Shown piece after piece: positions 1-64,000 of a DNA stretch of 64,000 bases. The translations under genes were made by a program, and so were the position numbers. The notes beneath the pieces were generated by a model. That model was not told the DNA's origin and did not search any database. It was given only the letters and a program-made list of their open reading frames with translations. Source of the DNA: Fennellomyces sp. T-0311 (taxonomy: Eukaryota; Mucoromycota; Mucoromycetes; Mucorales; Lichtheimiaceae); assembly GCA_025266875.1 (NCBI GenBank), contig JALLLT010000065.1, forward strand, positions 1 through 64,000, read 5' to 3'. The stretch's first letter is position 1. Every line of letters starts with the position of its first letter.

Positions 1-2465
1 CTTTTCTCTTTTTTTGAGAACTTGAGGGCATTATCCCCTTGTTGATCCTCATCCTTTTTCGCTGCTTCTTTGCGAGCCTTCTCCTTCTGCTTCTCTTCGT
101 GCTCCGCATTCTCGAACGCCGATGGTAACCTTGTGCCTTTGATACCTTTCGGTCTGCCCTTTGTGGTGATATGCTTCGGAAAGGATAGGTCTTCTAGATT
201 AACCGGCTTGAACCTTTCTATCAGACCTCGGAGTGATGCAATAAGGTCGGCTTGTTGTTGGCTATTACTAAGTTCTTGATAGAGGCTCGCAACCGAACTC
301 ATGACCTCAGAGAATTCAGTGCCTAGGCTCACTTCGTCTGGGTTAGAGATTGGTAGGCTGTCAACATTAACTAGGGAAAAGAGTGAGAGGGTGTACATTT
401 GGTGCAGAAAAAGAATAATAGACATGTTCTATACCTGCCGCAAACTCAAGCCGCCATCTATCATTAATATTCACTGGTAGAACCTGTTCGCTTTTATCGG
501 CATGAAGTTCGTGTTGACATGGTAGTAGATAATTTATACGAGCTACGCAATCGCAACCTTCCTCTAGCACATTTTGTCGTTCATTTTATCAAGGGACCAA
601 CTTTTGTACAGCTCGTCTCTGATGCGACGGATTGCAAAATGGCATATAGTACCTTGCAGTGGACGTAGTGCGGCTCGCATCTCCTTGTCAATGTAGTTAT
701 CTTCGTCTTTGAACGGCAAAAAACTAAGTTGCTCCTTGTTATTACCATACTCCACAGAAAAGTCCTTGAAAAATTTGAATAAGGTCATTAGTAACCAAGA
801 TCCCGATGTACCATTTTGTACTATACATTTTTCAGCAGATATATATGAATTGCGTTGAAAAGTTTCTTCCGACTTCCAGGTGTGCTTAGAATCTGCTTGA
901 TACTCCAATGTGCACCTTCAATACGTTGAGTGGTGCGCGCGCCAAGATGGGCATACTTTTCAACCCAAGCTCCAGCCCAGCGTTCTTTATATTCTTCCAA
1001 GCTTTTGTGGTCTATGTTAAGTAATTTATAGAGATATGAGATGTGCACTTACCTATCCATGTAGCTATTTAGCTTTTGCGACTTTTTTGTTTTGCCAACC
1101 AGCGTCCGGTAATCGGCGACCGCTTCATTAAATTCCTTAATGGTGCGGCTCCATAGCATAACTTTAATGACCCTTGACAATTCAGTATCGTCATCAGAGC
1201 CGCTTACAAAACATCCAGAGGTGTGCGCGTCAAAGTTTTTGGCTATATGCCATGCACACAAAGTATGAGGAACATCTGGATATACAGCTCGTAGAGCTGC
1301 ACCAAGCGCTTTGTCATCATCGGTGACGAAGATGCCTGGCTTAACCATGTCATTATCAAAAACAACGGACCTTAGCTGATCAAGCATCCATCGGTACGAC
1401 GTTTCTTTTTCGTTGGCAATTAGGGCTGATCCAATATAAAACGACCGGAGCGAATTGTTCGAATGGTTTGATGCGATGTTGTCGATACCGACAATGTTGA
1501 CTAAAGGCATCTTGCTCGTTGTTGTTTTATATGTCGCGTCGATGATTACAACATGGGGAAATTTTCTTGCGCGCTGAATGCTTGTCTTATGTGTTGCAAA
1601 AAGCTTGTCAATGGTGTTATCCACGTGGTTGAATCGTATTGTATAGCCATGGCTTTTGAGGAAGTTGTGCAGTGCAAGTGCGTCAGAAGAAGACTTCTCC
1701 ATTTTCGCCATTTCCTCTCTGATTTTATAGATGTCCTTAGAAATCATGGATTGCTTCCCATCTAAGTCTGCCGTTTGGAGCAAAATTTGTGCTGGTGTCA
1801 ACATATTTTGTGACATTTCAATAACATTTGCCCGTCTTTCCAAATCATCGTTACGGTGTTCGTGATACAAAAGGTTGGTAGATGACAGTGGATGCGAATG
1901 CTCCGAGCTCTTGATCTGTGCTGTCCATAATCCAGTTTCTTGCTTAGAGAAGCATATATGAGCCAAGGACAACCGAGCTTCTTTGAGGTGCGCGTAGGGT
2001 TCTTTTTCACGACGCCGTTACTGCATTTATGATAGCCGCGCTTCACATCCTGATGACATACACATCAATACCCTATTTATCTCATTTCATAGTATATATT
2101 AACTGTATCATCCACTGAAGGCAAGTCGTCAACAGCATTATTATTGTCATCGGCCACGTTCATTTCATCTTTATTCCAACATCAGCATGTAGATTAATAA
2201 AGCGTTCATTCTATGTAATTCTATTATTCAGATAAGCAATACCTTTTGTTTCCTTATCAACCGCGATTGATGCCTTCTTACTGCGATGTTCGCGATAGTC
2301 ACCACCGTGACCGCAAATGAAATTCGTAAAAATGGTTGCCTTCTCGCTCTTAGAACTCAAGCAGCTCTTCCCAATTTTCACTTCGAACTTCTTGTTGGCC
2401 AACTTCTTGAGATCGTTGAGAATTTCCTCACGATTATTATATCTTTTGTTAACAATTTGCTCCAT
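1..2465 (-). mobile_element. Mutator-like (MULE/FAR1-type) transposase gene, degenerate, continues past left edge
   Basis: The segments line up as one MULE transposase read right to left. A FAR1-like N-terminal part starts at ATG 2465. The DDE core lies in 1049-1972, with HVVIIDATYKTT, a VTDDDKALGAAL strand and CAWHIAKNF. A TTQRIEGAHWSIK segment is at about 920, an LQGTICHFAIRRI segment at about 620, and a SWIM-like zinc motif (C-x-C...CQH) at 470-560. A basic tail with KGRPKG lies at 1-360 and is open at the edge. One intron can be proposed at 1053 (GTAAGT) with an acceptor near 992. The reading frame breaks by one base near 1950 and again near 565, where TAG follows the frame, so I call this copy inactive. 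Family role: cut-and-paste transposition in the nucleus. Terminal repeats were not found. Confidence 0.75.
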
Positions 2466-2499
2466 TGTCAAATGTTGAGATTTAGATCGCAGGAGCGTG

Positions 2500-2640
2500 T
2501 GACAGATGCGAAAGTTGTGGCTGAAGTGTGGTGCGCATGGTGTACGAGGTTACATTTATTTTATTCTCAGCACAACTTACTAAAGTGGCCGGTAAAATGT
2601 GGTGCGCGAGGTGAGAAAACGTGGTGCGCGAGGTAAAACC
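2500..2640. repeat. Short direct repeats between the two MULE genes
   Basis: The motif GGTGCGCGAGGT occurs twice within about 25 bp at 2,605-2,635, with a third looser copy (GGTGCGCATGG) near 2,531. These sit between the end of one transposase remnant and the start of the next. They could be remains of a terminal repeat or a subterminal binding array. No inverted partner was found. Confidence 0.35.
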
Positions 2641-2656
2641 CTTTTTTAAATTCTGT

Positions 2657-3550
2657 CTATTTAAGACAGGTTGCACCATAAGCAATGAAGAATGGCCCAG
2701 GTAAAACATTTGCATGAAGGAAATAGCCAGGATACTCCTTCATGATTGTTCCAAATTCACCAAGAAACGTAGCCTTCTTAGGAATGCCTTGCTGCTCGCG
2801 CATTTTCCTCATGCGATAGTGTGCGATGTCATTGTGGCCAAGGATGGTGTTAATAGTATCGATTGGCGCTGTTTTCGTGTTGTCTTTTTTCATTTGCCCT
2901 GTATAGCAGCTGTCGGCGTCACTGTTGGGTCGTCTCGTATTATCGTCGTAAGCTTTTCCTTCTCCTTCTCAGAAAGGTGCTTAGACCGGTACTTTTTATG
3001 GTCCTGCTTGCCGACCTATTTCACAGTGCACTTGTTGCTCCTGAAGAAGTAAAACACCTCGACACTGCACGGAATATGTGCCAACACGCATCCACATTGG
3101 TAACGAATCTTCGACGTGCTTTGCTCGCCATGGCCAGGGCGCAAGTGCGTGTCCTTGTTCTGCAGGCCTCATTTGGGCAGTGTAAGGCACCATTGCACTT
3201 TTTCTTATAACGGTGCATGTTATTTGCCAGCCTTTTTGGACCGTTGATCTTTTTCATTGACCACCCAAATCCAATGTAAAACGCTCATATCTGTGAAGTT
3301 TAAATTGTTTGGTCTTTTCACATTTAGTGAAGACTTTATTGGTCACGTGTATGTACTTCTTTTCTTCAGAATTATAGTAAGCAGGTACTGTTTCCTTGTA
3401 GCTATCCTGCTGAAATCTTTTCAGGAAGTACGTGACATATGTGGGTATGTATTTCCGCACGAATTCAGTCTCGGAATCGGGTGCTCTTTCGAAATCGAGA
3501 TCGGCGGGGTGGGCGACAGAGCGATCGACATTCGTTGAGCAATTCGACAT
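2657..3550 (-). pseudogene. Second transposase-derived fragment with zinc-ribbon, broken
   Basis: Starting at ATG 3550 (MSNCSTNVDRS), the frame runs through a KYIPTYVTYFLKRF helix region into a zinc-ribbon-like segment (CNGALHCPN, then CGC and IPC after a frame change near 3120). It then continues as DPTVTPTAAIQGK with in-frame stops and a final open piece (FLGEFGTIMKEYPG...LPGPFFIAYG) ending at 2657. This order, zinc ribbon followed by the strand that precedes a DDE core, is what N-terminal halves of Mutator-like transposases look like. The catalytic half is missing, and the next MULE gene begins less than 200 bp downstream on the same strand. It is probably a truncated copy. The family assignment is inferred from layout, not from a diagnostic catalytic motif. 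Confidence 0.5.
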
Positions 3551-3871
3551 TTTGCCTCGAGGTTCAAGATGAAAATGCGAAAACACGTGAAAACATGGAC
3601 TCGGCGGACTATACTATGTTGACGTCACACTGACAGAAGGCGATCTTTTGCTCAATTTCATAGGGTGCACCCGAGTTTTAGAAAAAGATGCCTTTTCACT
3701 TACAAAAAACGCTGCCACACTGAAGGGGCACCTTTCGGGAGGGGCACCTTTTTTCATGTTATCCGTTGCAGAGAACCGGTGGCAAAGGTGTTTACAATCC
3801 AAGCCGGATTCACAATAAAATTTTACACGGACCATTGAGGATGCTCTAAGCATTCTCCCGGAACCGACTTA

Positions 3872-4282
3872 ATGAACAAGTGGATTTCGGATGATAAGCA
3901 AGTTGTGAATATTGTTGCTTCAAAAGTTGTTGGTAGGTATTTATTTAGTACATATTGGAATAACATGTACTTATTTTTATTAACTTACACAGGTGAACAT
4001 GCCTTAGATCAATATACGACAAAACCGACGGAATGGCCCAACTTCACAAGATCTGGAGTTCTTTACTCGCCCATCAGCCGAGAAAAAGCTAAACTGCTTC
4101 CTCCCATTCTTATTGAAGTCCAACATACCGCGAATATGGGATCCTTTCGTAGGTTGATAAAATACGCGTTGTCCATTCGAGATCAGTACCCGATTTTCCT
4201 ATTTGCATCGCCATATGCATTCACTATACTTCAAACGATCTTTTGGGCATGGCGGCAGATTGTGAAGCTGTACCTTTCATAA
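3872..4282 (+). CDS. Hypothetical protein, PD-(D/E)XK-nuclease-like
   Basis: From ATG 3872 the frame is open to TAA at 4280-4282 (136 codons unspliced). A plausible 60-nt intron (3933-3992, GTAGGT...TTACACAG) lies in frame, so either form is readable; spliced it is 116 aa. The segment PPILIEVQHTANMGSFRRLI followed by KYALSIRDQYPIFLFAS resembles the beta-strand E-x-Q plus helix of PD-(D/E)XK restriction-like nucleases such as transposon-associated Rpn-type proteins. Only part of such a fold is present, so it may be a fragment. It lies between transposon remnants, which fits a mobile-element cargo origin. Function is not established. Confidence 0.4.
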   Translation: MNKWISDDKQVVNIVASKVVGRYLFSTYWNNMYLFLLTYTGEHALDQYTTKPTEWPNFTRSGVLYSPISREKAKLLPPILIEVQHTANMGSFRRLIKYALSIRDQYPIFLFASPYAFTILQTIFWAWRQIVKLYLS

Positions 4283-4543
4283 AGTAGTTACCTTGTCAAG
4301 GCTGGGCTCGATCTTGCTATTTGCTTAATAGACAACCGATTTCGGATTACGTACAACAAACACCTCTGGACCCGCTTGTTGCGCTTGCACACTTCTTTGT
4401 CGAACAACAACCATCATCGATGCATATCCGACGAAGGGACGATGTAAACTATCCGCCTGCTCTACAATATTGCGAAGCGTGTGTTTGAAGGAGAAGGTGC
4501 TTTGAAGGAAGTTTGTAGTCGAGCCTACACACAATAGGGGGTT

Positions 4544-5135
4544 TCAAAGTTGAGCTCTAATTTTTGCTAGTTGGGTCCATTTTTGCTGGTTGGAACCATT
4601 TTTGCCAGTTGAGAAGATTTTTGCTAGATAAACCTTTTTACACTTAATTCACCCTCGTCATGGATCAACCCAAAAACAAAATTTCGATTAATTCTCGCAA
4701 GCGCTCGGTAAGAAACTCTGCTTCAAGGTTGGATGCAAACGGATGATCCATTTCTAAGGCATACCGGAAATAATTAATTTATACCATTCGCAGTGCATCC
4801 GATGCCGCTATTTCCCCATGTGCTTCTAATAAGCGTGCTAAATCTCCTGCTCGTCGTAAGCGCACTGGTAAGCAGAAAAGGTATTATTTACTATGGAAGA
4901 AAGTTTTATTTCATGGTTTGTTTCCAAATACTGAAAGTAGAATGACAGCGTTCATTGAGAGGGTCCATTGACCATCAGACGTTTTTGGCATGGTGATCTC
5001 GGAGAAGAGGTCGAAAATTTGCGTAAAAACCAGTGAAGAAGCAAAATATGGTTGGTCTATCTAGCATCCCTGGAGCTGCTAGATAGGATTTGCTAGTTGC
5101 CGGAGCCTATCTAGCAAAAATTTCCCAAACTTTGA
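4544..5135. mobile_element. Inverted-repeat element, about 592 bp
   Basis: The left end (TCAAAGTTGAGCTCTAA, then TTTTTGCTAGTTGGGTCC) and the reverse complement of the right end (TCAAAGTTTGGGAAATTTTT, then GCTAGATAGGCTCC) are imperfect inverted repeats of about 35 bp. Just inside the left end a unit of about 20 bp built on ATTTTTGCTAGTTGG is repeated three to four times; related CTAGCA motifs recur inside the right end. No transposase is encoded, so this would be a non-autonomous element. No target-site duplication could be assigned. Confidence 0.45.
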
Positions 5136-5449
5136 TGGAAGATATTCCAGATGAAATCTCAAGGAAGCGGACTATTAGTTGCCTAGATTATTATTACGGC
5201 ATGCAATTTATTGACGAACTTCCAAGAACGCACGAAACTAGCTCTTCTACTGGTACGGCAACACAACCCACTGGCAAGGCAATTGCTCACGCGCGTGGTC
5301 AACGAGTAAATGTCGACTGGCAATTTGTGGATGCTTACCGGAAGAAAACCGCAAAAATATGGATTGAACTTGCAAAACAAAAAGGATTGTTTAAAATCTA
5401 TAGTAAGGTGGATAGTGCAAAAGCAGTGTATTTTCACGCAAAAAGATAA
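5135..5449 (+). CDS. Hypothetical protein
   Basis: The ORF is open from ATG 5135 to the stop at 5449 (104 aa), starting exactly at the right end of the inverted-repeat element. It begins MEDIPDEISRKRTISCLDYY, has a Ser/Thr-rich middle and a basic C-terminal half (KKTAKIWIELAKQKGLF). It has no signal peptide or membrane segment. I do not recognise it. Its position against a mobile element argues for a remnant rather than a conserved gene. Confidence 0.25.
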   Translation: MEDIPDEISRKRTISCLDYYYGMQFIDELPRTHETSSSTGTATQPTGKAIAHARGQRVNVDWQFVDAYRKKTAKIWIELAKQKGLFKIYSKVDSAKAVYFHAKR

Positions 5450-5547
5450 TAACAATGTTTCAATGAATTCTTGTTACCTCTTTGTGTTCTTTATCTTCTT
5501 GTTGAAAATGTTGGAATATTCGTAAATTCTTCTTATGAGATATATTA

Positions 5548-5889
5548 TTGAGATATTTTGAGGCAACAAATTCTATTACCTGGTTTGTTACCGCTGTGTC
5601 CTTTGAGGTAAAAAATTTTGTTACCTTGAAGACTATTCATCGTTGCGGGAGAGACTCACACTTAAAGCAACATCCAGTGAAGAAGACGTTCACATCTGCA
5701 TTTGGCAAAATCGACCAGTCCATCCCTGCCTGTCCAGAGCGAAACTTTGCTTTTGCTTCGCGATGGAAATCTTTGCAAAACGCGATCTTGCTGCATGATG
5801 ATACAGCGCGGATTATTGAGGAATGTCGCGCGATAAAAAAAAAGCATAGCTGTCCTAAAAAGGTACTGTCATGGAATGCATCTACATAG
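5548..5889 (+). other. Open frame, unassigned
   Basis: A frame open for about 113 codons contains a Cys/His-spaced stretch (HRCGRDSHLKQHPVKK...) and later KKKHSCPKK. It is flanked on the right by the 5,989 repeat. It could be an exon of a decayed element gene. There is no start or family evidence strong enough to call a gene. Confidence 0.2.
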
Positions 5890-5988
5890 ATCACTCCCAA
5901 AAGAGTTTTGAAGAAATGATACTCCATATATGCGGCGAGAGCCAACCGAGTTATGACGGATGGTGGCACAAACAAAAACATTACGTAA

Positions 5989-6667
5989 TATTTTTTGCTT
6001 CAACGATTCCATATCCACATCACTTGATCAACTGCTCAAGAGTGCGTTGGCCTTGTCCTTGACTCCTAAACTTTAATCATGAGTACCATCCGTAATAACA
6101 CTCTCCGTAACATTCCCGGTAACACCATCAAAGCCGATGTTTATTTGTTTCAAAAAGCTGCCCAACCGTCCGTTTTTCTTTTGCATTGGTATCCCCCGAA
6201 AAACATTATCATCACGTACCAGTGGGAATAATGGATCGCGTTCTACGCTATCCGATCGTTCAGATGATTCCTTGCAGCAACACCAACATTCCAAGGCCAC
6301 CGTTCCGTGACATTACGCCAAACTGTTTGTAGCACAAGTCCAAGTGTGTCTTTCATCGACACATCCGGAACTGCACCGATCATCCGGACAGTAAAATCGC
6401 CCAACATGCCTATGCCCAACATGCCTACGCCAACATGCCTACGCCCAACATGCCTACGCCCAACATGCCTACGCCCAACATGCCTACGCCCAACATGCCT
6501 ACGCCCAACATGCCTATGTACCAATCACTGCACCTGTTCACTCCCCATCGCCCATCACTTGACACCTTTACTGCCTCAACCACCCCGTCTCAACCGCCCA
6601 TTACATCACTGCATCTATTGTTCCCTTTTGTACACCAATTTATCCCCTATCCACTGCTAAGAACTAC
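5989..6667. repeat. Dispersed direct repeat, copy 1 (long form)
   Basis: This 679-bp block is near-identical to 12,750-13,338 in the same orientation. Similarity begins sharply at TATTTTTTGCTTCAACG and ends at CCACTGCTAAGAACTAC. Differences are a few substitutions, an expanded 15-bp minisatellite (6,400-6,518) and a missing 14-bp duplication that copy 2 has near 13,245. A 75-residue minus-strand frame (6,073-6,300) is translated with the same protein in both copies. It has no transposase, terminal inverted repeat or LTR that I can see. It is probably a short interspersed element of an unassigned family. Confidence 0.75.
6400..6518. repeat. 15-bp minisatellite, 8 units
   Basis: Eight tandem units of CCCAACATGCCTACG, with the first and last ending TATG. 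The third unit lacks one C (14 bp), shifting the phase. The sister repeat at 12,750 has a single unit (13,161-13,175). On the plus strand it can be read as an NMPTP repeat, and on the minus strand as a VGRRH repeat. These look like by-products of the tandem array rather than evidence of a protein. Confidence 0.9.
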
Positions 6668-8380
6668 CTATAAAGCTAGCAGCCGAGGAAAGTTCTTTTC
6701 AAATTTACCGTCATCACACCGGCTCTTTGGCCAATTCTTCCCAAAGTCGACCTATTTTTGTTATATCTCGGTCCCCAATTATGCTAGCACCACAAACTAA
6801 GCCGTCCCATATATCACTTCTATCTCTTGCCTGGGACTACCCGTTAAAAGAAACAAAAATAGCTCACCATGTTAATCAATTTTTGTATCCCGGAAAAGAT
6901 GATAATCAAAGTCCTCTAATAACCTTTGCGCTTATCGCTCGTTTAACTATCTATTATTATCATTACGTCCGTCGTAAAGTCCTCTGCAAAAATTCCAATA
7001 CATCAAGCATATCCAGTTGCTGATTAAACCAGTAATTGTTTTCAAAGATACCTAGTTGATATCGCTGCCAGTTCCAAACGGAGAAAATAAAAAGTCAATA
7101 TTTCTGCTTTGAGCCTACTTTACACAATTCTTTAGAGGTCCATTTACTTATGGATTACATTCATCGGTATGGACAGGCCTTTGAATCGCTGGCATTGGCT
7201 CGGAAATATCTCTAATATTAAACTTTTCGAGCTTATTCTCGCCAGTTATATAAGGAAGGTCGTCGAATTAGACTTTCTACCTATTTTCCAAACTCGTTAC
7301 TACTAGTTTTATTCATTAACCATCACTTTAGGCACTAAATTATCTATAAAGTGTGGTTGCGGCGGATATATACGTACTTCCTACATAGCTTTTTATATAG
7401 GCACTGGATTGGCTAGCTTAAAGACCCATTGGAAGCGCCTTTTTGTGCTCTGCAATAATTATAGTACACCAAGTAAATCTAAGCGCTAGATGAGACATTA
7501 TCAGGTGAGGTGCGGATTAAAAATGATTTTATTAAATTATCCAGCGATTAGATTTCCATGATGTACAGAAGCAAGTGGTGGAGAAAGCAAAACCGCGTTC
7601 AGATGTTGTGGTAGCCAGTGGAATCCGAAGCTAGGTAAAGCGTTTTCCTAAAAGTAGCATAATATAGTATAACCGTATTTGCGGGCCATCGAGTAATTGG
7701 ATTACATTGGTGCAAGAGAGCGAATTGTAGATGACACAAAAGAGACATTCAATAGCTTTTATATATAGCCGAACCACCAACTGGGTGAGAAGCTATCCTA
7801 GAAAGTATGAAAACATCGGCGATAACTACATTTTCTAGCAAATTCAGCGCTTAAGGCTATAGGATTAGCGAGTAAACAAAGCAATAACATGGGTAGAAAA
7901 TACGCAGAAAGCGAAATCAGAGAACCTTCCAGGCATAACAGACGAGATTAAGGCCGATAAGTGAATTCTGATACTTTTCCCAAGCCAACTACAGCAATTT
8001 CGACGTATATTCAGACTGATAAACGCTATCTATCAATATATTGGCCACCGCAAAATTGTGTAAAGTGGAACCTGAGGCAAGTACGTTCACTTTTCGCGTT
8101 CATCGTTCCGTGTCAGCAGTAGGACCTGCGAGAGATCCTTCAGCACGGTTACTGAATCAACCAACGATCATATTCCCTTGATGCATCACTATGTTTTGTA
8201 GAGAAAGTCAAGGTGCATGCGTCCAGTGATGATTGTCGCGTGTCAAAGTGGCGGCGAAAAAAAAAATTACATACAAAAGAAGCGATTTTTGACCTTTGAA
8301 CGAGATTTGTAGCATACTTGTTATATGTAAAAACAAGCGTAAACCTTTTCAGTAGGTGGTCCAAATCGTAAGATTTACGG
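6668..8380. other. AT-rich intergenic stretch, no gene seen
   Basis: No ORF above about 100 codons and no recognised motif. A minus-strand frame at 8,149-8,364 may be part of the decayed retroelement that follows, but it carries no diagnostic residues. The texture suggests an old, mutated transposon insertion. Confidence 0.4.
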
Positions 8381-8523
8381 AATGGGTGATTTTATGTTGA
8401 TAGCATTATTTGGGGCCGAGCTACAAGTAAAAGCAAATCAGCTACTGCTAAAATTAAGCAGGCCAAAAAGCCAGCGATCAAAACATGTGATCCGAAAGGT
8501 TAAAAACCCAAAATCGTATATGA

Positions 8524-8865
8524 TCATAGCATACCATCGCCAATCAGCGCGTGATGCGTACTTTTTATTGAAGGTTTCTGCATATAAACTTGATCACCAA
8601 CTTTGAAAGCGGATCTTTCCTTATCGTAAAATCCCGGGCGTACTGATGATTTGCAGAAAAAAAAAAGGGTCCTCCGAAAAAGGGAAGTAACATTATTTAA
8701 AGCACAGCTATTGGTCCCGTATATATAAACCAGATCTACTGCGCGTTGAGCAATCAAATCTCTTCCGGTCAAGTCAACTATTCCACTCTGGAGCTTAAGG
8801 TGAGTTTCTTTTTTTTTTGTTGCCATACTTTTGTCGCCATACTTTTGTCGCCATGACTTTGCCAC
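8524..8865 (-). pseudogene. Ty3/gypsy-type integrase C-terminal remnant
   Basis: The minus-strand frame ends with YDKERSAFKVGDQVYMQKPS, which matches the usual YDK...F.VGD.V...KPS segment at the integrase C-terminus of Ty3/gypsy polyproteins. Upstream residues (GRDLIAQRAVDLVYIYG) do not extend to the catalytic core, and no LTRs or reverse transcriptase were found. It is a short relic interrupted by A-runs. Confidence 0.5.
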
Positions 8866-9120
8866 GGCAATGAGTCATGTTCATGATCTACATTGTTGCT
8901 TCCCTGATTTACATTGGGCCGCTTTCAATGAACTTCATTGTGCTCCTTTCAACGCGCTTTTGTTCTGATATTCATTTGACTTTGATTTTTAGGCATTCCC
9001 TATGGCAGCATGTTTATTAGGTTCAGGTCATAGAGGCTGTCCAAAGCGGTTGCACCGCAGGGCAACGTTGACAAGAAAGACGCACTCTTTGAGTTGCCCT
9101 TGCCGCGTGGGTCGGAGGGA

Positions 9121-9425
9121 TGACCAGCGAACGGAGGCGGACGACGAGCGAACGGAGGCGGACGACGGACGGACGGACGGAGGCGGACGATCAGCACATC
9201 CTTCCGGCCTACTCCTTTGGGCAGCCTCGCTGTGGGACAGTGGGCACGCGCAATAGTGGAGTTTTGTGGGCGCGCAAAACAAAGGTATCTGCGTAGGGTT
9301 AAGGTAAGTACGTTTCTTTTTTTTTGTAGGGCGGTTTTAAGGTAAGTACGTTTCTTTTTTTTTTTTTTTGCAGGGCGGTTTTTTCTTTTTTTGTAGGGCG
9401 GTTTTAAGGTAAGTACTACTAACCG
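9121..9425. repeat. Short tandem repeats (GC-rich then poly-T units)
   Basis: At 9,124-9,192 the motif GAACGGAGGCGGACGACG and shortened forms (ACGGACGG) are repeated about three times. At 9,298-9,415 a unit of about 40 bp, GGCGGTTTTAAGGTAAGTAC followed by a T-run, is repeated two to three times. The open frames over this region on both strands are low-complexity by-products. Confidence 0.7.
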
Positions 9426-9624
9426 AAGACCGAAGTCGGAAGTACTTGCCTCCTCGTGGCGGTCTTTGTCCACTAGATATCAATCTAGGCCAAAAGTACT
9501 ACGCACTTGTAAATTGTTCAATAAACAGGCTTTTTGTCACGTTGTAAACAATATCTGTCCATCGCTTAAAATGTCCACGCATATACCTGTCTTATGTTGA
9601 TCCTTATAAAAAACTATCGCGAGA

Positions 9625-10720
9625 TGTGAGAAAGGGTCTTGAATGTTTGTTTCGTTGTGCGCGTTGAAAGTCTACATAAAAGGTTTTGAATGTTTGTTTC
9701 TTTGCGCACGTTGGAAGTCTACGTAAAAAAAAAATGGCATGCGATCTTCGGAACACTTTGACCGTCTCCTGTTCGTAAATAAAAAAAAAGTTTGAGACTG
9801 ATGTTTGCATGGGTGGCACCGGCATAGCTTAAAGTTGTTTAGCACGACATTGATAACACCAACAATGTCCATATGAAACACTGAAAGCTGTCTTTTTTGT
9901 TTTGCCTATGTTTGTTACACCGTCAACCCTCATGGAAGGCTATCAGGGTCTCAAACCTAAGACTGACTAGAAGAGCACGCCACAACCCTTTCAAAACAAA
10001 AGCACCGTCAGTGATTCTTAGCAAGAACTATGCGGTTGCCAAGCGTACCGTACCAAACTCGTATCGGGCATGCCCAAAGCATAGCAGAAACACACTCACC
10101 ATGATAAATTGTTCAATATGAAGCATAAATATCGGGTGTCTGCTATTTTGTCCGGCCATGTGATGCAACCGCATTACGCTGTATGTTGTAATTTGTATTT
10201 AACAAGTGCGGCGATCGGTACGACCAGGATTTCAAAACAAAATAAGCCTACTCGTCTTTTTCTGCCGTGGCCGAAAACGACGGTGCTGAGGTAGCGTTGC
10301 TCTTCACAAATCGGGTCAGATAGGATCCTGTCCGCATGTATACTAAGCGTTTGCAGTTGAAGTGCGTAGAAAGTCAAAGTAAAAAAAAAAAGAAAGGCAT
10401 GTGATTGTCGGAGCACTTTGACTAGCCTCTCCGACTGTCCTGCATGCATACTAGCATGTTGTGAAATTGTGTCTTGCTGTATCAACGCGCGCCCAGGATG
10501 GCACAGTATAGCTTGAAGCTGTTGGACGACATAGATAGCATTCACAACATCCATATTAACCGTCGAAAGCCATGTTTGTTACACGATCAGCCTTCACGGC
10601 AATCGTTTGATGTGGTACATAGGTGTTGACTAGAATTGGATGGTTGTCATGCAACCGCATTACGTTATATGCCGTAATTTGTGCTCAGCAACACGCTGGT
10701 CTGTGCGGCGCTTAACAATA
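9625..10720. repeat. Diverged duplicated segments
   Basis: A unit of about 55 bp (TTTTGAATGTTTGTTTC...GTTGAAAGTCTACATAAA) is tandemly doubled at 9,633-9,730. A longer block is present twice about 630-700 bp apart: A-run plus GGCATGCGATCTTCGGAACA at 9,725 versus GGCATGTGATTGTCGGAGCA at 10,396; GGCATAGCTTAAAGTTGTT at 9,821 versus TATAGCTTGAAGCTGTTGG at 10,507; and ATGCAACCGCATTACG at 10,164 versus 10,650. The copies are heavily diverged. No gene is evident in either. Confidence 0.6.
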
Positions 10721-10917
10721 CCGGGATATCAATGTGAAACATTCCAGGCACCACATACGACAATGAAACCCAATGCACATTTATCTGATAAGGTCCTTTG
10801 AAGGATTTTATAATAAAAAAAGAATTGTGAATGAATACATAATGTATATATTATCCATATGGATGGCGCAAAGTGCATGTAGAAAGTTTCTAGTGTAGAC
10901 TTTGTTTTCCTAGCTAC

Positions 10918-11093
10918 TACAGTGGCCGCTTTATATAACGATACGATGGTACAGCCCAAACTTTATCGTTATATCAAAATATCGTTATATAAAATGGAAT
11001 TTGGCAGTGATTACCGTATTGGTGTATCGAGAATTGTATCGTTATAGCGAATTATCGTTATATAAAATATCATTATATAAAGCGACCACTGTA
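10918..11093. mobile_element. TA-flanked MITE, family A copy 1
   Basis: The left end TACAGTGGCCGCTTTATATA and the reverse complement of the right end TACAGTGGTCGCTTTATATA form terminal inverted repeats of about 25 bp, with TA at both outer edges as expected for Tc1/mariner-type insertions. The interior carries repeated ATCGTTATAT motifs. A diverged second copy lies in opposite orientation at 49,396-49,552. It is non-autonomous, 176 bp, with no ORF. Confidence 0.8.
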
Positions 11094-11454
11094 AGCATGC
11101 CTCATCGAATAATACTTTTAAGAGCAAAGCGATAAAGCTACATAAACGTATGAATATTGCACATTTTTTTTTGTTTCCTGTAAAATAGTTACGATTCCAT
11201 AAAGATAAAAGCGCGCAACCTTTGTACGGATTCACCATTTTACTGGCAGTTGGATGCATCCGAGCATATATCGCCTAGTTACATATAACGTACGCATATA
11301 TGTTGAAAAGGTTTATCACATGTATAAAATATATCAATTTTGTTCAAGCCTCATCACTTACCTGTCTCTGTTCGCTGTTCCTTCCATCAGTTTTCATCTG
11401 GTCATGTATAAGGATCTCTACTAAAAAAGAAAAATAAGCAATCCACTGGGTACC
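11094..11454. other. Intergenic stretch, nothing recognised
   Basis: AT-rich sequence with only short frames, and no repeat or regulatory structure that I can identify. It separates the MITE from the GC-rich island. Confidence 0.4.
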
Positions 11455-12230
11455 ACTTTAGCGTCGGCACCCCCGACGGCGATAGTTCTACAGTCGTATC
11501 GCAGACTCTCCCAGGGCATTTTCATATGCCAGTGGCGACGAAGCACAATGCCCTTCGCAGGCTCCTGACCCAAGACCTCGCTGGTCACCCTTACTGCCTC
11601 GCCGCGTCCACCTACGGGTTTTCAGCATCCGGGATTCTGTCCTCAACTCTAGTTTTCGCCTCAGGGATTTCAACCGTGGGTCAGGCGCCGTGTTCCGGAT
11701 CCATCCCTTCGACGGCGCATTGGCTTTCCTCACGGCCTCACCGAAGTGTTAACCGCTCACTTTATTTATTGGCTCCCCTTAGCTTGTGGGTCTGCCGAAT
11801 GAGGTTGGGACGTTGACGGGTCCGCAGGAAAGCAAGTAAAACGGAGGAGGCAAAAAAACCATGTAATCGCAGCGTCAATGCGCGCAACCCCATTTGACTC
11901 TCTCGTACGTCTCCGATGCTTGTTGAAATCCGTTTGCTGGAGCATCTAAAAGACAGATCAAAAAGACAAATTGAAAAACCATGTGCACACTTACCATCTC
12001 GCTGAGAGTCCTGGCCTGGCACACCCAGAGAAACACGCCACCAGCCGCCATGGCAGTGTTTTCGTTGCCAGCCTAACGTCTCACGAATGCCAAGCACCTG
12101 CGAAGACTCACATCGAATACCATTGGCAGTCTCGAAAGACACTGGCAACGTATTCTCTCAGTGGCCTGCAGCTCGGATGCTTGCTGAAACGGCTTCTTTG
12201 GGGCAATCTAAAAGAGAAAAAGTAAGAAGC
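11455..12230 (-). other. GC-rich island with exon/intron-like structure, unassigned
   Basis: From about 11,455 to 11,800 the base composition is clearly richer in G+C than the surrounding AT-rich sequence. On the minus strand, 11,946-11,994 reads like an intron (GATG/GTAAGT...TTTTAG). A related acceptor (CTCTTTTAG) lies at about 12,208. The two exon-like starts are similar (CAGCAAACGGATTTCAACAA and AAAGAAGCCGTTTCAGCAAG), as if an exon unit of about 260 bp had been duplicated. Short frames at 11,488-11,733 and 11,762-12,148 do not match any family I know. It could be a decayed multi-exon gene or a non-coding RNA-derived element. Confidence 0.35.
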
Positions 12231-12749
12231 AAGTTCGACAAAGCCAAGCGCCATGAACACCACAAACAACTTGCCCGACTGCGAAAGCTGTTCTTGTTGT
12301 TTTCCGTTTAGCTTCAGGTGGAATCGCACGATTCGCGCAGGCATGTCTCTATTGGAATGGAGCTGAAATGAGTAGTCCAAGCTTGCATCTCTCGTTCGAA
12401 ACGATGCTCGCATTCTTGTACATTCCTTTCTTTTTACTCGCCTCATTTGAACACTTTCACTCAGTTTCACTCAGCCTTCATCTGCAGGCAACCCATTGAG
12501 TAAATGCTTTTGCAACATTGCCATAACAACTTACCTGGCGTTGACATGGAACCCCATATCAAAAAGCTGCTGTGGGGACAAACCTTCCCATCTGGGAAAT
12601 TGCTTTCACACGCCGACCCCCACTAAACGCCAATTGCTCTGTGTCCTCGGTACCTACATACAAACATCTCTATAGAGAGCAATCGGTTGATAACATGGCT
12701 TTTTTTTTCAATAATCTTATAAACGCTCATTTCGTATCAGCTCCCTTCC

Positions 12750-13338
12750 TATTTTTTGCTTCAACGATTCCATATCCACATCACTTGATCAACTGCTCAA
12801 GAGTGCGTTGGCCGTGTCCTTGACTCCTAAACTTTAATCATGAGTACCATCCGTAATAACACTCTCCGTAACATTCCCCGTAACACCATCAAAGCCGATG
12901 TTTATTTGTTTCAAAAAGCTGCCCAACCGTCCATTTTTCTTTTGCATTGGTATCCCCCGAAAAACATTATCATCACGTACCAGTGGGAATAATGGATCGC
13001 GTTCTACGCTATCCGATCGTTCAGATGATTCCTTGCAGCAACACCAACATTCCAAGGCCACCGTTCCGTGACATTACGCCAAACTGTTTGTAGCACAAGT
13101 CCAAGTGTGTCTTTTATCGACACATCCGGAACTGCACCGATCACCCGGACAGTAAAATCGCCCAACATGCCTATGTACCAATCACTGCACCTGTTCACTC
13201 CCCATCGCCCATCACTTGACACCTTTACTGCCTCAACCACCCCGTCTCAACCACCCCGTCTCAACTACCCATTACATCACTGCATCTATTGCTCCCTTTT
13301 GTACACCAATTTATCCCCTATCCACTGCTAAGAACTAC
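12750..13338. repeat. Dispersed direct repeat, copy 2 (short form)
   Basis: 589-bp partner of 5,989-6,667. It has one minisatellite unit instead of eight and an additional 14-bp tandem duplication (CCACCCCGTCTCAA) near 13,245. The flanking sequences of the two copies differ completely, so it is an interspersed repeat rather than a larger segmental duplication. Confidence 0.75.
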
Positions 13339-14689
13339 TCGCTTTACAGTACCTTTTATTATGCACTAACCTTCCCATCGAAGTCGATGGAGGTACATAA
13401 GTCGTACCGTAGATATCAACAGTTTTCTTTATTTGGCCACCCGTTATCCACTGGAAATGGAGTACTGAAAACCGTTTCATATTCTCGCAGATATTTTGTT
13501 TCATTGAGGTCAATGAATTCCCAATTCAAGGCTTATCTGATTACCGCAGGTTTCAGCTGATCCAAATACTGGAATCCTTGGTGATGGTCAAAGTAGATTG
13601 TTAGTTGTAGATAATAAACAGAGTAGGACTAATGCAACGATGCACCTTCCTTCGCTTCTAAAGAGATATGTTTGACTTGTGTGAGAATTTTAAAATAATG
13701 TGAGATAATGAAAGATTGAACGCCGCGACTGTTTACACTGGCCTGAAACATAGTCCTTATCATCAGCAAAAACTCACAAATGTTTGTTTCGGCGGTGGTG
13801 AAACCAGTTGATCGCTTCGGTGGAGTTGAAAACGTTTCATGTTAAAAAAGGACTTGATTTTTGTTGCTTCTGTTTTGATCACAGACGCCAAGGTACCATC
13901 AGTTACTATATTCGTGGTATCCGGATATCTGTACCGCCTCATTTTAGTTTAGATCGTACAATTTAACTCCACAAGAAACCAAGACCGTATGTTTTACCTT
14001 TTGCCTTTGATAAATGTTTAGGTAATACACATGTACCCACTTCCAGTATTTTTTGCTGAGCGGTGTTATGTGAGCTACCATTAGTAGCATTAACCTGTTG
14101 GCGTCAAAGAAATTGTTTAATGTTTTCTGAGACTTGGACCGGGTACTAGAATATTGTTGATCGTTTAGCATGTTGACAAAAAAGAACTTTGTTATTTTTG
14201 CCAAGGTTTCATATCGTTATTGCTTAGCCAAGTAGGATCGGGGCCTGGTTTCATGGGGTCCGCGAAATGTATATACATACATCTGTAATTCACAGCAGAT
14301 CCTTATCTGTAAACATTGTAGCCTTATTTTGCTCACGAAGCGGCGCAGTAATTTGTTGTTATAGTTACTTTTTTAAGGACTATCCTCGGAAGTAACCATA
14401 GCGGGTAATAGCTTGTTTGATTGAATGGAGTCGAGAAAAACGGAGGGCGTAATTCCGCCAGACGTGGGCTTGGAAGGGTATAAAAGGCCTTTAGCTTCAT
14501 TAACTTACGGTCACTTTCCTTCTTTTTCTTTCAGGATTCATTAATTGACTCTACTTCATAATTTGTACCCAGTTATATGCAACGACATTCGAAGTACCGC
14601 CGACAATAGCCATAAAACGTAATTTCGGAGGGCTAGTGTTAACAGCGATCCGTGGTTTGGTAGCCTTAATGGAATTCTGCTTCTCTAAG
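13339..14689. other. Intergenic stretch, no supported gene
   Basis: Contains only short frames (for example 13,944-14,204 minus, 86 codons, no recognised motif). A TATAAAAGG sequence near 14,480 precedes a pyrimidine-rich stretch. No coding sequence with family evidence follows, so no promoter is claimed. Confidence 0.35.
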
Positions 14690-16500
14690 GTGTGTACTCG
14701 GTCATATCTGGTGGTGATGTTGATTGTGTGAACTTACAATTGATTTTAAGGCTTGTCATGTTTAAGCGATCCCAAGCCGTGGGTGTACCCTTGCATATGG
14801 TGCTGTTGGCTGTCGTGAGTTCCGCGCTTGTGTATCACCATACAATACATATTCATTTATTCTATTTCATTATAGTTCCCGCTCTTTTGTGTTACAGTCA
14901 TTGGGGCATATCTTTCAAGCGTCCATCGACGTAGATGGTATAGTTGGATATTATTACGCTCCTCATATTAATCGCTAATCGTGAAATGCCATCATAGCTG
15001 ATCCCTATTATCCTTGGTGCGTGTATTATCGATTTTCGTAATTATCAATCGTATATTTCACAACATGTTTTTTTAATGTGGGTTTCTTTTTATCATCAGT
15101 AACTTCTGGGCCCCACGTCTTGGAGTCAATATGGGCGGCGCACATGGCTGTCGCTAAGGTAACTACATTATGGTTATTTCCCTAATACCCGATCTATATC
15201 GCTCATTAGTTTTATGTAGTCACTGTGCTCATATAAGGCCAATGCATTGCCCTGCCGTTGTGAATTCTCTTCTTGAAAGCATGAGTAAGCAGTACATTTC
15301 TATTTATGTTTATCGGCAGCGTGGCCTAATAGATTTTAGGTCGCTTAATTACGCTTACATATGTGGTCGATACTGTCCTTGGAGTACCATTTTTATGGTC
15401 CTTCTGCTATGGTACACCGTTTTTATATTGTGCCCGGCGATATTCCAATACTGCTGTAACTACTCGTATTCCTTGTATCCTTCTTTGTGATTATGCTGTT
15501 ACGACTGTTTATGAAGTTTGGGATCTGCCTTGGGGATTTCTTGTCGGTTGCCCTTGCTTTGCCTATGATGATACCCGTCACGTCCATGCGCTTGTTTACC
15601 GACTATTATTTCTTGTGATTGTATTTGGGGAACCGCCGCCGATGGCGTTTGGCGTCAACCAATCCGTGAGAAGGTAGCTCCGTTACCATTGCTGACGAAG
15701 TTCAAGTTCTTGATTTCGGCGGATGTGGTTCTTGTGGCGGTGTAGCAAGTCGTTATGCCATTTGTGGTGATGTTATCGTGGTGCTATCGCTCTCGTGTGG
15801 TTATGATATCTCTGGTCGTTGCGTGGCATTGTTCAAGTATTTGCGGATCAAGGTTGCTTGCTGTTGTACTGGTGGCGACGGGTCCTCAAGTTTTGTCAAG
15901 TTTTGTCAAGCAAAGCGTTGTCGGCAGTGGTACCTTGTTATGCGCCTCAGACCTTTTTCCAGTTTTGATCAAGCCATTGATTGCTGCTCATGGCTTTTTA
16001 GCGTTGCGCATAGTCTTTGCCTATCCTACCTCCGGGGCCCATGTATCTGGTTCTGATTCTTTATGTGGTCAACGATCTTGTGTTCGATATTATCAAGACA
16101 CTGTTTGTCCTTTTCTCGGGGCCATTGACGTGTTACTTGTTGATGTCAATGGTCGACTGGCGGTTTCAAGGCGTTAACGGCACTTGTGGCCATGCTTTCT
16201 TGCGTTATCACTGTTTACCGTTGAGCTATACCACTTATTTCTTTATACGCGGGTCGTATATGCTTTGATTTTACCTGATATTCCGATCTTCTTTGTCATG
16301 TGCCAGCTACTAAATCGCCGTGTTACTATATGTAAGCTATTATACTTTGACGAAAATAGCTGTTTTACACACGCTAATACTCTTTGTCTTTGTAGAAACT
16401 GTACTGTCACTTTTTGTAAGTATACGCTTGTGGTGGAACCAAGTAGAGAAAAAAAAAGTAGCGTGTATGGCGGGTATGGGAGTGTTGAGGTGTAGTAATT
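14690..16500 (+). other. A-poor, T/G-rich strand-skewed block
   Basis: Across about 1.8 kb the plus strand is poor in A and rich in T and G, so several plus frames are open in parallel (15,170-15,490, 15,363-15,677, 15,755-16,177, 16,017-16,268). The minus strand is closed. Conceptual products are rich in Cys, Tyr, Val and Leu and match no family that I recognise. Overlapping open frames of similar length are best explained by composition rather than by genes. Confidence 0.4.
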
Positions 16501-19231
16501 AGGGGTCTGGGGTAAAGAGTTTAGCTTTTCTTGCTTGCGGGTTATGTTGTTTTTGCGATGATACTATAATGAGATGGGGTACTAGCGTGATGTTGTTCCA
16601 GTTTGCTCTTGCGTCTACTAGTGCCAGTATCACATTTGTAAAACATAAATAACTTTAAATAAAATCCTTGTTGATTTGATTATATTATCTTTTTATTATG
16701 ACGCTCTTTGCGGCTGTTTTGCACGCAAGTCCGCTTGTTGACTAATAACGCTTATGAAGAACTCTTTAACCCGCTATGTTTGTGATGCTCTTGTTAGTTA
16801 CTTCAAAGTCGATCGTCAATCTTAATAAAAGCCGCGTTTTACCATACACTATGCTTCCTGCCTTCTATAAACGATAAAGTGCCGTTCCTTTGCGCGTGCC
16901 GCGTGATTGCTTAACCGTATTGATGCCCAATTGCTTTCTTGTGGCTCCAAATGAAGATATCTGTTTGTTTGCATCGACAATCGTCTAGAACCCTCCCTAA
17001 TCTGAAAAAATGTTAAAGTACGACGCTGCGCTATACGCCATACCGCGCTCCCTGTAATATACGTCATTTCAACCGATGAAGAGGTTTTTAGGACATTTCT
17101 ATGGTCGCGCTAGCAAAAAAAACTCGATTTGACTGAATGTCACCCTCCGGAACCTCTTTTCTGCGCGATTCAGGCTTCGTAGACCATTTTTCAACTTATA
17201 AACTTTGCACTTTTTTCCCCACTTTTTTTTCATGAAAATTTCGCTAACATTTTCCAACCCCCCAAGTTTTGGCGAATTGCCAGAACATTCGTTTGAGATA
17301 TATAAGGCACGTCGCACCATCGAGATCTCTGTCTGGCCCAATTTTGGACGCTGGCTATTGTAGCCTTCTGCATAAATACCTCCAGCTGCTGCCGCCTTGT
17401 CTTTTACGCACATCATTGAAAACATCCGTTTCTTCATACTAAGCCGCGCCTTTCTCTTCAATTGATAGCTAAAATAAATTGGCTTTATCACCTACGGCCT
17501 CCTGAGAGCTCAAACGCCTGCGCGTACATCGTGCGTATGGTTACACGAGTCACTCATACTTTTTGTCTGCATAGTCAGTGTTTCGTCACTTCTACTTATG
17601 CAGCATAGGGAGCTATGTGGCCAGGCGGCTGTATGATAAAGCTGCGTGTACCCTTGCTTCAATTTTGTGCAAGCTAAAGGAAGTTAACTGTGAACGACTT
17701 GTGTTCCCTTGTTTCACTGAATTGTGTTATATAGGTTGAGCGAAATTACATTCATTTAAGATTAACAAGGACCACTTTTACGGCGTAAACATGGCATTTA
17801 ATATGACCATAAGTTAAGCCGAAAACAAAATTGGAAACATACAGTATTGGAGTACAAGCATAACGCAAAATAACAGTACCGCTTATGTGCTCCTACTTGC
17901 AGAACTAACCTGCTGGTAAATGTCCTTCACCATTGTTATCGACATACGCAAGAAATGAACGCCATGAAGATTAACCACATATTACCGCCCAATCTGCAAC
18001 AGTATCGTGGGTAAGCGATGGAAAGTCTGTGGATAACCTTGACTCTTACTTTGCGAAACCATTTATTCTCTTCGCCCAAGGTCAACGCATCCAATGCTCC
18101 TTCCTTCGTCCAACGTGCCTTTGAGTACAGAAACCTTTATCTACATTTATCAACATTCTTTTTGCAACGTTCGAATCAGCAAACGAGAGAGACCTTCCTT
18201 TCTCTTGCGTTTGCATCTTTGAATGAACCGCATCGAATTGGACTGTCTGATACCTCTGCTTTCATCCTTGCCACTTTTACCCGCCTTGGAACATTCCGCA
18301 GGTGAACCGACGTCGAAAGCCGCATATTGTTTCCCAGTACTCATCTAAAGAGGTCTCTCTATACATAATCATGAGAACTGATATCTCTGGCAACCTCACG
18401 CGGTAAACCTCATGTTATGCCTTGTCGTTCTTCTCAAGTACTCGTAAAGCTTCTCCAACCGACACAGGCGCAAATTGATATCGCTCCGAAGTTGCGTCAA
18501 CCATCGCTTGGTAAATGTAACTCGTTGGGAAGGACGGTAAGAAACGTCGCTTGTCGTCCTAATAAAATGGAGCATCCGTTCCAAAGTCGGTTCTGTCTGG
18601 ATTATTTATGTTGAGCTTATGGCAGATATTGCTCTCGACGAGGTTGACTCGCTCCTCGCCGCTTTATGTCAAGTGTCGCTTCGTATACGTCACCAAGGGT
18701 TTTCATCAACGTAGAAGATTGATCATCAGTTACTGATCGGCAATCCTTTCATGTTGCGTTTTAATCGTTTACGAATGCAATCTGCTTGGGAAGTTGGGGC
18801 CTGATGGTTGATTACACGGCTGTTGTAAATGAGATGAAGAGGGCGCGTTGTGCAAAAATCAAACGTTACGTTTTCTTGAAAAGGCCGCTAAAGGCAGCTT
18901 CCTCTACGCTTGATGAAACACAATGCCCCTAAACCTTTTTTCAAGGGTACCTGGTTACCAGCGTTACCCATCGATGCCAGTCCAACTTCAATCACTCGCA
19001 TCTACGTATTTCTGGTATGCGTTTGGTCTCCTAGATCGTATCAACTGGGCATACGAAAGGTGGAGTTGCGTGTGAAGAATATGAAAAATAATGAGACATG
19101 GAAGTCCTTTGAAACTCTTGAAGATGTATTTTCGAATCATCAAATCCTTTCTCTATAACGGTCGTTATATTGGGGTATTTATATCTTATTCTGTGGCATA
19201 TCGATAACTCGAGAGGGAAGTGTGTTGTACA
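16501..19231. other. Repeat-like intergenic region with weak frames
   Basis: The longest frames are a basic minus-strand ORF at 17,099-17,491 (130 codons, ending RVTFSQIEFFLLARP) and a plus ORF at 18,018-18,305 (95 codons). Neither has recognisable domains, signal peptides or neighbours that suggest a role. They may be pieces of repeated elements. Confidence 0.3.
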
Positions 19232-19379
19232 TACAGTATTTCCAAAAAGTAATGTCGCTATCCATAAAAATCAATGTCGCCAAGGTCCAATTTTTATAAT
19301 ATAAAATATACAGCGACTTCCATTTTTGGAACGACATTGATTCCTTTGGGTAGCGACATTATTTTTTGGAAATACAGTA
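19232..19379. mobile_element. TA-flanked MITE, family B
   Basis: The left end TACAGTATTTCCAAAAAG and the reverse complement of the right end TACTGTATTTCCAAAAAA continue into AATGTCGCTA on both sides, giving terminal inverted repeats of about 32 bp with few mismatches. TA lies at both outer edges. The 148-bp element can fold over most of its length, with further CGACATT/AATGTCG pairs inside. No ORF; it resembles a Tc1/mariner-type non-autonomous element. Confidence 0.8.
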
Positions 19380-22046
19380 CTGCACATCAAGTGAGGAAAG
19401 TCGTATGGATGACTTACTATGGAAGGTGGCGTACATCATTTAAGTCGGTATTGGAAATTGGGTGTGAATCTGCCCTGATCATTCAGTGTAACATGAATCT
19501 GTGCAGTTGGCGTAGTCTTATTAGGTGTATTATTCTTAAATACAACAGGCAGTACTATCACCGGAACCTCGTTAAAGTAAGCAGCAGGTTCAAAACGGAG
19601 TTCTCTTCACTATGCGTTACAAGCCATTAAAATCAGCGGTGATAAGTTATCTCAGGGGCCGAAAATGGCCAAACTAAGTTGCTAGAGAGTGTTGATATCA
19701 TAGGCCGAGCCTGTACTTAACTTATCCAGTTCACCAGACAAAACAAAAACGTTTTGTTCGTCTTGGATATGACAATAACTCGTCGTATCGCTACAATACC
19801 CAATTCCTTGCAAATCCCCATAATGATGGATCAACCGACAATGTCACGCAAACTTTGAATCTAGTTGACAAATTCAAGAACAATGTTCTGGAAACCTGCG
19901 TAATGAAGCCCAAATCCAAAAAGGTAATGGGAACCGCCCATTAAAAATTGTCCAGCGCTTGGCATTGCAGCCATTAGATATTTAATTGCTGAAAGACACA
20001 GCCGTTATCATGAAGCACAAACACACGGTACAACTGTATGGCCAGGTGTCTTGTATTGACTACTGGATGACCTGTGTATGTGGTACCGCTTAACGGGAAA
20101 AGGCTTTCGAATGACGAGACTAAACCGTTCAATGTCAATGAAGCCGAAGGTCATACAGAGCCTTAGTTAATGGAGATGCCCTGCAAGGTCATTAAAGCCG
20201 AATCAAAGTTGCACATGCAAGCAAATAAGGCAATCGATAAATTTACAGTTGTTAATGTTGCAATAACAATAGATATAAACAAGGAATAAGGAAAATCATG
20301 TAGCCATGGGTCATGATGTATGTCGGGAATACGGCAGTGTGGATTTTCAAAGACGTAGCGTTGGACTGTAGCGGATTACAGATCAAGATGAAGAAGGATC
20401 AGCTTGTTAAAGCACTGTCTGGAGAGCACATTCTTTCCTTTTGCTCCATTCGTAAGCAAGCATATCCACATCCTGAGCTCACACCATCCAACGACATAGA
20501 GTCACCAAATTCATCTTCCACGGCCAAATCTGTAGCATACATGATCTCGAAATACCAACCCAGCACGCAGGGCCCGTTCCATTTTACAAAAAAACCATAA
20601 CGCTTATCAATTTAGTAGGACAGATGTTTAGATCGAGTTCTGCTATTAGTTATCCTGACGGGATTCGGCAATTCGTTGATCAAGCAAGCACAATAAAACG
20701 GCCTTTCAACGGATTAATTGAGGGGTTTCAAGACATTCCAAACTTGTTCTTTAAGAGAATGGCCAATGTAACAGACCACGTATTAATGCGCTTGGCGGTA
20801 TACCAGTCTACAGGACCATATGCTTTCAAAATTCTAAGAATAACCGGCGATGTAGTCGAAGTATTGTTTTAAGCGAATAATCTTCGAAGGTCCTACACCA
20901 TCTAATGGTATCATATCTAACCACACTTGAGGAGTAGAATCAAGGGGTTTGTCAATAGCAGAAAAGCTCAATGGCATCGATGAAATAATGCATTCAGCTA
21001 TAATTCTGCAAAGGCAGTAAGGCATCCTAGTTTTGTGCGAAGTTTGAGCCTAAGAAACGGAAAAAGATTGAACCCGCATTACGTACTATTCATCATTGTG
21101 TCTTAATATTACTGTTAAGTGAAGGCTCAAAGATCGGTACCTATGTTCGTATGATCGCCTCCTTGGGGTGCACAGAGCGTCGGACTACAAATGCGCACCA
21201 TGTGTTTAACATGTCTGAAAGCCACCATTAACATAAAAAAAGCAGGGCTATATCGGTAGAACAAAAATAAAAGTAGGAATTGATACGGGTATATTACCCT
21301 AGAGAGATAATATTGCGGTTAATAAGACTTTCATTTGTCAAGATTTGAATCCATCGATATTCCACAGCATCTCCTCTGTGTAAGTGTTCAGTTACTTGTC
21401 AGGCGAAGATTTTCCATGGAAGGGATAACCTAATATTAAGCTGGGCTACTGGTTCTTAATTCGTAATGACCTTCTAATCATTTTTCAGTAGATATCTAGG
21501 TACATATATAACCTGCATGGATACAAACTGGTGGTACGAATTTTTTTGTCTCGTCGCCGTAATCCTTGATAAGAGCAGTAAATCGTAAAGAAAAAGTTGC
21601 GATCTTCCAACAAAGCAAGAAAACTACGATCGATTTTAAAACGGTAATAGCACGTGGCAATCCAGAGCTCCGTGCAACCGTTAAACTACACGACGATCTA
21701 AAGCTTCATGGTCTTGGGCACGTCGCGTACGTAGATGAAGGGTACCTTCATCCAAGCAATAGAGGCGGACAAAAATAATTAGCTGCGTAACCATAACAGG
21801 AGTCAGTTTTTTATGTGCAGGAGAGACAATTGTGTTAGAATGTAAGAGGAAGATGAGCGGTGCGCGTTTTTTGGAGAGCGCAAAGCAGCATCTCGGGTGC
21901 AAATGACAGTACTACCATGCTATCGATCCGTATCAAACATACCAGATTCAGGAGGATACATGCGACTGACTGCATGTCGAGAGACGGAGAAAGATCCTGG
22001 ATCTCATAGTATCTCTGGATGATATTGTCCTTTCTTTTAAGGTGGC
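19380..22046. other. Intergenic region with three weak plus-strand frames
   Basis: Frames at 20,313-20,600 (95 codons), 20,624-20,872 (82 codons) and 21,566-21,778 (70 codons) are the only notable ones. The first two are on the same strand 23 bp apart and could be exons of a decayed gene (HVLMRLAVYQSTGPYAFKIL). No family was recognised. Confidence 0.3.
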
Positions 22047-23015
22047 TACAGTGAACCCCCGCTTTTTCCTCCCCCGATTTTTCCTCTCCCTCGGTTTTTT
22101 CCCTGGTTTAGCTATGCCATCCGCTCGATCATAGTGTTAATTTTTCCATCTTCGAAATTTTCCTGTTTGTCCCCAGCTTACTCTGAGGAAAAAAAACGAG
22201 GGATGAATAAAGCTATGTCTAAATGATCATAAGTATGCTTTAAAAGCGTGTATATCCCTTTATTTTCTAATAAAAAAATGATGTATTGTACGACTGTGTC
22301 GTATGAGCGCGCCTGAATAGATCATCATGAACGCTATGCAAGGCATCTGCTGTTGGGGCTTGTCCTGGATCATCAAGAATTTCAATCACCGTTTCGATTA
22401 GGCTTAGTTATTTCACGTAAACTATGTGGGGCGATTGATTCTTCAGTCCTAACGGTGTACCTCAAAATATGGTATCGGCCGCCATTATGACAGCATCAGT
22501 AATCTTTCATAGTACTTATTGGCTCATATATCGCGCCTCGATCCGGATGATCATTCGGGAGCAACTATGTTGTAAATTAGTTTAGCAGGGACAATGTAAA
22601 CCATATTCTGTAGCTTATTATTACTTGTCTTTCACCGGTATTAAACGATACCTGAAGCGAACAATGGCAACACTACGTGACATATTAAGCAGGGACCAAA
22701 AAAGGCACAGTAACAAATCACCATTGCTTGTGATATGCTGTTGTGCTTTATATAGTGTAATACTTATAATACAACATCATTCTTTCCGGCCCAAAAAAAC
22801 GTACAGTACCTTATCAATATAGATACCCATCTATCTATCACTATAGCGATAGATATGTAAACCAATATACACATATAAAGAAGTGAACGGTGCTTAGACG
22901 ATTACTGATACCCAGCGCATACCACTTTGTGTAACCCCCGTTATTTCCTCACCCCCCCTTTTTCCGCACTTTTGGGTGTTCCATCCGCCTAGGAAAAAAG
23001 CGGGGGTTCACTGTA
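22047..23015. mobile_element. TA-flanked MITE family C, paired or nested copies
   Basis: The outer ends are TACAGTGAACCCCCGCTTTT at 22,047 and its near-perfect reverse complement ending at 23,015, both on TA. Inside are a decayed right end near 22,214 (GAGGAAAAAAAACGAGGG) and a decayed left end near 22,927 (TGTGTAACCCCCGTTATTTC). The stretch is therefore either two small MITEs (22,047 to about 22,214 and about 22,927-23,015) or one 969-bp element. The right-hand unit and the copy at 36,096 share the internal motif TGTTCCATCCGC. Confidence 0.65.
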
Positions 23016-24170
23016 AAATCTAGACGGGGCAAGCATATTTCATGATAGCGAGATATTGACTGACTGCAGATGGCGACGAAATGAACCTGCTTTAGGAAGT
23101 ATATTCATTACGTATCCGCGGCTATGAAGTCTTTTGCGCAGTATTAACGGTAATGACATGTACTTCAGTCAACCAGCTCAGTAGCACCAATCAGGTGCAA
23201 TGACATATCATCATCGCTCTGAGAAAAATTATTCTGAATGAACTTCGCGCAATCTTTATACGTACGTAAGTTATCCAGACATATCAGATTTTCATCTGTT
23301 CAATAATGATAGAGTGACTCTGTTAAAATAAAAGTTGCATTAAAAGAGTATTTTTATTGTATTGCGAGATGGAAACGAGTGTTTATTGCTCAATAACGTG
23401 GTACATCAATCCAGCTCGCTAAAGTTGTGTTCCATGTGGTCACCTGCTGTCAATCAAAACCTTTCCAGTGGAAGCATTTGCAATTGAAGAATTCGGGAGT
23501 ACACAATCAGAAATAGCGTATCTTGTGAGACTCGGGTTTCTATTGCCCCTTCGTTTTCAATGTGGGATTACAACGAGTATTTATATCTACTGCTGTGGTG
23601 AAAGGTTACCGAAAATTGGAGTATCGTTGATATCTCATTTGGGAATATGGCGGGGATGTGTTACAGACTAAGCTGTATAATAGACCAGACACTTAGGTAC
23701 AACAAGTGATACAACTGAAGATGAAAGGTGTCTTTTATTAATTGGCTACCCTTGCTATTTATATAGTGCTGAGCTTCAATTAATACAATGCAGCGTTAAC
23801 TGATGGTAATAGGATGCATACTATTATCCGGGTACATTGGCATATTGGCATTCTAGTTTTTTTATTTGTTTCCGAGTGGTATACATGGCGTAATCCTTTA
23901 TGTGGGGGTATTGTTTCCCAAATACGACAGCAATGAGCTCATTTCGCCGCGGGTATTTCAGTTCTTTCATTGCACAGTATCGCGAGTTCCTGTTTTAGAA
24001 AGGTAATTCAATTTTAAGTCACGTGATGACACCAGAATTCGGCGCTTGTTGCTAGTATAAAGCCTGCTTTTATCAAACAGTAACACTTGCTTTCAGTGTG
24101 TGTACACGGGTTCATGGGGGAGTGTCTGTGCGATTTCACGTCACATTTCCCCGATCCACACCTTTGATCT
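23016..24170. other. Intergenic stretch, nothing recognised
   Basis: One 67-codon plus frame (23,468-23,671) without motif. No repeats or RNA structures identified. Confidence 0.35.
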
Positions 24171-24248
24171 TGTCACTGCAGCTTCTCGCATGAACAAAAA
24201 GTAATTTGGTTTGCCGCCAAAAAATCAAACCATTTTCTCTTTGTCACG

Positions 24249-24990
24249 TTGACAATGTCCGGATCTTGCGCACTTCTTGCTGCTGCCCTTACTGCTATTG
24301 CTACCACTGCCACTACTTTCCTCCTCCTTGCTGTCATGCTCTCTTCGCCCACTTCGCCTCCCCGTCCATTTTTTCCACCTATCTCCCAGTTTCTCCCAAC
24401 CGTCAACCTTCGTGAAGACGACGGCTTCCGCAACTTCTTACTCTTTTTCACTCTTTTTCTTCGCTTTCTTCATTTTCATCCCTTCCATCTTCTTCTCCGA
24501 TCCTTTGTCTTCCCTTGAGCAGTTGCTGCCTTACAGTACGCAGACTGTTGGTTCAAAGAAAATGAATGAAATACTGATTTCAAGTGTATTAAAACAGGCG
24601 ATGAGTATGACGACTATGCTGATAATGATATTGATGACGATGTCTGAGGAGTGAAGGAACAAGGAGCTGCTGGTGTGAAGGAGAGGTTTGAGCCAGTGCG
24701 TCTTACGCAGTGCCGTCTGTTCCAGTGCCTTCTATGCTTGTGCTGCCGATTTGCGTAGTGTACAGGACGATGAAGAGTACGATGATGATGAACTGATGGC
24801 GGTGTAACCGCGACGAAGGCGACGATGAAGATGATGACAAGAAAGTTAGTGATGAGCAAGGAGCTGGTGGTACTAACGACGAAGGTGAAGACGCAGGAGC
24901 AGAAGATGGTGATGACGATATTGAGCTGTTGATCAACAATTTGCTCAGTTGCAAATTTGTGACGAGCAAGCCCTGGTGCGCCAGGTCACT
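24249..24990 (+). pseudogene. Low-complexity acidic gene remnant
   Basis: From ATG 24,255 a hydrophobic, Ala/Thr/Leu-rich start (MSGSCALLAAALTAIATTA) could be a signal or membrane segment. Further on, in shifted frames, the plus strand encodes long acidic runs (EGDDEDDDKKVSDEQGAGG at about 24,815-24,890 and EDGDDDIELLINNLL). The runs are separated by stops and frame changes, so no single intact protein can be read. It may be a decayed gene for a secreted or surface acidic protein, or simply trinucleotide-type expansion. Confidence 0.3.
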
Positions 24991-24999
24991 TGGGACAGA

Positions 25000-27900
25000 A
25001 TCGACGACAACTTGGAGCGAGTGATGGAGCAGTTTTCTCGTTTACTTATCCTTGACTTGAGTTGGAGGACGTCCCAAGAGTAAATTTCACAATTCAAGAA
25101 TAGTCTCATGTTAATCTTGCCATCCGAAACCCTTTTCTCGTTAAACGATATTACAAAAGCGAAAAAGAAATAATTCCATCCAAAAAGAACTATATTATTT
25201 TACCCATTGAATCTTATCTATATTAATCGTGACTCCCACGGTCCGTCGCTGTCATGCATTTATGCTAAAAACCTATATTATTTAACCTGTTCTTTCATAA
25301 TAAATGCAAAGCCTGGCATATGCTGTACAGATTTTTAAATGTCCTTTGGCGTCATAGTGTATACCGCACGATGTGTCCGTAAGGGTACCAAGTGTAGCAG
25401 AAAATATGTTTCTAGCCAGGGTACCCTACCGAGGAGTGAAGTCCAGCAGTTATCTTTCTTAGAAAAGCTATTGGACAAAACACTAAAGGTATTCCTACAA
25501 CAAGCATCTATGTACAGTGTATCTGCATACAATATTTAAGCATGAACCTGTGCCGCTTGAACAACAACGAGGTTCTATGAGCTTGTCAGAATCCATGATT
25601 GACGGTCTTGGTACACGGCAAAATGGAGAGTTAATTATGACTTTTTCCTCGGAATGGACATAAATGAGATACCAGTAACGACTATTATAGCAAGAAATGC
25701 CCTGCAAGGATTCGTTTTGTAACTATAGATAGTGGAGACATCTTTTTTTGACACCATCGACTATTGATACAATATCTATACTCTTGGAAATCTGTACGCA
25801 TTGTGGCAGAGTTAAATACGATACAATCGTGGGCAGCTTCAGATTCGACGAGTGTACGCTATTATATGTATTCTGAAAGAAAAAAACATCTACATCAGTA
25901 AAACGTATTCTTTCTTTGATCACGTAATCTGTTAGCAATTTGTTCGTGTCAGCATGATTCAACATAAGCCTATGTGGCTGCTACAATACAGGTGCATCAT
26001 GCTGATTTGCTGACGAATCAGTTCCGTACAAGAAGCTGAGCGGGACATATCGGGCATTGTCAAAACGAGATTGCTTTATAGAATAGGAATATGGAAATGC
26101 AGCTTTCTGTGATTGAATTTATAGGGAAAATTTGGAAGGAAGTCCGTATCATAAATCTAATAATTTGCTGGCATATCGGTCACTGTATGCATGTATAGCC
26201 ACTTGACCATGTCACAATCAGTGATAATCTGGCATAGTTTATGGTAACATGCTTTGTTGCATATATCATAGAGTCAGTTCAATTCGCTTCCACGCACCTA
26301 TACAATTGAAGCGACGTTTTCTGGATGATATGGTTTGGCACTGGATCCGAGGCACAAGATATTATTGTAGGTACGGGCTGCTCGCAAAGAGATAATTCTA
26401 TAATTGGATCAACAATGGCTTTTAAATTAAGATAGAACATTTTGCCAGAGGCAACTCACTTTTCCATGCTACTTTTTAGCTCAACGGGTGCACGCATCGA
26501 AAAGTTGTAGGAGGTAAAAGCATTTTTAAACCGATACTCATCTTTTTTCACGAACCATGGATAATAGCGCCGAATCAGTTGAATCCAGAGATCATACAAC
26601 AAGGTGCGATCATCTTTTTCAAGCTTTCGACGGGCGAAATAATGGTGATCAAGTTGTCTACCCCACAACGCGCTGTGATTTCTAAAGGTTCTCAGACCAG
26701 GGTGATCGTTGATCCAGTTGCTGGTTCGTAAAGCTCATATTGTGGCGGAAAATAATTGAGTGATCCTGGACGTCAACAAAAACATCCATACCATCGCTCA
26801 ATAATGTAAATACCGCGATATGATACATATGGCTTACAATGTGTGTAGCAGTCTAGAAGACCTAGAGAAATGAGCAATACGTTAGTGAAGAGAAGTTGAA
26901 AATTACACAGATATACGTATGTGAGGAATACTCTAATGAAATGGTTTGACTATGGTGAATAGACGAGCTTCTACAGAATTTCCATAGTGAGTAACGTGAT
27001 GGTATAGTCAACTAGTTGTACTATATGTACTTTGTACCGCAACGAAGTGATCTTATGTCTATAGGACAGATCAATCACCTTCCAACAAATAAATAAATAT
27101 AAATTTTCAACTATAGCCAACTACAATCACAGTACTTGAACTACGTACGTAGCTTTGCGATATTCTAGTTTAGATCCTCACCGGCGTCACCAACACCAAA
27201 AATCAATGAGTCAACTGCGGTGTACAGGAGAATCGATGTTGTCCAGGACAGCGAGGGGTCAACGACTCAAGATGTTTAGAAGTGTTTGCTTATTAGGGCC
27301 ATATGTCTTGTTTTTCATTTCTGTAATTAAATTGCACCTTATGTATTTGAGAGGAATAATGTACAGAAGAGCAGTTATGTAACCTAACACTGAATGAAGA
27401 CTATAGTTTAATTAGGATGTAGGACATACCAAGAACTGAATCCAATTCAAACTTACGAATTTCTTTTAAATATGATAAAGTTATAAGCGTTGTTGTAAAG
27501 GAAGGACATATATTCATGATATGTTCCTCTAATATTCACGTACTCTGATTCCTATAAATGCATGTTTTTGACCGCCATATCGATATCACTTGTAAACACG
27601 TTTTTTTATGCATATTGTTCATGGTAAACCGTTCGGTAGAAATTGAGCGCGGCCAACGGAAGAAAGCAACTCAAACCATTAGTAAGACGAACTTACCCAA
27701 TAGAAGATCCTGAGCAATATGGCTGCGCTGTATCATATAGAAGATCTTACCCTACCAACACGTTTCTCTTTATCTCGCAAGCACATTTGTACCATGCTAT
27801 AGCCAAGCAGTCGAATGCACATAATGTTCGCAGGGATAATTCCGCGCAGTATACTTTATTTCATAAGCGGGGATCACTTGTGAATCGGAGTGTATGATCC

Positions 27901-28853
27901 TTGTTAATGTACTCTAGCCGGTGTTCTTTAAAAGTGTACCGTCAAGAACTGGTTATTAGAAAGACAGGACTACAAGAGATATCGGTTATACATGTTGTGA
28001 ATCAACTATGGATAGTAATAGTAAAAGATATCTCGTATTAGATAACACATATCGGTTCAACATGATCATAAAGTGTACTTATGTAGTAATTTGTCTACAA
28101 AAATAAGAGTTACACCGTACGGACGGTCGGGGTAAGTCCAACATGACTTGGAATCAACTCCAATATAGAAATGGGAATATTGCACCGAAGGCGGATGTCG
28201 AAGACATCCGCAGATTCACATGATCAAAACAAAGCAAAGGGTCACATATGTCGTCTGTCCATTCGAACTATCCTGAGGAAGAAACAGTATCGCTAATTCA
28301 ACACACGAAAATATATAAAATCATAGAGCGTTGCACTCAATAAGGCATGTCCAAAGCTTTAAAGATACTTCTTTTAATCTCTTTTAATCTCTTTTTATTC
28401 TTTGTATCCATTTCAAATATCTACTCTAACCTCAGTCAATGATAGATCATACCGATATTATAATACTTACTCTTTTACAAATTTATCATGTACATCCTGC
28501 TCACTTGAAATACTTATATTCATCACGAGTGTGCAATTCTACTACATACTTTCATACATAAAACTAAACGGCATCATCATCCTAGTGACACATTGTGCTA
28601 CATACGCTCGGGTTAATTCAGATTTACTCAGCCTCACCAGCTGCAAAAGCAGTTTTCTTTTCTTTAAAAGACACCCCTTTTTTCTATTCCCTTCCAATAT
28701 CGCACATGGATACGTAGAGATTACGGACCTTGCACTACTTGAGCTCCACCGTACACAGAGTTATTGGTATGCGTGGCTATGAACATTAGAGTATTACAAA
28801 CGAGTATAGTTGTATACTGATTTTGTACTTTACAGTAATTACGTATACAAGCA
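25000..28853. other. Long AT-rich region with small unassigned frames
   Basis: No gene could be supported. A minus-strand frame reaching 26,456 (WINDHPGLRTFRNHSALWGR onward to SSMEK) reads like real protein for about 90 residues but matches nothing that I know. Other frames (25,339, 25,495, 25,723, 27,155, 27,643) are short. A perfect 9-bp stem with a 3-base loop lies at 28,191-28,211. ATTTTAATCTC-type short tandem repeats occur near 28,370-28,395. Confidence 0.35.
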
Positions 28854-30500
28854 ATGTACATTACGTATGAAAGGGATCGCTGGAACGTCATTAGTAATAT
28901 GGGAGAAATTGCACGGCGAAATAGTGCTCCACTTCATCAAAGTCAAACGATACGAATTGACCCTGCTACAGCATCACCCAAATTGGATGAGATATACAAT
29001 TCCAAAAGTCCTACAGCATTCAAGCCTCGATGGCTCGTTGACATTTCAAGGATGGCCTTGGTTCGCGGCTCTGATATCTGTGAACGATACTACACTATAT
29101 CCTACTCCTGGAACCAATCCGGCGACTATTTCAAAAGCAGCAACGGCGAATACACTCGAAATGATGAGGGCAAGCATCAGATTATCTCGTATCGAACAAA
29201 GAAAACCAAAAGGTACCCAAGGGGACGATGCAAAACACGTATTCCGCTGAAGCCGCGGTTGGTGATATTTGAATATCTTGTCCAGCAAATCTGCAAAGAT
29301 GTTGGAGCCCGTTACATTTGGTGGGACCAATGGTGTATCAACCAATCGAATGCCGAGGAAAAGCAAGAAGAAATCAAAAAGATGCACAAGATCTACAAGC
29401 ATGCATACTGTACACTGGTGCTTATTCCAGAATTAGAATTTATTGGAGAGTATCTTGAAAACACGCCTATTGTTCTCTTTGACAAGATAATGCAGTCCGA
29501 ATGGGTCAAGCGGGTATGGACTCTGGAGGAAGCTTTTTTATCCAGGAAGCTTCTCTTTATCGGTCGCAACGTCCAAATGTGGTCTCGGATTTCAGATGGT
29601 TACTACATACCCCATACGGATGCCTTTGACTTTTTCTATTCCATTTGCACAAAGTCATTGCAATGGAACGCATGCATTGCCTTGCATATGGTCCGAAAAC
29701 GCTCAAGCACAAAAGCGCACGATCGATATTTCGCACTCGCAAACATTTTCTCGGAAAAGATGGCCGATCTCAACTATAGCTACAAGCAAAACTTGTTGGA
29801 CTTGATGCTCCAGTTCTACACACGCTTAGCTCAAAATGATCCATCAATCCTATACTTTGGTCCTCCTGAAATGCCAGATACCGATGAGGAAAAGACAATT
29901 ACGTGCATACCAGAGAACGACTATTTGCCGTCGTGGACGGGTGTCAGTGGTGTACACGCAGAACACCTGTTTACCTTTTATCAACCGAAAGAAATCCGGT
30001 TCGGAATACTTCCTTCCGACTTTAGTATTTGCGACACTTTCATCAGCGTCACTTGTGCCGGCATACCGATCCGTATTGAACGAGGGTATAGTTACGCTCG
30101 GAACGAAACTTTGCGTAGTGTACGGAACTACGATGAACTGCTACCAAACATAATCGCATCACACCACAACTCCCTGGTGTTTGTGCCTGCCAGTGACCCT
30201 TTCTTTTCTTTTGGGCTAAAAGCAACGCATTTTCTTCCTTTACAGAAAGAAGCAGAGATCTTGGTCAACACACTATCATCACCCCCGACTATTGATGGTG
30301 GTTTGCTCTCGCTTACAGAAGACTGCACACATTGCATTATACTTTTTGGAATTTCCTATCCTAACGCATACTGCGATGTCTCACCGGTCATCATGAAGGA
30401 TGGCGATTACTATAAGGCAATTGGGTGTTGTATGCTTCGAACAGGCATGGAGTATCCGGACATTGATACACGAACAAAGCAGAGATTTGGTATTAGATAG
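28854..30500 (+). CDS. HET (heterokaryon incompatibility) domain protein
   Basis: A single uninterrupted exon of 548 aa from ATG 28,854. The HET domain spans roughly residues 78-245. It has YYTISYSWNQ at 79-88 (the family's first block, usually Y.ALSY.WG), WWDQWCINQ at 156-164 (the W.D..CINQ block), then the helix KKMHKIYKHAYCTLVLIP (175-192) and VWTLEEAFLSRKLLFIG (221-237). The C-terminal half is unassigned and has no NACHT, WD40 or ankyrin repeats. Known family role: HET domains trigger growth arrest or cell death in allorecognition in filamentous Ascomycota; a role here is only inferred. The alternative start at 28,899 (MGEIARR) is possible. It borders the transposon-rich half. Confidence 0.85.
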   Translation: MYITYERDRWNVISNMGEIARRNSAPLHQSQTIRIDPATASPKLDEIYNSKSPTAFKPRWLVDISRMALVRGSDICERYYTISYSWNQSGDYFKSSNGEYTRNDEGKHQIISYRTKKTKRYPRGRCKTRIPLKPRLVIFEYLVQQICKDVGARYIWWDQWCINQSNAEEKQEEIKKMHKIYKHAYCTLVLIPELEFIGEYLENTPIVLFDKIMQSEWVKRVWTLEEAFLSRKLLFIGRNVQMWSRISDGYYIPHTDAFDFFYSICTKSLQWNACIALHMVRKRSSTKAHDRYFALANIFSEKMADLNYSYKQNLLDLMLQFYTRLAQNDPSILYFGPPEMPDTDEEKTITCIPENDYLPSWTGVSGVHAEHLFTFYQPKEIRFGILPSDFSICDTFISVTCAGIPIRIERGYSYARNETLRSVRNYDELLPNIIASHHNSLVFVPASDPFFSFGLKATHFLPLQKEAEILVNTLSSPPTIDGGLLSLTEDCTHCIILFGISYPNAYCDVSPVIMKDGDYYKAIGCCMLRTGMEYPDIDTRTKQRFGIR

Positions 30501-30728
30501 CATGAAAAATTTGCCCTTTATGTATCATTACACAGCTATCAAAAGAGGCATCTTCAGCAATGCGGATTACATGATATTATGTGCTATTCTTCTTAGAAAG
30601 TGTTACGATGGATGCACTAGCGAAATAAGCCAGCCCAGTGAATCCGGACTGGCCGAGTGACTGCGGCGGCGATCTGGCAAGTAGACCTGTCGGGAGAACC
30701 GAGGATCGCGCGATCATCATTTAAAGAA

Positions 30729-31274
30729 ATGAGTTCCTTACAAGTTTTAGAAGCCAAGCTCGAGGCTGAATCACGAGCATTCCAACAGATCCAAAAAGGT
30801 TCATCTTTATCAACTACGTCCCACCATCTATTTTCCATTTACTAATCAATCTCGCAGAGCTGCAAACTGCCATTGAAGCGCGCCAACGCTTGGATTCTCA
30901 GCAACAAGAAAATCAGGTGGTCAGCAAGGTTTGTCAGTACGCTCAATAAATGCGCTCACACACACAAACTCATCACGTATCAAGGAATTCGAGCACTTGG
31001 AAGATGATGCCAATGTATACAAACTGATTGGCCCTGTTTTGGTAAAACAAGAAAAGGGCGAGGCAGTAACGAACGTCAAGAATCGACTGGACCTGATTAC
31101 CAAAGAAATGTAAACATGACTTGCGATGCAAAACGATTGTTATTGATGATATTGTTTAGTGAACGTGTGGAAAAGCAGTTGCAGGATCTGACAACAAAGT
31201 CCGAAAAGGCCAAGGAGGGATTGGCCCAGCTTCAAATGCAATTCCAGCAAGCAACAGCGGCAGCCAAGGCTTAG
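30729..31274 (+). CDS. PFDN6: Prefoldin subunit 6 (beta type)
   Basis: Proposed exons 30729-30798, 30858-30928, 30985-31109 and 31160-31274 join in frame to 126 aa, close to the usual length of about 125-130. An N-terminal helix (MSSLQVLEAKLEAESRAFQQ) leads to a linker with QRLDSQQQEN. The beta-hairpin region contains NVYKLIGPVLVKQEKGEA (residues about 57-74), the hallmark of subunit 6, and is followed by a C-terminal coiled coil rich in Gln and Lys. Role: one of two beta subunits of the hexameric prefoldin chaperone that passes unfolded actin and tubulin to the CCT chaperonin in the cytosol. Introns are 59, 56 and 50 nt. It is convergent with the WD40 gene, with about 114 bp between stop codons. 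Confidence 0.9.
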
Positions 31275-31388
31275 AGAAATGTCGAATGGATGAATTAAAA
31301 AAATGCAAAGAAAAAGCAGCAGAACAGAATGCAAAAACAGTGTGAGAGAGGGAGTGGGGAATGTACACAGGAAAAAAAAACGAGGAGT

Positions 31389-32846
31389 CTACAACAAACG
31401 GGCACTGGCGAATCGTCGTCTGGCAGCAGTATCCACGGGTAATTGGATGAGATCGGTTTCCAGGCCAACAAAAATGGAGCGATTATCGGATGAAAAGGTT
31501 ATGCCAGCAATATGTGCATCTCGGTCGGCTGGTCCCAACCGTATCACTTGGCGACTTTCGAATGTCCGTGTGTCGACAATGTTGATGTTCGATACATGTT
31601 CAGCATACACCAGTAGATCCAAAGGGCCTTTGCTGAACTGAATGCTTCGAGGAGCGTTGCGCGTCTTGCGTGGCTCGGTCGAGCTCAGTTTGGCAATCAC
31701 CTTATATGTTGTGGCATCATACACTTGCACCAGGCCATCCTGGCTGCTGACTGCAAATATATCGGATGTCGGTTTCCATGCACATGCTAAAGCAGCGTCG
31801 GTCGAGACTATTTACCTAATGAGTATATCATGGGAGCGAGCAAAGGGTATATCACTTTTTACCTTGGATTTGCGCAATACGAGTGTAGTCCGAAAGTTGA
31901 TAGATGTAGGCATAGCCATCATCACACACAGCCAACATATTCTGGCCATCTGGGCTGACTTGGACTAAATCGGGTTTAGTGCGACTTTCGGAAAATAAGC
32001 CAACTCTAATTCTTACCTTGGTTAATGGCAGCTGGCATATCAAGTACAACAAGCTTTTGCAAATCCGGAATGGTGTATACGCTAAGGGTATGGTCATTGT
32101 TACAAATCGTCACGCGGAGATCGCCGTTCGTTCGCGACAGGTGGATGCAGTTATTCATGCCCAGCCCTGTCTTTAGCGTCGCACACCTATTAGAACGTGC
32201 AATTAGCTTTGAATGTACATTTTCTGCAAGCGGAAAAGGCCAGCATACCAGTCGCTGGATAAACTTTTGATCATTGCCATGCCACGGTGTCCCGCTAGCG
32301 CAACATAGCCGTACCTAGATCGAAAAAATTTAGAGTCGGAGTCCTCCTATTAATAGGCGGGTGCTTTACCCTGAATCCACTGTGGTAGGCGCATAGGGGA
32401 GATTGTCCATGACAAATGAATCCCCACCAATCTCTGTATTGTACTAAACCGACGGGATTAAAAAATTTTTTCTTAAACATATTGGCCTTTTTTTTATGCC
32501 CATACAAAGTGGAGTGTTTCGTGATAAGGATGGACAATGGTTCGATTGTCTGTGCAGGAGATGAGATTGCGAAGTTGCCTGTTATCAGGTGATGATGATT
32601 TAGTTTATACAGATGAGATCTTGGCTGTGCGAATGTGTTACTTACCAGTTTTGAATCGAGCTTTTGATGCTGGCGTGCGTCTTGTGGTGGTCGAGGACAA
32701 AGGCGCCATTGTTGGAACTACGAACGAAGGGCGTGGTGAGCAGATTGCTACAGTGAGCAGCGGCGTGCGTATGCGAATTACATGGCGGGGGCGTCAATTG
32801 GGGCTGGCTCGACGGGCGAGGTCTTTTTGATAGCGTGGATGTCCAT
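31389..32846 (-). CDS. WD40-repeat protein with DUF2415 segment
   Basis: Eight proposed exons (32846-32782, 32747-32646, 32578-32506, 32443-32370, 32314-32249, 32186-32017, 31964-31863, 31807-31389) join without a frame break to 356 aa. WD-like blades are visible, for example YGYVALAGHRGMAMIKSL, LRVTICNNDHTLSVYTIPD, VSPDGQNMLAVCDDGYAYIY and KPTSDIFAVSSQDGLVQVYD. The DUF2415 signature is SIQFSKGPLDLLVYAEHVSN followed by DTRTFESRQVIRL near the C-terminus. The family consists of cytosolic or nuclear beta-propeller adaptors whose function is mostly undefined. Start chosen at ATG 32846 because its 65-nt exon splices in phase; the first intron would be only 34 nt, so the N-terminus is the least certain part. 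Confidence 0.8.
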
Positions 32847-33057
32847 TTCTAGAGATAGAAAGAGAAGGGCGCCAAAGGCTAAAAATTGGAGTGCTTAAAT
32901 ATGCCAGAGACAAGTTTATGATCGCCATAAAGTTGAAAAAGGAAACTCTCCGAACATGCACCAATCAAAACAAGCTGGGGGATCAGCTCACGGCACAATA
33001 TAATTTACTAAACACGTGTGCCATTTTCTGCACTTTTCTGTATTAATGATGCTTATG

Positions 33058-35748
33058 CTACCAAAGATCGGATGCCCTGGGCCGGGACGGCCGGCTGGGA
33101 CGAGCGGGTGCTTCTTTCTCCACCCACATCCCCTGCTCCAGAGCCTCGTCTTGGTCGTCGTGCCGCGAGTGCCGCTTCTTCTTGTCCTTTTTCCGCTTCT
33201 TCTTATCCTTTTTGTGACTTTTTTTGGACCGCTTCCGTCGTCGTCTTCGCTCGTCCTCGCTGTCGCTGTCATCATCATCGTCGTCATCTTCGTCGGAAAC
33301 AGACACATGACGTCGTTTGCTGCGTTCGCGTGATTTGAATGGCTCGACAATGACTCGCTCAGAAGCAATGCTGATGCTTTCCTGTTGTCTGTCAGTCGGT
33401 CGGTTAAACTTTGGCCGGAACGGTTCCGTCGGCTCGGAAGGTGGCGGAGGAGGTGCGGGCCCAATGAATTTGTCATCGTCCTGGTCGTCATTATGCTGAG
33501 CAGCTTGGCCTTGACTTTCCGCATTTGCCGGCTCCTGCTGCATCGCTTCTTCTTCTTCTTCCTCTTCATCCTCCGAGTTTTCGAAAATCGCCTTGAATAT
33601 GTCCATCGACGGCCGCTCTTCCTCAGTATCCTCTTCCACCGGCTTCTCGTCCTCGGGTGCTGCAGACTCGGGTTGGGTGGCGCGCTCGGATGGCTTGGGT
33701 ATAACAGCATCCAATGCTGGATCGTTTTTCCATTGTTCGACCACTTTGGGCTTTCCTCGGACGCGCATCATTTCATCCACCTGATCCTCGCTCAGAGCTT
33801 CACGCGAACCGGCTTGTGTTTTTCCCTCTGCGGACACTTTGGATGGGTCATGGTCAGGATGCGGATTGCGTACGTTGAATCGCTTGCACACCAGTCGCGT
33901 GGGGTAGAACGGCTTGATTGTTCTCGTGAGCTGGCCAAACATCTTCATGGCCGCAGCTTCGGCTTCTTGCGTTCGCTAAACCGAAAACGATCAGCCTATT
34001 GTTTTCGCATGAAAGGAAACGGCAAAACGTACCACTTTGACAGGTTGATTCTCTGCCTCTTGTTTGTCCTTGATTTCCTTTTCTTTGCGCCACTCTGCTT
34101 CTGTCTTGAGGCCACCTTGAAACGAAGCCTGCTCGACAGTCGCCGTGGTTGAACTTGCCGAGGTGAATCGACCGCTCATCATGGCGCTGATAGGTCGAAA
34201 GATCCGGGCTGCCTTGGCAAACTCATCCATCTCTTTCGTCGCCTGTTCGTGTGTCAAGCCTTCGGGCACAGGCAACACCGTCTTGGGTTCGCCGTCCTCA
34301 CTTAACAAGCCGGCTTGGTTCTCGAGATAGTTGCGATACCGCGCTTGCTTTTTCAGGTTGTCGCCGAACGGCATGAAGCCGCGCAAGGCGTTGCTGGCAA
34401 CTTGCTTGGTGATGGTCGGAAAGTCGGTGAGTTTGGTTGGATCCACGGGGCGCTTGTCGACCATGAACTTGAGCACCGAGTCGAGTCGATCCTTGGATTT
34501 CTCGGGTATATAGTCGAAAACCGATCGCGGCTCAATTGGCTTCTCGCCCAGAATGGCGCCGCGTTCTTCGGATGACATGTGGTAGCGTGGCTCGGCCGTC
34601 GGGTGCTCGCCGCTCAGCTTGCGTTGCTCGTTAAAGTCGGCTGGCACTTGTGGTGGTCGATACCATTTGCCAAGCTCTTGAGGTTGCTCTGACACCGAAA
34701 AGCCTTTCAATGCCGCCCGTCCATCGCTGCACCGGGTTTTGTTCAGCGTTGTTGCTGCGGGAGGCGGTGATCGACGGGTGCGTTTGGCAGGCCGTTCTTC
34801 GATATCGTACAAGGTGTCGTGGTAGTGACGTCGATCCTGGTCATACACATCCACATCGTCATCATCCTCCTCGAACGCCCCCAAGCCAAATCCACCTCGC
34901 CGGCCTTCAACGCCAAATGCGGCGCGTTCATCCTTATCCATCTTTTTTGCCGCCATTTCACGCAGTCGACGCATTTCAGCCACTTGCGGCACATGCGACT
35001 CAATCTCATAGCCCAATCCAAAGGTGTTTGTCTTGGCCCTAAAGTCGACGATCGGGGTATCTTTGGGCGCAACTGTAACATCGTCACCGCCAAACTCGGC
35101 GAACTCCACTGCCTTTTGTCGTGGCCCAATGCCTTGACCGGGCTTCCATCCCAACTGTCGCAGCAATCGTATGCCCACTGAATCCTTAGTGGGTCCAACC
35201 ATATCCATCAAAGTGCTGCCCAGAAATCCAACGCCGCCGCGCGCTTCGTCTTCCTTCTGCTGCCGCATTCGTGCTGCCATTTCTCGTTCTGTGCCGCCCA
35301 ATACGTCGAATTCATCCGTCGCAACAATCTTACGTGCTCCAGCGATTTCTTGCAAATCCTCTTCGTCCATAAAATCCTCTGGTCGTGCTTCCCGTTGCTC
35401 CGATCGTGAACTTCGTGACGAAACGAACGACGAAGGTGCCCAACCTGTTTGTCATTCATTAGTTCTCTTGGTGATTGTGTTCATGCCTTTATGCATACCT
35501 TCTTTGGAACCGACCGTGTTGAAATAGCCCGCCGAGAAACCACCAGTGAAGGCTCCATGGAAGCGCCGACGACCTTTTTCATCCCGGACTTCCTGTTTCC
35601 ATGTTGGAACGAATTGTCCTGCATCGCTTTTTCCCTGTCGTCGATCGCGTTCAGTCTGTTCAGGAAATGCTGTTCCAAACACAACATAACTCTCTGAAGA
35701 CTGCTTCTGCTCGGTTACAGGGTAATCGGTGTCTCCATAGCGGGACAT
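33058..35748 (-). CDS. GPATCH1: G-patch domain protein 1 (GPATCH1-like splicing factor)
   Basis: Exons 35748-35499, 35444-34033 and 33975-33058 give 859 aa in frame. The N-terminal DUF1604-type block contains [20 protein letters not shown] and [11 protein letters not shown], then [10 protein letters not shown] and [12 protein letters not shown]. The G-patch is [20 protein letters not shown] (about 172-191). Later landmarks are the [11 protein letters not shown] and MSGRFTS segments and [20 protein letters not shown] plus CKRFNV. The tail is highly acidic, then Arg/Ser/Lys-rich with a Lys-rich run. Members bind DEAH-box RNA helicases (DHX35-type) and act in the spliceosome; the fission yeast relative is Gpl1. 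Start chosen at ATG 35748 because the in-frame upstream extension has no ATG. Introns are 54 and 57 nt. It is 211 bp upstream of the WD40 gene on the same strand, without sign of co-transcription. Confidence 0.92.
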
Positions 35749-37011
35749 TGAGCTTGTCAAGCGGTGAACTTGGAAAAAAAAAAGAATTAGCGCTGCAAAT
35801 TCTGTTGCTTAGAGGCGCTCAGGCGATATCCGTAGTGGATTCCGCCAATGATCATGGCGCAACATAGCCATTCCGTCCAGTTGAAAACTACATATTGCCC
35901 AGTACGAAGCTTCGTATGGTTTTATTACGTGCCATCCACCAACCGTCTTTGGGCAATTGCAGACGTTTCAAACTTTGCACCCAGCTGCACCTTAAGGATA
36001 CTAAAGTACCTCGCAGAACAATGAACTACAGCTTATATAAACCACTGCACATAACATGTTTTCTTCGGTCACTTTTCCATTCCATCCTTTCAACTTACAG
36101 TGAACCCGTCTCCCCCCAGCTTTGGCTGTTCCATCCGCTATAGAAAAAAAATGGGGGCTAGCTGTATCGCCATAAGATGAAGCAAATGCAACGCATTTCT
36201 TATTTCTTCGACAAACCTTCCTTCTGGTCTTTGGATTTACCGTTTGTACAAAAAATCACGAAGCACGAACCCCAGGATTTGCGGTAACAGATACATTACC
36301 TCACCAAAAAAGAAAAGTTGGCTAACCTGAGTGAGCGAGAGAGCCTCGCCAAAGCAGCACAATCACAACCGCTGCCCTCCAATCTAACGGTTGCCGGAAC
36401 GCGGGTTAATTTTGCGGGTGATCCACTTTTACGGCCACAATATCCTGAGTGGTAATCTCTCTGCTACGTAGCTGTCCTCAAAAAACAGATTACCATGGAA
36501 ACTGGCAGTTTCCAAGCAATAGAAATTATTCAGTGCTATGCGACATGAAAAAGCCATATGTCGCTTGGTGAGTGACCAAGGTACATGCATAATTTGCTTG
36601 GTTAAAAATGACCGACAAGCTACGTTCAATAAAAGCCGATGCTACATACTTTTAAAAAAAATACGTATATCCACATTAAGCCCCATGCACATTATAACAT
36701 GAAAGGCTATATGCCAAAGTGCGACTGCATTTTACTGTGTGAGTTGGTCAGCATACCCACCCTGCTCATGTGCGAACTTTGGCTCCCATCCGGTTATGTG
36801 GCGACTGGACTGTCGATACACTATTGCTACTGAAAGACATGATTGTTCTTGGGCCCATACGAACTATTACAGATAAAGCTATCAAGCATCCAATGGAGTG
36901 TGATTGCCATCGAGGGTCGCTTATGACGGAACAAAAATTTTACTGGTTGGCTACACTGTGCATAACTGCGAACGTTACTTTGCCTGTTCAAAAAAAGAAA
37001 CCGGATTCGCA
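35749..37011. promoter_or_regulatory. Divergent intergenic region between GPATCH1-like and F-box genes
   Basis: About 1.26 kb separating two divergently transcribed genes, so both promoters should lie here. It contains the 71-bp family C MITE at 36,096-36,166. No TATA box or known operator could be assigned with confidence. Short frames (35,895-36,143 and 36,429-36,629) look like chance ORFs. Confidence 0.45.
36096..36166. mobile_element. TA-flanked MITE, family C (very short copy)
   Basis: Begins TACAGTGAACCCGTCTCCCC and ends GGGGGCTAGCTGTA, with TA at both edges. It shares the internal motif CTGTTCCATCCGCTATAG with the copy at 22,927-23,015. At 71 bp it is mostly terminal repeat. It lies in the shared upstream region of two genes. 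Confidence 0.65.
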
Positions 37012-39514
37012 ATGGAATCACGTTCGTCATTCATTCCAACATTGGCACCTGGCGAATCCTATTCGCAAATCACAAAGACTCGCCTCGATCTAACTATTAC
37101 GCAATCGACATTTGATCAAGGAAAACGAGCGTTCAACCAAGAGCAATACGACCAAGCTATTGACTATTACACACAAGCCCTTCAAGCTCTGCATAAGCAC
37201 GTAGTATCCATTATTCTCTTACACCGAGCTGCAGCCTATGAGATGGATAGCAAATTTGACGAGGCAAAGCAAGATTGTGAATATGCCTTGACACACGCGA
37301 AAGCGACGTGTCCCGACGTTTATTTTTCTTACGGCAGTGCTTGTTACTTTACCGATCATTGGGATGCAGCTTTGGCTGCTTATCGAGAGGGTATCGCAAA
37401 TGTACCTCGGGACATCCCTCAGCATACAGCTCTTGTTCAGAAACACGACCGGCTGGCAAAACAAGTCGATCAACGGAATCAAAAGCTTGTGCGAAAACTA
37501 CCGTTTGAAGTGATCCATAACATCCTGTCACGCGTTTCCATGGTGGATCGTATGCAGTTTGCCCAGACCTGTCGCTTCTGGAATCGGTGGTTGATGCATG
37601 AATATCCATACATGTGGTACGAAATCAACGGGACCGATTTAACAAAGCCAATGAACACAACCATTGATTGGATACCACAACATTGTGTCAAAAACGTCGT
37701 ATTGGACTTGACGCCCAGTATAACTATCCGTTATGATGGGGAAGCATATAATGATGACGAGAAGGCATCGTTGCTCAGGTTCTTATCGAACAAAGCACAC
37801 ACGAATGATTGGACCAATTTGCACTTGCTACGTGGCTCAGAAGTGATTTTTAATACCATGCACAAATGGAAGTGTATTGAATCACTTGGTACGCTTTTTT
37901 TCTTAAACATGCCAGTACGTATGTGTTACTAACATCGTGTGGCAGATATATCAAACTACGACAACGAACAATTGCGCAAGAGTTTGGAGGCAACCAAGGA
38001 ATCGCTAAAAAGATTGACCTTGCGCAGAGCAATATCAAGGGTTCCCGCGTCCGCTTTTCTTCAGTCTCTCGCCGATGTGGTTCGCATTTCCCGAAATCTG
38101 CAACACCTTGCCTTTCATGACGATACATACCCATTATCACTTAGATTTGGTAACAGTAGCAACAACTTTATCGAACTACTGTCTAACTACGTGTATTGCA
38201 ATAGGTGGTTCTACTTCAGCGACTGTTAACGCAACCTTAAGAACAATATTTACAGCTGCACTTGATTCGTCGCCCACATTATCGCTCACACACCTGACGC
38301 TCTCCAATGAAATCCCTGTTGACTTGCTTGCTCAGCTTCTCGCACTTTGCCCTAAGCTTGCCATGCTGAATCTTCCATACTGGAGCGGACAATCGCTTGC
38401 ACAAGTATTGAATTTGATCCACGCAAACTGTCCGCTGCTTCGAGTATTTACATATGGCGACCAATACCAAGCTCTGCCAGATCCAACAACGTTCCCGTGT
38501 CCCGATGACTCTACTCGGGGTCTCCGAACGATCTCTATATCACCGCTACGTGCCGAAAATCGAACGGAAACGTTCACCGAACTCGAAAGCTTATTCCGAC
38601 GAAATCGCAATACTCTCTTGCATTTGGTCCTTGGCAACACATTGCTGAGTGCTTACAAATGTCGCATACTGAAATTAGCTGCTGATCAAGGACTTCCGCA
38701 TCTGAAAACATTATATACCTGGTACAACAACGAATTGGACGAAAAGCGATTATGCGCCCTTCTCAAAGCCTGTCCATCACTTGAATCGGTCGCTCTGCAT
38801 AACCAAATTCCACCAAACTATCAACATCTGCTGGAATCACTTGGAGAGTTACCCAAACTGAAACATCTCGATATCCGGTCCACTTGGGAACACGTACCCG
38901 TGAACGAAGAAAGTACGTATTTTGAATTATGGGAACGTGGTATGAAGTCCCTCTTCCGAAAACAAAATTGCTTGCAGACATTTGTCTACGGCACCGTTCA
39001 AGATCCGCCCGAAGATCTCGAAACACCCTTGGCAAAAACCATTGCAACTCTGGTTGGCAAAAGCTCTGTGCAAAAGCTTGATCTTCGTTGGCTCGATCTA
39101 TATACACCTGAAGGATTGAACTCCCTCCTGAAAGGTCTCAAAAACTCACAAGTGAGGGAATTGATTGTTGGAGCAGATTTCGTGAAAACCACGCCACGGC
39201 AACTATTAAGTTTCGGAAGGCTTGCATCGATTCCTCATCTTCATTTTTTCAAAGTGTGCAATCGTGGTGCATATTTCGACGCTGAGGATGTAGAGATGAT
39301 CTTGGATGAGCACCAGCGTCCACATACATTGGTTGTTTGGTTCGATTCCGAACGCTCGTATGTGAACGGCTGCAAGTTTGCTGTTGACATCGATCAAGGT
39401 GATGAAAACGATGCAGTCAAACGGTACCATATTCAAGTGAAAAGCAAAAAGGGTGTTGAACCTTTCGGACGGCACCATTTATCTTGCAACTCCTCAGATA
39501 CATCAGGTGATTAG
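37012..39514 (+). CDS. TPR - F-box - leucine-rich repeat protein (Pof3/Dia2-like layout)
   Basis: Exons 37012-37888, 37946-38149 and 38205-39514 give 796 aa in frame; introns are 57 and 55 nt, the first with a TACTAAC branch site. N-terminal TPR-like helices (about residues 31-135) include AFNQEQYDQAIDYYTQALQA. The F-box (about 161-205) has KLPFEVIHNILSRVSMVDRM and CRFWNRWL. The rest is irregular leucine-rich repeat (LTHLTLSNEIP, LAMLNLPYW, LKTLYTWYN, KLKHLDIRS). F-box proteins recruit targets to SCF ubiquitin ligases. TPR-F-box-LRR order matches yeast Dia2 and fission yeast Pof3, which act at replication forks, but such proteins are often multiplied in this fungal group, so orthology is only a suggestion. 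Start chosen at ATG 37012, where TPR-like sequence begins. Confidence 0.85.
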
Positions 39515-42500
39515 CAATTAGAGAATATTATCTTTTATAACTTTAATCATCATTACGCACGATCGCTGCTTTGTATGCTTTCACGAAGCTATACCATCTA
39601 CAGTACTTATTTCTTTCTATAAATGGACGTACTTCAGTAGAAATAAATTACTTTATGACCGCCTCTTTCATTACCATAATACAACAACGTAAATACATAG
39701 GTCACTTCATCATTTGTCTCGATCCTGACATGCTCTTGACTGCTGGCGGCACCATTGCTCCGTGTCATTGCTATCGTGACATCCTGGAGATGCAATAGTC
39801 TTCACGTAAGCGTACAGAAACTGACTTCTCTTTGCATATCCCCGTATAAGCACTCATTTATTTCAGATGTTGACCCTTTTCACCCCATGATCAACGCTTT
39901 TTCTCGGCAGTTTATATTCATTGATATTTGCTCGATATATGGATACGGTTCGAAGGCAAAAAAAAGTTGCAGGAGCCGCGATATAGCTGTGGATTGATGA
40001 AAACGAATATTATCTGTAATCGCTTAAATGTTATCATTTCAATAAGTCCATGTATTCGTTAGGGACTCAAATCTCTTACTACGGATGCTAAACATATGGA
40101 TATCATTGTACTTAAGTAAGCGACAAGCATGACGTATATACGTCTGAACTTCATATGGGTACTAAATATTTTATTAATCCGTCTAACTATGCGGACTATA
40201 CATGAGGTGGATTATGTGAGGTACATAGACTGATTACTTTAGGAGCGACAAGCGGCTTTACCACATAAGAGATGAAAACAGACCGTACGTCTGCAAGAGA
40301 AAGTCATGCAGCAGTGGCTTATATTGCTCCTCTGTTCTGGGCGGTACAATTGTTAATTCGCACATTTAATAGATCAAACCGAATAACGTACGTTTTTTTC
40401 GCCGGTTTTCGAGGTGAGAATTCGACTACTCGTAACAAGCGTAAACAACACCATGAACTCCTGGACAACATAAATCTCTGGCATGTGACATCTAATCTGC
40501 CGTTTTCCCCGCGGAATGCGACAATTCTGTATTGTTTAACAACAAACATATTACGTATTGTCATTCACATTTTTTCGTAACCACACTACGTTAGTTCATT
40601 TCTTTTGCACTTCAGAGCCTGATTGATCGTCAACGGTGAAGTTCTTTTTCAATAAACTGACTGGAACTTGGGGTTGCATGGCTGATTGTCTTTTCTACTT
40701 GTTTCGAATATATATATATATACCTTAGCGAGCTGGCACTTTAATAACATAATAATTAATGGGGAATGCCTGAATGAGTACACACAGGTCTCATTTATCG
40801 TCTTTATACATAGGAAAAGCAATCGAAGCCTCATATCGTAAAATCCGTTCGCTTGTGCGTAGCACTTGGTGCCCAGTCCATCGAGAAAGCGCTCAATTTC
40901 ATTGACCGAAACATACAGCAATGGAGGTTGTGGTGAAGTAACTTTTTCATTTAATCTTGAATCCAAACAGCAATCCGTATATTAAAAAGTAAGTGATGTC
41001 AGATACAGTCAACCCTCGGTTTTCAAGCAAATAATATGGTGTTCTGCTAGTCATGGTAAAACGACATCATATGTCAGACAGGTCTGCATATCCATATGCT
41101 CTTAAATACAACCTACAAATTGACAGTTGAAGTTGGTATCCAACGGTACCTCATGACATGGCACTCGTTGCCTTCTGCATAGTATTCACTAGGTATGTTA
41201 TGTACTCTACATCTCCGTGAATTGTGAAAGTAATACTTTTCCTTGATCATTATTTATGTAACTACTACTATAGTCGGTCACTGTATTTTGTATTTAAGTT
41301 TGGCACCAGCTGATGCAGCAATGAACACCTTTTTTTCTTAAATTTTAACGATGAGGAAATGTTAATACTTTACAGAAACAGTATCTTTATTTTATTTTTG
41401 CTCTCGCTGTCTTTTTTGTAACTGACTTTCTAACCATTGACGGTGGTTCTGATTACTGCTACCGAACGCTGAGGGTTGGAAAACCGTACCGGCCCATGTA
41501 AATACCCGTCGTCAAAACCAAACGAATGAATTTACACACATCGGGTATTACCAAATACAAATCTTTGCGCGACACCTCAAATAAACTGAAATGGCGAATT
41601 ATCACTCTACGCATGGTCCGATTTGGTCAAAACGGTTCCACTTAATAATGGGAACCCAATACCCGGGGAAGTATTTACCAAATTGATAAATTCTGTGTCG
41701 TACACAAGAACTACCGTTCCTTCCAACGCCCAACTATGGCTTTGGCTATGTATAGTCATTTTTGAAGCCATCGGTAACGTAGATCTGTCTGGACTTGAAG
41801 CAGCACTTCAGATTACGCTAGCAACCTTTAATATCGTTTCGATAATATTTTTCAATGGATGGCTTTTTAATGGAAATGAGAATTTTTACGCAACCAATGA
41901 TCCATCAATGGTAACACACCGATTTCAGTTGTCACGTAATCCAATAGAATTGTTAATTTCAGTGCGAAGGACAGAACTTTTTATTCCTTTTCCAGGCGAT
42001 AAAAAGTTCGCGGTAAACAGCATATGTAACTAATTTTCACATGGCACACAATATCTCTTGTGAAACTTTTGTCAGTCATTTCATTTGCTCAAATTGCTCC
42101 TCAGTGTTACCTATCTGCCATCTCAAAAGTTTTTGCACCAGGGCATAATTGCACTTTGATTGAGGTGGGACAAATCAGAAACTTCGGAATCGCCATTATA
42201 GTATATAGGCTTAACCAAAGTTACACTGTAAAAATCGGCTCGGTGCTAATATATTTGTAATTTAGTGTCGATGCCGATTTTCTGAGAGGAATCTTTTTTC
42301 ATAAGTATGTCGTCATGGCGCGGAGCCAATCCATTACCCGGTAAATCATAGTTACTCCTTGGCATCGCCAGGTCACCATACTACTTTTTTTTTATTACCA
42401 ACATGCAAATTTTTTTTGTTTCTGCAATGAATAAATCTTTGTATTCCCACAAAATTCTCTGGCCATGTCGATCGAAAAATACGTAACCCCATTGTGTGAC

Positions 42501-42847
42501 GATGTACAGCAATTTAAAGTTTGCGCGCCTTGACCATTTCGCGACGAAATGTGTAAAGGCAACAAGTGGGAATTCTAAGCCCGATCCAAAAAGAAAGGGG
42601 CTCCCGAGTGATTTACTAAAAGCCAAGGATTCCCCGAGTTGGTATTTGTTTAGTCTGAAACAGTTGAATACCGTAGGAAAAGGAGATGAAAAGTGGGGCC
42701 GCGTTGCTCTTTTTTTCGATCATAGCACATAGTAACAAAAAGAAAAGTTATATTTTTAGTACAACCTTACCGTCCTTGCCAAGTATACAGAGTCATGAGA
42801 AAGGACTATAATGCAGTACTAAAAGCTCACACCGATATTTGATATCT
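39515..42847. other. 3.3-kb gene-poor gap
   Basis: No gene could be supported. A frame around 41,600-42,033 (VKTVPLNNGNPIPGEVFTKL and onward) reads smoothly for about 135 codons but has no ATG and ends without known motifs. A frame at 40,272-40,580 (102 codons) and a minus frame at 40,649-40,966 (105 codons) are likewise unassigned. An (AT) run lies at about 40,710. It is probably decayed transposon material inside the otherwise gene-rich half. Confidence 0.35.
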
Positions 42848-42892
42848 TTTTTTCTTTCCTCTCCTTCTCTCTTTCTCTCTTTCTCTCTTTTT
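42848..42892 (+). promoter_or_regulatory. CT-rich tract upstream of chitin synthase
   Basis: A pyrimidine run (TTTCTTTCCTCTCCTTCTCT followed by repeated CTTT units) ends about 40 bp before the ATG at 42,934. CT-rich leaders just upstream of the start are common in strongly expressed fungal genes. Assignment as the core promoter or leader is an inference from position. Confidence 0.5.
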
Positions 42893-42933
42893 ATGTCACA
42901 GTAGAGATATACAATCTATAACTTTTTAGAATA

Positions 42934-45900
42934 ATGGACCAGCGTCCACATCAATATTACACGCCAGCACTTAATCAGAACATCGGAAGCAGTTCTGCAA
43001 CAGATAACAGCTACCTTTTACAACCATCACAACGTCCACGTCGCCAAAAGTCTCTTGTTCGTCCGGAACGTGAACGAATCGATGAAAATCACAGACAATA
43101 TCATTATCGACGCCATGCTAGTACAAGTCGAGGAGTGGCACCAAGTACGACCGGCAACAGGCCTATGGAGAGACGGGTAACTGGACGGAAACCAACGGTG
43201 ATACGACGCGGCAAAAGTATCTTGGGACGAGAAGAAAAAGACGATGACGACGACCCGCGAAGACAGATCGGCGCCGGTCTTAGCGGTTCGGGCGGAGAAG
43301 GAGCGGTTAATACAGAATATCGCGATAGTTTCTGGCAGCAGCTACCAAATCCATGGTTACTATATTGTCGGGTGTTAACGTGCTGTATTCCGGGAAGTTT
43401 GCTGACAGCATGCGGTTTGTTATTTCTTTTAATCAAACAAAGAATCAAAGAACTAAAAAAGATTCAATCATTTAAACAGGTATCCCCCAAGGCCCTGCGC
43501 ATATGGCATGGCGAGAAAAAATTGGACTGTTATCGTTCATTGCTTGCGTGATGGGCTTTGTCGGCTTCTTAACATTTGGTTTCACACAAGCTGTATGCCC
43601 TACCCCACCTATAACCGTGCAAGGCGGGGAAGTCAGCAGCGGTTATGTGATCATCCATGGATGGGCTTATATGCTCGCGGAATGGGACAATCATCCTCCA
43701 ATTCGAGATCAAGTGAGCGAAAATACCAACGTAATATACCCACCGGTCAGTGCTGGTGGCATGGACGCCTCGTTTCTGTTTCAGGATGCCGTGTCTGCCT
43801 GTTCGGACGTTCTTGGCAGTGGACCTGTATATTTCCCGTGTCAAATGTTCAATCCAAACGACACTTCAGCTCCCGATCCCTCTACCTTTTCAAATCAGAC
43901 GGGTTGCCATTTATCTGAGACTGCTCGCACAATGTACCACGAATTCCAAACCCAAGGCGTACCCAAGGAAAGTGGAGGACTGGATAAAGCGGCACGTGTG
44001 TATTACGATTGGGATAGGATCAATTCGACAGGGCATCTAATGGTATATAACGGGTAAGGATTACTTTACATCTCTCGGAAGGGAAGGTGTTTCAGGAGAG
44101 CTATATTGGGTTGACTAAAAGAGAATCTTCCAAAGGGACGTTCTAAACTTGCGTTTGCTTCAATCTTTACCCACGAGTTCAAATTATCCGGCTGGTGGAT
44201 TAATCGAAGCAATCCTGGCAGATGAGGAATCATTTGGTGGAAAGGATATGACGCGTGCAATTGCCTCAAGCAAAAGTGAAGGAAACTGGGAACATGAAGC
44301 CGAATGTCTCGCAGCAACTATCAAGGTCGGGTCTCTTGATACACTCAGTATCGGTTGTATGGCATCCCAGATTGTGCTTTACTTATCCCTGTGCGTGATT
44401 CTCGGGGTCATTATTACCAAGTTTGTGCTGGCTGTTATCTTTGGATGGTTCTTGTCATGGAGGCTGGGTACCTTCAAAGAAGGCAATTCGTACGCAGCGC
44501 GGATGAAGCGAGCTGCTGAAATTGAGAGCTGGAGTCGCAACATCCAGTCCACTGGACCCATCCCAAAATCGTTTCTGCAGACACAAGCGAATCAGAATAA
44601 GAAAAAATCTATTCTGCCGCAGACTTCCAGATTTACACAGCCACAACACGGGATCATGCGCTTTGATGCTGAGCGAACACCACCACCCACTTGGAAAGCA
44701 CCTGCCACGTATGGTGAATCAGAGTTTGTAGTGCTATATGGTTATGCTGACCTGAAATATACTCTTTCAGTGCACGTTCAAGTCGACCATCGTTATACAT
44801 GACACCGTCACCATCGAGTCGATTCTTTTCATCCACACCGGGTGATATGACACCAAGACGATCCTCAATTTCATCGTCGGATATGTCATCTTCAGCAGCC
44901 ACGTCGATAACATGTCCCTTCCCACTCTCACCATACGTGGTGCAGCAACCTTCGGCCGATTATATGCCTTTCAAATATCCACTTGCGCATACCATTTGCC
45001 TCGTCACCTGTTATTCAGAAGGAGAGGAAGGCATTCGTACGACACTTGACTCTATTGCCACAAGCGATTATCCGAACTCTCACAAACTTATCCTTGTCAT
45101 TTGTGACGGTATCATTACTGGCTCAGGCAACAATCAGTCTACACCAGATGCTTGCATATCGATGATGCGCGATTTTATTGTGCCACCAGAAGATGTACAA
45201 CCTGCTGCTTACGTGGCTATCGCAGATGGATACAAACAAAACAACATGGGAAAGGTGTACGCGGGCTTTTACAAATACAAGGATGAAACAGTGGATCCTG
45301 CCCATCAACAACGGGTTCCTATGGTGACCATTGTCAAATGTGGCGCTCCGGAAGAAGCCGAGGAAGCTAAACCTGGGAACCGTGGCAAACGTGACTCCCA
45401 GATTGTTTTGATGCAGTTCATGCAAAAGGTCATTTTTGATGAACGGCTCACTCAAATGGAGTACGAATTCTTCAACAGTATTTGGCGAGTCGCCGGTGTT
45501 CCTCCGGACAGTTATGAAATTTGCTTAATGGTCGATGCAGACACCAAACTTTATCCCGATGCCCTGTCACGCATGATCTCGGCTTGTGTCAAAGACCCCG
45601 ACATTTCTGGCTTGTGCGGCGAAACAAAGATCGCCAATAAAACGGATAGTTGGGTTAGCATGATTCAAGGTATACTATTCCTATTTTTTTATGCTCATTG
45701 TTTATTTTTAGAATACTGATCATGATTTCTATAGTATTCGAGTACTATATTTCGCATCACATGAACAAAGCATTTGAAGCTATCTTTGGTGGTGTCACAT
45801 GTCTACCTGGGTGCTTCTGCATGTACCGTATCAAGGCTCCGAAGGGCCCAACTGGGTATTGGGTTCCAGTCCTTGCTAATCCAGATGTGGTTCAGCATTA

Positions 45901-48020
45901 TTCCGAGAATGTTGTGGATACGCTCCACAAGAAGAATCTACTGCTACTGGGTGAAGATCGTTACCTATCCACACTCATGCTAAAGATATTCCCTAACCGC
46001 AAAATGATGTTTGTTCCTCAGGCAGTGTAAGTTGGGATTGATGGTACATATGCATTATGTCAGGGAACTAAATCAATTTTGAAGCTGTAAGACGGTTGTT
46101 CCTGATAGTTTCAGGGTACTCCTTTCACAACGGCGTCGATGGATCAATTCAACTATTCACAACCTCATGGAGCTTTTGTTCGTCCACGACTTATGCGGCA
46201 CATTCTGCTTTTCGATGCAATTTGTCATATTCATGGAACTGGTCGGCACCCTTGCGTTACCAGCCGCCATCTCATTCACATTATACCTTATCATTTTGGC
46301 GATTATCGGTCAACCAGCAATTATTCCACTTATTTTACTTGCCCTTATCCTTGGTCTTCCAGCGGTATTGATCGTCATGACGAGTCGCAAGGTCGTCTAT
46401 GTTGGATGGATGTTGATATACTTGTTCAGTTTACCCATATGGAATTTTGTTTTGCCAATGTATGCCTACTGGCATTTCGATGACTTTTCGTGGGGAGATA
46501 CACGTAAAGTAGAAGGCAGCCAAAAGGAACGTGGTCATGGCGACAAGGATGGCGAGTTCGATACCAGCCGCATCGTCATGAAGAAATGGAGCGAATATGA
46601 AAAAGATCGACGAACACGGTTGGCAATAGAGCGTAATCTTCCAATGCCTCGATTCTTGGAGCGTCCGCGAAGTGTCGATATTTTCAAGGATCCCATGTAT
46701 CGTCCTAACTCGAAGAAGAACGGATCGACTGGATCAAGCGACAGTGAAGCACCTCTCACAGAGATGGACTTCCAACCGATACGCCATCCGCCTGTACAGT
46801 TGTCTGATCCGCCTATGCCAATGACATCATTCAACTTACGCGATCCTGCACCTTCTACTCCTTCCTCGACCTCTCCTTCGCCAATTGATCCGACACCGTT
46901 GCGAAATGAACTCAGTGCATCAACAACAGATTGGGCCAATCCAGCACCTCATCATCACAAGTCATCCGCACCAGAACGTTCACGTCCTCCTGTTGTAGCA
47001 TTCCAAACCAAAAGCAGTGGTGGGTCGTCATCATCGGCGAGCTCACGACTGGGATCGCCATTAGCGCAAAGTAGCGTCCCTCCTCCACCTCCTCCTCAAA
47101 AGGCGGAAAGCAGTGGCACATCCCCTCATGTACAAATCCCCATCCAACCTAAAAACGCCGGTGGATCACCCACATCAGCGCAAAGAGGCGGAACACCATT
47201 AACTCCTATCCCAGCTCCACGACGGATAAATCTTACACCACAGAAACAACTGCCACAGCCAGATAATAGTTCATTTACTCAATCGTTCCATGCAGCAACC
47301 ACTAGCGGACCTTTGTCAATAGAAGGTTCAGCTCCTGCTCCAGCCCCAACAATGGTAGATTCGGCACCACAGAAACCATTGCCTCGGCCGGATGATAGCA
47401 CATTTACGGTGTCATTCCATACAGCAACTTCCAGCGGATCTTCGTCAGCACAAGATGCAGCCCCTACCACAGTTCCAGGACGGATAGTTCCTGCACCACA
47501 GAAGCAATCTCCGAAACCAGAAAATAGCACGTCGTCTCAGTTGTCTCATGGAGCCACTACCGATTCAGCTCCAAGCAGCGTTCCTGTTCCAGCTCCAAGG
47601 CGAATCGATCCTTCTGCACAGAAGCAGATACCCCAGACTGGAACAAGCTCAACTTACCAAGCAGAGATTTCAAGCACTGGTGGATCGTCGTCAACACAAA
47701 ACGTTTCTTCTCCAGCTTCACAGCATGTAGAGCCAGTACCACGAAGCCCTACATCTGACAGCAGTGGATTGTCTTCGCCAACACTGAGCGTTGGTCCTTC
47801 GTTCGCACAGCGTAGTGTTCCTCCTCCACCCCCAACACAGATAGACATCGCTACTGCTCCTCGGCAGCAGATACCCGAGAGTAGCATTTCGCCACGGAAG
47901 ATCAGTTTCGCGCCTGAAAAGCCATTGCCACCACCGAAAGACACATCAACGCGACGACCCAAGCCAAGGACTTCCTCGCTGTCCAACAAACCTCCTCAGC
48001 CGCCACCTCATGCTGATTAG
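42934..48020 (+). CDS. chs: Chitin synthase, class IV type, with long proline-rich C-terminal tail
   Basis: Six proposed exons (42934-43414, 43480-44053, 44136-44708, 44771-45669, 45735-46026, 46085-48020) join in frame to 1,584 aa. An Arg-rich cytosolic N-terminus is followed by a membrane segment after [12 protein letters not shown]. Next is a cytochrome-b5-like lumenal region ([19 protein letters not shown]), a second membrane pair near [19 protein letters not shown], and the GT2 catalytic domain. Catalytic landmarks are MVDADT (797-801), [17 protein letters not shown] (915-918) and QRRRW (955-959). C-terminal membrane helices end at HFDDFSWG (about 1070-1077). The last 500 or so residues are Ser/Pro-rich with repeated blocks such as [12 protein letters not shown] and polyproline runs. 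Reaction: UDP-GlcNAc polymerisation into cell-wall chitin at the plasma membrane. Yeast Chs3 (1,165 aa) lacks such a tail. Confidence 0.93.
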
Positions 48021-48055
48021 TTTTATGTATAGTAGTTGAGTGTATCACCTTGTTG

Positions 48056-48062
48056 TATAAAA
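48056..48062 (+). promoter_or_regulatory. Candidate TATA box for the tRNase Z gene
   Basis: TATAAAA occurs 71 bp before the ATG at 48,133, in a gap of only 112 bp after the chitin synthase stop. The remaining gap is a pyrimidine-rich/A-run leader. The short spacing means the promoter must lie in this gap or in the preceding coding sequence. Confidence 0.4.
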
Positions 48063-48132
48063 GCGCCAATTGTATTTAGTTAGTAACCTCTTCCTTTAAA
48101 AAAAAACTCTTTCTTTATACCGTCTCATCGTC

Positions 48133-49263
48133 ATGGTTGCACCAATCGACATTACGTTTCTCGGCACCGGTAGTGCTCAACCAAGTTCAACTCGTAACCA
48201 TCAATCCATGGCGTTTCGAGCCGATGGAGAGATTTGGCTGTTTGATGCCGGCGAAGCAACCCAACATCAACTTCAGAAGAGTAACCTCAAAATGGGACGA
48301 ATCACCAAAGTTTTCATTACACACATGCATGGCGACCACTGTTTTGGGCTGCCGCCTCTCTTGTGCACCATGACCGAGAATCTGAATCCGAATCGTACGC
48401 ATGAAGGTGTGGTAGACGTTTATGGTCCACGTCCGCTGCGACAATGGCTGCGGGTAGCATTGCAGTCCACGTATTCGCGTCTGGGACGACATTATCGGGT
48501 GCACGAAATGCTATTGGAAGGCGAGAGTGGAGATTCTATTGATAGCGAATACCATCCAGATGAAGAACGAGGGACCAATATTTATATCAAAGACGGGGCT
48601 TTTGATCTACCCGTGGAGAATGGGTGGAGCGTTCGCGCGGCGCCAATTAAGCACTCGATTCCATCGTACGGCTACGTGCTACAGGAGCCTTTGCAACCAG
48701 GAAAAGTGGATCAGTCGGTGATGATACCAAAGATCCAACGTAACGCTGACGCACTACGTCAGCAAGGTTACAAAAATCCAATGGCCCTTCTTGGTGAATT
48801 ACAACGGACGCAGAAGGAGGTTATATTACCTGATGGAGATGTTTTGTCGCCACCAGAACGGCGACCGGGACGACAAGTTGTTATTTTAGGAGACACCTAT
48901 GATGCATCTGCCATTCTGCCATTGTGCTCCTCCCCTCATTTATTGGTACATGAGGCAACGAACGCGTTGACTCGTCTGGACCACGGAGCTAAGCAAGAAA
49001 TTACTTTGAAGGATGTAGAGGAACGCGCTATATCACATGGTCATTCGACGCCACAAATGGCTGCAGAACTTGCACGGCGGATGAGTGCGCAGAAACTTAT
49101 CCTGACACATTTTAGTGCGCGCTATGTGGACGATGATAAAGATGAGGAAAGCGTGGCAGTCATGGAAGAAATTAGACAGCAAGCTATTGGGGTATTCGGT
49201 GACAATAGGGACAAGGACGTATTTTGCGCAGGTGATTTATGGTCGTATGAAATCAAGTACTAG
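48133..49263 (+). CDS. Ribonuclease Z, short form (tRNA 3'-processing endonuclease)
   Basis: Intronless, 376 aa from ATG 48,133. Metallo-beta-lactamase fold: FLGTGSAQPSSTRN (9-22) at the N-terminus, WLFDAGEATQHQL (35-47), and the zinc motif THMHGDH (63-69). Further ligand regions are KHSIPSYGY (173-181), GDT (253-255), HEA (273-275), SHGHST (301-306) and LTHFSARY (324-331). Length and single-domain layout match bacterial and ELAC1-type short RNase Z rather than the two-domain ELAC2/Trz1 form of about 800 residues. Reaction: removal of the 3' trailer from precursor tRNA to leave an acceptor for CCA addition. No mitochondrial targeting sequence is evident, so a cytosolic or nuclear location is likely. 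Confidence 0.93.
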   Translation: MVAPIDITFLGTGSAQPSSTRNHQSMAFRADGEIWLFDAGEATQHQLQKSNLKMGRITKVFITHMHGDHCFGLPPLLCTMTENLNPNRTHEGVVDVYGPRPLRQWLRVALQSTYSRLGRHYRVHEMLLEGESGDSIDSEYHPDEERGTNIYIKDGAFDLPVENGWSVRAAPIKHSIPSYGYVLQEPLQPGKVDQSVMIPKIQRNADALRQQGYKNPMALLGELQRTQKEVILPDGDVLSPPERRPGRQVVILGDTYDASAILPLCSSPHLLVHEATNALTRLDHGAKQEITLKDVEERAISHGHSTPQMAAELARRMSAQKLILTHFSARYVDDDKDEESVAVMEEIRQQAIGVFGDNRDKDVFCAGDLWSYEIKY

Positions 49264-49395
49264 GTTCATGTAGTATTTCACATCCATCCTGTCATTAGAA
49301 CGATGTAAATAGCACTGCAACTTTATTCTCGGTATGCAATTTTGCAATGGTACAGCTATATATTTTTCTGCATAAATGGTGGTTTTATAAGTATA

Positions 49396-49552
49396 TACAG
49401 GTTCGCTTCATATAATGATATTTTATATTACGATAACTAATTCGATATAACGATACAATTTTCGATGCATCAAAACGGTAATCACTGCCAAACCCCATTA
49501 GCGATAAAGTTTCGGCTGCACCATCATATCGTTAAATAACGCGGCCGCTGTA
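49396..49552. mobile_element. TA-flanked MITE, family A copy 2 (reverse orientation)
   Basis: The reverse complement begins TACAGCGGCCGCGTTATTTA and ends AGCGAACCTGTA, following the same internal order as the copy at 10,918 (GGTGCAGCCGAAACTTTATC, TTTGGCAGTGATTACCG, AAAATATCATTATATGAAG). It is shorter (157 bp) and its terminal repeats no longer match each other well, so it is an older copy. It lies downstream of the tRNase Z gene. Confidence 0.75.
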
Positions 49553-50140
49553 CCATGCAGCAGACTGGCTCCATTCAAAGCTTTGCATTTCATCCGAGCA
49601 GTAGACACTCTGAGTATTCTTTAGGACTCGTCTCATCTCTCTCGGGATTTGTATACAAATTTGGATGTTAGGGAGCGCACAGACCTTCTGCGAGTCTTTT
49701 CCAAACTGGGGTCCACTGTGCCTCCTGTCACTCCGTCAGGAACATGGTCAAACTCCATAGTGCGTGATCATTCCGCGCGCACCATGTAACTCAATGTTTG
49801 TAAACCCAAGATTACAATTCATGCTGATTGCTACATTGCCATGGAATCAGGCTTTTTCAGTAAGAACGGCAGCGAGACCAATCTTTCTGGCGGAATAATT
49901 GAAAAACGGAGCTGCATAATTCATGTCTCTATCATTGACTTTCACAGACCATCAACTCTATCAAGCAGCTGCTTTCTAGGAGGTAAGAATCATTGAACTA
50001 TAGCGAGCACAGAGAGATTATTCTTCGTTCATGCTCCACACTTGTGATCCATAATCTTCTTGGGTGCCACCAAGTTTGTTATGCAGTGGTATTATGCTTT
50101 GATAAATTTCTTTCAAGTATAAGTTATAAGTCTATATGTA
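49553..50140. other. Intergenic stretch, nothing recognised
   Basis: Lies between the 3' sides of the convergent tRNase Z and MFS genes. Only a 68-codon chance frame (49,993-50,199) overlaps the MFS 3' end. No repeats identified. Confidence 0.4.
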
Positions 50141-53100
50141 TTAAGTGCTGGTGTTTTGTTTCGAAGGTGATTTTACAAGAGTATACCCGACCTCACTAGT
50201 TTCTCGTCCGTCATCGCTTGTCATCAGCTCTTCTTGCTTTTCTTTTTCAGAGCTAGCATGCTCACCACGGATTTTTTCGGAGTACGCTTCTCGCAAGCGT
50301 TCACCGTAAACCATGCATAAAATAATAAACACAATGTTGATGACATTGATAGCTGCCAGGATAGTAAATAACTTTCCGGTTCCCAAGCCATGCAACGCTT
50401 GTGTTGAAAAGATCGTTGTGATAGCACCCATTACCCACCGAAAGCAGTTAGATACACCAACCTATATCAAACTATGTGAGAAACCAACGATAGGCACGTA
50501 GTGGTACTATTTCTTTACCGCAGTGGCTGACCGGCCAGGCTGTGAGTCAACAAGGTAGACGTTCGAAGGTGTGAAAGCGGACATTTGACCAAACGCATCT
50601 AATTCTAATAATGAGAAAGGTAATTTGACCACTGCACTTGAAACATACAAACAAAAAGTCCAATGATGGGCGCATAAATCCCGATAGCATTTTCGGTGGT
50701 CCATCCATAGATTAGGAAACCGCAAGGGATGAGAAAAAATGAAGGGAGGGCTGCACGAAGTCGTAATTCCGGTACAATTTTTCCGTCTGTTCGTTTGCTA
50801 TAGTATTGAAGAACATAATCGGAAACTCGACCGGCAATCACTGAGCCTATCATCAAACCAATTCCAAATGCAAGATACATCAATCCAACTTTGGTTTCAC
50901 TGAATCCGTAAACGGTTTGAAAGGTATCAGTAATGGTTGGATTCTAGTCATGCACTTCCATCAGTATTTTGACATTTATCCAGTCAGTGTGACGAATAAA
51001 CATACCAGGAAAAAAAGACATCCGTTGATGATGGTAATGTATACAGTGATAAGAAGCAAGCTGGGATCTCGCAACATCAGCAGCATAGGACCAAATGATC
51101 CGATAACTTCTTTAAAACCATTACGACTCGCATTATCTTGCTCTGTCTTTTGCTTTCGTAATGTTTCCGGAAGGAAGGCGGCAACCAATATGAAAAGTAC
51201 AGCACCTTCGTCAAGCAGTTGTTAGACAAGCTAGTTGGCTTTATCAAAGTGTAATTCTCACCGAAAATAGCAATGAAATAAAATGTGGATTGCCATCCAA
51301 GATACTGACAAAGCGCGCCTAAAAAGCTAAAGATTAGATCCAAAATTCAAACTATAGTATAATATACCTCCAATAGTTGGCCCTAATCGATCTTTAGTAT
51401 TATTATATTATGGCAAGTAAAAAGAGTTTGCTAACATACCGGTGACTGGTCCCAAGAGTGGTCCCAGGTAGAAAAAGCCGTAAGCCCTTCCTCGCTGGGA
51501 AACAGGAATAGTGTCGGCCAAGACACCAGCACCTATTGGAGAACAGCATAAATTTTCTGAAATGTTTAATTTGTGCATGAATTTTACCCAACGTTAAACT
51601 CGCACAAGTGCCTGTTGCTTGAATGGCACGGAAAAAGATAAGCATTCCGACATTTTTGGAGACTGCACAAATAACAGAAGCTATAATGCCTATAAGGATG
51701 CTCAGCAAATACATGCGTTTTCTCCCGTAAAAGTCGCTCAAGCTAGCCCAGATCAGAGGCTACATAAATAAGAAAAATCTATTATAACATGGATCTGTGC
51801 ATACAGAGCACCATAGAAAAAATAAATTCAAGATATATTCATAGCATATTAAGATTTTTACATATTTTTTTTTGGATTATTTTGAATATATTTTGAATAT
51901 ATTTTGAATATCGTGTTCGAATATTTCTTAATATATTTTGAATATGTAAAAAGAAACGAATATTTTTCAAACATATTAATACGGTTGCGCATATGCTTAA
52001 ATCCTTATGGTGCGCAATAACTGTTTATTACTAATTCTTATAGTACTATCGTATTGCTACATATACTACTATTGCTAGACACATCACTTACCTCCATTTA
52101 TCCCATCATATCGTGTTTTGAACCCTTCATTCCGACGCCTTCGTATACCTGCGCTTCTTTACAGTTTTTTCCTTTGAGCGTGGTTTCTTCATCCGCATCC
52201 TTTGTAACTTTCTTGGGCGGTCTACCACGTCGTTTTTTGGGGTGAGTAATCGTTGTTTGTGTTCTTAATAACTTGGGACTTTTTTGGCTTCCCAGTTTCT
52301 TGGATCCTAAAATTTTGAAGTCAATGTTTAAATTTCTTACCTCCATCTAAACTTGTGTCATCGTTCACTTCAATCGCCCCAATACCTTGACTATAGTTTT
52401 GCGCCTCAGTGATAGAAGCTGACTTCGCTGAAGTGAAATAAATATCAGTACCACGCGTCTTAAAAAGATAATATATGTCAACGTTTTAGAATGACTTATG
52501 CTTATGGACCACCCTTGTACTGCTGCTTGCTTCAGATGGTGTGGCTCGCTGCTGTGGTATACTCGTGGCAGCTGACTTTTGCTTGTTACCCTTGACCGGC
52601 GACTCCTGTTGTATACCTTTGCCTGTTTTCTGCCGTCGATCTCGCGACTGTAGCCTTTTTGTGACTTTTTGATAGTTCTTGTGTGTTAGATTCAGGTTCC
52701 CTTCCATCGCGTTCACTAGAGAGTTTAGTGTCCAAGGTAGGTAGCTTTTTAAGGTTGCCCTCAACTAACTCCGGAAGATGATCATCACAAAGTAAATCAT
52801 CTACTTCAAGCAGACCAGGGGTTCGTAAAGTTCGTCCATCTCCGTGCAGACGCACACTATCGTCGTCGTCGTCGTCGCAAGAAATACTGTCACTATCGCC
52901 GTCACTACTGGAGTCGCCGTTCTGAAAATCCCTTAGCTCATCGTCTTCATCATCACTTGACATCTCCTTAGAAGCATAACTTGATGAACGCGACTGAGGG
53001 TTTGCATAAGTGTCACTGGAACTATAATATTGTTTTTCAATCAAAAAAGTCAAAAAGTGGACAGATAATACCTTTCAGCGGGGGTTGCTCTGGTGTTGGA

Positions 53101-54817
53101 AGGAGCTTCGGTAGTACTAGTGATAAAGTTGTATTAATAGTAACTCATGGATGTACGACAACCTACACACACCGATTGCCAGCCATCGCACCTGGGGCTA
53201 AAGCAAACAGTAGAAAAGGTGTTAGTTTTGATAATTAGTGTTTTGCCGTGCTTACTTTCTTTATCCTTTACACCCCAGAATGCTTTACGCATCATCAGCA
53301 TCGCGCCCCAGCTTTCAATGCACGCAACAAGAGGGTACTCCTTACCAACCAGTTTTTCATACATTCCTTCGGCTTCCAGCCGTACTTGTCTTGAAAGATG
53401 CTCCCAAGTATTTGATGGACTCAAATTGTGATGCGCTCGAATATCAAGAACAAGACCTGCTGTATACATGAGTGCATTACCTTTAAAAGTTGCGTAATAC
53501 CGATCATGGTAAGGGATATTCTGCTTCCTTAAGATGTCTTCGCATAGGTACTCGTATTGAGACCAGCGAAATTGGAGCGATGTTCCTTCTCGGACGAGTG
53601 GTTGCCTAACATCGCGAGGGATCTCTACATCTGCGAAAGGATTTTGCGCAGGAGAAGATTGTGGGTAAGATGGAAGCGGTCCTTGCGTGGTTGTAGTTGT
53701 GGCCAACGCATCAGCAAATTGTAACGCGAAACCTGAACCCTTGTCCTTGAGTTTACTCGTACCTGTTTTTACTTCCTCCCGATCGGTTGACACGGCTAGT
53801 TCCAAGCGGATGAGTCGCTGATCAACCGCAGCAAATCCGTCGGTAACGCACTTCTTGAATTCGCCAATGGTTTGGAGAAACGTTGATAAAAGCCTTGTCG
53901 TTGTGTCGTCAGCCATCGGTTTGAATGTTGTAGCAGAAAAAGTACAAAAAATAACAGCTGCGCGAATTTGTTTCTGGTAGTGACAGACGACGACGGAAAT
54001 TTAGGAATAGGCAGTAGGATGTTTAAGGAAGGTGTTACCTACGGAGGAACGGGCCGAGAATCTATTGTCAGAATGAATATCTGAGTAGACACAGGTGATC
54101 CGGGTAAGAGAGGGCTTACGAAAGAGCAGCGACAATATATTGGCGAAAAGTTCCTGGCATTTGCAGAATTACAGAGCTAACGAGAGGCAACGGACCTTGG
54201 CCGTACAAGACAGGTAGTAGCCCCAAGCGACACGTAGTAGTTGCGGCTAACGACTTAATTGGATTTACAGGACGCGCAAAAGGTATAGGCACCACGGAAT
54301 ATTTCTACTGTTCGCATCAGTAGCATAACAGCTGTTTTGAAATGCCTCCGACATATATATATCTCGCGAATATTTTCTAAATATCTGAATATCTGCTTAA
54401 TATATTTTGAATATTTGTGAATACATGAATTTTCTGAAAATATAATTTAAAAACTTGAATATATCCTGAATTTATTTTTTCCATGGTGGAGAATGTTATT
54501 GATCTTACAGCAACGCCCATAAATACGAGATAGGTGGACACACTACCGTTGACAGCTTCCATGCTTGTATTCAAATCATTAGCCACACTCAGAAGACCTG
54601 GCAAATAAATAAAGCTTGCGAAATGGCCGGTCAGCCCGCTCAATCCTACGACAAAGATAATGGCTTGCTTGCGACGCATAGAAAGTTCCATCGGATCATC
54701 TTGAGCATATGGATCACCAATCACATATTTGATCCAATTTTGTCGCAGCTGTTTATCATCTTGGCTACAATCGTTGGCGGGTATCGTTGTGGATATACTG
54801 TCTTCTTTTGTTGCCAT
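50141..54817 (-). CDS. MFS transporter, DHA1-type drug:H+ antiporter, nine exons
   Basis: Proposed exons 54817-54509, 51759-51588, 51532-51440, 51382-51368 (15 nt), 51318-51262, 51205-51006, 50943-50649, 50598-50519 and 50461-50141 join in frame to 513 aa. The first membrane helix starts near RRKQAIIFVVGLSGLTG. Motif A is SDFYGRKR (111-118). The antiporter motif C is intact across two splice junctions: GPLLGPVTGPTIGG. Twelve helices are expected, with a hydrophilic acidic C-terminal tail. Role: proton-coupled export of drugs, polyamines or similar compounds at the plasma membrane; substrate unknown. Seven introns are 49-62 nt, but intron 1 is 2,749 nt because it contains a mobile element. The coding frame is unbroken, so the gene may still be functional if the long intron is removed. 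Confidence 0.88.
51809..54488. mobile_element. 2.68-kb TIR element nested in the MFS intron
   Basis: The left end CACCATAGAAAAAATAAATT then CAAGATATATTCA and the reverse complement of the right end CACCATGGAAAAAATAAATT then CAGGATATATTCA form a 34-bp terminal inverted repeat with two mismatches. GAG flanks both outer edges as a 3-bp target duplication. TTGAATAT-type motifs are reiterated just inside both ends (51,875-51,960 and 54,360-54,470). Removing the element and one GAG turns the 2,749-nt MFS intron into a normal 66-nt intron. The CAC terminus, 3-bp duplication and subterminal repeats resemble CACTA/EnSpm elements, but the terminus is CACCA and no transposase is present, so the family is uncertain. 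Confidence 0.85.
52098..53916 (-). CDS. Element-borne multi-exon gene: N-terminal domain, acidic middle, AT-hook
   Basis: ATG 53,916 opens an exon (MADDTTTRLLSTFLQTIGEF) with a helical N-terminus, a linker, and a conserved-looking domain containing SLQFRWSQYEYLCEDILRKQ and later WGAMLMMRKAFWGVKDKE. Splice signals at 53,257 (GTAAGC), then GTGTGT and GTATTA donors with TAG acceptors, link it in frame to an acidic Ser/Asp-rich exon (SSDDEDDELRDFQNGDSSSD, then a DDDDDD run). The 3' part is less certain; the last frame ends at 52,098 and contains the AT-hook KKRRGRPPKK. Exon borders beyond 52,700 are unresolved. No DDE, tyrosine recombinase or helicase motif is visible. It may be an element accessory DNA-binding protein or captured host gene. 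Confidence 0.55.
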
Positions 54818-56300
54818 CGAGGTGGAAAAGAAAGGCTCGATTTTTTGCAAAAAGGAAATATTTCTATATGAGTCAGATCGGAAGACGCTGTGTAACCTAG
54901 ATCCCGGGTTTCCTTTCATAACAATGCGGTACGATCTTTTCACAGTTGTGTTCCTGACTGAAGATGACGACATATGAAATATCGTGAATATGTATGAATC
55001 AGTGCCTTGTTTTCGGAATCGGAACGACGGAATAAATGCAAAGTGTGTCACAATTGCTCTTTTGTGGTGATCGTTAGAATCGTCGGAACTATCGGACTTT
55101 GGAAAAACGTTGATCCAACCGTCAACGATGTTGAAATACGAACCATGCATGGCGTGTGATAACCTAATATCAACTTTTACATCGCTGATTGGCGCTTACC
55201 GTCGGTTCGTGTGGTTCCAGTTTGTCGGGTCTGGAATGTTACTGGTGATGCCTCGTATTCATGTTCATTGTACTTTGGGCACAACTACTTTTTGTGCTTC
55301 AGATAACTGATGTAGGCCATAGAAAGTCTTTGATTGAATGATATTAAAAATTCATTTCAGACAATCTTTTCTCCTACAATTTTTGATCTTGAGTATCCTT
55401 CAAGCATTATTCGAAGAGGATAATCGATTTGGAAACATTCTAAGTATTTTTATACGCAAGCTCAAGTCTCGACCACATCAGTAAGGCTCACAAGGGTAAT
55501 GATGCGAAGTTCGATATGCGAAATGAACGTATATAGTTGCCCATTTTCTCAAGGCTCGGAAGATTTTACGTGTTGAGAGCTACGCATTTTGCCAAACATG
55601 ATATTAACCGGTCCATTGGTGGGCGATTTAATTCCAAGTAAGAGGAGCACCATGAAAACACAGGAATATTCCTGAAGTAAATGATGGCATTCGTTTGTGT
55701 TGTAGCTGCTATCACTGGGCTTCCACAAAGGAGTCGAGCCATGGGTGAAAGGTAAGGTCATTATCTCTATTGTTGTCTTATAAATTGCTCTTGGAATCCA
55801 TCTGTCTTTATAGTATCTAAGGAACAAAACATACACTTAGAGAATTGGCGTTACCACCTTGCTGCCAAAGAGATGATAGCCTGGATCGTACATACCATAA
55901 TAGGCATCGTTACAGAACAATAACCGTGCCCGGAAAGTCATGTCCATTGTTCTACTGTGTATAATTCACTGTCGCTTTTGTTCGTGATACGGTCCATTAT
56001 TCATAAGGACTGATTGAATTTCCACGCACTTTTTACGCCATTTTTCAAGCTTCTTTTAAATGATATTTATTGTGACAAGATGAGAAGGAGTTACAGGAAT
56101 GAACAAGACATAAATAGTATCAATGAAACGACCGTAACATGCATTTACGTAGCACGTGCTATGCAAAAAGCGGATACGTCACAAAAGTACACTCGAACCA
56201 GCTCTGGGGTAAGTCCAGTAGATTCATACGTACAATAAGTTATATAAAATGCTTTTTCAACAAAAGAAATTCCACCTCTCTCTTTACTGGACAATTACAA
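54818..56300. other. Upstream region of the MFS gene and gap
   Basis: The MFS promoter should lie just to the right of 54,817. The frame is open upstream of the chosen ATG to 55,150, but that extension is Ser/basic-rich and not needed for the transporter. A minus frame at 55,549-55,836 (95 codons) is unassigned. No other structure recognised. Confidence 0.35.
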
Positions 56301-56681
56301 ATGGCTAGCAGGAACAGCCAAAATAGATGCCACCCTTCTGGTGGAACAACCCCAGTAGCTCCAAACATACTATTTTACAACTTTGAGAATACTGCAAGAA
56401 CCGAATTCGAAGCGATCGAAGCAATTATCGACCGATACGAGCGAGGATCTATCATATCCACGCGGCGAGTCTGCTGTGTAGATGAAGGGATTCCTGGTAG
56501 CAGCGACTGGGTTGTCATTGAAGTGGGTTTTGCAACAGTCGAACGTCGAGCACAGGCATTACATACCAACATAGCATACGGAGGCAGAATTATTCGCCCA
56601 GCGAAATCCATGAATCAAGTCATAGCTTTTGAGGCTCTAGAAATTTTAAAGAGGCTTGCAAGAGCACGAGGACATCAATAG
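56301..56681 (+). CDS. Hypothetical protein with RRM-like fold pattern
   Basis: 126 aa from ATG 56,301 to the stop at 56,681. The order of predicted strands and helices follows an RRM: NILFYNF (strand 1), TEFEAIEAIIDRYERG (helix 1), IISTRRVCCVDE (strand 2), DWVVIEVGFATVERRAQALH (strand 3 and helix 2, with an RNP1-like G-F-A) and YGGRIIRP (strand 4). The pattern with a tryptophan-containing strand 3 recalls the Nup35/Nup53-type RRM, but the match is weak. The preceding frame is open without an ATG closer than 56,139. Could also be a gag-like RRM of a retroelement. Confidence 0.4.
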   Translation: MASRNSQNRCHPSGGTTPVAPNILFYNFENTARTEFEAIEAIIDRYERGSIISTRRVCCVDEGIPGSSDWVVIEVGFATVERRAQALHTNIAYGGRIIRPAKSMNQVIAFEALEILKRLARARGHQ

Positions 56682-58607
56682 CAGTGCCAATTCAGAATTG
56701 GATGATAGGTAACTGGGAATATATTCCTTAGAGGAAGCCATAAATTCATGAAAGTAGAGCTTTCATGATAAAGCGTGATGATATTTCGATAAACTATAAA
56801 CAGGAACATGATTAGATCTTGAGCTACATCGAGGTCAACACTTAAATGAAAAAAGTGCTATTTTACATTTGGAAACGCTTAAAGCATTAGACGATCGTTC
56901 GGTAAAGTGGGAAACACAGTCATGTATGCTAATCTCATTGTCACGGACATCGCTGTTGCTTTGGTACTATCATTTTTTATTTGTTTGTTAAGGTTAGCCA
57001 GAAAATCTTAACCCAGTGCTGAAAAACTATTGGTACAATGACGGCAGTTTTGTGTGTGTAGGTAGCAGTAACTCGCCTCAGTTGGCTGCTTCTGCTTGGA
57101 AAGTACCACCCTTCGTCTCTCCCATGCGAACTTAATAAGCTGCTTTTCCATATCTCCCATAGACTATCCCAAATCCATCCTAGTGTCGTGATCCATCGCC
57201 TTCTCCTTATCCTTCCGCCTTCTATCATCTTCCATACCCTCACCCTTCTGTTCATCCTGATCCTTTATATCCTGACGTTCAACTACCTCAAGTGGATCAG
57301 AATCGCATCCTTGGAGTACTGGAACGACCTGCCTATGTTGGAATCCAGAGTCCAGTCCAGCAAGTTCATACAGCACCCGCCCTGTAACTAAAGAAGTAGT
57401 ACTACCTCCCACACCCGGTCATCCAAGCACCGCCCTAAGTTACCGAAAGACTGGAAGAAGTTGGCCGTTGTCCTGCTCCTTCTGCTTGTTCGTTCCTTCA
57501 GTGCGTTGTATCCGGGCGATTTACAAAAATATTTGGAATCAAAGCTGACAATTAACATTGAAAGTGCACAAATGGCTGAACTACCGAAAGCAAGATCAAC
57601 TCTACGCTAGCGATACGCAGAGAAGAATGTACAACAGGTAATTTTCATTGAGGGTAACCGTTCGAATGCAAGAAGTGACTCGCGTGGAAAGGAATGGCCA
57701 ACCACCATTTTTTATGGTTCCCCTAAGTCTTTCCCATTCAGCTATTAAGCAGCGACTTTGTTTCCAAGTCCACATTCATTCGTAAATCGACTTCTTTACG
57801 TGACGTAACAACTGATTCTTTCTAATCGTTCGTGTATTCAATTAAAATAAAGGCATGACGCTCTAGAGAAAGACACTTCGCTTTCCCGTTCTATTCTATC
57901 TGTAGTAATAGCGATCAATACCGGCTCGAATAGCTCGTTCCCTATAACTTAATACTTCTTCAGTGACCTTTAAAACTTGTCGTAAAAAATAATAGCGAAG
58001 ATGTTGAAGTTCGTTCTAACGGCACAAAAGTGCGATTAACACTGTGCGTGCCCACCAAGGTAAAACAAGCGTCTACCGTGTTATACATATATAGTAAGGC
58101 GAAGCAAAATACTCAGGAAGCATGATGAAGCAACCATCACCTCACTTTGTATTTCGCCACGGGAGGGTGCCGTGCACCAATCGGAAATTCATTTTGCATA
58201 ATTAGCTACAGCTCATATTCAGTGAGCCACTACGTACGGAAGCAGACTACTCCCCAAACTGATGAAAGTCGACAAGTGTGATAGGAAGATACGTGGTATC
58301 CAAGGCACACAATCAATATAAATAGAGATCTTCAAAGTACTTACCGATGAAGATACAACCATCATTAATTTTTATAGTGCGAACTATATCTGTTTCTACG
58401 TATTGATTCTCTCTCCATGCGCCGCAAATATACTTGATTCAATATTTTCTTTTAAAGTCGAAGAAGACGTAAACGATATTGGCCTGACGGTGTAAGCGTT
58501 CTTTAAGCGATCATATAGCTATGCCAACCATCCATAAAATATATTTAGTATCTCCCTTAATTGATATTGCAATTACTTATTGGATTTTATAAACAATGAA
58601 ATTAAAA
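56682..58607. other. Gap, no supported gene
   Basis: A region at 57,000-57,420 is open on both strands (plus: hydrophobic MIHRLLLILPPSIIFHTL; minus: acidic/basic KDQDEQKGEGMEDDRRRKDK). One of these may be a real remnant; neither is recognised. The rest has only short frames. Confidence 0.3.
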
Positions 58608-59969
58608 CTAGCTCTTGACAGGATAGACCTTGGCGAGCCAATCTTTCAAATGTGCATTGCACTCAGCTGGCTTTTCCCACAATACCCAGTGACCAGCACC
58701 TTCGACATGTTGGACTTCTACATTAGGAACAAGCTTTTCAATGCCATGCGCCATGGATGGTGGCAACGCTGGGTCAAGCTCGGCAGTAACCATTAAGGCA
58801 GGCTTGGTGATAACGGGGTCCAAATCTAATATAGCGCAATAGGTTAGTGCCGGTCTGTTATATATATCCGGGGTATACCTTTGCACTCTTCAAAATTGAC
58901 CTTGCGTCTCTTGTAAAAGTTAAGACCCCCAGCAGCACCTCTCTTCTTGTATGCTGACACATAATAATCCAATACCTACGTAAAAGCAGCTGAGTTAAAC
59001 TTACCACGAATCATCTCTTTTCATTACCTTTTGAGGAATTGCATCACTTTTTGGAGCCACTGGTCGACCCTCAACGAGTGTACCGCTGGTTTCATCCACA
59101 ATACTCTCAAAATCGGCAATAGGTCTATGAAGACGCTTGAAGAATGCTTCCAACTGCATGTCGGTTTTTATCATTAGTTCTGGGCAAAAAAATGACCGCT
59201 GTCCTTACATTGGCATTGATTTCTGCCTCTGCAGCAGGCGTGGTCAAGTAGACCTGGTATGAAAGGTTTGGCGCGTACTGAACCAGCACTTCCAGCGGAA
59301 TGTATTGCTTTTCGGGCGCAATATAAGGAGTACAGAAGCTGGCCACTGGTAGTGAACAGCCAAAAAGAAATTGAGTTTTTCTTCCAGAGTGACCTTAATT
59401 TAGGAAATTACCGGCATCGACGCGTTCTCGATAAAATTGGGAAAATCGCCAAGCACACAGACCTCCCCAGTCATGGCCAATTACCACAACAGTGGGAACT
59501 TGGAGATGATCGAGCAATGCGGCGAAATCACTACTGAGCGTTTTATCGCCATATGCTGAAGTTTCTGCTGGAGCATCCTAATTTTTGTTAGGGAAACTCC
59601 GTTATCACCTTTTGTATCACTTTAGCATCCAAAACTAACCGTTTCGCCAAAACCGCGTAAGGTCGGGACAATGACACGGTATCCAAGCTTGGCGAGGAAA
59701 GGAATCTGCTCACGCCAACCTACAAAATCTTATTTAAGCTGCTGCTCTGGTATCCTACAAGAAAAGATTCATACCACACCAACTGTCGGTGTTTTTTGTG
59801 TTACTTTAAATGGCATGACCAAGCAGTAAAAAAAAGCTTACAGGTCAGGCCAGCCGTGGATAAGCAAAAGCGCTTTCTCTGATGACTGATTCTCATCAAT
59901 ATACTGAATCCGAATGCCGTTTGCTTGGCAGTAGTAGTGAGTGAATGTTGTGGGGTCGCTCGGGTCCAT
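58608..59969 (-). CDS. Soluble epoxide hydrolase-like alpha/beta hydrolase, eight exons
   Basis: Exons 59969-59842, 59782-59775 (8 nt), 59719-59640, 59577-59412, 59345-59209, 59153-59028, 58975-58879 and 58825-58608 join in frame to 319 aa, the normal size for a single-domain epoxide hydrolase. Oxyanion motif HGWPDLW (38-44) is completed only by the microexon. The nucleophile elbow is GHDWGG with Asp108. The charge-relay acid is probably Asp265 (TAELDPALPP) and the base His293 (EGAGHWVLWEKP). The cap domain lies between about 130 and 235. Reaction: hydrolysis of an epoxide to a vicinal diol through an ester on Asp108; substrate unknown, detoxification or lipid epoxide turnover is typical. No signal peptide, so likely cytosolic or peroxisomal. 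Introns are 52-66 nt. Start at ATG 59969 is the first that gives HGWPD at the usual distance. Confidence 0.9.
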
Positions 59970-61909
59970 GGTGGTAAGAGAGAAGCGAAAGAGGCGTCGG
60001 CTTTGGCAACAAGGGCTAAGCACGCTTTAAATTACTCTTTTAATTGCCGACAGAAGCTCACAGCTCCAGTGAATTTTCCATGGGTAAAATAGTTTTTACT
60101 CCAATCAGGATGCTTCGAATGTCATCGCAGCTGCACCGAGAAACAGTTATCCAAAAATGTGTGCAATAGGCCGAAGAACAAGTTTACATAATGTTGGTTT
60201 TACCAAATATATTTCTGGTAGTCCAAATAACTAGTGACGGAGTTAATCCAGCAGTGACATAGTGTTATCCTCCATTCCCTGTTCCTGGGATTCTCAATGT
60301 ACGTTGGAAGCTGTTCATACAGGTTGGTGTATGATAAGGAGGATAACCTTGTTGCTCTATTTGACCGTACTTGTATACCACTTCAACTGTAGTATATAGG
60401 CTAGTACGTGTGCAGCGGTAAGAGTAGTAGCCACCATCGAAAGTATTAGCCACAATCTTTACGTAAACTGTGAAACCACATACCATATTTGTGAAGCATA
60501 AGGTCAATACGGCCAAAGACGGAGCCAAGTATATCGGCCGTCAACAGTGAACAAAAAATATCTAGAAAGTATATGGTTGCCACAATATTTGAAGTTATAC
60601 AAAGTCATCCGCTTCTTAAAAATATGCCGAGAGAAAGAATAATAACGAAAGAGGAAGAGAAGTGTGACAACATTTAGCGGCTGAAGGCAAAGGCACCGCA
60701 AGATATCCACAGTATTCACAGTATTCACAGTATTCACAGTATTCACAATACTCACCCTCATCCAAGGTCATATACTCGTTAGCGTCTAACCAGAAGGCAA
60801 AGCAATAACGGACTTGGAAACGAAGGGTAGTAGTATTAAACAGCGAAGGACATGTACACTTGATATATCCACTATTGGGAGCTACCTACTCATAGAGCAT
60901 TGACTGAACGTCGGCCATTAGAAAGAAGGGGGCCTCACAGACGGACACTCCAAATTAACTTCTCTTCGGCATCAAAGAGTTGCTGCTCTAGTAATTTTTC
61001 ACTACTTTCATCTTTCAATAATAACTTCTATTAACTATAAGTAAGGCAACCCATAGCTGCGCATACTGAAATATATTTTTATAGAATATATAGTCGATAC
61101 ATAGATTGGAAGATTTAGCCTACATGTAAACATCGTGGTATTTCCCATACCTTTTTTTTTTGTTCCCAATACCCATGACCGAATTCTATGGCTCTACTGA
61201 GCCCTCATCACAGTTAGCTCTCTGGTATATTCTTGTCGTTTCATTAAAAGACGTACCTTTGATCACCGTAGTATTGGAGCACCTAGCATTATTGCGATAT
61301 GCACCAGATCATGTACTTGAGTCGGACCAAAAGGCAGACTTGCCACAACCTGCTGCTGTCCACTCTCGACCATCTCATCGGGGATACATCAGCAGAGTAG
61401 CATTAATAGGTCACACTTTCTGGTAAGCAGAAGGCCCGGAGATCCAGTTGCAGAGGTGGACCGTTAATGACATACTAGTCCAGTACATCCATGGCCGCCA
61501 TTGGTACTAAGCGTAGCCCACTGGTGCTTGCCATCCCTGAGCGCAACCAGAGAAGGATTCGAATGAATGAAGTTGCCCTGTGAGGTCAAAACTGTGGCAT
61601 AGATCGTGGCAACATTGGTAGTTAACAAAGCATGTTAGTTTTTGGATACTTGTAATCCAAAGCCAGGTTTTTTTTTCTGAAATCGCAGAATACAGTGCAA
61701 GATGTATCACCTTTTTGTATTGCACTACTACTACTACGAAAAGAGGCAAGCAAGCATAGCTTGTGAAAACGTATATTAGTTTTTGAATGCCACGAGGTTC
61801 TAATAAAATATACTTCCCATACTGTGCAGCCCATGTTAATGCCGAATAGTGATGTTTTAATGTAAAAATGAAGATAATATATACGTACAATGATATATCA
61901 AGGGTAATC
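59970..61909. other. Gap with small frames and a 9-bp minisatellite
   Basis: A minus frame at 60,265-60,486 (from ATG 60,486, MVCGFTVYVKIVANTFDGGY onward) could be the end of a small protein with two or more cysteines, but its first exon is not clear. A plus frame at 61,160-61,426 is unassigned, as is the minus frame at 61,507-61,986. No supported gene. Confidence 0.3.
60708..60757. repeat. 9-bp minisatellite (CACAGTATT), about 5 units
   Basis: Five near-perfect CACAGTATT units. On the minus strand they translate as EYC repeats in an ORF that starts at ATG 60,771 and stops at 60,616 (51 aa), and as VNT repeats in a second frame. Whether either is translated cannot be decided from sequence. 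Confidence 0.8.
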
Positions 61910-63113
61910 ATGAAGCGCGAACTTGGCAAAACCGGAGTTAAACTGAATCCTCTTGGACCGGGATTCATGGAACAAGTTCTATTCACAATGCATGCGATCT
62001 TTGTTCATGCATACTCAACTTGTAATTTTTTCTAGAATGATCGGTGGCATATATGGTGTTGCTAATGATGTGGAGACTTACAAGGTTCCTGGTAAGGCGT
62101 TAAAAGTCGGGTCTTGCGTCATTGATCATTTGTATACTTGCAGCAATCCAACTTGAAACGTAGCTGCATGTTTCGGGACACAGCAGATCTTTATGACGCG
62201 GACAAAACGAAGAGTTCTTGAGCAAAGTGTTGAAGGATCATTGTGACGACACTTTCATCGGTTCCAAATTTGGCTATAGCGCAAACGGCATTTGTGGTAC
62301 AACAGAATACGTCACAGAAGCTTGTGACAAATGCCTCCTGCGACTTTGGTATTGATAGTACCGATCTATACTACTTACATCGCGTTGATCCAAATACATA
62401 ATGCTGCAGTGTTTTCATTTATCCACCAAGCCTCTGACATAGTCTATTACGTCGTCCTATCGAAGTACTGGTAAAAGCCATGGCGGAACTGGTAAAAGAG
62501 CGCAAGCTCAAGTACTTTGGATTGTCAGAGTGCAGTGGAGAAACCCTTTCTCGAGTCCACAAGGTGCATCCGATCATTATGGTTCAAGTCGAATATTCGC
62601 TCTGGTATATGGATATCGAAAAGAATGGCTTACTGGACGCTGCGCGTGAACTTGGTGTAACTATTGTTGCCTAGTAAGTTTATCAAAAAAGGGAAAAACT
62701 GGATCTACCGCCCCGTTAACATGTAAAAAGTTTCCGCTGGGACGTAGTTTTCTCACCAGCAATACCAAGAATTTCGAGCATTTGCCAGGGGGGTTTTCCG
62801 GCGAGAGTATCCTCGATTTGTTGCATAAAACTTTGACAAAAACTTGCAGCTTTGTTTCTGGCCTCAGGGCACTGGATGCCAAAAAGTAAAGATTAACGCC
62901 GAGCGAATTGTGTTGGCGTGGGTGCTTGGCAGACAGCCGAATTTCTTCGTGATCCCAGGGACCAAGAAGGTCAAATACTTTGACCAGAATTGGAACTGCG
63001 GTCAGATCAAGCTCTCGGATGAAGAATTGGCTGAGATAAATGCCTTGGTGGAGTCGGCTGAGCCCCAAGGTAATCGTTACACCAACGACCCGCTGGTGCT
63101 TCTGGAAGGGTAG
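61910..63113 (+). pseudogene. Aldo-keto reductase, broken
   Basis: Begins at ATG 61,910 with MKRELGKTGVKLNPLG and retains AKR landmarks in order: YGVAND, DTADLY (catalytic Asp/Tyr region), GSKFGYSANG (catalytic Lys), EYVTEACDKCLLRL, DLYYLHRVDPNT (catalytic His), AMAELVKERKLKYFGLSE, VQVEYSLW, FPLGRSFLT, RIVLAWVLG and FFVIPGTKKVKYFDQNW, ending EPQGNRYTND at 63,113. The frame is broken after LYDAD (near 62,200) and at the CTTTGG site near 62,352. The expected intron after DPNT lacks a GT donor (ACA/TAATG). Further shifts occur at 62,700-62,830. The parent would be a cytosolic NADPH-dependent oxidoreductase of about 330 aa. Assembly error cannot fully explain several independent breaks. Confidence 0.8.
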
Positions 63114-63584
63114 AACTGAAAACGTTTTGTAAAAGCTGCATCGTATTTTCTAGTGAAAGAAGACTTGTTGGTAACAAAAGGGTGTCCGCCTTCCCCTTTG
63201 TCCTATTGTTTCATGGATGCTTATGACGACTGCAACCCGAAAACTTGGTACGACAACAATGCTATTGTATCCATGGGTTCAGCAGAAAGAACAAAAAGTG
63301 GACCGGGAAGTGGAGTGTCCAACTCTCGAAGCGTCAAGAGCAGCAAAGAAAGAGAAGGTTAAAAAAAAGGTCGCTTGGCAACGCATTAAAAAAAAAAGAT
63401 GCAGGACTAAAATAAGAATGTCTGGAGTGGTAACTTCAGCCGACGCACCACTCCAGGCACACAAACATCGGCTAAGTTTAGAAACACGACACAGCATACA
63501 CAAACTGGCTCATCGACAATAACTCAATATGGCTGTTGTTTCTTTTTTCCCTTCTTTCCCTTGTTTCTTAGCTTCTTGGCGGAA
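63114..63584. other. Upstream region of the edge gene
   Basis: Contains A-rich runs (63,361-63,402) and overlapping short frames on both strands. A CT-rich leader (TTCTTTTTTCCCTTCTTTCC) at 63,539-63,568 directly precedes the next ATG and is the only promoter-like signal seen. Confidence 0.35.
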
Positions 63585-64000
63585 ATGAAGCGACGACCCA
63601 TGCTGCTGGTCATACTGGCGCTGATCACGCCACTCGCATGTGCTCAAGTCAGCATGCTCGAAACTCATTTCTACAACCGAACAAACTTTACTCAGTGCAA
63701 CGACCTTAATACTGCCACCGTTTATCTTGCCACTCGTCATTACGACCGCAATTTAAACACTTTCCATTTCAACCTGACCGCGCACACGTCTATCGCCGTC
63801 ACCGACCTAAGCCAGGGACAAGACAGTACGCGTTTGCTGAACTGAGCAAAGGAGGAAGAACTTATTCTTTTATTCTAATAGCATATTCGGCGTCCAGGAC
63901 GGAAGTGGTACTCGGATTTAATGCAGTGATGGACCAGCGACACCGGTTGTGTCCGGATCTGGGAGACAGTTGTCCGATAGCAGCCAATTCAAACGTGACA
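63585..64000 (+). CDS. TRP/ML-like membrane protein, N-terminal part, cut by right edge
   Basis: From ATG 63,585 the product begins with a signal peptide (MKRRPMLLVILALITPLACA) followed by lumenal sequence with N-glycosylation sequons (NRT, NFT, NLT). Exon 1 ends at 63,825 (GTACGC) and exon 2 starts at 63,882 after CTAATAG, joining in frame as SQGQDTYSASRTEVVLGFNA and on to RLCPDLGDSCPI, open at 64,000. A secreted beta-rich N-terminus with a CP...CP pattern is typical of the ML-like lumenal domain in fungal TRP-like and flavin-carrier (FLC/Pkd2) proteins. The membrane domain would lie beyond the edge, so the family call is provisional. Confidence 0.6.

Follow-up and report, generated by a model that had tools for sequence, protein, structure and literature searches.

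The 64,000-nucleotide stretch of DNA analysed here (Fennellomyces sp. T-0311, contig JALLLT010000065.1, positions 1 to 64,000; hereafter referred to as the window) carries a 2,680-bp transposable element (51809-54488) within an intron of an MFS transporter gene. We consider it highly probable that this is a recently transposed, non-autonomous member of the EnSpm/CACTA elements, which derived by deletion from a two-gene ancestor, presumably moves in trans and landed by chance in an intron of 66 nt. This reading is based on the observed ends and duplications of the element, its copy number, its relation to elements encoding a tnp2 transposase, a remnant of that transposase in the element itself and paralogues of the host gene with empty introns; the source of the transposase, the function of a second encoded protein and the splicing of the host transcript are parts of it that we infer. 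The element documents that a non-autonomous CACTA family has recently undergone a burst in an early-diverging fungus, correcting the view, taken in an earlier note on this DNA, of an unclassified and intron-seeking element. With a tnp2-encoding relative on the same contig, movement in trans becomes directly testable, as does the tolerance of a large insert in a tiny fungal intron.

Structure of the element and its host intron

The two ends of the element form inverted repeats of 33 nt (51809-51841, beginning with CACCATAGAAAAAATAAATTCA on the plus strand, and 54456-54488, beginning with CACCATGG on the minus strand), which are complementary at 31 of 33 positions (94%). The earlier note had described 34-bp repeats with two mismatches; the number of mismatches holds over 33 bp, while the length has to be shortened, as base 34 adds a third mismatch. 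The GAG target-site duplication that had been claimed is seen on either side of the element (51806-51808 and 54489-54491). Within the window, a 22-base end motif (up to three mismatches) has two matches, which are the two ends of the element, and none in 100 shuffled sequences; genome-wide, the 33-base end pattern (up to three mismatches) gave 55 matches compared to none for a reversed control. Repeats of the TTGAATAT type are present near both ends, as had also been noticed. The subterminal motif TTGAATATNNTTTGAATAT (up to three mismatches) occurs seven times, always close to one of the two ends, where 0.66 matches are expected. Four of the five copies of TTTTGAATAT lie in the left subterminal region (51880-51945, plus strand; element positions 72, 83, 94 and 128) and one in the right (54397-54425, plus strand; element position 2597), and eight of nine occurrences of TGAATAT fall within the terminal 300 bp of either side, which makes it a short subterminal motif repeated at both ends.

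Exon 1 of the MFS gene (54509-54817, minus strand, 103 codons) stops at 54509 and exon 2 (51588-51759, minus strand, 3' limit read by eye) begins at 51759, both outside the element, in line with the earlier reading. The intron between them (51760-54508, minus strand) starts with GTAAGATC and ends with TATGTAG; its 2,749 nt reduce to 66 nt after subtraction of the element and one GAG, an arithmetic that we could reproduce. The reading frame is otherwise open as well, and a nine-exon model, the remaining introns of which were picked by eye, yields a conceptual protein of 516 aa, 99% of which is covered by the match to a Fennellomyces paralogue. A search of annotated proteins (about 284-903 aa, E ≤ 1e-60, 7,996 candidates scored) revealed none matching the window MFS gene at high identity, and returned two Fennellomyces paralogues, located on contigs of 247,399 and 215,637 bp. 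In three paralogues from the same genome, the same codon junction harbors an element-free intron of 68, 59 or 60 nt (L040, L043 and L044, respectively). The 68-nt intron scores 17.0 against the emptied window intron, a value reached by one of 2,000 interior shuffles (shuffle mean 6.2), and the conceptual protein aligns without a gap across the junction of exons 1 and 2 in all 49 aligned homologues (70 returned). The paralogous introns and gapless homologues provide strong evidence, at the level of sequence comparison, for reconstruction of the empty site as a 66-nt MFS intron. It is plausible that the element survives there because it would be spliced away.

A multicopy family flanked by 3-bp duplications

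A genome-wide copy count, as proposed in the earlier note, shows the element to be multicopy: the genome assembly (45.6 Mb, 182 contigs) contains at least 21 uninterrupted copies including the one in the window. As the search scored 40 of 44 candidates, all copy numbers are lower bounds. In addition, there is a composite (C97), two split copies (C128 and C55) and several partial ones. The window copy and four others are identical over the entire 2,680 bp, and pairwise divergence among the 21 aligned copies has a median of 1.05% and a maximum of 3.1%. Perfect 3-bp duplications flank 17 of 22 copies, compared to a chance expectation of 1.7%; these 22 comprise C8 (perfect) and 21 further cases (16 perfect), namely the window copy, 19 single copies and the C97 composite, judged by its outer ends. 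For the five others (L016, L022, L023, L025 and L028), our guess would be later damage or recombination. The duplicated triplets exhibit no obvious consensus. The split copies C128 and C55, interrupted by 6.2 and 3.9 kb, respectively, were considered as longer autonomous forms; the matches overlap by 8 and 2 bp at their split points, which fits nested insertions instead. Among the entries listed in searches of an open-access library, none described this family.

Relatives encoding a tnp2 transposase place the family in EnSpm/CACTA

Two longer relatives (L029 and L030; 5.3-5.8 kb), which are 99.6% identical to each other over the aligned parts and of which L029 is located on the same contig as the window element, have the termini CACTATAG/CACTATGG. 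L029 encodes a tnp2 transposase (PF02992, Transposase_21, E 1.2e-16), which continues into a DUF4218-like part that stays below the cut-off, and the transposase ORF of L030 is open over 857 codons. Divergently from the transposase runs a second gene, the counterpart of a second gene in the window element. The window element is 73-80% identical to this relative in aligned blocks, and the distance of TTTTGAATAT from the ends agrees between the window element and L029 (72 bp on the left, 83-84 bp on the right), L029 having three copies (two of them on the left, at positions 72 and 107) versus five in the window element. Neither L029 (TTC/CAA) nor L030 (TTC/ATT) is flanked by a perfect 3-bp duplication, and they are therefore less likely to be recent movers.

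Part of the transposase is retained in the window element itself, to which the earlier note had assigned none. Positions 53978-54325 (plus strand, start approximate) align to the final part of the protein, so that about 350 bp of the tnp2 C-terminus are kept as a remnant with an in-frame TGA, two internal gaps and the shared stop codon. Since the ends, the repeats, the second gene and the transposase remnant all match those of the relatives, the window element can be regarded as derived from a two-gene CACTA element by internal deletion. In a 49-codon block of the remnant, the differences to L030 number 6, 7 and 16 at codon positions 1, 2 and 3, respectively, a skew indicating that much of the divergence accrued under transposase constraint. 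In C99, a partial and more diverged copy, the remnant adjoins the second gene and the missing 3 kb is likewise absent, and C8 and C131 have the stretch of remnant beside the second gene in common with C99. The loss of the transposase is therefore older than the common ancestor of these copies.

The window family has CACCA..TGGTG and the tnp2 relatives have CACTA..TAGTG termini, both of them CAC..GTG terminal inverted repeats. The fungal EnSpm class is described by CAC..GTG ends together with 3-bp duplications (PMC12730594). By this definition the CACCA end of the window family, which lacks the canonical CACTA/CACTG pentamer present as CACTA in the tnp2 relative, lowers its typicality but not its membership in EnSpm/CACTA. 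The statement that the element fits no named fungal family cleanly is thus superseded, as a CACTA-ended relative with a PF02992 transposase shares its kind of ends, its subterminal repeats and its second gene. Judged by sequence, the window family is a non-autonomous, dSpm-like EnSpm/CACTA family with a CACCA variant end, in other words a new family of a kind already known.

The next tnp2 relatives show 62-63% protein identity (87 of 502 candidates scored). Neither this search nor the genome-wide search with the end pattern revealed a tnp2 gene closer than those of L029 and L030 or one with CACCA ends. As identity to L029/L030 amounts to only 73-80% and no closer or CACCA-ended tnp2 gene was found, the actual helper may reside elsewhere, have been lost or be missing from the assembly.

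The second gene

The second gene is encoded on the minus strand. Its exon 1 (53263-53916, 218 codons, ATG at 53916) is the portion that the CACTA relatives have conserved as well, and its downstream exons (52098-53074; splice sites uncertain, frame shifted relative to L029) would encode an acidic stretch followed by the AT-hook-like sequence KKRRGRPPKK. For the main exon no Pfam family was found at E ≤ 1; an AT_hook match in the gene (E 0.24) lies below the cut-off, and a protein search returned one relative only. A structure predicted from a two-sequence alignment had a mean pLDDT of 37.9 and was left out of fold searches. By analogy to TnpA of Spm and TNP1 of Tam1 (PMC2613891), the protein is a candidate terminus-binding accessory factor.

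Exon 1 is 67% identical between the window element and the L029/L030 relative, and its omega of 0.138 against L029, obtained at a dS of 1.46 with synonymous sites near saturation, indicates that the second gene was long constrained. Such constraint might mean that the gene was retained as an aid to a family devoid of transposase, for instance through binding to the subterminal repeats, which would make the family a selected mini-system instead of a defective remnant. The stop-free exon 1 in 23 of 28 copies (≥ 94% identity) points in the same direction, as do pN/pS values of 0.48-0.89, based on few changes, in four comparisons that include divergent copies (C99, C8 and C131). Variation within the 21 copies speaks against it: exon 1 has accumulated 32 nonsynonymous, two stop and nine synonymous variants (pN/pS 1.13), a pattern that fits neutral drift since the burst, and six comparisons with other copies, again with few changes, gave values of 1.04-2.67. 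Furthermore, the 3' part of the gene is frameshifted relative to L029 in nearly all copies alike: at the first site 19 of 21 copies agree in length (two are off by one base), at the second all 21 do, and the acidic frame ends at an identical stop codon in 21 of 21. We thus consider a selected mini-system unlikely; the second gene is today mostly a passenger. A related proposal is that the transposase-less element amplified beyond its autonomous relatives (at least 21 uninterrupted copies compared to two tnp2 copies in the nearest lineage found) because it supplies its own putative binding factor and borrows only catalysis, which we regard as quite improbable.

Insertion sites

As one of two options, the earlier note suggested that the element targets introns. 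This is not supported for the family: among 21 sites examined, two are read as intronic (the window copy and, probably, L027), and at least one copy splits an ORF. Two intronic sites in 21 would need no targeting. Codon-usage scoring of the flanks was discarded as too weak for hydrophobic exons, the known MFS exon having scored negative; instead, ORFs were read across the empty sites, and 20 ORFs or pieces of ORFs from the flanks were scanned against Pfam in two sets of ten, in which two and eight, respectively, matched at E ≤ 0.01, some of them below the cut-off.

A preference for introns or transcribed genes would find support in the window copy and in L027, which has MFS_1-matching ORFs just downstream (E 7e-5, below the cut-off, and 9e-14) and upstream an ORF without Pfam match that resembles a first exon, and therefore probably occupies an intron of a different MFS gene. 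Pfam-supported ORFs also lie 200-480 bp from L009, L019 and L020 (200-320 bp for L009 and L020). On the other hand, L018 splits an ORF of the beta-lactamase fold, the halves of which match Lactamase_B_2 at 3-44 (below the cut-off) and 99-200, and L024 interrupts a 205-codon ORF without Pfam match near its 3' end. L022 and L023 are inserted near retroelement-like ORFs (integrase core, E 2e-13, and a weak integrase C-terminal match below the cut-off), the empty sites of L013, L019, L023 and L028 are spanned by open frames of uncertain meaning (106-131 codons, no positive coding score), and the duplicated triplets lack an obvious consensus. For 17 of the 21 sites, all except those of the window copy, L027, L018 and L024, the junction could not be attributed to an exon; exon finding was weak, so intronic sites have possibly been missed. 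Taken together, preferential integration into introns or transcribed genes appears very unlikely, and chance landing of the window copy is the preferred reading.

Proposed origin and comparison with known systems

The most probable history would begin with a CACTA element of two genes, one encoding a tnp2 transposase and the other, the second gene, transcribed divergently from it. Roughly 2.7-3 kb would have been deleted internally, with nearly all of the transposase lost while both termini and the subterminal repeats were kept, so that a CMC-type transposase provided in trans could cut and paste the element. In the dSpm model, ends and subterminal repeats are enough if the proteins come in trans (PMC2613891). 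This transposase would most likely stem from the L029/L030 lineage and leave 3-bp duplications. One copy would then have fallen by chance into the 66-nt MFS intron, an insertion that may be nearly harmless as long as splicing still removes the enlarged intron. Descent from another superfamily with 3-bp duplications, such as PIF/Harbinger, with the CACTA likeness acquired via sequence exchange, is extremely unlikely: Harbinger is also compatible with 3-bp duplications and a two-gene ancestor (PMC12730594), but the collinearity of both ends, the subterminal repeats, the second gene and the transposase remnant with a single tnp2 (PF02992) element largely excludes it, and no Myb/SANT match was found at E ≤ 1 in the scanned proteins.

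As a deletion-derived EnSpm/CACTA family, the window family shares CAC..GTG ends, 3-bp duplications and, in its relatives, a tnp2-type transposase with the fungal EnSpm/CACTA elements of the CMC clade, but differs from them in its CACCA ends and in a transposase gene reduced to a remnant (PMC12730594). CNIRT6 of Cryptococcus neoformans is likewise a mobile fungal CACTA element, the ends of which carry CACTG; unlike the window element, it encodes its own transposase, and in the screen of its authors clearly non-autonomous copies were not mobilised (PMC12810828). The maize dSpm/I elements and the soybean Tgm derivatives also carry internal deletions that spare the ends and subterminal repeats, and rely on proteins provided in trans (PMC2613891), whereas the window family, the trans dependence of which is presumed, keeps a separate, divergent second gene with a largely open first exon. 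Soybean Tgmt* is again a CACTA-type element with a 3-bp duplication in an intron (F3'H intron 1); in contrast to the window element it measures 20.5 kb, may be autonomous and is the defining feature of a mutant allele (PMC2613891).

Relatives of the transposase and rearranged copies of the element

Relatives of the tnp2 transposase (PF02992) are numerous and diverse in the genome of Fennellomyces sp. T-0311, where a search returned at least 114 match rows from the best 87 of 502 candidates. As relatives of the second gene, the one that survives in the element, lie near a tnp2 relative and on the opposite strand on contigs C117, C161, C112, C127 and C27, the arrangement of tnp2 with an opposite-strand second gene seems, from these sequence matches, to be old in this genome. 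Between the longer two-gene relatives L029 and L030, approximately 400 bp of L029 (positions 1533-1947) lack a counterpart in L030 and break the transposase frame, whereas the same frame is open in L030.

Two copies of the element are split, with 6.2 kb between the parts at C128:206845-215695 (match overlap 8 bp) and 3.9 kb at C55:1567-8159 (2 bp); these splits and overlaps suggest that other transposons are nested inside the element. Locus L026 (C97:409835-415284) holds two copies arranged head-to-tail, the second missing its first ~120 bp, with TAT at both outer flanks of the whole pair. At L018 (C121:175237-177923), a copy interrupts an otherwise open reading frame of 282 codons belonging to the beta-lactamase-fold superfamily.
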